A stretch of 64,000 nt of DNA, taken from contig WION01000035.1 in NCBI GenBank assembly GCA_015039365.1, forward strand, positions 1-64,000. Direction: 5' to 3'. The notes beneath the pieces were generated by a model, which worked only from the letters and a program-made list of their open reading frames with translations, ran no database searches and had not been told where the DNA came from. A program made the position numbers and the translations under genes. Positions 1-64,000 of this stretch are shown here, in pieces (positions within the stretch are counted from its first letter, which is position 1; every line of letters starts with the position of its first letter). The stretch is from Amanita rubescens. Its lineage: Eukaryota; Basidiomycota; Agaricomycetes; Agaricales; Amanitaceae.

Positions 1-126
1 GGCACCTGGGAATGATTGTGACTCATGGATTGCATTGGAGTTGGCTCAGCATAAACGTAAATTGTAGTGTACAGTCAGACATGTGTACTTTGTATTGTTA
101 TCCCCTTTTCATCTTGTTGAATATGA

Positions 127-387
127 TTATGTCTCTTCTTCCTCAATGTTGTCTTCATCATTGCTTTCATCTGAGTCACTGCTACTTGTCTCATCCTCTA
201 GCAACCCAGCCTGAGCTCTCTGTGCTAGTACCAGTGTGTACTGCCTCCACATGTCATCTGCAATTTGATCTCGGTGTCTGGAAGCATCTGAATCTTCTTC
301 ATGCTCTGCATTACTTGCTCCTGGTATTATTGAGTGGTCCCCTGCATAGAACCCACCAGGAGCATAATTAGAACCCACCAGGAGCAT
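127..387 (-). pseudogene. PIF/Harbinger transposase, C-terminal part separated from its body
   Basis: This short minus-strand reading frame ends in an acidic Ser/Asp/Glu tail and contains RDQIADDMWRQY, which resembles the C-terminal end of fungal PIF/Harbinger (DDE_Tnp_4-like) transposases. The rest of such a transposase lies on the same strand at 6,691-7,845 and stops in the segment that normally precedes this tail. The intervening ~6.3 kb is a Helitron. I infer that this is the 3' end of one Harbinger gene split by the Helitron. The family is recognised from memory of the pattern only, and the exact join was not determined. Confidence 0.55.
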
Positions 388-390
388 AAT
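349..390. repeat. 22-bp direct duplication at the left Helitron/Harbinger border
   Basis: The block gaacccaccaggagcataat occurs at 349-368 and again at 371-390 with a period of 22 bp. The duplication sits where the Harbinger reading frame stops being recognisable and puts a stop in its frame. It could mark repair at the insertion border or simple slippage. Confidence 0.85.
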
Positions 391-1246
391 CTATAAAGAA
401 GGGAATGAACCACGGGAAAGGCACAAGCTGACCAATGCTGACAAATTCTGACACTTGGAATTATGGGCCGCTGCTGTGCACGGCAGGTCCGAGGCTGTTT
501 GTTAGTATGTGCGTGTATTTGTTTATTCGGTAATTACCGGCGCTTACCAAAAAGGAAATAAAAGCGGCTCAAGTTTCGGAATAAAACCGAGTCCTTCGTT
601 TCACTCGGCCTCGGAATAATCCTGACAAATCCTGACATAAGCCTGACATAATAATTCATGTAAGCATTACTTAAGCACATTTCGTGTGATCTGTGTGATC
701 CAGTGTGATCCCTTGCTTGCCCTCCTCTTTTCCTCCCTCCACCACATTATAAAAAGTATGTAAAATGATAGATGTGTCTCTGATACCCTCACATGATATT
801 TGGCACAGCAATTGCATATATTTGTGTGCTTTATCTATTGTTTTTTTAGATTGATGATCTGATAACTCTAAGTTAGCCATCTATATATACACCATCAATA
901 CTGTGCTTAAAACTCAAACTCAAATCTCAAACATGTATGTAAAATGGTGAATCTACTTTACTGATCTGATGTTTTTGACACAGTATAACTGCATTTTTGT
1001 ATGCATTTTTGTGTTTTATTATGATGATATGTAAATGATGATTGATCTACCAATAGGGCTTTAGCCATCTTTCTACCATATTGGATAGTGTTCAAATTCA
1101 AGTAAAGAATCTGCTGGATGTATGTAAAATGGTTGATCTGTCATGCCCATACTTACTGTATCTAATTTCTTTTTGGCACAGTTACTTTGCATAAGATACA
1201 CAAAGTATTTAGAGTTTAAATCTACAATACATGTGCTGCATCTAGG

Positions 1247-4200
1247 ATGCATCAGATTGAGAATATGACTGATCCAGATAATTGTCGCAGTCAGGCTAGG
1301 CATCACAGACAACCTGTTTTGCCTCATGGAATTGTTGAACAACCCAACTTTGGTCTGGAGCTGGCTGCTCAGATTCCACAAGTGGATATACCTGAGCATG
1401 TAAATGCTCCCAGGCAATTCCCTATGCCTGCTATTTTTCCTTTGGGCAGAGGAAATGCTATTCCTGCTCCAGGATTATTTGGAGCCTTAGTTGGTGGAGA
1501 AACTGCTGTCCAGATTGATGATCTTTTTGCTGCTGGGGCTCAGGATAGACGTATAATTGGGTGGAGAGATGTGGCTGCTCAGTTGCCTCCTCCTCAGCCA
1601 GTTAGAAGAGGAAGAGGCAGACCAAGAGATGTTTTGTCTGGGCCTCAGGCTAATATTGATCTCAATAATGTCCACAGAGGGCACATTGCTCATAGAGAGC
1701 AGGTTGATAATCACAGGGTGCAACAGTTGCAAGCCAGGTTGCAAGAAGAGCAAAGGCAAAGACAACTTGCTCATGCTCAGTTACTTAATGAGCAGAGACA
1801 AAGAGAACTGGAATTTGAACAGCATAGACAGAGAGGACTGGAATTGGAGTTGGAAGCTGAAAGGCAAAGAAGGCTTGCTCAAGCTCAGTTACTCAATGAG
1901 CAGAGACAAAGGGATCTGGAAGTTGAACAGCAGAGACAGAGGGACCTGGCTGAGCTGCAAAGACAGGAGGAACTGCAAAGACAGGTTGAAATACAAAGAC
2001 AACTGGCTTTGGAATTAGAAAACCTGGATGGTGTAGATGAGTTTCGACCACCAGAAGCTAATGCTCAAGTCAGAAATTTTATACATGATCAATGCAGAGC
2101 AGAGCATGAAAGAGATGAGAGCTTGATCCTGATCTAAATGACAATGACTTTGATGAATTTGATGTTGATGATTGGCAAAGACTGGATGATGCTATTGCTC
2201 AGGCTTTTCCTCTGAATGAGCAGCAAGAACAGGAAGCAGCTAACAATTATGGAGAGAACAGGAGATTTGAAAATCAAGCCAGACGAGACATGCAAAATCA
2301 TCAGGATGATGTTCCTGATCTGCCTCAGAGGGACCCCAGAGATCTTCCCAGGGCCAGAAGGCCATAAGATCTTCAGCCAAATGAAATCCATAATTTGGGT
2401 CCAATGAATGTTATTTGTGCTTATTGCAATGCCTTGCATTGGGACTGTGAAAAGTTGTCTTCTTCTACTGGCAGAAACCCAAAATTTGGCAGCTGCTGTT
2501 TGCAAGGTCAAATTCAGCTACCTCCATTGAGAGAGCCTCCTAGAGGCCTTAGAGACATGCTCTGTGGCATTTCCCCTCACTCAAAAACATTTAGGAAAAA
2601 TATTTGTCAATACAATGCTGCATTTGCATTCACTTCTTTAGGAGTGAAAATTGATCATGCTGTCACTAATGCTCCTGGACCATATTCATTTCGAATTCAT
2701 GGTGAATTACATCATCATGCAGGTGCTTTGCTTCCAGAGGAGAATCAGACACCATGCTATGCACAGATCTACATTCATGATGATGCTGACCAAGTCACTA
2801 TGAGAATGACAAATAATCCTCAGCTACAGCCAATTATTATGACTGAGTTGCAAGCAATGATTCATGAGACAAATCCTTATGTTGCTCTCTACAAATCAAC
2901 TCATCACATTCTGGCTGAAACACCTCCTGATCCTGCATATTCACCTTTGCATTATGTCTTGCTTTTTCCACATGGTGAAGATGGTTGGCATAAGGATATT
3001 CCTGCTGTGCCTGGACCCGATGGCAGAGTTGGCAGAAGTGCCAATGTTACCCAGAGATGTTACTATGCCCATAGGCTTCATAGACCAGCAGATTTGAATC
3101 AGCCTGCTCTTTTCCTAAGTGGAAAATTATTTCAACAGTATATTGTTGATGCTTGGGCTTCTGCTGAGCAAAGTGCTTTGAACTGGGCTAGAACTCACCA
3201 GAAAGAGCTTAGAGCTGATGTATACTGAGGTCTCAGAGATGCCGCAAGGGGTGACAGAGATGGAAATGCTACTTTGGAAAATCAGGGACAAAGAGTTATT
3301 CTTCCTTCAACTCATGTTGGGAGTGAAAGACACATGCTTCAATTGTTTCAGGATTCCATGGCCATTTGTAGAGAGTTTCAAAAGCCTGATCTTTTTATCA
3401 CCATGACTGCCAATCCAAATTGGCCAGAAGTGAAAGAAGCATTGCTCAAAGAATTAGGACCCCATGGCATGCCTCAGACTGCTGCTGATAGGACTGACAT
3501 TATGACAAGAGTGTATGAAGGAAAAAGAGATGCACTCTATAAAGAAATAAAAAAGGGTATTTTTGGCAGAACTGTAGCCATGATTTACACCGTTGAATTC
3601 CAGAAGAGAGGTCTTCCTCATATGCATCTTTTGGTCTTTCTTCACCCTGAGGATAAAATCAGAAATGCAGCTGATGTGGATACTGTTGTCTCTGCCCAGA
3701 TTCCTGATCCTGTTACACAGCCTGTTCTTTATGAGGTTATTACCAAGAATATGGTTCATGGGCCATGTGGTGTTGGATATCCTAATGCCAAATGCATGGC
3801 TGATGGAAGATGTACAAAGCAGTTTCCAAAGGAGTTTTGTGAAACAACTCATTTTGGTGATGATGGCTATCCAAAATATGCTAGACCTGACAATGGGCGC
3901 TTTTTGAAAAAAATGGCCACAGATATGACAATAGAGATGTTGTTCCATACAATCCTTATTTGTCTGCAAAATACAATTGCCACATCAATGTGGAAGTCTG
4001 TGCTTCTGTTCATGCAGTGAAATATATTCACAAGTACATCTACAAAGGTCATGACAGGACTACATTAGAGATTGTTGGAGATCATCAGAACAGAAATGAG
4101 ATCAAAGAATATCTGGATTCAAGATATATCTCTGCTTCAGAATCCTGTTGGCGCATTTTTGAATTCAACATGCATAAAGAGATTCCATCTGTCACACACT

Positions 4201-6410
4201 TGCCTGTTCATTTAAGGATGAGCAGTTGGTTTATTTCAATGAGGATGACAACCTGGATGATGTTGTAGAGAGGGGACAGACAAAGCATACTGCTCTGACT
4301 GCTTGGTTTGCAAAAAATAGAGTGGATCCTGCTGCACGAACTGTGTTGTACCAAGACTTTCCAAAAAGATATTGGTATGTCAAAAGGAGTCATGAATGGA
4401 GAGCCAGGGCTGGGAGAAATCCTCCAGCTATTGGCAGAATGTATTTTGCTGCTCCATCCCAGGGAGAAAGATTTTATCTGAGATTGCTTCTGACTGTTAT
4501 TGCTGGAGCACAGTCCTTTGAAGACTTGGGGAGATTTAATGGTGTACTTCATCCTACTTACAAAGATGCCTGCTATGCCAGGGGGCTGCTTGAGGATGAT
4601 AGAGAATGGGATCAGTGTCTTAGAGAAGCTTCACAAATGCAAACTGGCACTGCTTTGAGATCTCTTTTTGCTGTTATTCTTCTAAGCTGTTTTCCTGTGT
4701 CTCCTGAAATTCTCTGGAACAAATACAGGGAACATATTTGTGATGACTTGAAAAGAAGGCTTCAGAGGCTTCCCCAGTATCAGGATTATGAGTTTGATGA
4801 TGAAAAGATCTATGACTATGGCTTGCACCTCTTGAATAAAATTGTTATGAGGTCTGGAAAAACTCTGGCTGATTTTCCAAATATGCCATTGCCTCAAGAT
4901 CCTGTTGATGGTCAAAACTGGGAAGATATACTTGATAATTTTCTGTTGGCTCAGCAATTGGATTATAATCCTGTACAGCAAGCAGAAATGGTCACTCGCA
5001 ATGTAGGCATGTTCAATGAAGAGCAAAGAAATGTTTTCAACTCTGTTATGGATTCTGTCAATAATAATAGAGGCAAAAGTCTCTTTATTCATAGTGCTGG
5101 AGGATGTGGCAAAACTTTTGTGTGCAACACTATTGCTGCTGCTGTCAGATCTCAGAATCAAATAGCTCTCTGTGTGGCTTCTTCTGGGATCGCTTCTCTT
5201 TTGCTGGAAGGTGGAAGAACAGCTCATTCCACTTTTAAAATTCCAATTCCCATTACAGAGACATCCATAGCTGAATAAAAAAGAACACAAAAATGCATCA
5301 GGTACTGGAGAATACAAAGATTATTATTTGGGATGAAGGGCCTATGCAACACAAACATGCTGTTGCCTCTGTTGATCGACTCCTCAGAGATCTTCTCCAC
5401 CAAAATGACCTGCCTTTTGCTGGAATCACTGTTCTATTTGGAGGTGACTTTCGTCAGACTTTGCCTGTTGTGCCCAGAGCATTGCGTCAGGAGATTGTTG
5501 GTGCTTCTATTGCCAGAAGTAACCTTTGGAGACATATGGAAGTGCATCACTTAACTCAAAATATGCGCTTGGATAGAGCTCCTGAAAGTGAAATGCTGCT
5601 TGGCTATTGGAAATTGGTGCAGGCACAAACTTAGATGAGGCTGGAACAGTTCAAGTGCCAGAAAACATGTGCTGCAGTCCAAATACCAGGGATAAGTTGA
5701 TCAATGACACATATCCTGATATTCATCTGGGCGACAAACCAAATGAGTACTTTTTGGAGAGAACAATTTTGTGCTGCAAAAATGATGATGTGGATGACAT
5801 CAATAAGATTATTCTTGACATGATGCCAGGCATAGAAAAAGTTCTGAACAGTGCTGATTCAATTGATTTGGCAAATGAGGCTCAGGATGGATATCAACCT
5901 TATCCAATGGAATATTTAAATTCTTTGAATGTCAGTGGTTTGCCTTTGGCCAAATTGGCATTGAAAGTTGGATGTCCTGTAATGCTTCTCAGAAATCTTG
6001 ATGCAGCTAAAGGACTTTGCAATGGGACCAGAATGGTTGTCAGGGAGATAAAAAACAGAGTTATAAAATGTGAAATTATCTCTGGAGATGAAAGATTTGC
6101 TGGAAAGATTGTCTTAATTCCAAGAATAACACTTGAACCTTCAGCTGAGAATTTACCCATTCCTCTGAAAAGAAGGCAATTTCCTATCAGACTGGCCTTT
6201 GCTATGACAATAAACAAGTCCCAAGGTCAATCTGTCAAGTTTGTTGGATTAAACTTGCAGAGCCAGGTGTTTTCACATGGGCAGTTGTATGTTGCACTTT
6301 CCAGATGCACCTCTGGGAATAGGATTAGAGTGTGGTTACCTGAGGGAAATGAAAATAAAAGGGTACAAAATGTTGTATATCCAGAAATTTTGCAGAATTT
6401 AAATTTGTAG
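1247..6410 (+). pseudogene. Helitron Rep-helicase (RepHel), broken by frameshifts and stops
   Basis: The gene would encode the Helitron replication initiator fused to a PIF1-type helicase. In order: a Gln/Glu/Arg-rich, probably coiled-coil N-terminal region (1,247-2,137); the Helitron-like N domain (2,395-3,228); the Rep domain with the HUH histidines in LPHMHLL (codons 3,613-3,633) and the Tyr motif in KYIHKYIYKG (near 4,017-4,050); helicase Walker A GGCGKT (near 5,098-5,115); Walker B IIWDE (near 5,320-5,335); FGGDFRQ; and C-terminal helicase motifs ending in the conserved QLYVALSRC. Reading is interrupted by a TAA at about 2,366, a TGA at 3,226-3,228 and single-base frameshifts near 2,120, 3,910, 4,213, 5,275 and 5,600. 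Every domain is still visible, so the copy is fairly young or the indels are partly assembly errors. It cannot be functional as written. Confidence 0.9.
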
Positions 6411-6504
6411 ATACAGAAACTTCAAGTACTTTATAGAAATGAATTCATGTACATAGTATATATCACATCCTTCATGCTAATCATATGATGAGGAACCCTG
6501 AATG

Positions 6505-6680
6505 AGTGAGGAGCTCCAGAGGAGCAACCCTTTGCAGCTGGCTGCAGGCCAGATGCCAACTTATCAGTGAGGAGCTCCAAAGGAGCGACCCTCAGCTGGC
6601 TGCAGGCCAGATGCCACTTATCAGTGAGGAGCCCCGAAGGGGTGACCCCCCCTGCCCGAAGAGCAGGCGAGGCTTTGCCT
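6505..6680. repeat. Tandem ~57-61 bp repeats and hairpins near the Helitron 3' end
   Basis: Units starting agtgaggagcyccrraggrg lie at 6,505-6,565, 6,566-6,622 and (partial) from 6,623. Three short palindromes follow: gccccgaagggg, cctgc...gcagg, and aggctttgcct. Helitrons usually end just after a small GC hairpin, so this is probably the subterminal region. Confidence 0.75.
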
Positions 6681-6690
6681 TGTCAGGATT

Positions 6691-7845
6691 GATGTAATCA
6701 GGGTCCTTTTTGTGTGGATTATGAATCTGGATGAAATTATGGATTGCAACCAATGCAGATGGAATGTGTGACTGAATTTCAGCACTGTATTCTGATGCAA
6801 GAAGTAAAATCCGAAAGCATTGCTTGAGCACACCAAAAATGCATTCTATAACATTTCGTGCTTGTGCATGTCAAAGATTGAATAATTCAAATTTGTCTTT
6901 GGGCCTGGCTTAATTGATAAGTACAGATAACCAAAGTAAATTAAATTTACCTGAGTTTAACTCACCCCCACTCTGCAAGATGGTATTGGACACCACGGTA
7001 GGGAACAATAAGCTGATCACAGTGAGGGAAACCAGCATCAGCAAGAAGATAGTACCATCCTGCTGGTATCACTAAATCTGTGTTGATCACATCTTGATAA
7101 ACCCTTGCATCTGCTGCAGATCCTTCCCATCCTGTAAGTGCATAGGTGAAGGTAAAGTCGAATGTGCAGCCAAAGAGACAGTTTTGGGATAAAAACCCCT
7201 TCCTGTTTTGGTAGGCTACCTGGAAGAAGGCAGGTGGTGCAAAATGGATGTGACTACCATCAATAGCACCCAGAGCCTGCTTAAAAAAGGGGTATAGTTT
7301 GGGGTTGTGACGTAGGGGATGTGATTCATTATTGTAAGTTGGCTGTTTGAGGTGTTTTGTGTAAAAGGGTGGCGGCTCAGAAAAAACATGGACCATTTTT
7401 TTGAAGTATCTGATACAATTTCAAAAATAGGCCAACAAACACCAGTTGGAATTCAAGAACTCACTTTGAGATTGTTGCATTTGAACATTGAAATCTCTCA
7501 CCAGCATGTTGGATGGTGGGTGAGGCCTGTGACACACATGTAGAGACAAATAGCCAATTGTTCCTCCAATGATACATATCTGGACCGACCATGGCCCATA
7601 GCATGTAGTTCTGCAATAAGCTGCTGAAACACATATGCAGTTACACCCAACTCACACTGAATGCACTTTGGGTGACCATTCAGGAGCTCCTGAACCCAGC
7701 CTTCACCTGAGAGAAGAGAGGTGTGGTAGGGCTGTTTAAAATAAAGAGCTTGGATAACCTGTAGCATAGTGGGAACAATAATGGTGACAAGAAGGCTAAC
7801 AAGATGGACAATAATCTTCTGGTGGACCCGGGGTAGGATGGGCAT
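6691..7845 (-). pseudogene. PIF/Harbinger transposase, main part (5' and catalytic region)
   Basis: Read on minus from about 7,845, this is a Harbinger-type DDE transposase. The N-terminal HTH-like part contains LEEQLAICLYMCVTGL. The first catalytic Asp is in GAIDGSHIH, the second in LLADAGF, and the Glu in NVIECIFGVLK (about 6,850-6,825). Two probable introns are visible: one starting gtgagttcttg and ending gtatcag (about 7,397-7,455), and one starting gtgagttaaac (about 6,905-6,960). The expected NLRHAQ motif reads NL-stop-HAQ because the Arg codon is TGA. The frame ends after IHNPHKKDPDYINPD at the Helitron border; the tail is probably at 127-387. Confidence 0.8.
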
Positions 7846-7984
7846 TGTTGCTGGACAAGATAAGGCCTGAGATAAGGCCTAGATAGTGCATCAGCGCACT
7901 GACACTTGAAATTCAAACTCCGACATGTTCTGTGGCTCGTGGGAACATCATATTTGTGTCAGATCATGGTTGCTGAACAGGGCC

Positions 7985-8180
7985 TAAATAGAACCAAACA
8001 GGCCAGGTTACATGTAGGGAACTACAGTACCTACACTTGGATATAGACTTGATATTACTGCTATCAACTATTATAGACCGCATTTGTGAATGTCTAAAGT
8101 GTGTATTAAGTCTATCAGAGGGCTAGACAACTACTACAACATTTGTAGTCAGTTGCAACAACACTTGGCGCATTTTTAAC
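7985..8180. repeat. ~190-bp direct repeat, copy 1
   Basis: From taaatagaaccaaacaggcc to catttttaac this block matches 9,071-9,257 closely, with a few substitutions and a 10-bp insertion. The pair flanks the second Harbinger fragment. The repeats are much more alike than the neighbouring transposase fragments are to each other, so they arrived later. They could be copies of a MITE or LTR-like termini. Confidence 0.85.
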
Positions 8181-9042
8181 AAATTTCCATGCTGTCATCC
8201 ATTGAGGTGGTATTGTTCACCATGATATGGAACCAATAACTCTTTGGTAAGTGCGAACCCTGCATCTGCAAGGTAAAATTTCCCAGGAGGAATGTGGAAG
8301 TCATGAAAGTGGGTGTCATTATAGATAGCTGCATCAGCAGCAGATCCCTCCCAACCACTGAGTACATAGAGGAAGTGCATATTGAAGGAGCAAGCCATGA
8401 GGCAATTCTGAGAAAGAAAGCCTTTGTGATTGCAACTTGTTGCTTGATCGGCTGCAGATGGGACACAGTTGATGTGAGTGCCATCAATGGCACCTATCAC
8501 ATTGGAGAAATAGGGATAAAATTTGGGATTGGAGGCTATCTCAGGAGGAGTTGGGTCATATTGTGCTTTGGAAGACTGACATATTTTGTATAGAATGGCA
8601 CAGAAAATGCCGCTAAGCTGCGTACAAATTAGATTAGAATCCTTTGCAAAAAGCATTGCAAGAAGCATAATAAACATACTTTGATATTTTCCCATTTGAG
8701 CATTGGAAATGCTTGCCAACATGTTGAATAGATAGGCCAGGCTGCTGACACAGGTGTGCAAAAAGATGGCAAGCTGCTCTGGCAGCTTGATGTGCTTTGA
8801 ATCTTTAAGCCCCAGCTTCTGTAATGTACTGAGGAGTGCCTTGAAAATAGGGAGAGTAACACCAAGTGTGGTTTTGATACAACCTGGATGCCCTTCCATG
8901 AGTTCATCAACCCATGCCAGGCCAGAAAGAGATGATGTGTGATAAGGCTGTTTGTCAATGTATGATTCAGCCCACAGAGCAACAGCCTAGCTGACAAGAT
9001 TGGCAATAGTCTGAACAATGAGTGTTTCATCAATCCCAACAC
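8181..9042 (-). pseudogene. Second PIF/Harbinger transposase fragment, C-terminally truncated
   Basis: This minus-strand reading is related to, but clearly diverged from, the transposase at 6,691-7,845. It keeps the N-terminal LPEQLAIFLHTCVSSLAYL block, the first catalytic Asp in GAIDGTHINC, the GWEGSAADA block and the second Asp in FYLADAGF. It stops at YHLNG next to the direct repeat, so the segment with the catalytic Glu is missing. A frameshift joins 9,042-8,900 to the frame below. It is a dead copy. Confidence 0.8.
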
Positions 9043-9070
9043 CTAAACTCACGCCTGATGGGATAGGTAT

Positions 9071-9257
9071 TAAATAGAACCAAACAGGCCAGGTTTCCTT
9101 ACATACCTACACTTGGATATAGACTTGATATAACTGCTATCAACTGTTATAGACCTCATTTGTGAATGTCTAAAGCATGTATTAAGTCTATCAGAGGGCT
9201 AAACAACTATTACAACATTTGTAGTGAGTTGCAACAACACTTGGTGCATTTTTAACA
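9071..9257. repeat. ~190-bp direct repeat, copy 2
   Basis: Second copy of the block at 7,985-8,180. It is followed at once by a G-run and gtgtaaagtact (9,257-9,275), which resembles the inverted ends of the element at 24,137-26,331 and a motif at 14,416-14,430. Confidence 0.85.
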
Positions 9258-9323
9258 GGGGGGAGTGTAAAGTACTGTCATTAAGTTGACTTCAATCTCC
9301 AAATTCTTGCCCCAGTCTATCCC

Positions 9324-9659
9324 ATGGGTCCAACTCAGCAAGTTCTTGAAGAGGTGATGAACAACTGGGCCATCAAGAGGATTTGTGGATTTCCAAGTGG
9401 TTCATCTGCACAGACTGCAACATTTCCCCACTATGATGTTGCAAATCTTTCTCATTCATGGTGCTCAATAACAGCCCTTGGAGAATTTAATGCACAGGAG
9501 GGAGGACACCTAGCACTCTGGGATTTGGGGATCTATACTGATTTTCTGGCTGGATCAACCATACTCATTCCCTCATCTATCATGTTTTTGAGTGGGGAAA
9601 GAATGTGCATAATGAGGAATTTGGCAGATTTTCATTACTTTACACTACCCCCAGTATGA
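9324..9659 (+). pseudogene. TET/JBP-like 2-oxoglutarate/Fe(II) dioxygenase fragment
   Basis: The 111-codon frame carries the pattern of the fungal TET/JBP-like double-stranded beta-helix domain: an HxD pair in FPHYDVANLSHSWCSITALG, then GGHLALWDLG and AGSTILIPSSI. TET/JBP enzymes oxidise 5-methylcytosine and are expanded in basidiomycetes, often with KDZ transposons (Iyer, Aravind and colleagues, 2014). The second iron-binding His, usually in an RHSN-like motif after the IPS block, is replaced by FLSG, and the N- and C-terminal parts are absent. It is therefore a fragment, not an enzyme. Family assignment rests on remembered patterns. Confidence 0.5.
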
Positions 9660-9699
9660 TAAGAGTCCTATAGGAGTCAGGGATTCCTAGGGATATTCT

Positions 9700-10118
9700 G
9701 ATAACAATCTTGAAAAATGCTAAAAATGTTCCCAAAGTAGATATTTACATTTGTTTATGTTTGCTTGCACAAAATAAACAATATGGGCATCATTTGACAG
9801 CATTTTTGGAGGGGCTGTGGATGGTTGTTTGGTATTGGTTGGTGTTATTTATGCTTGCAATAAAATCTCAAAAATACTTTTAAATGCAGAAAAATCCTGT
9901 GATCTAGGGCATGCAGGGATTTGGGGACCAAATAAAGCCAAACTTGAGATATTTGCAAAATACTTTTTTCAGGCACAAGTCTGAGAAAATTGGCAAGTCT
10001 GCAAAAAAAAAATAATTAAAAATGCCAAAACTCATTTCACCAACAACATGCAAGAATTATGATAAGCCAAAGTGCTTTTTGTCTTCTGGTGTCACCATCA
10101 CCATTCCATGTGCCATGA
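9700..10118. repeat. ~420-bp dispersed repeat, copy 1 (3' of the TET/JBP-like fragment)
   Basis: From gataacaatct to tgccatga this block aligns along its whole length with 15,127-15,553 (scattered substitutions and small indels). Both copies lie just downstream of a dioxygenase-like fragment. No coding sequence was recognised in it. A weaker resemblance is visible near 24,780-24,850 (agatatttgcaaaa...ctttttcag). Confidence 0.85.
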
Positions 10119-12705
10119 CCACTTGTCACTTGCAGTGACTTGTGCAACAGTGAGTAATTGCTTCAGAGGTCAGTAGTGAATGTAGTCACCTATGGGTCAA
10201 GGCCAACATGATCAACTCTGCCTGCATGCCAAAAGTGGGCTCTGTGCAGTTGCAGTGTAGAGATTGCCACTTAGTATGACTTAGATCCAGTGGTTGTGTC
10301 ATGATCAATTTCCATAATGTGGCCACTGTTGTTGCTGGCAATAGTGGCCATCAATCACCTATGGCATTGCAGAGCCAGCCTACTAAACATCCACACTAAA
10401 AGCATGTGGCAAAGTAAACTCACATATATAACTCCATAATCAAGAGAACAATGACATACTGAATTAGTCAACCATACATATAGTAAAATGAGTAAGTAGA
10501 AAAACAAGTGGGCCTGTCCAAGCATAATTTGGGAGTCCATACCATAAACAGATCAGTGACTTAATGGTGGCTGACATGGTAATTGTCAACTTCCACCTCT
10601 CATCAATTGTCTACAATTTAGTAAACATGCCCAGTTAAATGGGAGAAACAACTAATTTGGAGGCTATGGGCCACCAAGTGGCAAATCCAACTCAAGGACA
10701 ACCAGGATTATGTGACTAGGATCAGAGCCATCACATGTTTCCTTTACTTCTCACAGCATGGTCCACCTTGCTTGCCACTGCAGTGGTGTTAAAGTTGTGT
10801 TAAAAACTCAGCCTCATTACATTTAACCTTGGAATATTAACTATGTATCTCAAAGTGAGGCTCATGTTCACAAGTATAGGCTATATAAATACATACCAGT
10901 AGTGTTGCCAGAGGTACTAGTTTTCTCACAATTTAGGTGTCAAGTGGAAATGTGACAATGGCAAAGTGGCCACTGATAATGCTGGCTTCTGCATAGCATT
11001 GGTTATATACATACATATATGTATGAGCCTAATCACATTGATTTTTCCACATATTTTAAGACTTTTCAAATTTAGTCTTGTTTGGCATGTTCATTCTTGC
11101 ACATTTGAGATGCCACAATTTTTTAGGCTTTTTTTGCAGATTGTTTGAGGCATGTCACAAACATGTCACACACCCCTGTCACACATGTCCATTCTCAAAC
11201 ATCCCAACAAATGTGGTGAAACAAGCTGCATATTGTCCATTTTCCACCAAACATACAAACAAATATAAGCAAACACAAATATTAGCATTACATAATTTTG
11301 GGGTATTTTTCAACATTTTTTTAGATTTTTAGGAGGGTTTTGGTGCTTTCAGCACTGTTTCTGGAGGTATGTAAACATCAGAAGTGGAACCCACAGCACC
11401 TACCACTTTCAAATATATGTAAATATATACAAACAAGCTCAAAATAGCAATACTACATGTTAATGTATTTATGCATAGTCTGATTAAACTCTTATTAAAC
11501 TCCCATAGGACCAGTCCTATTCACTCCTATTAAAGTCCAATAACTCCAATAGGGCTCTCATTGGAATGAAGTAGGATTTCTCAGCCAAAATGGCTGACAA
11601 CCATATGTATTGGAATCCTATAAGAATCCAACAATTCCTACAGGACTCCTTTGAGTAAGGGGGGGGGAGTGTAATGACCTCCTGATTTCCATCCTTATCC
11701 TTATGATGGGTGAATCATGTATAATACCACTGTTTGTTCAGATACTGATTCATCCCACCATCATCATGTTAACTGGGATGTGTTTGGGTGAATTGAAATA
11801 CCAGAAATTGGTGCAAAAACTGTAGCAGCTTGATATTGGGAACAGTAGATTTACTTTGCTGAATCCAATTGAAAAGAGATACAATAAGATTCTAAGCTTC
11901 TCATCCTCAATATCATGGCATAGCCATCTAAGGGGAAGAGCAGCAATGCAGGAGATTATTTGGATATAGTATGCCACAGTACTTAATAACCAACATCAGC
12001 AAACCCACAAAAAATACCAGAAAATTCATATTATTGGCAGAGATACAAATATAGTAAAAGAAAAGCATGTGAAAACATTAACATATGATAAAGGATAACA
12101 TGTGAAAAAGAATGTGAATATGGGGGGAGAGTCCCCATGAGGTGTTCCCATGGCAGAGGGCAGAGCTACATATGCCCAGTTGTAAAACATCATTTACAGG
12201 GAATATACATGTATGTATAGGCATTTGAAAGCTCTCTTCTTGCTTGTTTTGATCCTGATGATCTACTGTTTGTACATGTAGTACACATCTAAAAATAGGC
12301 TTGTAATGAATGTATATGCATCTGAAAGCTATTTTCTTACTTGTTTCAACCATGATGGTTATTTGTCATTGTTTGTACTTGTATTGCATGTTGTAAGAAT
12401 ACTCTCCAATGATGAATTGATGATGGAAACATCATGAGAACAAGACATAGATGGGTAAGCTTAATAACTACACATTTGCATGGTTACTTGCCTCCACCTT
12501 GTAAGACCTCCTAGTCTCCACTACCATTACTACCCTTTCAAACTCCCTTGCCTTATACTATTCATCAGGACCTCTGTGCGAGCACTGGTAGAGAGATACA
12601 TATGATAGAATATAATTTTTTTTGCATGCCAATACCATGTCATTGTAAGGGCCATTTTATAAATGTTTGCAAACAAAAGAAAGTGCCAAAGAGAGCCTTC
12701 TAAGA
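10119..12705. other. AT-rich, CpG-poor repeat-derived DNA without a supported gene
   Basis: No reading frame here resembles a protein. CpG is nearly absent. A purine tract with nine G's at 11,657-11,669 directly precedes tgtaatgacctcc, which looks like a polypurine tract followed by an LTR start; a matching LTR end was not identified. The stretch 11,480-11,660 is full of short palindromic pieces built on ctatt/aatag and attcc/ggaat. Confidence 0.6.
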
Positions 12706-12713
12706 ATTGCAAG

Positions 12714-13788
12714 TAGTGTTTCTATTTCCAGTCCTGCAGGACTGAAAAAGACCGGAACCGGACTGGACCAGGACCGATTTGGACCGGACTGCGGTCTCAG
12801 GTCTTGGCAGGTCCAAGGGCAGTCCGGTTCTGGTCTTTTTAAAATTTTAAAATCCAAAAAACCGCAAAAGACCGGTCCAGACCAGTCTAGACCGCTCATA
12901 GTAAAGGGTGACCAATACAGTTGTATTCTACCATATTTTAGCTTTTTTTTGAGCACTCAAACATCCAAAACGGTTAAGATCTGAGCTTACAATGATAACA
13001 TTTGTTTGAAGCTATATATAATTTGTGAATATTGTTGTTGCAACACTCCAAGTAAGACATTCTGAACATGGTTAATCCAACTATGTTCTAGTACATCCAA
13101 GTTATTTTTTGACCCATCAGCTATAGGAAATGGCTAACATTTGAGGTAGTATGATCTTGGGACTCTCTTTGGCACTCTCTTTGGCACTCTCTTTGGCTAT
13201 GTTTGGCAGTCTCCTAGTATTGTCAAAAATGGTTCATGTGGCTTCCCTAGAGTGCAGGTGGGTGTGAGAGGGAGTGTGAGAGGGTGCAGTTGGTCCAATG
13301 GAGTATGGTTTATCAGTGGGAGGGTGAGGGTCAGCAACAATGGGTTTCATTCTCTCTTTGGTGATCTCTTTGGTGATCTCTTTGGCAATGTTTGGCACTC
13401 TCCTGACTTACCTGGAGTGCAGTTGGGTATGATAGGATATGAGAGGGTGAGGGTTAGCAACACTGGGTTTCACATGTGATGGCATGGCTTATACTATTAT
13501 ATTGATATTTATGTTGTCTTTTGTAGTTTTACATCAATTTCAACATTGCAATTAATTGTATGGGAGCCATAGGGACATGGAAAACAATGTAAGGACTGGT
13601 CTAGACTGGTCCAAGACTGGTCCAAGACTGGTCCTAACCGGTCTTTTTTCTGAATTTAGACTGGTCTAGCAGTCTTAAGCGGTCCAGTTCCGGTCTTTTT
13701 GATATCAGGGACACCCTGGGACTGGTCTGGTCTTGGTCTTTCCTAAAAAGGCAATAAAGACCGGACCGGACCGGACTTTAAAACACTA
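12714..13788. mobile_element. Non-autonomous hAT-type element with 8-bp target duplication
   Basis: The element starts tagtgttt (12,714) and ends aaacacta (13,788), an 8-bp perfect terminal inverted repeat. It is flanked by the exact 8-bp duplication attgcaag at 12,706-12,713 and 13,789-13,796. An 8-bp target duplication with TAGTGTT ends is typical of the hAT superfamily. The subterminal regions are dense arrays of gaccgg/gaccag-type motifs in opposite orientation at the two ends (about 12,735-12,900 and 13,590-13,780), likely transposase-binding sites. The middle (about 13,160-13,480) has short tandem repeats of an actctctttggc type and an internal ~150-bp duplication. No transposase is encoded. 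Confidence 0.88.
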
Positions 13789-13796
13789 ATTGCAAG

Positions 13797-14739
13797 GGTA
13801 GCACCAAAGAGAGTGCATCAATCAAATGCAGGGAACCCTGGACTGTGTTGATGCTTGACTAGAGAATGCAAGGATTGTGAGAGCAAATAATATGGAGCTG
13901 AAGCACAACACTGGTGTAAGCATATACCAAGCCAAGCAAAAGGAGGTAAGAATGGTGATCTCACTTTCCCACTAGATCATCATAAAGAGCTTGCTGATAC
14001 TCTCCTAACTGGAGGTGCAACACCTTTAGTACCTAAAGGTGCTCCCAAGATTGGGGCTTCCATTGAAAAGAGAGTGCCCAAAGAGATGTGAATTCTAAAG
14101 TAGCCGAGTCACAAGGTGTATGTAGAATGTAGTCTACACAGGTGAAGTGAGGTGGCTGTGCTCCACCTCTTCCTAGCCACTTCCTAGCCACCTTGCTGCC
14201 CAGTCAGTTCTGGATAGTGTCTCCGCTATCCTCATTCTCTGCTTTAGATCCCTTTCATTCTAGACAACTACATGCATAATTTCACATGTTTCACTACCTG
14301 TATCCAATGAACAACAATAACCCATACATAGCACATTGAATGTCAGCTAGAGCCACAGTTTCTTCATCATTAATTTCTACTAATGTTGTCAATGTCAAAT
14401 CCTATAAAGATAGGAGTACTTTACACTTTGCCACTGATTGCATGTGGAATGTCCTAGCATTCCTAGGAACCATTCCTAGATTCCCAGCTGGAGAAAACAT
14501 GTTTTCTACAGTGTGAATTGGCTGTAATATTCCTAGACCTTTCCTAGACCCTAATGGATTCCTAGTCATTTTGCTAGGAATGCTAGGAGTTTCCTAGGAA
14601 TATTCCTTGTGTGGTCATGTGACATGACCAGATGGTCTGTGCACAGGCCCACAGGTATATAAGGAGGGGGCATCTACTGTAGTGAAAAAGAGGACACTCA
14701 TAATAACCCTTAAGATACTTTGCCCATTGCAGTGTTGGG
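13797..14739. other. CpG-poor spacer ending in a TATA-containing repeat module
   Basis: No gene is supported. At 14,416-14,430 there is agtactttacacttt, related to the inverted ends at 24,137 and 26,331. It is followed by a tract of self-complementary attcctagg-type pieces (14,450-14,605) and then a module with tatataag at 14,656-14,663. The same order recurs at 24,137-24,508. Confidence 0.5.
14610..14668 (+). promoter_or_regulatory. Repeated TATA-bearing module, copy 1
   Basis: The stretch catgtgacatgaccagatgg to tatataaggagg resembles 24,463-24,513 closely. A shared TATAAG-type box inside a dispersed repeat suggests an element promoter. It lies ~80 bp upstream of the JmjC-like fragment on the same strand. 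Function is inferred. Confidence 0.4.
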
Positions 14740-15150
14740 ATGAGCAGAGTATTTTTCTATTTTTTTGAGGATTGTGATAGTGAATACCTCTCACACTATT
14801 TAGATACATCATACATGAGGCCACACACACCACATGCAGTGGTGACACCAGTGCATTCCATATGCTTTGGTGGACACTTTTACATTACTGGGGCATTAAA
14901 GGATACATGCCATGGAATCCTTCACACATTGGTTGGTTCTGCCCAACTAACAAATGCAGACTGTAGGTCCAGCTGGGAGCTACTACACAGATTGGTGGTT
15001 TTCTATCACCAAGAGTTGGTGGGAAATAGAGATGACACAGGTAATTTTCACTATAAGTTGGTTTGCCTCATAATAATTGGTCACAGATGTGGACAGGGCT
15101 CACTTGCCAAATGTGTTAGTTTTATTGATAACAATCTGATAAAATTTTGA
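14740..15150 (+). pseudogene. JmjC-like domain fragment
   Basis: The frame contains HAVVTPVHSICFGGHFYITG followed by a HGILHTLVG block and LLHRLVVFYHQELV. This order matches JmjC-domain-like proteins that occur in many copies in agaric genomes. JmjC proteins are 2-oxoglutarate/Fe(II) dioxygenases, and this part would lie at the C-terminal end of the fold. Only a fragment is present, with no upstream HxD region. It is followed directly by the ~420-bp repeat also found after the TET/JBP-like fragment. Assignment is from remembered patterns. Confidence 0.45.
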
Positions 15151-15553
15151 AAAATGCTAAAAATGCTCTCAAAGTAAATATTTGCATTTGTTTATGTTTG
15201 TTAACACAAATAAACAATATGGGCATCATTTGACAGCATTTTTTGAAGGTATGAGTTTGGAGGGGCTGTGGATGGTTGTTTGGTATTGTTTAATATTGTA
15301 TGGTGTTATCTATGCTTGCAATAAAATCTCAAAAAAATACTTTAAAATGCAGAAAAGTCATGTGATCTAGGACATATAGGGATTGGGACCAAACTTGAGA
15401 TATTTGCAAAATACTTTTTTCAGACACAAGTTGGCAAAATAATAATAATTCAAAATGCCAAAACTCATTTGATCAAGAATTATTGGATAAGCCAAACTTC
15501 CAAAAGGTACTTTTTGTCTTCTGGTGTCACCATCACCATTCCATGTGCCATGA
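15127..15553. repeat. ~420-bp dispersed repeat, copy 2 (3' of the JmjC-like fragment)
   Basis: Second copy of the block at 9,700-10,118; the shared sequence resumes at 15,670-15,688 with cacttgcagtgacttgtg, found also at 10,128-10,145. Confidence 0.85.
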
Positions 15554-15691
15554 TCACTGCAAAGCCACAACCCAACACAATTCAGTCAGGGGTTTCTGGT
15601 GATAGTCAGTATAGTTTGGTCTGTTTTAGGAAGTTGGGGTTGCTGGTGGTTCAGTAGCAGAAGTCAGTCACTTGCAGTGACTTGTGCACAT

Positions 15692-15836
15692 GTTTTTACT
15701 TACCACATTTGCATATGTAACTTGTACTATAAAAACCACACAAATATATGTATGACTAGACCTCAGTCTAGTTTTAACAGTCAAACTGTTTCATTATCAC
15801 CTAAGATCCCTTGAGGATTTAATTGATAACACCCCC
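15692..15836 (+). repeat. Old, CpG-stripped relic of an LTR of the retroelement A family
   Basis: The stretch aligns with the solo LTR at 28,494-28,900, including gactagacctcagtctag followed by ttttaacagtc. Where the younger copy has ttgcgtatg, cacgcaaat, ctcgttatcg and tccgat, this copy has ttgcatatg, cacacaaat, ttcattatca and attgat: the CpG sites are replaced by CpA or TpG. It is therefore an ancient copy that decayed by cytosine deamination. Confidence 0.8.
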
Positions 15837-16606
15837 ATAGTTTCTCCCATGTGCAGTATTGGCTGCTGGTGACATTTTGAAGATGCTCAACAGCATAATG
15901 GTGTCTTGATGTGTGTGAAGTTGCATGTTGGCATTGTTTGTCAAGTAAAACAGCAGATTCCAGATGATTCTGCAGTGGCTTGAAGAATCTTGATGTCATT
16001 TGTGACAAAGAAGACAGGTGCATGCAAGCGTGTGTCCACAGCATGAGCAAGTATGATAGCTTACCTATTGTGATATGGTCTTAGCACTACCCTTTGGTGT
16101 AGTAGTGGTGGAGAGAGGAAGAGAATGGATTGTCCTATTCTACAATACAGGACAGGTTTATATACTAAGAGATAACAAATATGTACATACATATATGTAA
16201 GCATATAGTATAGATGGGAAGGTATGGCATGCTAAGCACACCATAAGGTGTGATCATGAGTCTATCATGATGTCATTATGATGTGAGTGATATGATTAAT
16301 AGACACTTTATACTGGGAGGTCAGATTGAACAAAGCAACACAATGTGAAAAATGTGCATGATAAGGAAGAGGAGGACAAAAAACTACAAAAATCATGAGT
16401 AATATGATGTTTATTTGCTAATTGATTTTCAGGGTCAAATTTCCTAAAAAGGAAATGATGACATAATTTCAGGGTCAATCAATTCTGTAGCCTTGGTCAG
16501 TGGCTTTCTAAATGTGGTTGTATGATAGTGTTTGGTGCTGATTTCATTGAGATATTTGCTAATTGATTTTCAGGGTCAAATTTCTAAAAAAGGAAATTGA
16601 TAATTT
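15837..16606. other. Repeat-derived spacer with repeated palindromes
   Basis: No gene is supported. The phrase gctaattgattttcagggtc occurs at about 16,418 and again at about 16,557, each followed by a palindrome of the type atttcctaaaaaggaaat; a third such palindrome lies at about 16,636, inside the large inverted repeat. Confidence 0.6.
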
Positions 16607-17794
16607 AATGTGTACTTTAGGGTCCAGTGGCACATTTCCTAAAATGGAAATAGTGCCCTTTGGCCTTGCCATTTTGGGAAATATCTGCTCACTGTCAGTG
16701 GTGATGAGCAGCAAGAAATGGCAGTATCTCCCTTAATACTGAATACTTTTGTGGTGTGTTTTTTGGAACATATTCCTTATATGTATATGCACTTATCCAC
16801 TATGTTAGAATGTAAAAAATGTGAATGGTTTCTGTCAGAATGCAACATGTCTTGCTCACTGTTGACAACAGTGAGGAGCCACAAATGACAATATCTCCAT
16901 CAATACTGGTTATTTCTGTGGCACTTTTTTTGGTATACCCTTATTAGGCATATAACAGGGTATTTGGAATGTTAGAATGCAAATAGTATGCACAAATCAT
17001 GCACAAATAAAATTGGTGTGCTCACTGTCTGTCACAATGAGCAGCCATATCTCCACCAAAACAAGATCTTTCTGTGGCGCTTTTTTGGACTTTGATTTCT
17101 TATGGTAACAGAGTGTCATTCAGGGTGTCTGGAAGCAGATTGCCCTGCCAATTAATGTGTAACTTTTAATTTCATGATAAGAGTCTGAACTTCAGATTGA
17201 GTGGCTGACAAGTTAACATATCAGGATAAATGGGACATTTCACTTGATCTTGCCTAGGGATCCTCTATTGAGACCTTCCTAATGTTTATCTTTGCTAGGT
17301 ATGATCCCAAATCCAAAAAAGCGCCACAGGAAGATCTTGTTTTGGTGGAGATATGACTGCTCATTGTGGCAGACAGTGAGCACACCAATTTTATTTGTGG
17401 CATGATTGGTGCATACTATTTGCATTCTAACATTCAAACACCTTCCTATATGCCTAATAAGGGTATACCAAAACAAGCGCCACAGAAATAACCAGTATTG
17501 ATGGAGATATTGTCATTTGTGGCTCCTCACTGTTGTCAACAGTGAGCAAGACATGTTGCATTCTGACAGAAACCATTCACATTTTTTACATTCTAACATA
17601 GTGGATAAGTGCATATACATATAAGGAATATGTTCCAAAAAACGTGCCATAAAAGTATTCAGTATTAAGGGAGATACTGCCATTTCTTGCTGCTCATCAC
17701 CACTGACAGTGAGCAGATATTTCCCAAAATGGCAAGGCTGAAGGGCACTATTTCTATTTTAGGAAATGTGCCACTGGACCCTAAAGCACACATT
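16607..17794. repeat. Long inverted repeat (two ~487-bp arms, 215-bp centre)
   Basis: The left arm (16,607-17,093, starting aatgtgtactttagggtcc) is the reverse complement of the right arm (17,309-17,794) over its whole length, with scattered mismatches and a few small indels. The centre (17,094-17,308) encodes nothing recognisable. The structure fits a foldback or long-TIR non-autonomous DNA element. A transcript across it would form a long hairpin. Confidence 0.9.
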
Positions 17795-18379
17795 ATTGTG
17801 TTTTGCGCGTGATGTTGTGGTCACATAGTCACGCATATGTTTCCGCATCCAAGCTTTGAAAAATTATAACAAATCAACCGCTTATCCATTCGCTTCGCCG
17901 TTGTATTTCTGAGATGTTAGGGTTATTAGCTAGGTGTCGGTCAAGTTTTTAGGCCAAAAAACTTAGTTTGGATAATACGTATATGCTGGCAGTGTTATAA
18001 ATTTCAAATTGAAATTCCTACAAGCGTAAAAAGAGGCAGACATTAGTGAATGGACTATAGAACCTCTACTTAGTAAGTCTGCAATATCTCAAGGGTGCAC
18101 ATGGCGTTGAGAACCCGTGAATGTGTGGCAATGAACAATTTTTATTCAAGCTATCTACGAGTAACTAGTGGTGGTAACTATGCTATACTATGAATCGACG
18201 ATGTGTCATATGGGTCATGATATGGGTCATACAGGTTGTAACAAAGAGGTAGTCTGTGTTCCTAATTACTATCATTCAAATTCAACTTGCCAGCCTTGAC
18301 GAGGCTGACATCAATCTCGGCATACCTCAAGATTAGATCTGCCATTCCTTTCCTTATTCCTAACCACTCAGAGAGTTTC
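17795..18379. other. Spacer at a sharp change in base composition
   Basis: From about 17,810 (ttttgcgcgtgatg) CpG dinucleotides become frequent again after many kilobases of near absence. No gene is supported in this stretch. Confidence 0.6.
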
Positions 18380-19800
18380 TCAATGTTGACGTGTGGACCT
18401 ACAGTTGGTCAATGGTGACAAAGCCCTCACCATCAAAAGCTGCTGCATATCTGCTGAGATCCCGACCTCCTCGATGGGCATGTTGATCACAGTAGCTAAG
18501 CCATTTTGTGTGATCAACGGATAATCAAGGTTGGCTGCTTCAACGTCTACAGGCTGTGGCCCGGCGTTTGTCTGCATAGCAAGCCGGTCACTGGCGGGAG
18601 GTACAGGCATTGAGTATGCTTGCATGGTGTATGGAAATGGTGCTGGTGGCAGTGAGCTGTAGTACAGGTGGTAGTAATTCATTCCCATCCCGATTGAGGG
18701 AACATTGGAGGCTGGAGGCTGGAGTTTGGCAGGTGCCCTTGTGCGTGGTCCATTTTGACATGCGTTAACCTCAGGTGGCATTTTGGATACATAATACTTG
18801 TCTGGGTGTTGTGTCTGCTGAATGCATGAGCGACAAATCTCTGAGATGCTGAAAAATAGGAATACGCACAGCCATGTTTGCCCACAAGTTCAAATTACTC
18901 TCAGTAACCAGGTAGCAAATCCCATGTTCATCCTTCCAGCAAATGGCCTTCTTGTTGGGGTGACTGTGTGTTTCGCAGGAATGGAGTTCTATGATTGTTT
19001 CCCGGTTCTTACAGCACATAGCAAAGTTGGTGTCAGGCACTCCACCGAGTGAAGGCTCTGAAGGCCCTGGAGACTTGGCGGAGTTTGGCAATCTCTTAGA
19101 TTTCTGCCCAGAAGCATTCTATCAACATGCGATCAAATTAGTAACAAATGTATGCCAAAATCCACATTCCTCACCTTTCCAGCAATTCTGCCCATCTGGG
19201 AAGCTTTGGGGGCATGCTTATTGAATAGATTGACAACTACCTTCTTCACATTGCCTCACCGCGGCCTTATAAAATTGAGCAACATGTCCAATTGTCGTTG
19301 AGATGTAAGATCGGCAGGCAAAGCACCTTTTTGCTCAGTGCTGAGCTGGTATTGAATGTGAAGTTTTGATGAATGTACATTGAATGTTACGGATAGGAGT
19401 TCTTGCAATTCAGGCCATGGCATCAATGACTTTATGATTTCAGGAATACACGTGCCATTCACAGTGTCGTTGACTCAAATATTGATGTCAAAGATGGGGG
19501 GGGTCTCTATCAAGGATATGCATTAGAACTAGTAGTTGCTCATGATTGCTCAAACGTGACTCACCATCATCATTGTCATCATCAATATCATCAGCTGCCT
19601 TCTTTTGTGAAGCTTTGGACTTCTTTGAGACACGTGTGGGCTTTGGTTAGTTTTTGCCTTCCACACCACAGGCAAAAGATCATCAGAATCCATGTTGTCC
19701 TCAATTTCAACTGAATCACTGGTTCCTTCTCCATCATCTTCATCGATGCCAGCACCATCACACAGTTTCAACAGGGGCCAGTCTGTCCTGCCTTCCAAGG
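18380..19800 (-). pseudogene. Remnant of an agaric multicopy gene (unknown function), several exons
   Basis: Minus-strand pieces at 19,798-19,550 (acidic), 19,462-19,256 (VTFNVHSSKLHIQYQLST), 19,091-18,771 (HSHPNKKAICWKDEHGICYL then LNLWANMAV) and 18,781-18,380 (Pro/Tyr-rich, then DYPLITQNG) follow each other in the order seen in a family of agaric hypothetical proteins that combine a small Cys/His segment with a low-complexity and SAM-like region. A donor gtgagtcacg ends the first piece near 19,553. Frames do not join cleanly everywhere, so it is probably broken. I do not know the function. Its codon content is CpG-rich, unlike the DNA to its left. Confidence 0.45.
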
Positions 19801-19935
19801 GATTTTGAACTCACGCTGCTCAGGCATGAGTTCCAAATTTGGCAAAGTGCGATCACGTGGCACGCAACACGGCGCGGCATGCCAAGTAGCTACTGGCTGC
19901 CTGTAGTAAATTAGACTTGTCATACAATACTGCTC

Positions 19936-20905
19936 ATGGAGCTCACTGTCACTGCAAACCTTCCTTTTGGAATCCACTCTGTCGTCCCGGAGCTCCAGAA
20001 TGTTCCTTGCCCTCGTAATCAGGCACACCTTGATCAGTCCGCAGTCTCCACACCTGCCTTTTTGAGGTTATCAGACAAATCCAGGAATGTAATGAACCTA
20101 CATCTCGGCAGTGTTGGCCTAGACTATGGGCGCTTTACCTATTCAATTAAGGATCAACGTAAGAATTTGGGATGGATATATGTGCAAGATATATGCGCTG
20201 ATCCACATCTACCGTTCAATCCAGAGAATGCATTGCAGCTTTTTTCCTGCCTCAAACTATACATGCCGATTCAGGATGAGCATGATGTGCAATACAAGTA
20301 TTCTATTCAGAAGTCCGATACCAAAAAAATTGGAAAAAATCAAACTTGGAAGCGGGTTACTCGCTTCTACCAGTGTCAATGTGGCATTGATAACACTGTG
20401 GGCCACCTTGCTTCCAAGAGAAGACAGATTCCTTGGAAGAATGTCGGCTGTATGAGTTGGATCAAATTGATGACAACTCATGTCAATGATGACGGTTCAA
20501 CTTTAATTCACTGCATCAAAACCTAAAGCTAAATATTCATCATTAGATCAACAGATGATCGCAATCAACGAAATAACAGGCATTTATGATCATTCAGAAG
20601 ATTGCGCTACTCAGATTGAGATGGAGTGCAACCTGAGGCTACCATTAAACTCAGATCTTCGTGAATAGGTGCTCACATTGCTCCGAAAAAATGTCCCATT
20701 GAGCCTTCTTCGATCTGAATGCTCATCTTGGGCTCGGGAGCGTTGGTTGGGGATTCCTGGCAGCAATTCTTCACGCTACAGCCTTATGGCACATGATGTA
20801 TCATCACTTTACAGATCAATCTCTCGTGAACAGGGCATTCCACAACGAACGGCAGCCGAGGAAAATCTGGACAAATGGTTTCATCCAGAAAAACCACAAC
20901 CACTA
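19936..20905 (+). pseudogene. N-terminal part of a transposase-like protein (possibly MULE type), cut by an LTR
   Basis: The segment 20,098-20,526 carries GWIYVQDICADPHLPFNP, then RFYQCQCG...IPWKNVGCMSWIKL, a Cys-rich block like a FAR1-type zinc domain. The frame 20,560-20,905 continues with INEITGIYDHSEDC, LLRKNVPLSLLRSECSSWA, SLYRSISREQGIPQR and ENLDKWFHPEKPQP. This order matches N-terminal regions of agaric proteins that continue into a transposase-like domain. The gene stops exactly where tgtaatgatgg, the start of retroelement 1, begins. In-frame stops near 20,526 and 20,667 show decay. MULE assignment is tentative. Confidence 0.45.
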
Positions 20906-21506
20906 TGTAATGATGGATATTTCATTATCATTTCATTTCATTTTCTTTTTCTTTTATTACAGAATATTCCCACACTTACCTAAGGATTCCACGGAATGAC
21001 GGCATGGGAGTAATGAGTCAGAGTATATATACCTAAGCACACCTATGTATTCCTTAGTCTTATGATTGTTTCTGTCATCCATAGATTCAATCCAGTCTCA
21101 TTGTTTCATTGTGATTTCATCCTCGAGTGTCTTAGTGATTGTGTCTGGACCACCTCCTAACATAATCGTAAGACTCTTCACACTACCACACTCACTCGTT
21201 CGTCGTTGCACACAACGGACACGCAAACCATTCGACAGTTATTGTGCTTGATAGCGCTAGTAGCCCACTTCAGATATATCTATCTCCTCACATTGCATAT
21301 TGCACATATCCACTACCGCTTGATAAACTGGACTCAAGGATTAACGAGATAGGACTGGGACTGCTCTAAACTCGGAGTTGCAGACCTGGTAAAACCACGA
21401 TCTGTTTGGGTTTGGGCATACCTATTTGATCCATAGGAGAAAACAAACGATAAACCAAATGAACAGTATTAAGAACTCCCTTCGTCCCTGTGAAGAATAA
21501 GAAGAG

Positions 21507-22853
21507 ATGCCTTACACGCCAATGGAAGCTTTGATTACAGCATGCGTAGGACTATTGGTAGCGTTGATTGGAGCCTTCTTGTCTGCACCAATACGAGCCT
21601 TATGGACAGCCACAACAGGCGCAGAACAAAGAGTGGCAGGGGCGAGAGTAGCGACAGTGATAGGAGAGATAAGGGAAGCATTTAGAGAACCACCCCGACC
21701 TCCCAGACCTCATATGAAGATTGACCCACCTGATGGGAAACCAGAAAAGATAGCACATTGGCTGAGGTCAATGAGAGCATACTTCTCGTTAACAGAAGTG
21801 CTCGACAATGCCCAAACGATAGCAATTGCCCTGCAGAGAATAAAAGGAGGAACGGCGAACAGAGCAGAGAATTGGGCAGGAGTAAAACTACAAGAGTTCA
21901 TGGATTTCCAAGCAGAATTAGTAAGAAAACCACAGGCGGCGCGATACACATGGGCGCAAACAAGACTGGGAGTGGAGGCGGCGGCAGAGGTAGTAGTGGT
22001 GATATCACCCATAGGAGAAATGGTGGTGGCCCCTAGACCAGCGGAACCAGGGCTAGCGGCGTTCACACACCTGCCACCGTTCGACCACTGGGATGACTTC
22101 AAAGCAAAAGCACTGGCCTTCTTCATGACTATGGAAACGAGAGATGAGGCGATCAGACACCTCAGAGAACTGAAACAGGGAAAGAGGCTGGTGGAAGACT
22201 ACATCATCGATTTCAAGAGTTGGGCGCAATTAACGGATTTCAACGAAATAGCCTTGATCGCCCAATTCAAAGGAGGATTGAACCCACCTCTAGGAATGAA
22301 GATAGTGGAGAATGGAGCACCGGGAGACAGAGCGACAGCAGGAGATTTACAGTTATGGTATGATCAAGCCACAGCGTTGGATAAAGCATGGAGAGACGGA
22401 CAGAAACTATATGGAGGAACGATACGACCCCCATTTAGACCGAGATTCACACAAAACATAACGCCAATGCCACAGGAGACAAAACCGACTGCGGCAGCCA
22501 CAGGGGCAATGGTATCAACAGCAACGACTTCGACATCCAGACCGGATCTGAACGCCATGCAGATAGACCGCCGCAGAGGACCAGTCAAGTGCTACAACTG
22601 TAACAGATTCGGACACATATCACGGAACTGCCCAGAACCGAGAAGAGAAAGGAGGGAAGTAAGAGAATGGATGATGAATGCGCCTAAATGTGAGAACTGT
22701 GGAAAATTGGGACATATGACGGAAGCGTGTTGGGGACTGAAGAGAGAAGTAAAGGAGATCAGGGAAGTGACATGGAAAGAAAGGATTGAAGGAGCAACAG
22801 AAGAAGAGAAAGTGGAAATAGCGGCGTTGATGGGTTTTCAGAATGGTCAGTGA
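21507..22853 (+). CDS. gag: Gag of retroelement 1
   Basis: A 448-aa uninterrupted frame. Near the C-terminus are two retroviral-type zinc knuckles (CX2CX4HX4C), [14 protein letters not shown] and [14 protein letters not shown], typical of Gag nucleocapsid; the middle contains a capsid-like stretch ([28 protein letters not shown]). Unusually, residues 8-29 ([22 protein letters not shown]) form a strongly hydrophobic segment that could anchor Gag to a membrane. The stop overlaps pol; the ribosome would enter pol by -1 frameshifting at GGGTTTT (22,832-22,838), five codons before the TGA. Confidence 0.9.
22832..22838 (+). promoter_or_regulatory. -1 frameshift slippery site, gag-pol of retroelement 1
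   Basis: In the gag frame the sequence reads ATG GGT TTT CAG, giving the X XXY YYZ heptamer G GGT TTT. A -1 slip continues as TCA GAA TGG TCA GTG in the pol frame without a stop. Confidence 0.7.
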
Positions 22854-24136
22854 GCGCACCTCCAACGATGCTGACCGAAGAACGATATGATACAATCCCT
22901 GATGTACAGTACAAAGATTCAAAGTTAAATATTGAATGCATCATGTATGAACTCAGAGGATTGGAACATAAGTGGAGAAACAAAAAAATAACAACAAAAA
23001 AAGACAGATTGATGACATGGCAAGGACCCTGGATGGTGAGAAGGATATGGGAACAACCAGAAGAGGTGGCTGTGCAAAGTCTAAAACAATGGGTGCATAA
23101 GATGAGGGAAAGAGAAGCGACGGCAGAGACAGTAAATGTGTTGAATGGGATGATGGAAGAGAATGCATTATGGCACTTACAGAATCTGAAACGGAAGGAA
23201 TGTTATGTCCAAGGGAAAGGCAAAAACCAGATGATGGCCAACGGAACAATTACCACCTTAGACACCTTCGAAAGGCTTAAGGTGGAGATACTCACTGACT
23301 CGGGATGCACGGGACCCCGCATTAATGAAAATTTTGCACAAAAACACAACATTAATACATGTCGCCTAGACCGACCCATCCCTGTCTACAACGCTGACGG
23401 TACGCCAAACTTGGGAGGAGCGTTAAAAGAGATGGTGCAACCAAGGGTACAAATTGGGGCTCACCACGAAATCTTTGAATTCGGCGTATCAGCACTTGGA
23501 AAGGTCAACATATTCTTAGGACATGATTGGTTAAAACACCACAACCCAATCATCGACTGGAAAAAAGGCTCACTCCTTATGAAACGCTGCCCAGGTAGCT
23601 GCCACATAGAGAAAGAGAATGAGGGTGGAATAGATACCGAGGGCAACAATGACTCCACCGGTGGAGCACATGAGTGGGAGGAAGGAGACAAGTTGTTGGC
23701 GGTAATGGAAAATGAAGGAATGGGGTGGGGAATAAGAATGCATGCAACCATGGCGACTGAGATAGCGGTAGCGAACCAAATAAAATGTGATGTGGAAGAC
23801 ATCATACCCGCTCACTATTTGAGTCGCCGAGAAGTGTTTGATAAAGAGACATTTGATGAGTTACCAAAGAGAGGAAGATGGGATCACGCGATCGAATTGG
23901 TACCTGGCGCCAAAGCAGTGGACTGCAAAATCTATCCACTCAACAAGGAGGAGCAGGAACAATTAGATGCATTCCTGAAAGACAATTTGGAGACAGGGCG
24001 AATAAGGACAAGTAAATCTCTGATGGCATCACCGTTCTTCTTCATCAAAAAGAAAGATGGGAAATTGAGACCGGTACAAGATTACCGAAAGTTGAACGAG
24101 ATGACAATAAAAAACAGATACCCATTACCACGAGGT
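22839..24136 (+). CDS. pol: Pol of retroelement 1 (protease and start of reverse transcriptase), truncated
   Basis: The -1 frame after the slippery site is open to the break at 24,136. The aspartic protease has its DSG at 23,297-23,305 (LTDSGCTGP) and the later [16 protein letters not shown] block. The reverse transcriptase begins with [20 protein letters not shown] and KNRYPLP, then stops before the catalytic YxDD; the following codons (GLYPPP...) belong to the adjacent element. The remaining RT, RNase H and integrase are missing. Confidence 0.88.
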
Positions 24137-26331
24137 CTTTACCCTCCCCCACTCATTCCTTATGGATTCCTTGCATTCCATGCAGAAGTTCCATGGAATC
24201 CACGTGGATTCCTTGCAATTTCAAGATGGTCCAAATGGCCCAGAACACACTAAAAAAAGTGCATGGAATCCATGCATATTCCATGGAATTTCAGGAATTT
24301 GCCTGGAACGGGAGTGACTAGTGACAAGGAATCCACATGGACTCCATGGACTCCATGTGGATTCCAGGTACATTTCTGCCTGGTTTGCATAATGCTGACA
24401 TACAAGGACTTTCAGCACAAGGAGTCCTCAGGAGTCCACATGGACTCCTGATTCCCATGGTCATGTGACAGGCCACTTGGTCTGTGCGCCAGCCTACAGG
24501 TATATAAGGAGAGGGCATGTACCACATATCCCCCAGCTTCCCCTCCTGAAGGGAGGGGAGTGATAAGATTAGATAGATAGATAGATAGTGATTAGATATA
24601 TGTACATCTCATAGGTAAGCTTAGGTAAGCTTAAGTAGCAGTATGATGATGTAGATAAGATAAGATCACAGATAAGATAATATGATTTCCTTTTATAGAA
24701 TTTGTGACAACATGAGGTGTGTGACATGTAAATGTGACTGTGACAAAAAAAGATGCACCTAGATTGTGTGATTCAGAATATACAAGAATGACGGTGCCAA
24801 ACAATGTCAAACATGAGATATTTGCAAAACACTTTTTCAGATGTGACAGAAAATTGAAAAAATCCAAAAAATTGTCAAAAATCCAAAAACATTATGTGAT
24901 CACATCTCTGCAAGAATTGCAGTGCAAAACACAACCAAACACAAGATATTTTCAAAATACTGTTTTGGTGGGAATGGTGGCTGTTACAGTAATGGACTCC
25001 TACATTACACAATCATGCTTGGCAGATAAGCCTCCTCATTCATCATGCCTATCCTTGCTTACTCTACCTTGATTACTTTGCTGACACATGCATTGTTACA
25101 TATGTAGCTGTGGTCAGCAATCTGATATGTAGTGGGGTGTACACAACTTTACTGTATTTATTTCTGCAACACAATCAGGACCTAGCCTACTCCTTTGCAA
25201 CTTTGTAGTTGTTTCCCCCATTTGACTGGTGTGTTTGCAAGATGCTGTACCTACTAAGCTTCCACACTAGAACCATCTGGCAAATCAATGGTTTAGTCAA
25301 CAAGTGATACAATGAGACAGACTAGGGCTATGTAAGACTAGTATGGATACATATATTGAAAGAACACCTCAAGTTTGCAATAGTGCCCCTTAGACAGTCA
25401 GACAGTCAGACATAATGTGTCAGCAGCTATCAGTCAATCAGACAATCAGAAAATCAGACAAGTTATGGAGTAGTGTATCTCAGATGATTAGGCAGTCAGA
25501 CAACCAGTATGTCAGACAGAATCAGATGCAATCAGACTTTTGCTGTGTTAGCTGATGGTCATCCAGTAGGTCACTTCTGTACTACTGATTTGAACTGAGA
25601 TCCTTAAAGTCTGCTTAGATGCCCAGCCTTTCAGCTAACAGATGTGGTTGCTGGAGGTATGCATAAGCTGGTAGGTGTGAGAGGGAGGTGGCAGGTGATT
25701 GCAAGTGGTTCTCTGTGATGGTAATGAGGTAGACATTGATAACTTGAATTGCTGGCATGTCAGCCACCATTAATCACTAGCTGTCAATATTCTGCTAACA
25801 ACTGCTCACCAATGTATGTATCTCCAGATAGTCATCTCCAAACTTCAAACCCCCCCACATGATTACAGAACCCTCATGACAACCTTCTCACATCTATTCA
25901 TGACCTCTGAGGCTCTGCAATGTTATGTCAGGTCATCAGCAACCACTGCCACTGTGCCACACTCCAACTGCCAGTCATAGATGGCAAAATGTCATATAGC
26001 AATAGTCTGTGGCTTTTGAATGGTTAGCTGATACTGATCCAAGGACTATCTTGGTATTTGGACTCTACTATGCATGTCCTAAGATAATAAATCTTATATA
26101 GGTTTGATCTTATGAATTTTCTATATTTTTTGGAATTTTTTCCATATGTGGACTCCATGGATTCCAGACAGTCTACCAGGAATTCAGGTGTAAATCATGT
26201 TTTTGCCTGTTGCCAGGAATGTGCCTGGACTGAGCATGGAATCCTGGTAGAATTTCCACAGAAATTTCCTTTTTGCAAGGAATCCATGGAGTCAGCCAGG
26301 ATCCTGCCAGGAAGTGTGGGGGAGGGTAAAG
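24137..26331. mobile_element. 2.2-kb non-autonomous element with 16-bp terminal inverted repeats
   Basis: The left end ctttaccctcccccac (24,137-24,152) is the exact reverse complement of the right end gtgggggagggtaaag (26,316-26,331). Both ends continue inward with pieces built on attcc-atgg-aatcc. The interior has no supported gene, is CpG-poor, and contains a TATA-bearing module (24,463-24,513), a gata microsatellite (about 24,568-24,588) and a cagacagtca-rich tract (about 25,390-25,530). No target duplication was seen at the borders (cacgaggt versus tactggaa), and the interrupted RT does not resume on the right, so a deletion or rearrangement accompanied its arrival. Superfamily unknown. 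Confidence 0.65.
24463..24513 (+). promoter_or_regulatory. Repeated TATA-bearing module, copy 2
   Basis: catgtgacaggccacttgg to tatataaggaga (TATA box 24,501-24,508) matches 14,610-14,668. It is followed by a purine-rich gaagggaggggag and tgataag, which could be a polypurine tract and LTR start. Confidence 0.4.
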
Positions 26332-26337
26332 TACTGG

Positions 26338-28014
26338 AATGGGGCCACTCAGGAGCAGTCACTTTCAAAGATGTCATTGGTCAAGGGCTTCGGCAAGAAC
26401 TCATTGGAGCGTAATGGGCTGTTGTTCAGGCTCAGCATTGATGCCAGGTGAGACCTTTGCTCTTCAATACCTCATTTGTGGACTGATGTGAATGGCCATT
26501 CAGCATTTTGATGTACCAGGCACATGCTGCAATACACACACCCAGGAGCCGGTTTGCGGGAGAAAATGCCGTGCTACAAGTGCTTTTCTTCAAGCTCACA
26601 TGCCTTCTCTGCAACTGTGTCATTCCTGTATTTGTCTTTGATGGACCCTGCCGCCCTTTGGTGAAGTGCAAGAAGAATGTTGTACAACGATGTGACTGGC
26701 TAGTCAACTACCTCAAGCAACTGATTGCAGCATTTGTTTCCATGTGCACCAGGCCAGTTGTTCAGGTCATTCTAAGTCTGCTGTGCTCACAAACCTTTCA
26801 TGAAGGCTCCGGGGGAAGCGGAGGCTGAGCTTGCTCAGCTGAATGCAAAAGGGATGATTGACACTGTTCTGACTGATGACAGTGATGTGTTTGTGTTTGG
26901 TGCAACACATGTGATTTGTACAAGGTAAGAACTGGCTTTTTGTGGTATCTAGTACCTCACTGATACGTGGTGCCAAGCTTGTCAAAACTTGTGGGCTGAA
27001 ACGACGTCAATGTCACATCCTACACGCTTGACCAAATCAATGCACATCCAAGTATCCTGTTGATACATGAAGGCATGATAATGTATGCACTACTGGCGGG
27101 TGGTGATTATGAACCGGTGAGGCGCGTTAGAGAGTGAAAAAGGACCTACTGAATATATACTTTCCAGGAAGGTCTACTGGGATGCAGTCAGAAGCTAGCA
27201 CACCAAATCGCATGCTACACCGGTCTTGGTTATCAATTAGTTCACGCCTTTGAAACAAAGTCAGAAGATGAGTTCAGTGCTTACCTCGGAGGATGGTGTG
27301 CCCATCTGTGTGACATACTATCGACCGAGGACAAGCTCCTTTTTGGCTGCCACCATGTAGCACTTGCAAAAACCATCCAGGATAGCTTCCCTCCACTCAG
27401 CATACTCAAAAATTATGTAAAGCCTGTCACCTCGTGGTCAGCCAAAGACACACCTGCACCCGATGTAGCATCATAGACGGTGTGTGTCCCGACTTATGCC
27501 AGATGACAAAGCTTTGTGAACACCTGTTCTCATGGGGCACCAGCACTGGAATAAAAGAGAAACTGTCCAAGCATGTGTGGCCAGGCATTCTCCTGCATCA
27601 CATGCTGAGGGTACGTCAATCATGAATGCAGTCTAGTTTATGGCTCATCAATGGCCACAGGCAAGCCGGCACCAGGATGGCTCATCAGAAAATCCGGGAG
27701 AGTCCTTGGATCTCCTTCGGATCCAGCGATCCTCAATCACCAAGCCCAGAATTCTGATGTATGTGGTCAAGGCATCCACCAGTCCCCTGGCCAAGACTGT
27801 TGAAGAGAGCATCATCGGCATCCACCCTCTGGCTCAGAGTACCCAAAAGGCTTCAAGTTCACTACCACCAACTACAACATTTCCAGTCCCAGCCTGCATT
27901 CTTGCCCATGCATCACCCAAAATGGTCAATCAGTATGAAAACAGTCCTGCAAGGCGAAGAAGATGCAGAACAAAGCAAGCAACCAAAAAGAAGGTATGTG
28001 TGAGTCACCTGTAG
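26338..28014 (+). pseudogene. PIN/XPG-type (GEN1-like) nuclease relic
   Basis: Pieces in order match agaric 'PIN domain-like' proteins of the XPG/GEN1 nuclease group: LRLSIDA (near 26,430), an intron gtgagacc...taccag (about 26,450-26,519), ENAVLQVLFFKL, VIPVFVFDGPCRP, then APGEAEAELAQLNAKG and IDTVLTDDSDVFVFGATHV (26,806-26,925), which contains the acidic metal-binding residues, and GMIMYALLAGGDYEP. Later parts (LFSWGTSTGIKEKLSKHVWPG, KPRILMYVVKA) are C-terminal. Further introns start gtaagaactgg (about 26,926) and gtgaggcgcg (about 27,118). Frame breaks in the first exon and a stop near 27,474 show it is dead. Such nucleases cleave branched DNA. Confidence 0.7.
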
Positions 28015-28493
28015 TTTGTGCACTGCCAGCTGTCTCTGACACTTGTTCTGCACTGTACCAGGTAACAAAATAATCGGGTATGCACGGGGAGCAACATATG
28101 TTTTTTTCTATATTATTTTTACTTTTTCTATGTAAACTACCATGCATGTACAGTAACAGTATTTCTCAGAAATGGTTGAAAATGAAATGCTGATGCTGCC
28201 ATTCAGTGATCGAGGGATCAGGAATAAAAATTGGTTGAACTTTGGCAAGTCTGACTTCACCCAAACTTTCACACTGCCATGCCAAAGGGTCCGAAACAAA
28301 GAGCCGCAGCACTGGCTCGGACGGCATCTAAACCGTACGAGATCCCTCAAAACAGGTCGTTGAAGAAGAAAGGCTCACAGCCATGCTTGCTGAGCCTGGA
28401 GGAAATGAAGGACCTCAGGGACTTGAACCGCGAGGAGTATGGCAAGTCCAAGTGCATGCACAAGCAATATAACCAATATATTAAGAGCAGGGG

Positions 28494-28900
28494 TGTTACA
28501 AATGTATGTCATGGCCTATCTTTTTTCATCTTATCACTTCCGTTATCCCTCCTACGTCATTGTTTGCATATGCATTCCTTCTGGAACATTCATCGTTTAT
28601 CATATGCTGTTTACTTTTATCACATGCATGTTCTTTTCACATGTTAACCGTTTCATTATCACATGCATTCCTACTTACTATATTTGCGTATGTACTTTGT
28701 ACTATATAAGACACGCAAATATACAACTAGACCTCAGTCTAGTTTTAACAGTCAAAATCTGTCTCGTTATCGTCTAAGCTCCCTTGAGGACTTATCCGAT
28801 AACACTCCTATCCTTTGAATGTTCTTAAGTGCTGGAACTCCCTTAAGGAACCTACGGTACCTGATAGGCTTGACTTATCAGTGAATGAACAAACGTAACA
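28494..28900 (+). repeat. Solo LTR of the retroelement A family
   Basis: A 407-bp block from tgttacaaatg to acgtaaca that matches, in opposite orientation, the LTRs at 31,285 and 39,373. It has the TATA box (actatataag, near 28,700) and the cagtctagtttt start signal. It lies inside the recombinase gene. Flanks are agggg and ggggg, so a target duplication is only suggested. It is more diverged than the two A LTRs are from each other. Confidence 0.9.
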
Positions 28901-30515
28901 GGGGGGGAGTTCCTGGCTACCTGCATCAAGCAATGGCATGCAAGCAATGCCGCAGCCCAAGATGGCCATGACAATGATCTACTGGAAAAGGCTTTTGACA
29001 AGCCTCCCAATAAACTATCAACCATCGCAATTGAGTGGTTCCTGGCGCAGAAATGCTTCAAAGAGGAGTGCAGGGAGAGCACCGCGATGGCAATATACTC
29101 AGCGTTTGCGTGGCACTTGGATAACATGTAAGTCACAACTTGGAACACGTGTAGCTCTATGGACCTGGGAAACTTACCTGCCAACACAATCAGGGATGGT
29201 GATCGCTATGCAGGTCCCTATTCTTGTGATGAGGCAACTGGCGAGGTCAAACGTTGTCCCGCATGTTCGTCTGCTGTCAAATCAATAGTCAAAGCTATCC
29301 GGGTCAAATCAACTGTAAGCAGAGTACGCAACCATGCACTGCCAATGACCATTGAAGACATGACGCACATCATGAGGTGGTCTGAGGCCCACCACCCACA
29401 AGAGTCTCTGTTCCAGTCAGCACATACAGTAGAAGAGGAAGCAGAGATCACAATGCACACCTTTATGCGTGCCTTCATGACAACTGGGTTCACGCTGTGG
29501 ACCAGGTGAGTGTTGGATGGACCTGCCCTAACTACACCGCTGATCGCTTGCGGGTGCCAACAGGTATTTCAAGCTCTGTGAACTGATATCACAGACGACC
29601 CTACAACCTACCGTACTTCCTCATGGACATCCAGAACCGAAAGGGCTGGCTCAAGAAGGCCAACGGTGGCTGGACACGTGAGGATGATGGTCCTCTGGAG
29701 AGTGCATGAGACCAATTTGGAAGAAGCAAACAATGAACACTGACCTTGAATCTTGATTGCACAGGCAGATCCTATAGGATCTACAAACAGGATGTTCAGG
29801 AGATAGACATGTACACACACATTCATGTGTGGAAAAAACATCTTGGCATGCGGTGGTTGGGTCGTGCACTGAATGAAAATGACTATCTGTTCCCATACAT
29901 ATCATCAAACGGCACCCCTGACATGCTCTGGTCCATGTCATACAAGATGTCCCTGAATAAGATATCCAACTTCACACAGGAAGCTGGGTTGACCTGACAC
30001 TACTTGACACATTGCTTCCGGTGAGGCGGTTCACAATACCACTTCATACATGCTCCCATTGGAGAGCGTTGGGCCCTGAACATGATTCATTGGTGGGGCA
30101 GGTGGGCAGGCAGGGAGAAGATTGACACGCTGATGCATTATTTGGTAAACTCGCTGCAGGTAGACGAAAACAGCTTCTGTGACACACTGGATCCCCTCTG
30201 CCTTGACTGAACCAGTAGCTTCATGGGCGAACATCAGCTGATGAAGCAGCCTGTCACCGGAGTTGAGCTGAAAGCATTTGCCAATATGTTGATGGATGCC
30301 ATCAAATCGACCCAAGCTGGCACCTCAGCTGCACAAGCACAGGCTCAGTCACCCCCCGAACACGCTGCGATCCCATCAAGGCAGGGAACCAGCTCCCAAA
30401 AAGCACCAAGCATGGCAGCCAGTACTAGTCACAGTAACAGCTCAGAAGAGTCAGAACCGCACAACCACCTGCCTGATGACTCGATGGTGGGAGCGCTGAC
30501 CGTGACAATTCCCAG

Positions 30516-30915
30516 TGTAACGAGCCAATTCTGGCTATGTTGGAACCGATCTCCAAAGTCTCCCAAAGCTCCCCGAAGCACTCCGAGCCTATACTCGACC
30601 CCGGAGGATGATCGTTTGTGTTCAGATGCATGCACAGGCCTCAGACTCGGTGCAGGAATTATCACATGGTCACCTCGTGCCTCCGTAGTATATATACCAT
30701 TGTGTACATAGTTGTAGTTAGCGAATTATCACCCCATTACTGCTCCGAGTTTGATTCCTTTGGTTCCCTTCATTCCTCGGTGCTTCGGACACCTTCCACT
30801 CGTTCACCTTCACCTTTGGCACTAGGCTCTCTGCCTCCAAGGCACCCCCAGGACTGACCTCTGAAGCCCCTTTGGCCAAACACAGTTCCGCATCAGCCTT
30901 CTTCTGATTGTTTCA
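30516..30915 (+). repeat. 5' LTR of retroelement B
   Basis: Starts tgtaacgagcc, ends near ctgattgtttca; contains tatatatacc (near 30,688). It closely matches 43,259-43,645, with one extra ~13-bp piece near 30,765. The following ctggagcccaccgc could be a tRNA-type primer site. Confidence 0.85.
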
Positions 30916-31284
30916 ACTGGAGCCCACCGCAAGGGGCTCTTAGGTCAGTCCATCGGTCATTCCTTTCACCCAACTGCTGCACAGAAAGCATCGGACAAGT
31001 TCTGGTGTCACTTGGAATCTGCTCTGAGCCACTCCAAGCACTCTGCTGGCCTCCCCATTGCTCAGAGACCATACCCTGCCAACCTTTCTTCATTTATACC
31101 CGCCCTCACTCCTTATGCTGCAGTCACCTTCACCACCCAGCCCCACAGTGCCAGCACAGCATCAGCCGAATAACACCCACATGTGCCACCACTCCCGATC
31201 CAGCTCCGATCAATCAATAGCTTTTGCCCCTGAATCCCTTACCCGATCCACCTCGCTTTCCATCAGAATAGCTCGCTTCGCTTC
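30916..31284 (+). other. Leader of retroelement B (left of the retroelement A insertion)
   Basis: Pro/Ser-rich frames without a recognised domain; the sequence ends in gcttc, the target site duplicated by retroelement A, and continues at 39,795 into gag of element B. Confidence 0.6.
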
Positions 31285-31726
31285 TGTTACGTTTGTTCGT
31301 TCACTGATAAGTCAAGCCTATCAGGTACCGTAGGTTCCTCAAGGGAGTTCCGGCACTTAAGATCGTTCAAAGTATAAGAGTGTTATCGGATAAGTCCTCA
31401 AGGGAACTTAGACGATAACGAGACAGATTTTGACTGTTAAAACTAGACTAAGGTCTAGTCGTATATTTGCGTGATTTATATAGTACAAAGTACATACGTA
31501 AATATGGTAAGTATATATGCATGTGATAATGAAAACGGTTGCATGTGATAATGAAACGGTTGCATGTGATAATGAAACGGTTATCATGTGAAAACGAACA
31601 TACATGTGATAAAGATAGTTGGCATATGATAAACGATGAATGTTCCGGAAGGAACGCATATGCAAATAACGACATAGGAGGGATGATAAGATAAGAAAAG
31701 ATAGGCCATGACGTACGTTTGTAACA
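31285..31726 (-). repeat. 3' LTR of retroelement A
   Basis: 442 bp, tgttac...gtaaca. It carries three copies of a ~21-bp unit (tgcatgtgataatgaaacggt), against two in the other LTR; otherwise I found only one single-base difference. On minus it contains a TATATAA box and the agtctagtttt start region. Confidence 0.95.
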
Positions 31727-31966
31727 TAGCCCTTCTCCTACATACGAAGTCCAATATTCACCGAATATTGAAATAATTTGTGACTACGTGTTACGGTTAT
31801 GTTCGGCGTCGCTGTCATAGGTGTAAGAGTCTTCGTTTCCTTGCCAAGGGTGACGACGGCGACGGCGGTTATCGGTAAGACGTTCTTGAAGAGTCGGTCG
31901 TTCTTCTCGTGTATTGGAAGCAGTCATGGTGGCGACAGGTCGTAATTGTCCTCGTGTCGATTGGCC

Positions 31967-33991
31967 TCAACGATTTCCAAGGTTTCGTCGTGACGGTGGG
32001 GGTCCGGTAGTAGTAGTGGTGTTGCGGTTACCTGGAGGACGAGTATTTGTTCCTCGTCGTCTTCTTTCGATAAGCGGGGAAGGTTCGCCTTGTTCGAGTT
32101 GGGCGGAATCAATAGTGGTAGCGGGTGAAGCTGTAGAAATTCGTCGTTCGGGAATTTGTTCAAACGGCGTGGGCACCGACGATTGTGTTATAGCGTCTGG
32201 ATAAGTGGGGGGAGGAGTTTCCTCATGCACCGGCCCTCGGCGAATTTCTCGTCGTTGATGGTGTTCGGTAGTGTGATGCGGGGCTCCGCACATGTAACAG
32301 CCTTGAGTTCCAGGGATATCTTCTCCTTCAAAGGCTAAGTTATTCGGTTCAAATGATACTAATCGTTCAGCTGAGGGATCAGGTCCATGCAGGTGAAAGA
32401 TAGTACGACGTGTCGGATTTTCAGGAATAGGGACATCGCGTCCTTCAATTGTATGTCCGGTTTGAAGTGCGATGACGGCGGCGTCTTGGTATTCGTTACT
32501 GGTATTAGGTCTGTTGGGGTTACGATCGTTCCTCCACATGAGATTGTTAATCGTCGTTTGTAGTTGTCGTAATATAGTTATGTCCCAACCATCGGGGGTC
32601 ATCATCGGGTTGAGTCGGTCACTAAGGGTTCGAATTCGTTCGAACGTGGCATTGACGGGAGTGCGGGGAAATACAGGACGTCCGTGCATCCAGGCCATGC
32701 CAGTGTCTAAAGCGGGTTGTCGTGTCGGTTGGATGAAATGGTGACGATGTCCGGCGGTGGTAAGACGGGTTGCTTCTTCGAGGTATACGTCTCCTCGTAG
32801 ATCACAAAACCAATGAATATTATTCCAGATCATCAAAGTGATCCAGCGGTTGTGTTGCGGTTCTCGGAACCGGCGGGTGAGATTAATGATGACGTTGACG
32901 AGGGCCATCAGATCAGGGCGAACATATCTATTCAAGATGAACAGATAGTTGTTGGCAAAGGTCCAGGACGTGAACAACGTCCAGATTCGATAAAAGGCTC
33001 GTCGAATTATCGGATCGACAAAGGAGGGGATAGCGTAGTGTGTCAGAATGACGTCAATAGTAGGAATATCAGGTGCAGGCACATTAAAATTGTCGTCGTT
33101 GACAGAAGCGTGCTGAAATAAGAACCTAGGAATAGGTCCTTCGGCAGGGAGCCTAGGCGCTGGGCTCATAGATCGAGTATAGGTTTCCCTCATTAAATCT
33201 AATGGGGTGTAAAGGGGTCTTGGTGACGGGGTATTTTCCGGGAAGACAATAGGGATCGAGATGGGGTTGACGAGTCTTTCATTGATTTCGTCGTCGGTGA
33301 TGGCGTTAGCAGTGACAACATCAAGTTCGGCGGCGACAGCATTAGCGGCAGCAGAGATGGCGGCAGTGGTTGCAGCATTAGTGGCGGCAATGGTCCTTGC
33401 TCTTTCAAGGTAGTTGTCTACGAGTTCTTCGTCGATGGGAGGAATTCCCATAGTAAAGGCGGTGGTGTTGAACATAAGTAGTCCTTCTCGCATGATCCGG
33501 ATATCTTCGGGGGTAGTATCGGGACGTGGTCCGCGTGCATAGGTGATGACCATTTGGTCTCTGGTGGCGAATACTTGAGCTACCATTTCCTGCATCTCAA
33601 GTGGCACAGGAGTATTAGAGGGAATAGCGTTCCCCATATCTGTGACGTTTCGCATTAGTTCTTCTATCATAGAAGCGTTTGATGGTGGGAAGGTATAAGA
33701 TGAGTTAGAAGATAAAGAATCTTCATCTCGTGGTATGAATTCCTCGTCAGAAGGAATTATAGGGAACCATTCTGTACCGATGGACGTATAATGTAACATA
33801 CAGATGGGAGGAGGAATTGGCAATGGCGTGGGCGATTCCTCTCTAGAAGGGGTCGGAGGGATGGTTTCCTCGACGACCGTTGAAGTGGCTGGAGTAGCAG
33901 CGGCGGACAGGTTGTTAATGGGGGAGGACATGGTTTCAAGAACGGCGTTTTCGTGATTTACGAGTAGTGGGGATAATTGCTGTGATTCCAT
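31967..33991 (-). CDS. Third ORF of retroelement A (unknown function, zinc-knuckle-like)
   Basis: A 674-aa intact frame that starts inside the end of pol (56-bp overlap with the frame ending at 33,936) and occupies the position of an envelope gene, but shows no signal peptide or convincing membrane segment. The N-terminal third is Pro/Ser/Thr/acidic; an Ala-rich helix (residues ~205-230) follows; the centre contains a WNNIHWFCDLRGDVYLEE block that looks globular. Near the C-terminus CYMCGAPHHTTEHH fits a CX2CX4HX4H finger, a variant of the Gag zinc knuckle. The tail is basic with Thr/Pro. After the TGA (31,967-31,969) the same frame stays open to 31,784, so a longer version is possible. It may bind RNA or act as a Gag-like accessory. 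I know no named family. Confidence 0.75.
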   Translation of the reverse strand: MESQQLSPLLVNHENAVLETMSSPINNLSAAATPATSTVVEETIPPTPSREESPTPLPIPPPICMLHYTSIGTEWFPIIPSDEEFIPRDEDSLSSNSSYTFPPSNASMIEELMRNVTDMGNAIPSNTPVPLEMQEMVAQVFATRDQMVITYARGPRPDTTPEDIRIMREGLLMFNTTAFTMGIPPIDEELVDNYLERARTIAATNAATTAAISAAANAVAAELDVVTANAITDDEINERLVNPISIPIVFPENTPSPRPLYTPLDLMRETYTRSMSPAPRLPAEGPIPRFLFQHASVNDDNFNVPAPDIPTIDVILTHYAIPSFVDPIIRRAFYRIWTLFTSWTFANNYLFILNRYVRPDLMALVNVIINLTRRFREPQHNRWITLMIWNNIHWFCDLRGDVYLEEATRLTTAGHRHHFIQPTRQPALDTGMAWMHGRPVFPRTPVNATFERIRTLSDRLNPMMTPDGWDITILRQLQTTINNLMWRNDRNPNRPNTSNEYQDAAVIALQTGHTIEGRDVPIPENPTRRTIFHLHGPDPSAERLVSFEPNNLAFEGEDIPGTQGCYMCGAPHHTTEHHQRREIRRGPVHEETPPPTYPDAITQSSVPTPFEQIPERRISTASPATTIDSAQLEQGEPSPLIERRRRGTNTRPPGNRNTTTTTGPPPSRRNLGNR

Positions 33992-36900
33992 GTTGTTCCT
34001 TATATTCGTTTAAGGTCTCCTCGGAATGTTCTAGGTTTTCCTCGGTTTCCCATGAATTATCAGATGTCGGATAACCTTTCCATTTGACTAAAAATTGCCA
34101 TTGGTTTCCTTTTCTTCGGTGCGAGACAATTGTCTCGATTTCGTATTCTTCTTTGTTATCTATAAGGTCTGGGGTTGGTCTAGTAAAGTTTGGACCATGT
34201 GTTTCGTTTTCATGATAAGGGGTAAGGAGTGAAACATGAAAAACGGGGTGAATCTTCCATCTTGGGGGAAGTTCAAGTTTAGCGGTGACAGGTCCTAAGA
34301 TCTTTTCGATCTTGAACGGTCCTTCTCGTCTAGGTGAGAACTTTCTTATTTGTCCTGTTTTCAGGTTTCGTGAGTCTAGCCATACCAAATCTCCTTCTTT
34401 AAATGTGGGAGATTTCCCTTTGACTCGTTGAGTCATTAGCTGTCTAGCTAATTCGTGCGCGGCGAGAGCTTCGTCTCGTATTTGCGTTAAGACCTTAAAG
34501 CGGTCTTCAGCGGCGGGTACGTTGATTCGCGGGAATGCTGTGGGGATAGCCACAGGCTCTATTCCAAACATGATTTCAAACGGCGTCATCTTGGTAGATT
34601 GATGTATCCGTTGATTGTGCGCGAATTCTGCTAATGGCAGATGATCTTTCCATTGTTTTGGATGATCAACGCAGTATAATCGGAGGTAGGTTTCTAGCTC
34701 CTGATTGAGTCGTTCCGATTCTCCGTCAGTTTGCGGATGAAAGGCGGTCGACTTTCTATGATTCAATTCCGAAGATCTTGCAGATTTCTTCGAAAACTTT
34801 AGAGGTAAATTGTGGTCCTCTATCAGAGATGAGGGTTGTCGGTAACCCGTATCGTTTGTAAACATCGTTAATGTAAGAGTTGGCGGTATCCATAGCGGTA
34901 AAAGATTTTTTGCATGGTATGAATATTACGCCCTTTGTTAAGCCTTGATCGACCACGGTCAAAACAGAATCAAAACCGTCGATAATTGGCAGATCTGTGA
35001 TGAAGTCCATTGAAACTTGTTCGAATGGGCGTGTGGCGTGGGATTTAATAGGCATCAAACCCGGTGTGATCGGATGTGTATTAACCTTCATTTGTTGACA
35101 TAAGGCACAGCCTTCGACCCATTTAGATACGGTCGTTGTCATTCCAGGCCAATAATAGTCGCGGTGGATAAGCTCTAGTGTCTTCAATCGTCCAGGGTGA
35201 CCCATAACTACGGGGTCAGTGATGTGACTTGATTATTTCGTTTCGTAATTCTTCGTTTTGAGGAACATAAATGCGTCCTTGATAACGAATGATGTTGTTA
35301 TCGTTCTTCCAGTCATTAAACTTTGATCGGAGGGGTAGTTTTCCGTGCTTGAGACCGTCGATTACAACTTTAGCAAATTTATCTTGTGGCAATAATTCGG
35401 TGATTTTGTCTGCCCAAGATACATTGATCGCGGCGATAACCATGTCATCAGAGATCATGGTTTGTGGGATTTCTTTTGCTTTTGCCTCTTCTTCGTTAAT
35501 ATGGTCAGGGCGTCTCGATAAAGCGTCTGCCTGAATAAGTTTTGATCCAGGGACATGTTCTAACTTGATATCAAATTCCGTGATTTCTTGCCACCAGCGT
35601 GACTGTCTGGCGGTCATCTTCTGCGGATGTTTGTAATATGATAAATTCTTATGATCGCAGTGGATCATAATCGTATGTGGGCTTCCTTTAAGAAGGTGTC
35701 TCCAGGTTTCAAACGCTTTCTTTATTGCTAATAACTCGCGATCGTATACTTGATATCTTTGTTCGGTATCGCTTAACCGATGACTGATAAATCCGCATGG
35801 GTGCAGTTCTCCATCAGATCCCCGTTGTTTCAGGACGGCTCCTACCGCCCAGTTTGACGCATCGGTCTCTAATAAAAACGGTTTCGTTGGATCTGGCATA
35901 ACTAGAACCGGTTCTTCTAGGAATTTCTCCTTTAACAGTGTCAAATGCTTTCTGACATTCTGCATCCCATCGGAAGGGAACTGTTTTCTTCGTAAGTTCC
36001 GTGAGCGGAGCTACTATTTCGGCGTAAGTTTCCTATGAATTTCCTGTAAAAGTTCGCGAACCCTAGAAATGACCGTATTTGTTTAACAGTTTTCGGTTCG
36101 GGCCATTTGCTGATTCCAGCGAGTTTTACGGGGTCCATCATGATCTTTCCTTCTTTGACGATCATCCCAAGGAATTCGACTTCCTTGGCGACGAATTTAC
36201 ATTTTTCCAGTTTCAGGAACAGATCGTTTTCTTTCAGCCGTTGTAAGACTTGCTTAGTGCGCTCCCTCGTTTCTTCCTCGTTCGCTCCATATATCAACAT
36301 ATCGTCAATATAGACGACTAGCCATCCTTCGGCTATCATGTCACGGAAGTATTCGTTCATCATCGTTTGAAATGTTGACGGTGAATTGCATAATCCAAAG
36401 AGCATTACAGTAGGCTCGAAGAGACCACGGTTCGTCGTGAACGCGGCTTTCCATTCGTCGCCTTTCTTTATTCGCACATTATTGTAACCCCATCGGAGGT
36501 CTAACTTGGAGAAGTATTTTGCTTTTCTTAGTTTTAATAATAAGTCGGATACTAAAGGAAGGGGATAGGCATTCCGTTTTCGTCCAGCTATTGATGTATC
36601 GGTAATCTTGGCAGGGTCTCAACTCTCCTTTTTCTTTCTTTGCAACGTAAAAGAAAGGAGACGCTTGCGGAGATTGTGATGGTCGAATATAACCTTTTTT
36701 GAGTTGTTCGTCGACCCATTTATTCATTAGCTGTTCTTCATGGATTGATAACGGGTAGTTCTTCGCCACTTTAGGTTTAAACCCTTCTTTCAGATCTATC
36801 GCATGATCCCATTGTCGTGAAGATGGGAAATCGTTCTGACGTCTGTTTATCAAAAACTCTTCTCCATTTGTCATATTCAGGGGGTAATTCTACTTTCGTA

Positions 36901-37540
36901 GATTTATCTTCGTGTTCATGTGCGAGCGCTTGAGACGCTGATGTTTTCGCTTGGATCCAAAGGTGATCAGTCTCGAGATCCTCGTCCTCATCTGCGTCCA
37001 ATTCTTCTTCTTTTTGGATATACTGAAGATACATTTCGGTTTCATCGTCGTAATCAAACGTAGTTTCTTCTTCCGGATTCGATCTTCCTTTCGTCGGGGA
37101 ATCTAACTGTTCCTTCAGACCAATCTATTCTGGGGTTGATTTCTCGGAGCCAAGGTAATCCTAGTATCAGTCGTTGATCGCCTAGTCGTGTGACATAAAA
37201 CCAGTCTTTAAACCGGTTGTCTTCGATGTTATAGCTTATCTGGATTTTATACCGTATAGTCTCCAGACTTGTTATTTGTTCCGTCCACATTTCGCACTGG
37301 GATGGGTTTCTTTAAGCGAGTGATTTCGTTCCAATTGACGAGTGAGCTATCGACGAATTTTCCTTGTGCGCCTGAGTCGATAAGGGCTTTGGTTTCAGCG
37401 GTTTTTAGATTCGAACATTTGGTAATGGGAATGGTGATTTTATTTCTGGATATAGAAGATACTGTTACACCATTTATACATAGTTGTTCGTCTTCAGAGA
37501 CGACGGACGCTGATTCATCGTCGTCTCGTTCTAAAAACCC
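33936..37540 (-). pseudogene. pol: Pol of retroelement A: protease, RT, RNase H, integrase, chromodomain (frameshifted)
   Basis: Reached by a -1 slip at 37,540-37,534. In order on minus: protease with DSG (about 37,378-37,370) and LILGLPWLREINPRIDW; reverse transcriptase with [33 protein letters not shown] and catalytic YIDD (about 36,313-36,302); RNase H with LLETDASNWAVGAVL and VYDRELLAIKKA; integrase zinc finger (HPGRLKTLELIHRDYYWPG...CALC), catalytic Asp residues in SMDFITDLP and ISDRGPQFTS and Glu in TDGESERLNQ; chromodomain QFLVKWKGYPTSDNSWETEENL (near 34,090-34,030). Single-base frameshifts occur near 37,255, 37,080, 36,850, 36,590, 36,020, 35,210 and 34,790, so no full Pol can be made as written. 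Confidence 0.92.
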
Positions 37541-39330
37541 TTTTTGTTCAATTTTCGGCGGGCACTACGTGGTAATGTTTTCGCCATTTCTCGTATGACG
37601 GCGATTCTCTGGTCTTCGTCGTTTTCACTGTTGGATTCTTCACTTGACGAGCCACTGTCGTCTTCATCGCTATCCGCATCCAGCGCTCTGATTCTTTTTC
37701 CTTTTCCTTTCCCTTTGTTGCGGTTATTATTTCGGCCGCGTGGTTTTCCTCGAAATTGTCCTCTAGGGGCTGCCCTTCCTCGTGAATTCCCAAGGTTTTG
37801 TCGTTTCTTTTTGGGATTAGGGCAGTCCGAGATTAAATGTCCTGTTTTTCCGCATCCATAGCATACAGCGGTTTTTACCCATTCCATGGAGGTTTCAGCA
37901 ATCTGCATTTGTCGCGCTTGTCGGTTTAATTCTAGTACAGCCTCGTCGACTTCCATTTTGTCATCAAACTCTTTTACTTGGCCAAAAGTGGAGAATAAGG
38001 TGTTCGCCACTTCTATGTCAAGGATACGAGTTCGTAATGATTTATAGGTTGTCGGGGCACCTCCTAGTCGTAGTTTTTCTCGTAAGGTATTTGGTAATCC
38101 TAAAACTAAGAGATGACATTTCGTCGTATCGTCAGTGATTTTGGCTAAATTGATGTCTCGATCGACGCGCGCAATATATTGATTAATTGATTGCTTTGGG
38201 AGTTTTCTCCATGTGAGTAATCTGTGCATGGCTAGTCCTGCTTCGTCTACTTGTCCCCAATCTTCTTTCAGTTCTTTAATAAAAGCATCATAGTTGGCGT
38301 ATTTTGTCGTTTCGGCGTCATATTCAGTTATTTTGTTGTCGCGCCATTGTTGAGCGTTGCCATCAATATGATACATAATGAACTGTATCTTATCTTGAGC
38401 ATCCGTCATTTTATTCATTTTCATGAATAATTCGGCTTTCGCTATGAACGGATTGAGATATTTTCGATCTCCTTCGAACGGTTTAGGAGGTTTGATCTTC
38501 GGTAGATCTGACCTTGGTTCGGTCCGGGGTCCTGATCCACTCATATCTCGTTCTTTTCCTTTTCTAGAAGGAAATGGGTTGATTGGTGGGGTAAACAAGT
38601 ATGGGAATACGACAGGGGGTAATGGTGCGGGTCGTGTAGCTTCGAGTTTAGATTCGGCTGCAAGGGATAAGGAAGCGATGAGTTGGGCTGAGATTTCAGT
38701 CTTCAACTCGTTGTTCTACTGTGGGTATAACAACGTCTTCGGTTCCAGGTGCGTATTCAAGTTTATCTTGGGATTCTTCTTCTTTCTCTTGTTCAGAGGG
38801 GGAATCTTTATTGTCTTCTTTATCGGACTCTCCTGACGGTTCAGCGCTTTCTCTGTAAGTGAACGTGTGGTGATGCAACGGGAGTTTCTTGGCTAGTGGT
38901 TAAGGTTTCTGGTTCGTTCGCTTTCTTCCAACGTTGTAGCGCAGTTCGTGTTAACTCCTCTTTTCCTCCTATGAAGGGTTCTCCTTCAAAGTATTCGTCT
39001 CTAATAAAGTACGGTTCTTCTCGTGTTTCCGATTCAGTGGCGTACCAACGTTTACTTCCTTCGTGAAAGGCAAGTTTGCGTTCGTTTAGATATAATTCTC
39101 CTTCGAACGGGAAGGATTGATTTGGTGGTCTTCCAAGTTTTTGTTTTACCCAAAATTGGTGACCTGGTACGGGTTTTCCTGAAGCGGTATAACACCAGCC
39201 GTTTTCTCGTTTATCCCAATGAATGGAATGTTCGTCGAGATAATAGAGATGGTCAAGGGGATTTCGTTTGGCGTTATTCGGAGGGGTACTTTTAGATTGT
39301 CGTGGAGCAATGGTGAATGATGGGAGGTGA
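37531..39330 (-). pseudogene. gag: Gag of retroelement A (zinc knuckle intact, N-terminal part frameshifted)
   Basis: The frame from about 38,706 to the TAG at 37,531 has a capsid-like region (KPFEGDRKYLNPFIAKAELF, INQYIARVDRDINLAK), one zinc knuckle CYGCGKTGHLISDC (near 37,864-37,823) and a basic Arg/Gly/Lys tail followed by an acidic Ser/Glu stretch. Upstream, in-frame pieces continue through 38,878-38,696 (acidic) and to about 39,330 (HWDKRENGWCYTASGKPVPG) with frame changes near 38,870 and 38,700, so the start codon is uncertain. The stop coincides with the slippery site used to enter pol. Confidence 0.85.
37534..37540 (-). promoter_or_regulatory. -1 frameshift slippery site, gag-pol of retroelement A
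   Basis: On minus the gag frame ends AAG GGT TTT TAG, so the heptamer G GGT TTT lies directly before the stop; the -1 frame continues TTA GAA CGA GAC into protease. The same heptamer is used by retroelement 1. Confidence 0.75.
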
Positions 39331-39359
39331 GAGCGTTAAAGCTATCGTGCTCGGAGAGG

Positions 39360-39370
39360 AGTCTAGTTTT
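39360..39370 (-). promoter_or_regulatory. Putative self-priming primer-binding site of retroelement A
   Basis: Two bases inside the 5' LTR end, the minus strand reads AAAACTAGACT. Its exact 11-nt complement AGTCTAGTTTT lies in the 5' LTR at 39,538-39,528, 33 nt after the start of a TATATAA box (39,571-39,565), where transcription should begin. This matches the Tf1/sushi arrangement in which the RNA 5' end primes reverse transcription. No TGG-type tRNA primer site is present. Confidence 0.75.
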
Positions 39371-39372
39371 AT

Positions 39373-39794
39373 TGTTACGTTTGTTCGTTCACTGATAAGT
39401 CAAGCCTATCAGGTACCGTAGGTTCCTCAAGGGAGTTCCGGCACTTAAGAATCGTTCAAAGTATAAGAGTGTTATCGGATAAGTCCTCAAGGGAACTTAG
39501 ACGATAACGAGACAGATTTTGACTGTTAAAACTAGACTAAGGTCTAGTCGTATATTTGCGTGATTTATATAGTACAAAGTACATACGTAAATATGGTAAG
39601 TATATATGCATGTGATAATGAAAACGGTTGCATGTGATAATGAAACGGTTATCATGTGAAAACGAACATACATGTGATAAAGATAGTTGGCATATGATAA
39701 ACGATGAATGTTCCGGAAGGAACGCATATGCAAATAACGACATAGGAGGGATGATAAGATAAGAAAAGATAGGCCATGACGTACGTTTGTAACA
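39373..39794 (-). repeat. 5' LTR of retroelement A
   Basis: 422 bp; nearly identical to 31,285-31,726. TATA box at 39,571-39,565 and inferred RNA start near 39,538 on minus. Confidence 0.95.
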
Positions 39795-39816
39795 GCTTCA
39801 GCCTGCCAGTAACATC

Positions 39817-40819
39817 ATGACCGAACCAAACCGCCGCATGCCCATCCGAACGAACAAGGAGGCACCCTGCTTCCGAGGTACTGCTGCTGGCCTTGAGAGA
39901 TACCTCGAAGATATCAAGGTGATCTGCAAGGATAGACAACACTCCAGAGATGCTGAGCTGATCAAATGGGCCGTCTACTATACCGATGAGAAATCTTCCG
40001 AGATCTGGAGCCGCTCAAGACACGCTATCAGATCCGAAAACTTGGGACGCATTCAAGAAAGCAATTTCTGAGATCTACCGGGAATGCGGACATGTACATG
40101 ATGCTTGCCTCACAGCATGTCATGCAGTGCTTTCCGATGAGGTACTGAGCTGTTCCGGAAAATTCCCTGTGATACTCAGCAAGGGCTGTCTCTGATGCAA
40201 CATTTTGCGCTGAGAAGCGGTTGGAAACGGCATGTAGTGCTGCAATAGTGTGGCGGCGATCGGGCTGTGCCTCAGTCCTGAGCTCCAACCCGACACCACT
40301 ACTTGGCTCACAATCAAATGCCCGGACGTCCACCCCAATGACGGCTATGATCTAAAGGACATGAATAGTGCTGCACAATTCATTATCAGCTCAAGGTCTG
40401 CTATAGCCTTGCTCGCCACGACCACCCCACAAGCTCTGATGCCTCCAACACCTACCCCTACTCCCCCTCCAAGCACTGCCTTCGCTCCGAGCACAGCTTC
40501 CACCCATCTCCTTAGCGGATGTGTTTTCTGTGGAGATATCAGCCATTGGACAGCCTGGTGCCATATCAGGGATGAATACACTAGGCAAGGGAAGATTAAA
40601 ATAGTTGATGGACGGATTCAATTTTTGGACGGCAATGAACTGAATGCATTCCAATACTGCCACTTTGGACAATGGTTCAAAGAACGCATTGATGTATGGC
40701 TGCTGAGGTACACACAGCCAACCGCTCCGAAGCAATTTGTGTCCTCCAACTACTTCCTGGAAGCTCTAGACCACACCTGTTACAAACACGGTACAGACTC
40801 CTACATTATGATTACATGA
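39817..40819 (+). pseudogene. gag: Gag of retroelement B, with an internal inverted segment
   Basis: The first frame (start 39,817) reads APCFRGTAAGLERYLEDIKV and continues after a frameshift near 40,013 as TWDAFKKAISEIYRECG. From about 40,090 to 40,245 the gag-like sequence ALAEYHREFSGTAQYLIGKH is read on the opposite strand. From 40,250 the + strand resumes (TTTWLTIKCPDVHPNDGYDL) and ends with a CCHC knuckle CVFCGDISHWTAWC followed by GKIKIVDGRIQFLDGNEL, a pattern common in agaric Gag proteins. The gene is dead. Solo LTR C cuts its 3' end. Confidence 0.65.
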
Positions 40820-41298
40820 CACGTCAGACATGCTTACTTTTTCGTATATGCCTACCCCTTGTCCAATCCCCATTATGTTCACCACATACGGACCGCCTCG
40901 TTCCCTTATCGATCCCCACTCCATTTACCCTATGCCCAACCCCTTGCTCATACGTGTACCATCCCTTATGCCCCCTGTTCCACCTATACTTGTTATCGCC
41001 TTTGTTCTACTTACAGTACAGCTGTGTTTCTGTACATGTACATATATAAGATCAATGTACTGTAACGTCGAACCTTAAGTTCGACTTAGTTTGTCTTTTC
41101 AATATCATCTCATCTCACCTAAAGAACGTCATTCACACTCCGTTCATTATTGCTCTCAAGTATAAGACTCCTCCTAGTCGTCTTATCACTTAGCTTATTC
41201 GTTCACCTATTGTTTGACTTGTCTGTTGGACTTAGTCTACTTTGTCAAGCGCTCTTAGAGTGGACACATTGTAGGTGGAGATTGACGTGATCATAACA
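40778..41298 (+). repeat. Solo LTR C with 5-bp target duplication
   Basis: 521 bp from tgttacaaacacgg to gatcataaca, flanked by acacc at 40,773-40,777 and 41,299-41,303. It holds a TATA box (catatataag, near 41,041). It shares the TGTTAC...AACA ends with LTR A but not its body, so it is a different family. Confidence 0.85.
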
Positions 41299-43258
41299 AC
41301 ACCAGAATGCATACCACCGTACGGCAACAGGGAGTGATATGCTCGTTTGCCGTTCATGGGCCGCGTTTGCCGAATGTTCCGCGAGTTGTTTGCACAAATG
41401 TCCCCGGTCACCAGTCACTCGGGCCACCGCTCTGCGAGGCCTTTTCAAGACCAAGAGCTATGCGGTCCAAGCTTCTGGGACGAGGTGAGTTCCTCGTCTG
41501 TCTTCTCCTCAAGCGACGGACTGAGATGGCTACTGGACATGGTACAGCTTTGAGCGCTAGATGGGAAGGGAATGGTCAGGTTGACTTGGGGAGAATTTGT
41601 GTCAGTGTTCCTTCTCTTTCCGTTCTACTCAACCAAGACTCATTCTAATAGCCTCATTCCATTCCCTGCCAGCTCGGACGACCTCGGGAACTTCACGAGC
41701 AGTGACTCGTAAGAATTCTTCCCTACAGGGCATTAACTGTGCCAGCTTTTGAGCGATCTGTCCCGGGTGTGGTGAGTCTAGTTCACTTGCCATAGATATA
41801 TTACTGACGATGCAGGAATCACGTTGTCTCAATACTGCCTCAATGGATGGCTTTGGCTCATCCGCAAGTGGACACGGCTGGAAATGAAGGGATGAGCAAA
41901 GTGGCAGGATCAGAGGGTGGCAACGTGGAGGCTATCGAGGCGCTACCAGCTCAACGACCTTTCTTGGTCCAAAGACTTGGAGTTCTCGGAATTCAAGGAG
42001 TCCGGCTTCAATGAGCTCCGACGTGCCTAGTTACTTGAATTTGTCATGGTGTGTTTCGAGACTCAAGGGGGCAGTTCCAGTTGCTGATAGCCCCAGTTTC
42101 TTCGTCTTTTATGCTGCGTGAGCATTTTCCCCTCATTCAACTTATTTCATTCACATATCTGACCTTCGCTCCAGAGCTAGTACTTCGCCTACTTTCATAT
42201 ATCTGGCAACTACCCCTGCGACAATCCGATGGACAATTCAGCATATAGTCCAACGTCCATCTCCTGCCTTTTCCGTCTCCATGAGTGCACCCCAATGAAT
42301 TGCAACAGTAACTGGGGCTGCCTCCAGCATCAGAAAAGCAATTGCACTCGAACTAGCATTGAACGATCTAGATCAGATCACTCAACCTGAATGATGTCGC
42401 CGCTTTGGCCGAGTCACACCACGGTGTAGACACCATTTTGGTTCCAGCCTTCAGGAGATGTCTCAACTTTCCTCTGGTGAGGCACGGTGGCAAAGAGGCG
42501 CCTAACTTTCATCACATGCTTTCAATCATTTTCACCTTGGACAAATGTATTTTACAACTTATCATGTTATCTATTTACCCATTCACGCAGTTGCCTTGTT
42601 TAATGTTGAATATAATTCACAAAACAAATATTCCAAATGTAACACAATAATCATTATTGAATGTACATAAGCAGGAGGTATTCTAATTTCTGGGTCCTTG
42701 TTTGGCATTTGATATTTTATCATTGGGCTCATCAAAAAATCAAGCCAAGTGCAGAAAAACGAGCATATCACTCCCTGTTGCCATACCACCAAGCCTGTCA
42801 ATACTGAAGCACTGCAAAACATACATACGACTCCTTCAACACACATACACATTAGCACACTGCTGAATACAATCCCTAATCAATCCACACTCCCTAATAC
42901 TGCCCCCTCCGAACCCTCTGAGCCCTCCAGGCCCTCCGACGCTCCTACCACTACAACGCATGATACCACCGAGACCTCCGAGGCTTCCAATGATCCCACT
43001 GCTATGCCAATTTCTGCCACCCCGGAAACCCTTGGCGACCTCATTGCTGAAGTCTTTATCATTTCCGAGCCATCTGGCATCCCAACAGCTGCCATTCTGA
43101 GACCTGATCCTGCCAAAATTCTGACTGCCGCCCTGACCGCCTGCACAATTGAAGAAAGCAAGATGAGAAGAACCCACCCACCACTTCCCTTCTACTTCCT
43201 ATCACCATCCGATCTCCCAGACCTGACCAGGAGGTCAGTATTAAAAGTACCCAGGAGG
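41299..43258. other. Rest of retroelement B interior, no recognised gene
   Basis: Frames at 41,307-41,648 and 42,749-43,309 (Thr/Pro/Ser-rich) have no recognisable domain. The 26-bp block ggcaacagggagtgatatgc... at 41,323-41,348 recurs exactly inverted at 42,757-42,782. The stretch 42,540-42,720 is AT-rich. Confidence 0.5.
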
Positions 43259-43645
43259 TGTAACAAGCCGATTCCAGCTATGTTGGAACCGATCTCCAAA
43301 GTCTCCTGAAGCTCCCTGAAGCACTCCGAGCCTATACTCGACCCCGGAGGATGATCGTTTGTGTTTGGATGCATGCACAGGCCTCGGACTTGGTGCAGGA
43401 ATTATCACATGGTCACCTCGTGCCTCCATAGTATATATACCATTGTGTATATAGTTGTAGTTAGCGAATTATCACCCCATTACTGCTCCGAGTTTGATTC
43501 CTTTGGTTCTCAGTGCTTTGGACACCTTCCACTCGTTCACCTTCGCCTTTGGCACTCTCTCTGCCTCCGAGGCACCCCCAGGACTGACCTCCGAAGCCCC
43601 TTTGGCTGAACACAGTTCTGCATCGGCCTTCTTCTGATTGTTTCA
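43259..43645 (+). repeat. 3' LTR of retroelement B
   Basis: Starts tgtaacaagcc and ends ctgattgtttca; matches 30,516-30,915. The recombinase reading resumes immediately after it. Confidence 0.85.
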
Positions 43646-44379
43646 CTGGGCTCAACATCCCCGGCCTGCCAACTGGTGGGTGGAAAAAGGCAGTGGAGCA
43701 ATGGCACTTTGGCAATCCCACCACAGGCTTGAAGCCGCTCAAGGACTGGAAGCTGGAGCAGTATAAGGGGCACATGCGAAAGCAGGTGGGCACAAAGAGG
43801 AGGATGAGGGAACTCATCGCTATGGAGTTTGAAAGGCAAGCACCAACTTGCCCTTGAAGCCTGAGCTCGTTTGACTGACAACCCTTTCAATTATACCACC
43901 AGATAGGGATCAGATGATGCTGCTTTTGTTGCAGCCTATCCCGAAGCAAAAAAGACAATCACGGCACTTGCAAACATGATCTGCAAACGCAATGGACTGC
44001 GACGCAAGAGCTGGAATGGCACCCCAGAGGAGTGGGATAGCAAACAACCTGACAGTGACCTGGAGGATGTCGACAAGCCACTTAGTACCACAGCCACTGA
44101 AAACACCTAGCACTAGCAATGCTAATCAGTAAGCTAATTGTGATTCCATGCCAGCGTGTCTGCCAATAATATTCCATTTCATATCATACTTTTCATGAAT
44201 CACTAGTCATAATATTTTACTACATCTCTTAATGCTTAACCATACATCCAACTTAGTAGTTACTGTGTTTAAGTTATGCTCGAGGTAGTAGTTTGCAATG
44301 TCAAATGCGACCGAATCTCGCCAGTGTTGAGGAGCGTGTCCGTCAAAGTTTGCGTGGTGAACCCCCGGGCCCAGGTACG

Positions 44380-45190
44380 GGTGTCACAGACATTGACATG
44401 GCAGCCCCGGTAGCATGCTTGGAGACCATCTCTACCAGATATGTCAGATATGATTCCTGTTGCCGAGAGAAGTCCTTCCGATTCATGGCATGTTCGAAGC
44501 GCATCATGGTTTCGCTGTCGACATTTGGCTCTCAATCAGGATAGGTGTTGCAGACATCAATGCAGTGGCCCTGGTAGCGTGCTTGGAGACCGTCTCTACC
44601 AAATATGTCAGGTACAATTCCTGTTGCTGAGAGAAGTCCTTCTTTACAGCACATTCAGAGTGCGTCATGGTTTCACCATTGACGTTCAGTTCCCAATCAA
44701 GGTAGGTGTCACAGACATCAATGCAGTGGTCCTGGTAGCGTGCCCGGAGACCATCTTTACCGAATATGTCAGATATGATTCTTGTTGCCAAGAGAAGTCC
44801 TTCTTCACGGCATGTTCAAAGCACATCATGGTATCACTGTTGGTACTCAGTTCCTGATCAAGGTAGGTGTCGCAGAGGTCAACGCAGAGGCCCTGGTAGT
44901 GTGCTTGGAGACCGTCTCTACCAGATATGTCAGATAAGATTCTTGTTGCTGAGAAAAGTCCTTCTTCACAGCACGTTTGAAGTGTGTCATGGTTTCGCTG
45001 TCGACATTAAGCTCCCGATCAAGGTAGGTCTTGCAGGTGTTGATGCAGAGGCCCTGGCAGCGTGCTCGGAGACCATCTCTATCAGACACGTCGGATACAA
45101 GTGTTAGTCGCTGAGGGAAATCCTTCGTTACAGCATGTTTGGAGCGCATCACGGTTTCACCGTCAACGTTCAGCTCCCAATCAAGGTCAG
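44380..45190. repeat. Minisatellite, about five units of ~161-164 bp
   Basis: The anchor ggagacc-rtctytacc recurs at 44,421, 44,585, 44,746, 44,907 and 45,068 (spacings 164, 161, 161, 161). Each unit also contains gagaagtccttc and gtttcrcyrttgac. Minus-strand reading gives repeated LNVDGET-like and KKDFSQQQ-like peptides, but the 161-bp period is not a multiple of three, so the frame changes between units. It probably derives from a coding repeat that no longer holds one frame. No protein family recognised. Confidence 0.85.
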
Positions 45191-45573
45191 GTTCCCCAAG
45201 TTCCAGTTGTAAACACTCCGTTCGGCTGGTCAACAACTCCTTGCCTCGATAGGAGACTTGGCTGGGCCTCGTATCTGATCTGATTATCATAGAACGTGTT
45301 GTGGGGGTGACAGGGAGGGCATGATTCTCCCATATCAGGAAGGCGCTGCCAACATTGGTGTTAGCCAAGGGCTCCACCCTGAGATCAGGCCCTCGTTCTT
45401 TTCAATCACTTAGAAATTGTTCCCACCACTCCGGTCACGGTAAATCGGGAGCAATAATTAGAGTTTTTTGATGGGCTACCATCATAATAACCTTATAATC
45501 CATCATTCAACCTAACAACTAACACACTACATCACTTATTTAAATAGATCAAGTCCAAAGACCCAAAATATTC
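45191..45573. other. Spacer between minisatellite and first host gene
   Basis: A minus-strand open frame continues from the repeat to about 45,377 without a recognised domain. 45,430-45,570 is AT-rich and fits a 3' flank of the next gene. Confidence 0.4.
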
Positions 45574-47033
45574 TCAAACAAAACCAACCAACAGCACTGA
45601 GAAACAAGCCATCACAACAGTTGCAGACTCTGCACGAATATTCATAGCAACATTCTTGGAGGTAGATGTAGCAGATGCAGCTGTGCCACTTGTAGATCCA
45701 GTTGGTTGAGCCCCTGCTGTGACCGTTTGCACGGCAACAGGAAGTATGCTGACAACATTCCATGAAGCATTTACGTTGGCCGATGTTGAGTTGGGATTAA
45801 AAAGGAGATATGAAACAGTTCCCGATGATGATAACTGCACCAGTGCCGTTGTAGAAGCAAAATACGTAGCACCGGCATCCTTGACAGTAGGTCCTGCCAA
45901 CGTTTGCGTGGTATTTGCCTACCAACATCAATGAAGCTTTGCTGGACTTATGTTTTTCCATGACATACCTCAACATTTATAACGTATGTCGCAGAACCAT
46001 CCTCCGGGATAAAAGCAAACTGTTGCTGAACCTGCAGAAGAATTAGATATTGCTACTGTGCTTCATACCCAACATACCCCAACATTCTGGAAGAACGATG
46101 TCGCTTGCCCATAGGCATTCGGAAAGTCGCCGTAAGATTGAGGTTGGGGTTGCAAATAAGAATCTACAAACTGAGCAACTGCATCGACGCACGCGACAAG
46201 TGCTTACAGTGGATCACAAAGATATCCGCACTTCCATTCGGCAGACCGGGAACGTTCAGGAAGTGGACGTGATTTTGCGCGATGGCCATTACTGGCTGGT
46301 AATTTGTGGCAAAGGGTAGTTGCTGAATATAATTCCAAGGGATGGGAGTCGAGTTAGCCGCTTTGAGAAGGCCCATGTTCAAGTTATAGAGATTACCACC
46401 CGAGTATGCATCTAAATACATGGACGTTCGTAAGACAAATTTGCGGAGATCGGTTAAATTTGCGTACAGAAATCATTGGTGTCGTGATCGAGGATAGCAT
46501 CGAATGACGATGGACTGAAGTTTCCCGTAGTCACATTCTGCGTTGTCCAGGATTTCGCGGTGGCATCGTAGATATAAATTGAAGATGGGTTGGACGTGTC
46601 GGCACCCATGACGTAGATGGCATTTGTAAACTACAGGAAAATGACATGAGGATTGTAAAACGACTCTAGAAGGCGGGCGTACTTCGGAAAGATAACAGGT
46701 CGCGTTGGCACCATCGAACGGACTGAATTGACGTGGCTTTAAATAATCCCAACCTAGCACCGGGACGTGGCTGATACTTACGGTCGCCCCGAAGTTGTTA
46801 TATCCGTTACTTGGCCTGGTAGAAAAAGAAAATCAGTTTTTTACTTCGCATTCCATTTACAACGACATACCCGATGTCCACGTGTCTTGAGTACCGGCAT
46901 TGTAATCCTTGCCACCGAACCCGAATGCCAATAGGTTCCAGAAGATGTCGAACGCCACGCAGCCGCTATTTGCAATGGCCACTTGAGGAAAGGAGAGTAT
47001 GGAAAGTAAAACGAGTGACAGCAAGCGAATCAT
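45574..47033 (-). CDS. Secreted, probably GPI-anchored beta-propeller-like protein of unknown function
   Basis: The start ATG (47,033) opens a clear signal peptide (MIRLLSLVLLSILSFPQVAIA). Exons on minus: NSGCVAFDIFWNLLAFGFGG...TQDTWTS (to about 46,873), a short exon after gtatgtcg...taccag, then FSPFDGANATCYL, NAIYVMGADTSNPSSIYIYD with SFDAILDHDTNDF, DAYSGGNLYNLNMGLLKAAN...QPVMAIAQNHVHFLNVPG, QQQFAFIPEDGSATYVIN, and a last exon with GPTVKDAGATYFASTTALVQ, a Ser/Thr/Ala-rich stretch and a C-terminal hydrophobic tail (VVMACFSVLLVGFV) as in GPI signals. Repeated short strands resemble kelch/propeller blades. At least five introns of 45-70 nt. A TATA run lies 57 nt upstream of the ATG. Similar proteins occur in agarics; the function is unknown. 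Exon 2-3 borders are uncertain. Confidence 0.75.
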
Positions 47034-47089
47034 ATTCGAATTAGTAGGAGAGCAGAGAAAAGATTGAATAGCGAGGAAAACCTTTGTGC

Positions 47090-47098
47090 TATATATAT
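47090..47098 (-). promoter_or_regulatory. TATA box of the secreted-protein gene
   Basis: atatatata on the minus strand, 57 nt upstream of the ATG at 47,033. Confidence 0.5.
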
Positions 47099-48137
47099 GC
47101 CTTGAACCGTGGGATACCTTGCTTGCAAGGTCTCATGACGCCGTCAGCCAGCCATCATCCAAAATTTGGACACTTGTAAACTCAGGTGTTTTATGTATTT
47201 TCAGTCGCTATCATCTATGGCATGTTTTTTTCACGTCAAGAAGAAGTTTTTGCGCCGCTCAAATAGGGCTATTGAGTCACCATCGCCCCTCCAGATTCTT
47301 GCATTCTCTGGCTCGGGAATCTCCCTGTCCTACAGAAGGGGATGGTATGAACCTCAAGGAATCTTGCTCAACTCTGGAACTGACTTGCTTGGCTGCGCAA
47401 GACCTACTCGTCTAAAAGTCGAACAGGGCGATTGGGTATCAACCAGAACATATCGTTCACTGTTCACAGCCCCAAGCGCTGTCCAATGCACCCACCACCC
47501 AGGCGGGTTGAGGATTCAAAATGGAGTATTGATCAGCTCGTTCTGCAGGAAATCAAGTGCCATACTGAGCCAACTCTTTCAGTACAATTTTGGAGAATCT
47601 CTTCGTATTCTTGAGTCTTTGACCGTCCTCGGCTTCGCAATAGTTCGCAACAAACGCCATTCTCTTTCCTTCGTCTACGTCACCATACAACGGTCCTCAA
47701 AGGCCTGCCTGTGTATGTCTGTACTCCTGTTAGTGCCCGTTGTCCACCAGGCCATTTTGAACTGCAATCCAGCCTTGACAACATGCGTGTATGTAGTTGA
47801 GCATGCGGAAGAGCATTGGATTGGTCAGATTCGCATTACGCGAGGATTGGAAATGGTACAGAAAAACAGTGGCTATCTGTGTGGTCCAATCTGTCGTTGA
47901 GTTGCAATATATTTCGTCACAAGTCGCTTTGGGGGATGCGAAAGTTTCGATCAGTCTGGAGTTGCCAGTTTGTGAAGTTGGACTTGAGTAAAATAATTCG
48001 ACGTGTGCCGGCCAGCAATTTCCCCCATGTTAGACAAGGTTCTGTCCGTTCTGAACTTCTATACCAGCGGTTGTACCAAATTAGATTAATGTCAGTTGGC
48101 GGTGTTTGCAGTCTGACTCTTTCTCGCGGTCACCACA
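47099..48137. other. Intergenic region between two divergent genes
   Basis: A 244-codon + frame at 47,166-47,900 is present, but it has many Cys/Arg/Ser residues, no domain and no homology I recognise. I treat it as chance. The region should hold the promoters of the flanking divergent genes. Confidence 0.5.
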
Positions 48138-49506
48138 ATGAGCTCAGTACCACCTAAACCCACTGATACCTCTAAAGCTCCACCCGCCGCCCGTTTCCCC
48201 TCTCTCAACCAGCTCGCAGCTCGCATTAACATTTCAAACCCGTCAAGCACTACCACCGCGCCTCGCCCAAGATTACCAGCCAATATCCTCAGGACCGGCT
48301 CGGCGGCATCGACTACGAGCACGTCGAACCCTTTAAATGCCTCAACGACCACGCTTGATTCCATGGCTGTGAACGTCCCGAGCACCCGATCTGGATCTCC
48401 GTCGATGTTATCCATATCTCCACCCAAATCTATCACACCTTCCGTCGATTCTCACCAAGCAGGAGAAAGTGAGGCAGGAGAAGCTGTGGGAGAAGGGGAT
48501 CCGCTGACGGAGGAACAGCTAGAAAAGCACAACCTTGAAATGCGGCCCGCTGTGCTAGTACCCAAGAAGCAGAAAGTACCGTTGGGGTACAAAGGCGTTC
48601 CTAGCTTGGATGCTATCACAGCTCGCCTGGTGAAGGCCCGGACCCTGAGTATCGATGGATCGGCGAGGCCCCCAGAACCGGAGACAGTGGACGACCCGAA
48701 AACGCCAGGGGTCAAGATTAAAGCCCCCGAGCATCCACTTCAATACCCATGGTGTGTATGCATGCCTAACACTGCAGAATGTGCTAACTCAATGACTAGG
48801 ACAATATACCATGATACCAAACCTAACGTGCCATACACACCTTCCTCGAGCAATGCCCCCAGCGCGCCCAACTCCGCCTCCCACTCGACGGACGTAACAG
48901 ACTACGAAGCCGGATTGACCATCATCGGCGAATTCGACACTGTCGAGTCCTTCTGCCGCTACTTCAACTGGCTCAAGCCCCCTTCCAAGCTCGAACGCAA
49001 TTCCAATTACCATCTCTTCAAATCTGGGATCAAACCCATGTGGGAAGATCCTGCTAACGCCAGTGGCGGCAAGTGGGTGCTGACGATGAAGAATAATCCC
49101 ACTCTATTGGATAGGTGTTGGAGCTGGCTTGCAATGGCGCTCGTGGGTGAAGAGTTGGAGGAGGGAGACGATATTTGTGGTGCAGTGGTAAGTTTGAGGT
49201 CTAAGGTAGATCGGATCCAGGTGTGGACGAGGAGTAAAGAAGATGTGGAAAAGTTGAACAGGATTGGCAAGAAACTCGTCAAGTTGTTGGATGTATCCGA
49301 GGCAGATGGGATCGGGCTCGAATTTCAGGTGAGACTCGTTCTACAGATTCTGAAAATTCGCTGATAGTGGAGGATAGTATAACACTGAAGACCGCCCATT
49401 ACCTAACAAGTTTCTCTCGATACACGCACTACCAAATTCATCTTACCGCTCTACCTTTCAGCCATCCAACTCTGGTAGCAATATCTTGGTATGTATGTTT
49501 GGTTAG
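48138..49506 (+). CDS. Translation initiation factor eIF4E, class II-like (4EHP type)
   Basis: mRNA 5'-cap binding protein. Three exons, 48,138-48,751, 48,800-49,328 and 49,462-49,506 (395 aa), joined by gtgtgtat...gactag and gtgagact...tttcag. A ~200-residue Ser/Pro-rich N-terminal extension precedes the eIF4E fold. The fold starts HPLQYPWTIYHDTKP, where the second cap-stacking Trp of classical eIF4E (LWYDN) is replaced by Tyr-His, as in class II proteins. It continues with VESFCRYFNWLKPPS, IKPMWEDPAN (second cap Trp kept), LDRCWSWLAMALVGE and GAVVSLRSKVDRIQVWT. The C-terminus after the last intron is short (PSNSGSNILVCMFG). Class II proteins compete with eIF4E and often repress translation; here that is by analogy. 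No frame breaks. Confidence 0.93.
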
Positions 49507-49905
49507 AAGGAATGCACAGGGTACCCTTACATATTGCTCAGCCTTCAACTAACAATACTTCCGTGGGTGGGGCATTTGCCAGCTTTGGTGTCGGAATAGG
49601 TGCAAGCACCTGGAAGTCTCCCATGAAAAGGACAGTTTAAATAAGTAATTTGCACCCGAATCGTTCGGCTGTAATGGAATTCTATATTACTATGTATCAA
49701 TATAGCCTCCTCTGTTTGTTCAACATTGTGTTGCCAAACAGCGGCCAGCTATTGTCCCTGTAGAACAATAAGGTCGCCACAGCTGAAAAGCACGATGAAA
49801 TGGCCAGTGCTCTTTTCATCTTCTTTCAGCCGCTGGTGCTCGGCTTCTGTTTTACTTCTATCACGACACTTACGGCTTCGTTTCTCAACTTGAAGCGTTC
49901 TCGCG
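49507..49905. other. Intergenic region
   Basis: AT-rich 3' flank of the eIF4E gene and upstream region of the next + gene; no feature recognised. Confidence 0.6.
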
Positions 49906-52714
49906 ATGTACACGAGTATCATTGCATCGATCATTTTAGCACCGTGTATCTTCACTGCAGGTACTATGCGTAATCTTGCTGTCGGTCTCAACAACGCTAA
50001 ATGTCTTCAAGCGCAACAGCCTTCCGTCCTTTGCCAACCTGGGCAATGTCTTGAGGGTTTCTCAAACGTAACTGGTGAGCGCAGTATATTTATGTATATC
50101 ATTCTCAGGTTTTTACTCATTGTCTAGTCGGTGCTACACTATCTGCTCCGGGGCTTCCTGTCCAAGTTCGTATTCTTCCCGGACAATATACCTCGAACAC
50201 CAATCCACAACTTATTCATGACCTGCTGGCATCCTCTACTACATCTCTATCATCTTCAATCGGATTTAATGTATCATCAGCAGCTACACTCCCTCTTAAT
50301 CTCCAGTTACAACCCGGCCTGGCGACATTCACCAAATCGCTCTATTCAGGAACAGCTGCTTTCGCTGGCCTACCTTCCTCTCCTGTCGGCAATAATTCCG
50401 TCCCATTGAGTGCAGGTTCAATTGCGCTCGCACCGGGCGTATGGGCTGCTTTGCAGACGGAGTCAAGTCGTATCATTCTATGGAGTTCAGTTCCAGACCT
50501 GTCCCAGTTGCCTATAGGTTCTACTACTTCCCTATCTATCGCTGACCTTGAGTCAAGAGCCTGCTCGCCGCCCTGTTCGGGGTCCGGGGTATGCAGTGCT
50601 ACTGGAACTTGTCAGTGTCCACAAGGATTCACAGGTGCTTCTTGTGAATCATGCGCGTCCGGGTTTTTTGGATCCAAATGCCAACCATGTCCAAGTGGCT
50701 GCACTAGTTGTGACGACGGGATCAATGGATCGGGACTGTGCTTGAAACCCGTCATACAGAACCCACCTTCAAGTTGCAATTGTCTGAATGGTGTTTGCGG
50801 ATCTAATGGCCAATGTACATGCAACCCTGGCTTCACAACCGCAGCCAATGGAACTGCATGTGCGACTTGTTCTTCAGGTTTGTTTCTAACTTCGTCCGGC
50901 GATTGTAATGGTAAATGGCCATTTTCATATTACCCTCAATTCTTCCGACTGATCCGACAATTAGTGTGCCAATTGGGTTGTTCTCAATGCGAAAATGGAT
51001 CTGGCACATGTCTCCAGTGTCGGCAAGGCTTCACAAAAGATGCGGCCGACAATACCAAGTGTATCCCTCAGCAACAATCCACTAGCACGGGCACCGTCTG
51101 TCCTAACGGTAGCTTCAGCAACGGAAGCTCTTGCGAGCCTTGCGTCTCGGCATGTCAGAGTTGCAATGGCGGGACGTCAAGCGATTGCACACTTTGTGCG
51201 TCTGGTTCTTACACCTTGAATGGTGCCTGCGTGTCGGCCAACAGCAATGGTGTATGTACCGGCACGAATCTGATTGCAGACAACAACAAGCACGAATGCG
51301 ATAGTACGTTCACGTACATCATTCAAAGTCAAGTTTCACTCACCTAATGCAAGGCTGTCCTGCAAAGTGCACGTCGTGCATTATACCTAACTTTAATGCT
51401 GCTTCGACCGTAAATGAACTGCAATGCACTGGATGCTTGCCCAGTTTCTTTCTTTCACAAGGCCAATGCGTCACAGAGTGTCCCGGCGGCACATTTGTTT
51501 CTCCGCAAGACAATTTAACTTGTACAGGTATGTCCTATCTACTTTGAAGCGGGACTTTGAACTTATCAGATCTAGCATGTGATTCGTCATGTAGCTCCTG
51601 CTTAAAGTCTTCCACGTTCTGTCTTGCCTGTGCAGGTAACCTTCTGGCTTCGAACGGAAAGTGCGTTCAGGCGTGTCCGTCCAACACCTTCCAATCGTCT
51701 GGCGCATGCCTCACGTGTCATCCTGACTGTACTACGTGTTCTGGTGGTAATTTCAACCAGTGTAGTAGTTGCCCATCGGATCGTCCGGTTCTCGATAATG
51801 GACGCTGCCTCCCAACTTGCGGCCAATTGCAGTTCTTTGACACGACGACATCCTCTTGTCAATCCTGCGATTCCAGTTGTTCGAGCTGCTCAGGAACAGG
51901 GCCGAGTAATTGTCTCGGCTGTGCCAGCACCAGTTCCGTTCTACGTTCTGGCTCATGCACCACCGCCAATTGTGTAGATAATTCTACTGTTGTTCCTGGC
52001 CTAGGTGTTTGCCTTTCCGACTTGATCATCGTTCCTCAAGGTTCACAGACCAGCTCCTTGCCTCCTCTACCATCCATAACGGGTATCAACGAACCAACGA
52101 CCGTAGTTGTGCGCCGCCCACTGACATGGTGGGAAATTCTTTTAATGACGCTCGGTTGTGCTTTTATTTTTGTCGTCTTCCTCTGGTTATGCCGCCGCAA
52201 AGCCAAGAAGCGTCGCGCCAAACGCACAGCCGAGTTCGCTGCCAGCAAGGGACTCGCTCAGAAACAGAATTGGAGAAGGCGTTTGATTCGTTTCGGAGAG
52301 AAGCTATTTGGACGCCCGGAGAACCGAAGAGTACTAATACGTCACCCCAACAATCGTGAAAGCGAAAGTATGAAACTTGCCAAAATAAGAGATGCGGAAG
52401 AAGCGAGAACCTCCTCTGATGGTCTACTGAAGGACGATGATGACGATATAGTGAAGATCATCGGATCCTATCGAGAACCGCGATATGATCCTTCCCTATC
52501 TCAGGATGACGTACGGCCTCTTAGTGGCATCAGTTCACATGCTGCCCCGTCCATTTACTCGCAAGTTACTGGCGCAGCTCGCCGAGGGCCGGACGTTCGA
52601 CAGCCAGTGAAAGAGCTAACCTCCCGCTTTTCCGATAGCACCCAAAGTTCGTATGAGCCTCGTCGCAAGTCTCCGGATCACAAATCCAAGAATCCATTTG
52701 CATCGCTTGTGTAA
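49906..52714 (+). CDS. Cys-rich (EGF/furin-like repeat) single-pass membrane protein
   Basis: Five exons, 49,906-50,074, 50,128-50,910, 50,965-51,303, 51,354-51,527 and 51,570-52,714, sum to 2,610 nt (869 aa) in one frame. An N-terminal signal peptide (MYTSIIASIILAPCIFTAGT) is followed by a ~200-residue region without Cys repeats and with N-glycosylation sites. A long Cys-rich region then has an EGF-like unit (CSGSGVCSATGTCQCPQGF), furin/growth-factor-receptor-like units (CPAKCTSC, CDSSCSSC, CHPDCTTCSGG) and many CxxC pairs. One membrane helix (WWEILLMTLGCAFIFVVFLW) precedes a ~160-residue cytoplasmic tail that is basic, then acidic (DDDDD) and Ser-rich, ending KNPFASLV. Such proteins are common in basidiomycetes; the ligand is unknown, and a surface-sensor role is conjecture. 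Confidence 0.88.
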
Positions 52715-52935
52715 TAGACATGGCCGCAGACATATCTCTTGAATAATGCATACACAAGGCGAACTTCTGCATCCCAATATCAGGTCGCATTGACTGACTA
52801 GTATACCGTTCGTCACTTCGTCATATAATTAGAACAGTAATTCATATCCATTCATACATAATATTCAAGACGATCGTGGGTCCATATTTCTATGAGAATC
52901 ATGTGTATGCGTCAAGCGATGTGAGTGCTCCGAGA

Positions 52936-53358
52936 CTACGGTCCAGTCGCCCCATAATACCCCGGAACTTGATGGTATATAGGTTGGTATACACCATTTC
53001 CAACATCTGTGGACCTCAGTAATCAAGGGGCGCATGGCAGAATCAATGACACTTACACATGAAACCGCCCACTCCATATCGTTCCTCTGCTTGCATCTTC
53101 TTGTAAATGAGCCAGAATGCGTGGATATGGCCGGGGAAGTACCCCAGGCTGTCATGTATCAATTCAACATTCGTATCTCCAGGTCGTGGACGTACATAGT
53201 CAGGCAGATGTTGATGAGCAAGTCACAGCTACATCCAGTGACTATAGCCGCAGCGGCTGGAGGGAATAAGATAGCTACCTGATGGCAAGTTAGTAAGTTG
53301 TGCGGGCTCCATTGAATTTACGTACAATAATGAGAATAACGTCTGAGGTCTTAACCAT
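52936..53358 (-). CDS. PMP3/SNA-type small membrane proteolipid (UPF0057)
   Basis: Four exons on minus, 53,358-53,326, 53,278-53,196, 53,148-53,057 and 53,006-52,936, sum to 279 nt (92 aa). The frame reads MVKTSDVILIIVAILFPPAA, then VTGCSCDLLINICLTILGY and FPGHIHAFWLIYKKMQAEER, the two-helix signature of the PMP3/RCI2 family, and ends in a Tyr/Gly/Pro tail (YVGNGVYQPIYHQV...) as in fungal members. These small plasma-membrane proteins affect membrane potential and salt tolerance in yeast. It is too interrupted by introns to show as a long ORF. All splice sites are canonical (GTACGT, GTAAGT). Confidence 0.9.
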
Positions 53359-53520
53359 GGATGCAAGCAGGAAGCAAGGAGGCACTGGCGCTTCTGCGGA
53401 CGAGTCACTTGCAATGTATTACGTCATGCATCTATATCTCTAAGATAAATAATTAAATTACAGTATTATATGTAGCTGTACAAGATATACAAAGCTATAT
53501 GATACAATGTACGTGGTGCA

Positions 53521-55471
53521 TCAGAGGATACTGCTTTGTGCTAGAAGCTTGACCAGCACAATCTCCTGGACTGGAAAAGATGTCAGAACGAATTAAATTC
53601 CAGTATTGATGCTGACCTTGAGTGATAACGGATGAAGTAGCATTTGTGTCCTGCCAACGTTGCCAAAGTATTAGCCAATGCGAAAAATAATCGAGAAGGC
53701 TTACGATGGCACAAGTCAGATGAGGATACATTTTTCTTTTCTTTGGGGAATATTGCTGGTGAAGCGCAATAAAAACATCTCGTAAATCTGTGCAAGGAAT
53801 ATTATATTCAAATCGTACAGAACAAACCATCCACTTACATCTCGCAACTTGCTTGGTTTCGTTCGGCCTATCGCTATAGGACGTAATATACCTTGCCAAC
53901 TGTACCCCCGACTTGAGCTTCGCATCTAAAATATCTAGTTTGTTTAAAAATAGAATGAGCTCTACGGAAGCGAGGATCTTGTTGGCGCAAATCTGCTCCC
54001 ATAGCCTCATACTGTCCACCTGGGGAAATATCAATAGTTGTCTCCTGCTCATTTTCAAGTTCATACCAAACGGTTTACGCTCTCGTCCTCGGCAAGAGTT
54101 TGGTTGAATGCCGATATTGGGGCCAAGAAAATTATAACGTTCACTGTATGACACTCAGTGAGAATGAACCTGTCATCAATTGGACGGTCTAACCATCATC
54201 GAAGAATTGTGCCCACGCAGCTGGTTCCGATATGAAAAACTTCCGAAAGAAAACAATTCGTAAAAGGGTCTGCGTACCTCTCTGGCTTCGGCTCCCTCCG
54301 ACGTCATATATCGTCCAATGGCGGGCCTTGTCCGAAACTATCGATGACTAAGAAGGCTGTCCATCAAAAAGGTCTAGCCCACTTACGCCCGCTTTCCACT
54401 TGTATGTGGTGTTCCTCAGGTCCGATGGTTGCCACACGTGCCCGCAATACATCGCCTATGGAAATGAATACGAAAACTTGTATATTAGGTGTGCCTCGAG
54501 ACCTACCTGATGTTGGTTGGTAATTTGCTTCCGTGATGCGCTTTACATCTTCCAGGAAGCTTATAATTGTCATGTGAATGCATTCCATAGAAACGGTCGG
54601 ATCCGACTTACAAACCCGGTTGATCCTCTAGGACGATGTCATTTGAGGCCAGACATTCCCGGACAGCAGGGTCAGCCCACATATGCAGGATATCATCCGC
54701 ACAAGCTGCCAAGATCCGTCTATTAGAATCATCCCTGTCGTTCGTATCAGCCTGTCGTTTGAGTTTAAATAGACCCTTCCATCCCGAGCCTGAGCGCAGC
54801 TCAACTTCCGATGGCCGTGATGGATGGTAATGAACTGTCTTCTCAGTGTGAGGGCCGTGGACAGATCCGGGGATCTTCTTCGCTAGGCTTTCTTCAACGT
54901 GACGTAGGGGTGCCAGACGGAGAAGATGTCGTCTAGGGCCATCGCGTTGCACAGAAGATTGTGTTGATGTTGAATCCCGGGGACTTCTCGCGCTGTCATT
55001 GAGGAGGTTCAAAATAAAGTTGACAGAGCGGACGAGATTGAGGTGAATGACCGGACACCAAAGGATAACCTACATACACTTGGTGTTGGAGAATATAAGC
55101 ACGTTAAGCCCGGAGGAGAACGTACTTCTGCTTCGAATGCTTTCGGGGAGAAATGGAGCTGAAAGTTCTTTAACACGGTTGATTTTCCAGATTCCGCCTG
55201 ACCTAAGTAAGGGAAAAAAAGTCAAAAAAAGAACACAACGAGAGCGTGAGGTAAGAGAAGGGGATGACATACCCAATAAAAGAATTTTTGCGCCGGAATA
55301 GTGTTTCTTGAGTTGTTCACGTTCTGCCAAGAGCGCACGGTCAATCGATTCGCTTACGCGCTTTGCTTCTGCTTCCTCTTCCATGCGCGTGCGCGCCGCT
55401 TCTTCGCTCTCATTCACGGGGGGATGCGGAGGCCATGTATTTTTGCGGTTGTTGGTCTTGAGGGCGGGCAT
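53521..55471 (-). CDS. Heterotrimeric G-protein alpha subunit, divergent basidiomycete type
   Basis: GTP-binding signal transducer. Start MPALKTNNRK (55,471); there is no MGxxxS/C N-terminus, so no N-myristoylation site. P-loop GQAESGKST at residues ~67-75, split by an intron after the first Gly. A long insertion (HHLLRL...HPSRPSEVELRS...) separates G1 from the helical domain (RRILAACADDILHMWADPAVRECL). Switch I is in DVLRARVATIGPEEHH. Switch II reads YDVGGSRSQR, with Ser where canonical G-alpha has the catalytic Gln. Then FLAPISAFNQTLAEDESVNRL, DSMRLWEQICANK, guanine-specificity NKLD and TCAI, ending VQEIVLVKLLAQSSIL. At least eight short introns. The TGA stop is at 53,523-53,521. Such paralogs are expanded in agarics. 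Exon borders near 54,300-54,150 are approximate. Confidence 0.88.
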
Positions 55472-56064
55472 ACTGTGATGACGGCGATGGAGTAAGGTAA
55501 CCCTAGAAGGAGTAGATACAAGCCAACTTGGCAAGTTGAGTTAGAACGAAATTTATTGCCATAAATACATACCCAATGTCAAGATTCGTCCGCATGACCG
55601 GTGCCACAACCCCACGCGCGCTAGTTTTTTAGCGTAAATCGAATGAGAATAAGTAGAGAGCCGATGGTTAGCAGCGCATTCTTGATCGCGCATCTCGCTC
55701 ACGGCATAATGGACGTAAGTCATCGACCCTTGGCCAATTGGAAGACGACGTGACAGCGCGTGTAAGTGCACAACCGTGCCTCTCCGGCATATTTCCTTAT
55801 GGCCGTAAGGTGGTTATCGACAAAAGAGGATACAACCAGGGCAACATCATGCTGCTCTTACATTATAAAACTTTGCTATTTTTTGGAAGTTAATATCAAC
55901 GATAAGTAGCAAACGACGTGGTAGGAATCTCGGTATTGTCCAGACAAAGGACCCCCCCAAAAAGTAAGAAAGGAAAAAAGGAGCAAAACAGTTCAAGATT
56001 TCATATATGACACAACCTACACAGGTCGTATAAACAAGTGGAAACGTAGCATGCAAAGGTTGGA
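55472..56064. other. Intergenic region
   Basis: Upstream region of the G-alpha gene and 3' flank of the La-motif gene; no gene supported. A ccccccc/aaaa-rich stretch lies at about 55,950-55,985. Confidence 0.55.
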
Positions 56065-58458
56065 TTAGGGTTGGTGGCGTGGCGCCTGGGGAGACCAGCT
56101 AGCCTCTTTCCCGATCACGAAAACGACGTCTTCCTCCTCTTCCTCTTCTTCGGCATCGTCACCGCGTTCAGCTTCATCGTGTCTCGTTGGAGCTTCGACC
56201 GTCGCTTCTGATGCCGATTCACCGTCCTGATCTATCTTGCTTTGTGGTGCATTTGGCAGCACAAAACTTTCCCATCCATGCATCCGCACCCAATCCTCAT
56301 GGACTGCCAGCACAGTCGAAAGGGTGAGTACGTCCCTGACGCACTGATAATCGGGTGTTAGAGTCTTGACGCGGTTAAAGGAAGCCAAGGTCGATATAGG
56401 TATCCAACCCTTTGCGTCCATCTGTGCCAAGGAACATGAGATAATCCACGAGTGTATGATGAATCATACACTTGCCTGCTGTCTAAGGTAATAGTCTTGC
56501 GCAAGGTTTTGAGGACTCAGATAATATTCTAACTGACCGAGTAGCCAATAGCGAGTGGAATCTAGAGGAAATGATATTTGGGATCGTGGGGCAGGCATTG
56601 GAGGAGCTGATGGCGAGGGAGGGACATGCATGAATGTTTGTGGTGGGGGGTAAGCATCGTAAGGAAACGGGGGCACTTGGTGAGGAGGAGGGGGAGGAGG
56701 AGGAGGGGGAGGATAGTAACCATTGACGGTTTCGCCCATCTGGAGGATGGGAGGTTGGAACTGAGACGAGGGCATCTGCGATGGGGGAGGGGGATGTCGA
56801 TGGTGAATCCCTCCGCGATGAGGATAGCCACGATTGTAACCCCTCGGATAGCCATTCGAACCACGTCCCCGTCTCCCACTGTAGCCTCCCCTGTCATATG
56901 ACCCATAGCCTCCCCGCCGCCGATAAGGGCGTTCGCCGTTTCCTTCTCTATCCTCGCGCGAAGGCTTGGAATCAGGTGCAGCGTCTGGAGGGGGAATATT
57001 TGTCCCAGATCCAAAGCCGTAACCATAATCCCTTATTTTAAAAGGATCCGAATCATCCGTGTCAGCATCACTCGGTAGCGCCACGTTGTTGGCAAGTGCA
57101 CTGCCCGGTTGGGTCGGCGGTATTGAGCTGTTGAGAGAAACGTCAAAAGGAAGACTGGCGCTGATGCTAGGACAAGGGAGTGACGGCAGAGGAAGAGGCC
57201 TGTGTTTCAGGTGCGGAGGGGGTCTCCTTGGGTGAGGAAATCTCACCCTCTGCAAAACCAAATTTCCACCTGGACACCTTATCTGTGAGATCAATGACTT
57301 TGATGTCTGCAGCGTCAGGCGATGGAGATCCTGTTGTCGATGCCCGACTGTGAGCCTTGGATGAACGCGTCCGTGATCGCAATCGAGCGCTTCTTGCTTC
57401 AGTTGCGCTCATTCCGATGACAAAGGGAGTATTTTTCCTTTCTATAGGTTCTAATTTGGATTCAGATGAAGATGATTCACCTGCGGAGGGATGGGGTGAC
57501 GTTGGCGCAGGGGATCGGCTGGAATCAGGAGCGGCTATGCTGCCAAATGTTACTGTTTCTTTTTTGTGCTTGTCATCGAGCGGTGTTGCGGCGATGTAGC
57601 CGGCGACTGCCTGAGAGTCTTCGGGCGGCAGGGGGACCCGTAGCAGACTGTTGCACGTAAGGAGGGTCAGGGTTATATTGTTGCATTGGGTTGCGTAAGG
57701 GGTAAGGATAAGACTCGGTTCCGGTGCCATTCCAATAAACGTAAGATTGTTGTGGGGAAGGCATGCCATAATCGAAAGGGCCGTAGTACATCGGATAAGG
57801 TGCACCCGGGCCGGAGTAAGGGATGTGCGGAGGGGGAGGTGGATAGAGCGGTGGAGTGTTACCGTGACTTGCGTTGGAGGGGGAATGTGATGAGGAGTTG
57901 CGGTAATGGTGAGGGAATGGGGGATGCTGACGGGAAAAGTAAGCATCTGGATCATATACTGGAGATGGATATGCGATTGGCACAGAAGCGGTCGCGGTCG
58001 AGTCTGCGGCGACCAGATTGTCGGCGTCGTCCAGGGGTAGACGTTTGTTTCTAGGAACGCGAGGGCTAGACTGGGAGCTACCTGATCTACTGTTGATTCG
58101 AGAGTGAGAGACCGAGTGGGAGGCGCTGCCGTTTGTGGCAACGATGGTAGTTTTTGAGTGTTGGCCGTTCTTTGGTAATGTCATGGGCGGCTGGGCGTGT
58201 TCAGCCCATTTTTTGTCGTCTGAAAGGATAGTAAGCTTTGAGGAAAGAAACGAGGAAGAGAAACAAACTCTTTGGCTGCTTTGTGGATGATTTACCGACT
58301 TCTGGCCAAGCGTCGGTGTCATCGAGGACGGGGACGGTGACTCGATCTCTGTCACGATTATGAAAGATACGAACGACGAATGGATCGTCACGAGCTGCAG
58401 CGGCGGCGGCGGCTTTGCGGGCATCCCAGACGTTGACTGGATGAGAGGACGCAGGCAT
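56065..58458 (-). CDS. La-motif RNA-binding protein (LARP/Sro9-like), with two apparent frameshifts
   Basis: Starts MPASSHPVNVWDARKAAAAA (58,458). A first intron begins gtaaatcatcc. A long disordered region rich in Pro, Ser and Tyr follows, then an RGG/YG-rich stretch (RRRGGYGSYDRGGYSGRRGR), a ten-proline run, and the La motif RYWLLGQLEYYLSPQNLAQD...WIPISTLASFNRVKTL near the C-terminus, ending in a Glu-rich tail and RHQP. LARPs bind RNA 3' ends or poly(A) and act in translation and mRNA stability. The intron before the second half of the La motif is GC-AG (56,475-56,422). Two single-base frameshifts, near 57,630 (C-run) and 57,180, interrupt the frame; as the rest is well preserved, they may be assembly errors. 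Confidence 0.85.
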
Positions 58459-58495
58459 GGCTCTTTCCGGTTCTCACGAGACAACATTATTGAAT

Positions 58496-59041
58496 CTACT
58501 CCGTCGCCGCCGACCCGCCCGTCGTCCCCGCCACCGCCGCCCGTACCTCTTCTAATGCCCGCCCGAGTAAGTTAAGTCCCCACTTTTCCACCCGTTCCTC
58601 CGCCCGCACAGCCCCGAACCCGATTCCCCAAACCCGATCCCGTGGACTCGTCTCCACCAGCCCCGCCGTCCCCGTCTTTATCAACTTCTGACGCAATGTA
58701 ACGTTCTGCTCAAACTTGTGCATGTTCCCCTCTCGCACAATCTCCTCCCGCTTCGCAACCCAAGTGCCCTCATCAAATTCTTGTACCCGGCGTCCAAGCG
58801 CTTTCACTTCTGCCATATGTTTCGACGTCACCTCTTGCTTCTCCAACACTTTCCGTGCAATCTCTTCATCTCCAAATAACAGCGCCTTTTGCACCATCAT
58901 CCAGTGTTCCGCAGTCGGAAATACGACGCTCTCTGTCTGCCCCCCGATCTTGATCGTCGCCTCGAATGGAGAATAGTACCACTGCGACATCCAGCCACTG
59001 CCCACGTTTATATACCATCGTGCCTGTATGGTACGTTTCAC
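58496..59041 (-). CDS. NADAR (YbiA/DUF1768) family protein
   Basis: A 181-aa intronless frame. SQWYYSPFEA, FPTAEHWMMVQKALLFGD and WGIGFGA, with a charged helix containing EFDEGTWVAKREEIVREG, are the NADAR pattern. Family members are N-glycosidases acting on riboflavin-pathway intermediates or ADP-ribosyl groups. The gene lies 101 bp after the GGPP synthase stop and ends only 37 bp before the La-motif gene start, all on minus. A family-typical aspartate/glutamate-rich active region is present. It is close to the usual length. Confidence 0.88.
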   Translation of the reverse strand: MKRTIQARWYINVGSGWMSQWYYSPFEATIKIGGQTESVVFPTAEHWMMVQKALLFGDEEIARKVLEKQEVTSKHMAEVKALGRRVQEFDEGTWVAKREEIVREGNMHKFEQNVTLRQKLIKTGTAGLVETSPRDRVWGIGFGAVRAEERVEKWGLNLLGRALEEVRAAVAGTTGGSAATE

Positions 59042-59142
59042 TCACTATTCCTCGTTTGTCTTCCAGAAAAATATGTACTTTGACTCCATGACAGTGCGCG
59101 CCAGGTTACAATGTTACATTGCCTAATTTAGCACCATAGCCT

Positions 59143-60344
59143 TCAGGGCACCTTCACGTGTAAATATTCAACGAGCGCCTCCAGCCCCCTGTTTCCGCCC
59201 AGTCGCGCAATCTCCTCCCGTACCTGCCCCTCCATCGTCTCCAGAACGGACAATGTATAGTCAAACGACCGAGTATGCGTCTGCAGATACTCGATCGCGT
59301 GAATCTTGAGCGTTGGCGTCGACGGTCGCTTTTGTAGAACATCTTGCGCCACAGCAGCCAGATCAGCCAAACAAATTTGACACGTGCCATACATACTCAA
59401 CACTTGGCGATTTGACGTGTCGGCGTGAATGCTGTGCACGACGGGGAATGAAAATTTCCCTTCTGTCAAGTCTTCAGCAAATCCCTTGTTGTTCGAATAC
59501 TGACAGATCCGTCGCTAAACAGAGTTGTCGTTACGGAGAACAGAAACAAGGTACCTCCTTGCTTTGCAGGTTCATGTAGTCATCCCTTATCTGGAACAAC
59601 ACTCCAATGAGATTAACCAATGAAATGTAATTCCTAGTAGCCAATGAGCTCGAGTCGCTTCATAAAATAAGTCTCGGTCCCTACACATCTCGGTTCGTCG
59701 TTGCACAGGCCATCATGAGCTTGATCCCGATCCGAAGCAGCCCGCCCGTTTCTGCTCGCGTGAGCGCATGCCTCGGTGGTGAGCTTGTACCCACTTTGGT
59801 TAACCATTGATATGTATTCTTCCTCCGTGGGGCATCTCAGGGAGTCGCGCCACAGTATCTCCATTCCTTGGCCACGATGCAAGGAGAGCAGCTCCGCTGT
59901 AACAAGTTTGTCTAGGTCATTAGGCGCAGATGCGTCATTTCGTAGCGCAAAAAGTTCTTGATAAGCAAGAAAGTAGACATAGTTTGCAGCGTTAATGGTC
60001 TGCGGAATGCCATAGATCCGGTGTGCTACCGGGTGTCCTCTCCGCAGTTGCGAATCGTCCTCTATATCGTCTACCCTGTTCGTGCGTCAAGAATCGAACT
60101 GCCAACGTAGACCATTACCCACATGAGACTCGCAGTGTGTAGCATGTTCACGACGTCCGCAATGATTTTCAGTTTGTCTGCCGGTACATTCAGCCACAAG
60201 TTGAACGCCTCTATAAGTTTTCTCCTGATATCCTTTCCTGGATGCGAGGTGACATATTTGAAAGGCTCGAGAACAGCGGATTCGTTGACTGCTGTCCCAT
60301 CTTGGGTCTTGCGACAGCACCGAGCGGATGTTGGCGTAATTCAT
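59143..60344 (-). CDS. Geranylgeranyl diphosphate synthase (one apparent frameshift)
   Basis: Makes C20 GGPP from FPP and IPP for carotenoids, diterpenes and protein prenylation. Start [19 protein letters not shown] (60,344). [20 protein letters not shown] and [12 protein letters not shown] follow. The first Asp-rich motif is in [13 protein letters not shown], after an intron starting gtgggtaatgg; then [26 protein letters not shown], and the second Asp-rich motif [10 protein letters not shown]. The end is [34 protein letters not shown] and [11 protein letters not shown]. About five introns. Between DSS and NESAVLEPF (near 60,290) the frame shifts by one base. The DDxxN-like second motif is usual for fungal GGPP synthases. 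There is no terpene cyclase next to it, so it is likely the housekeeping enzyme. Confidence 0.92.
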
Positions 60345-62240
60345 TGATAAGATATGCGTTTGAACCGTGTTTGGCGTCTGCCTCGGGTCCAAACACAGGG
60401 GAAAAATCCCTTTGGGAGGTCGTATTTATACTGCAACAAGGAAAGGCATACTCGAATTAAGCACAACGCATTTCCAATTTGCCAGTCATCTGGCTTTTGC
60501 CAAACCGCAAAACATGATCCTTGTTAAATGTTAATCCGAGCAAATTTACCTCCTCAAGCTTTTCCCACGCCACGCTGTGTAATTCCGCTCACCCAAACGG
60601 TGTTACCCTCCTGGATGATGTCGCTTGATTCAGAGGACAAAAATCGCAGCCAACGGCTACTGGACAGCTCTCCAGAATCAAGCTGTTCTATGTCCGAATA
60701 ATCAAATCACCTGCTTCCAACAGGCTATTCACCGCCAGCAACGGCTGTGCCATATGCTTACTGCTCAGCATTGTAAGGAGCTTTCAATGGGTATATCTCT
60801 CGGATAACTTTCATATCCGCTGTGATGAACTAAATCACGATCATCTAGTAGCGGCGTAGTAGTATTCATCCAATTCAAAAGACACCATCTAATCAGAATT
60901 GGATACTATTTGCAATTGATCAACAATCTTGACGAACACGGGGCATAACTGCGCGCGGCTTCGACGGCGACCGAAATGTCCGCTTACCCTTAGCGACGCA
61001 AAGGAGTGAAGCCTGAAGAAAAACGCGAAATTGAAGGAATATGGCCACGAGATTCAATGTCGCTACAACTACTACCAAATGCAAAAAAGGTGACGCAAGG
61101 AGAATCGTACGTCTGGTGCAGATGATTATGCTACTGCGCACAGGATATCGTCAGCGCGAAAACATCATCTTTGTGGCAAAACGAATCAGTCAAAGTCTGT
61201 GAAATTGCGATTTAAGGTATTGTCTTCTCAATCTCCTTCCATCTCGTCCTTCGTCGGCAATGGCGGCATGCATATTATCTCCGATATCATTTGTCGGTGG
61301 ACGGTGATATGATGAATTGATGGATGTGTTTTTCTGCACCCGCGTTCCTGCTGGCATGCGCCGTACGTCCACCATCCGGGTCCGGCAAATAAAACATACG
61401 TGACATCTCCTCTCAGTTTCTGACAACAATGATGCAGGTGATACAAGTGGCAGACCGATAGAATTTGGGCGCACGTTTGAGCTTGAAATGGGTATTGCTA
61501 TATGTCGGGATCACCGACGCGGTGCCGTACCTGATGGCGACACTAGCATGTGAATCTGTTATTCCGGCTTCGGGGACGATAAAGTCGCAAAAAAAGCACT
61601 TGGAACAGCGGCGTATCCCACTCGTATAGTAAAAGTTCATTGTCTTTTGGTAGTGTTGCGTCTCTCGGGCGCAAAAAAAGAGCTGCTGCGATCTATGATA
61701 GATACCTTGACGGCCCACATCATCCAAATCATCTTTTTCAGTGGCCCTCATTCAACATCAATCAGTCGTGTGCACTGACATGAAGCAGAACCTGACTACA
61801 TAGAGCTCTCAAACCCCTGAGTTATAGATTCTCGGAACGTTCGTTGAAAGATCGTAGTCAATAGCTGTCTTCGGTCTTCACCTAATTCGTACTTTGATTA
61901 GTGAGCGTTTGTTCTACTGCCACTCTGTTGGCGAGGCAAACGAACTGTTAACGTTTTAACACTAAAGTATTTTCTCGCCAATTCAAATAAATGCACATTG
62001 CTATCTATCAGATCTCCATGAAGCTCGATTACTCAAGCTGGGACTAGTAATGCAACGGTGATCTTATAGACCGTTTGGAAATTTTGGCAATCGGCTTGTA
62101 ATTCTACTTCCCCCTTCGGTCCAATAAAACGCGGCAAGTGTTGAAACAAATTAGAATCGTTGAAGATCTATCCGCTGAAATGCCAAGGGCTCGTTGAGGC
62201 CGACGATGATACTAGACAAGTTGAATTGCGCTATATTAGC
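60345..62240. other. 1.9-kb intergenic region without a supported gene
   Basis: Short frames on both strands (e.g. 61,413-61,751 and 61,190-61,474 minus) have no recognisable domain or consistent splice signals. The region must hold the GGPP synthase promoter. Confidence 0.5.

Positions 62241-64000
<1,760 letters not shown>

Follow-up and report, generated by a model that had tools for sequence, protein, structure and literature searches.

The primer-binding site (PBS) of the LTR retrotransposon Tf1 is published as pairing with the 5′-terminal 11 nt of the element's own RNA, which RNase H cleaves between nt 11 and 12 (PMC7175516). A further account regards self-priming as commonly shared by Tf1/sushi chromoviruses and gives the Tf1 5′ UTR a three-duplex 'pretzel' structure (PMC10085805). 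Self-priming has likewise been proposed from sequence for Tj1 of S. japonicus, Tosmo1-3 and Tcry1 (PMC4600332; PMC10085805) and for Tcn1 of Cryptococcus neoformans (PMC7175516). For plants, a survey predicts it for the majority of Tcn1 elements and proposes it for TAR elements too (PMC6317226), and a study dealing with SM-Tcn1 reports that no evidence of self-priming was found (PMC2864245).

The DNA analysed here is a stretch of 64,000 nt from Amanita rubescens (GenBank assembly GCA_015039365.1, contig WION01000035.1, positions 1 to 64,000), referred to below as the window. It contains a chromodomain-bearing LTR retrotransposon, element A, with the following parts:

31285-39794, minus strand: element A, LTR retrotransposon of about 8.5 kb with a chromodomain
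39373..39794, minus strand: 5′ LTR, 422 nt, TGTTAC...GTAACA
37531..38715, minus strand: gag frame, Ty3_capsid and CCHC zinc knuckle (Pfam profile match)
35941..36618, minus strand: reverse transcriptase (RT) piece of pol (Pfam profile match)
35216..36010, minus strand: RNase H piece of pol (Pfam profile match)
34756..35232, minus strand: integrase zinc-binding and core domains (Pfam profile match)
33936..34925, minus strand: integrase C-terminal part, SH3_Tf2-1 domain and chromodomain (Pfam profile match)
31967-34009, minus strand: 680-aa frame, past the chromodomain and before the 3′ LTR
31285..31726, minus strand: 3′ LTR, 442 nt

The two LTRs, with ends TGTTAC and GTAACA, differ by 22 gap columns and no substitutions, so the insertion is likely to be young; the 5-bp repeat GCTTC lies on both flanks. 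The knuckle in Gag scores 23.2 bits against PF00098, and the integrase C-terminus, examined in element A alone, carries a chromodomain (PF00385, 56.4 bits) together with the SH3_Tf2-1 domain (PF24626, 64 bits). The integrase piece matches Ty3 and retroviral integrases in PDB. The pol of element A is broken into several frames, and in many of its relatives the corresponding place is taken by an open frame of 1206 aa. A Pfam search of the 680-aa frame gave no match, even at E up to 1.

Element A resembles Tf1 and Tf2 of Schizosaccharomyces pombe in its chromodomain integrase and in a 5′ LTR ending in CA (PMC10085805), and Tf1 in the 11-nt core of the primer-PBS pairing (PMC7175516). It differs from the fission-yeast elements in that its Gag has a CCHC knuckle and theirs does not (PMC10085805), and from Tf1/Tf2 in the extra 680-aa frame after the integrase; RNA start and cleavage are, moreover, predicted here. 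Tj1, Tosmo1-3 and Tcry1 belong to the fission-yeast clade, whereas the elements described below fall, within one genome, into five lineages that differ in their primers; Tcn1 is likened to them by description. On the domains of element A and on PBS pairing, they likely belong with the Tf1/sushi chromoviruses, where they are best placed.

The features on which the argument turns lie at the 5′ end of element A and in the copy of its LTR:

39360..39370, minus strand: PBS, AAAACTAGACT
39371..39372, minus strand: spacer of 2 nt from LTR end to PBS, equal in length in 8/8 subfamilies
39528..39538, minus strand: predicted self-primer, AGTCTAGTTTT, complement of the PBS
39565..39571, minus strand: TATA box, TATATAA, beginning 33 nt before the self-primer
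31439..31449, minus strand: self-primer copy in the 3′ LTR

An initial annotation had reported the PBS motif 2 nt inside the end of the 5′ LTR, its exact 11-nt complement in the LTR, with TATATAA beginning 33 nt away, and the lack of a tRNA-type TGG. The first two are confirmed at 39360-39370 and 39528-39538 (both minus), and the third is borne out by the PBS 11-mers and 2-nt spacers of all eight subfamilies, none of which contains TGG. Primer-PBS complementarity in element A extends to 12 nt, and TATA spacing together with the constant register places the predicted RNA 5′ end, i.e. the start of R, at 39538 (minus). It had further been claimed that the motif is retained in a relic at 15,692-15,836; the relic proves to have the LTR 11-mer (15765-15775) and no PBS, which leaves it silent on complementarity, and as evidence for self-priming it was dropped and given no weight. 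The solo LTR at 28,494-28,900 is silent in the same way. A one-mismatch 11-mer at 27630, with neither a TATA box nor an LTR nearby, was taken as chance. Genome-wide, the element A 11-mer occurs 434 times, against 70 for the reversed control.

The reading adopted here, to which a probability of roughly 0.93 is given, is that element A and its sister families self-prime in the Tf1/sushi manner from a predicted RNA start. The RNA of element A would begin with AGTCTAGTTTT at AG, a start placed by the TATA position and the shared register, and its 5′ 11-mer would fold back onto the complementary PBS 2 nt inside the 5′ LTR. If published Tf1 is a guide, a cut between nt 11 and 12, presumably by the element's own RNase H, would then free the primer, and the free 3′ end of the 11-mer would prime minus-strand DNA. 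One step further, plus-strand DNA would copy the primer, and each round could thus rewrite the PBS from LTR sequence, which would explain how the pair stays matched while drifting.

Co-variation of the two 11-mers among family members, which had been set as a test of the Tf1-like reading, supports it in five lineages with different sequences. The genome searched comprises 75.7 Mb in 786 contigs and gives 48 Fungal_trans and six hydrophobin matches, which mark it as likely fungal; relatives were located via RT matches, of which the best 150 of 621 and the best 150 of 525 candidates were scored, and their 5′ regions were then examined. Among these scored matches, eight subfamilies of five lineages were distinguished in this one genome (A, B1, B2, G1, G2, G3a, G3b and G3c). 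In each of them the PBS 11-mer begins 2 nt past the CA of the LTR, an 11-mer of the subfamily's own LTR complements it exactly, and the distance from the start of the TATA box to the LTR 11-mer is 28-35 nt in all eight. There are seven distinct primer-PBS pairs, B1 and B2 using one in common, with the following predicted primers:

Lineage A: AGTCTAGTTTT
B1 and B2: AGTTCGACTTA
G1: AGTCCGAATAT
G2: AGCAACAAGCT
G3a: AGCCTTACGAT
G3b: AGTCTTACGAT
G3c: AGTCTTATGAT

All predicted primers have AG as their first two letters. The complementarity ends at this AG in A, G1, G3a and G3c, and continues upstream by 1 nt in G2 and G3b and by 2 nt in B1 and B2; taking AG as the first base is therefore the choice of a common register, and the start so defined is a predicted one. 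Across lineages 9 of the 11 pair positions vary in sequence with pairing kept, and within G3 the three forms differ by single primer changes, each compensated in the PBS. The RT identities, from a comparison that left out rows A_L029, X_L024 and X_L026, are 43-50% between G1 and all others, 52-62% for A or B against G2 or G3, and 61-67% between A and B. They are higher between B1 and B2 (79-84%), between G2 and G3 (81-85%) and among the G3 forms (88-97%).

Chance accounts poorly for this pattern, since the stretches that follow the eight PBSs supplied 3801 control 11-mers, none of which is exactly complementary to its own 500-nt LTR stretch. Pairs taken across families reach a longest run of 8 and at best 10/11 (the latter between G3 forms only), and 11/11 is found solely in own pairs, B1 and B2 sharing a PBS. 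When primers and PBSs of the five lineages are assigned to each other, the own pairing scores 55/55 and the other 119 assignments score 47 at best and 31.6 on average, with 28 (of 55) as the best score for an assignment without any own pair. The copia elements of the same genome were considered as a negative control; two were examined in pieces, showed no LTR pair in the stretches and were left unused.

At the level of single insertions, 40 distinct junctions, not all of them independent (some, e.g. L024/L025, resemble alleles or copies of one insertion), comprise 37 that are fully complementary, 3 with one G-U and none with a mismatch, in a table that detects only flanks resembling the eight representatives, themselves found by searching for complementary pairs. 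The table has 42 rows; L004/L005, L006/L007 and L030/L036 are the same sites, L075 was added, and the rows L015 and L053, misaligned in the table, are both exact. When the three A sites that had been fetched by the PBS 11-mer (behind L004-L008) and L057, with its differing PBS, are dropped, 34 of 36 are exact and 2 have a G-U.

A less biased count starts from the RT side, with 44 RT neighbourhoods (L013-L056). The element's own junction lies inside the stretch in 26 of them, and 25 of these junctions are exact and one (L030) has a G-U. For the 18 with their own junction outside the stretch the circumstances are as follows: (i) in 11 (L013, L015, L017, L019, L020, L021, L024-L027 and L031) the A/B similarity or the stretch ends before the PBS, (ii) in L036, L040 and L051 other elements are nested upstream, (iii) in L048 the stretch terminates at the primer, (iv) L054 and L055 have elements in opposite orientation and (v) the pair seen in L046 is that of an opposite-strand B2 element, the RT's own junction being out of view. 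No counter-example to complementarity was found among them; the lists cover the best 150 of 621 and of 525 RT candidates and the representatives were chosen by complementarity, so that a lineage without it could have been missed. The G-U pairs had been considered as evolutionary intermediates, but in L030 the 3′ LTR has the original base, so that there the G-U reflects decay of the 5′ LTR at a CpG.

Family A by itself is uninformative on co-variation, its copies being too alike or too young. A search pattern in which any sequence could fill the PBS slot listed 100 junctions (of 108), 99 of which carry AAAACTAGACT, and PBS changes (1 in 100 x 11) set against those in the non-CpG flank (1 in 100 x 16) indicate that the site is not more conserved. 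In the variant AAAGCTAGACT (C748) the LTR 11-mer is unchanged, and a G-U preserves the pairing.

Two side observations concern the genome as a whole. At family A junctions, CpG sites account for 20 of 21 flank changes, and 18 of these gave TG or CA, a pattern suggestive of cytosine methylation or some comparable mutation bias. Pairs of matches with equal scores lie on different contigs (for example C2:887876 and C160:68329; C107:7234 and C231:7234), which suggests that two haplotypes were assembled separately and that copy counts may be inflated.

Folded from the predicted start, all eight 5′ UTRs contain the 11-bp primer-PBS duplex in their minimum-energy fold, with a mean pair probability of 0.94-0.97. 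The 5′ UTR of element A has a z of -4.07, and none of 200 shuffles folds as well. Of the three duplexes of the Tf1 'pretzel', the central one is present in 8/8 of these predicted folds, and the two flanking ones are inconsistent across the eight subfamilies: an own pair outranks the others of both its row and its column in two cases only, the 3′ flank of A (-18.0 kcal/mol, the next -16.0) and the 5′ flank of G2 (-19.0 kcal/mol, the next -13.3).

Lineages A and B have, in addition, a third copy of the motif, as an inverted arm in U3, which in element A is the following:

39542..39548, minus strand: arm ACTAGAC in U3, pairing with nt 2-8 of the self-primer, with 3 nt between it and the predicted start downstream

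In A, B1 and B2 (loci L024, L030, L032, L037 and L038 besides the window) this arm is 7-8 nt long, complementary to primer nt 2-8 or 2-9 and located 3-4 nt upstream of the predicted start; its sequence is ACTAGAC in A and GTCGAAC in B. Beside an exact primer the A arm is intact in 11/11 distinct listed upstream contexts, and the B arm is kept in 8/9, the form of L024-L026 having one change. Read from the sequences, A and B have different bases at 5 of the 7 arm-primer pairs, and the pairing is preserved. An equally long arm within 40 nt upstream occurs at 11 of 2350 control positions in B1 and 12 of 2750 in B2, and at 15 of 371 in A, a short stretch to which the site's own neighbours may contribute. 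The arm search found none over 4 nt in G2 and none of 4 nt or more in G3a, and in G1 it gave a distant 7-mer at -40 (control 32/3150).

This third co-varying copy is not explained by simple self-priming. One possible, though doubtful, explanation is a lock, in which a hairpin with the arm would hide spare copies of the self-primer, at the RNA 3′ end or in RNAs that start too far upstream, so that only the true 5′ end would pair with the PBS. Fold calculations would support this only partly. With an RNA start 15-25 nt upstream, the arm is predicted to win fully in B2 (P of primer:PBS 0.00) and to take the primer partly in A (0.19-0.50, and about half, 0.49, at -25), and in B1 the primer is not locked by it (0.99).

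The same arm is what lends some substance to a rival explanation, very unlikely overall, in which the RNA starts upstream and the arm folds onto the 11-mer, the match to the PBS then serving folding, packaging or dimer formation and not priming. The arm does lie within 3-4 nt of the 11-mer in A, B1 and B2, and with a start 15-25 nt upstream the arm is predicted to win completely in B2 and, at -25, about half in A. Against it, the TATA box precedes the 11-mer by 28-35 nt in all eight subfamilies, so that RNA starting 15 nt farther upstream would begin at an unusually short distance from it; B1 is unlocked, and in G1, G2 and G3a-c the primer shows little pairing with the 25 nt before it (0.03 or less). 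Also very unlikely is priming by a host RNA (tRNA 3′ end, half-tRNA or other small RNA) with an LTR match that is coincidental or there for something else: most LTR elements in the plant survey do have PBSs matching tRNAs and about 2% match half-tRNAs (PMC6317226), but here all eight PBSs are without the TGG that pairs with a tRNA 3′ end, the PBS differs by lineage and is always the complement of its own LTR, as is none of the 3801 neighbouring 11-mers, and five coincidences, along with as many different host RNAs, would have to be assumed.

Other elements in the window can be set beside element A. A second element predicted to be self-primed, of lineage G3, occupies 21024-24253 (plus), with a CCHC-containing gag and a protease frame downstream:

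21024..21031, plus strand: TATA box, 32 nt before the self-primer (hand-counted)
21056..21066, plus strand: predicted self-primer, AGTCTTATGAT, lineage G3
21165..21175, plus strand: PBS, ATCGTAAGACT, pairing by 10/11 Watson-Crick pairs and one G-U

No other LTR of this element was found in the 64-kb window, and its G-U may reflect either decay or an intermediate state. At 41067-41088 (plus) lies LTR sequence of lineage B1 that includes the arm and the primer (GTCGAACCTTAAGTTCGACTTA), beside which no B-type junction appeared in the junction survey. At 2368-5278 (plus), pieces of a Helitron-like N-terminal domain and of a PIF1 helicase are perhaps a Helitron remnant.

A search of titles and opening abstract lines, with limited coverage of subscription papers and of the founding Tf1 papers, found no report of multi-family primer-PBS co-variation of this kind, an absence that is weak evidence of novelty. 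In the literature covered, self-priming has been worked out on Tf1 and elsewhere proposed from sequence. The genome of A. rubescens adds seven natural primer-PBS pairs in a fixed register and, within the single lineage G3, changes that compensate each other. The rule that can be read from them (CA, 2 nt, an 11-nt PBS, and a start about 30 nt from the TATA box) may serve to detect such elements elsewhere and to determine their orientation, and the seven pairs make the rewriting of the PBS from the primer in each round a testable idea.
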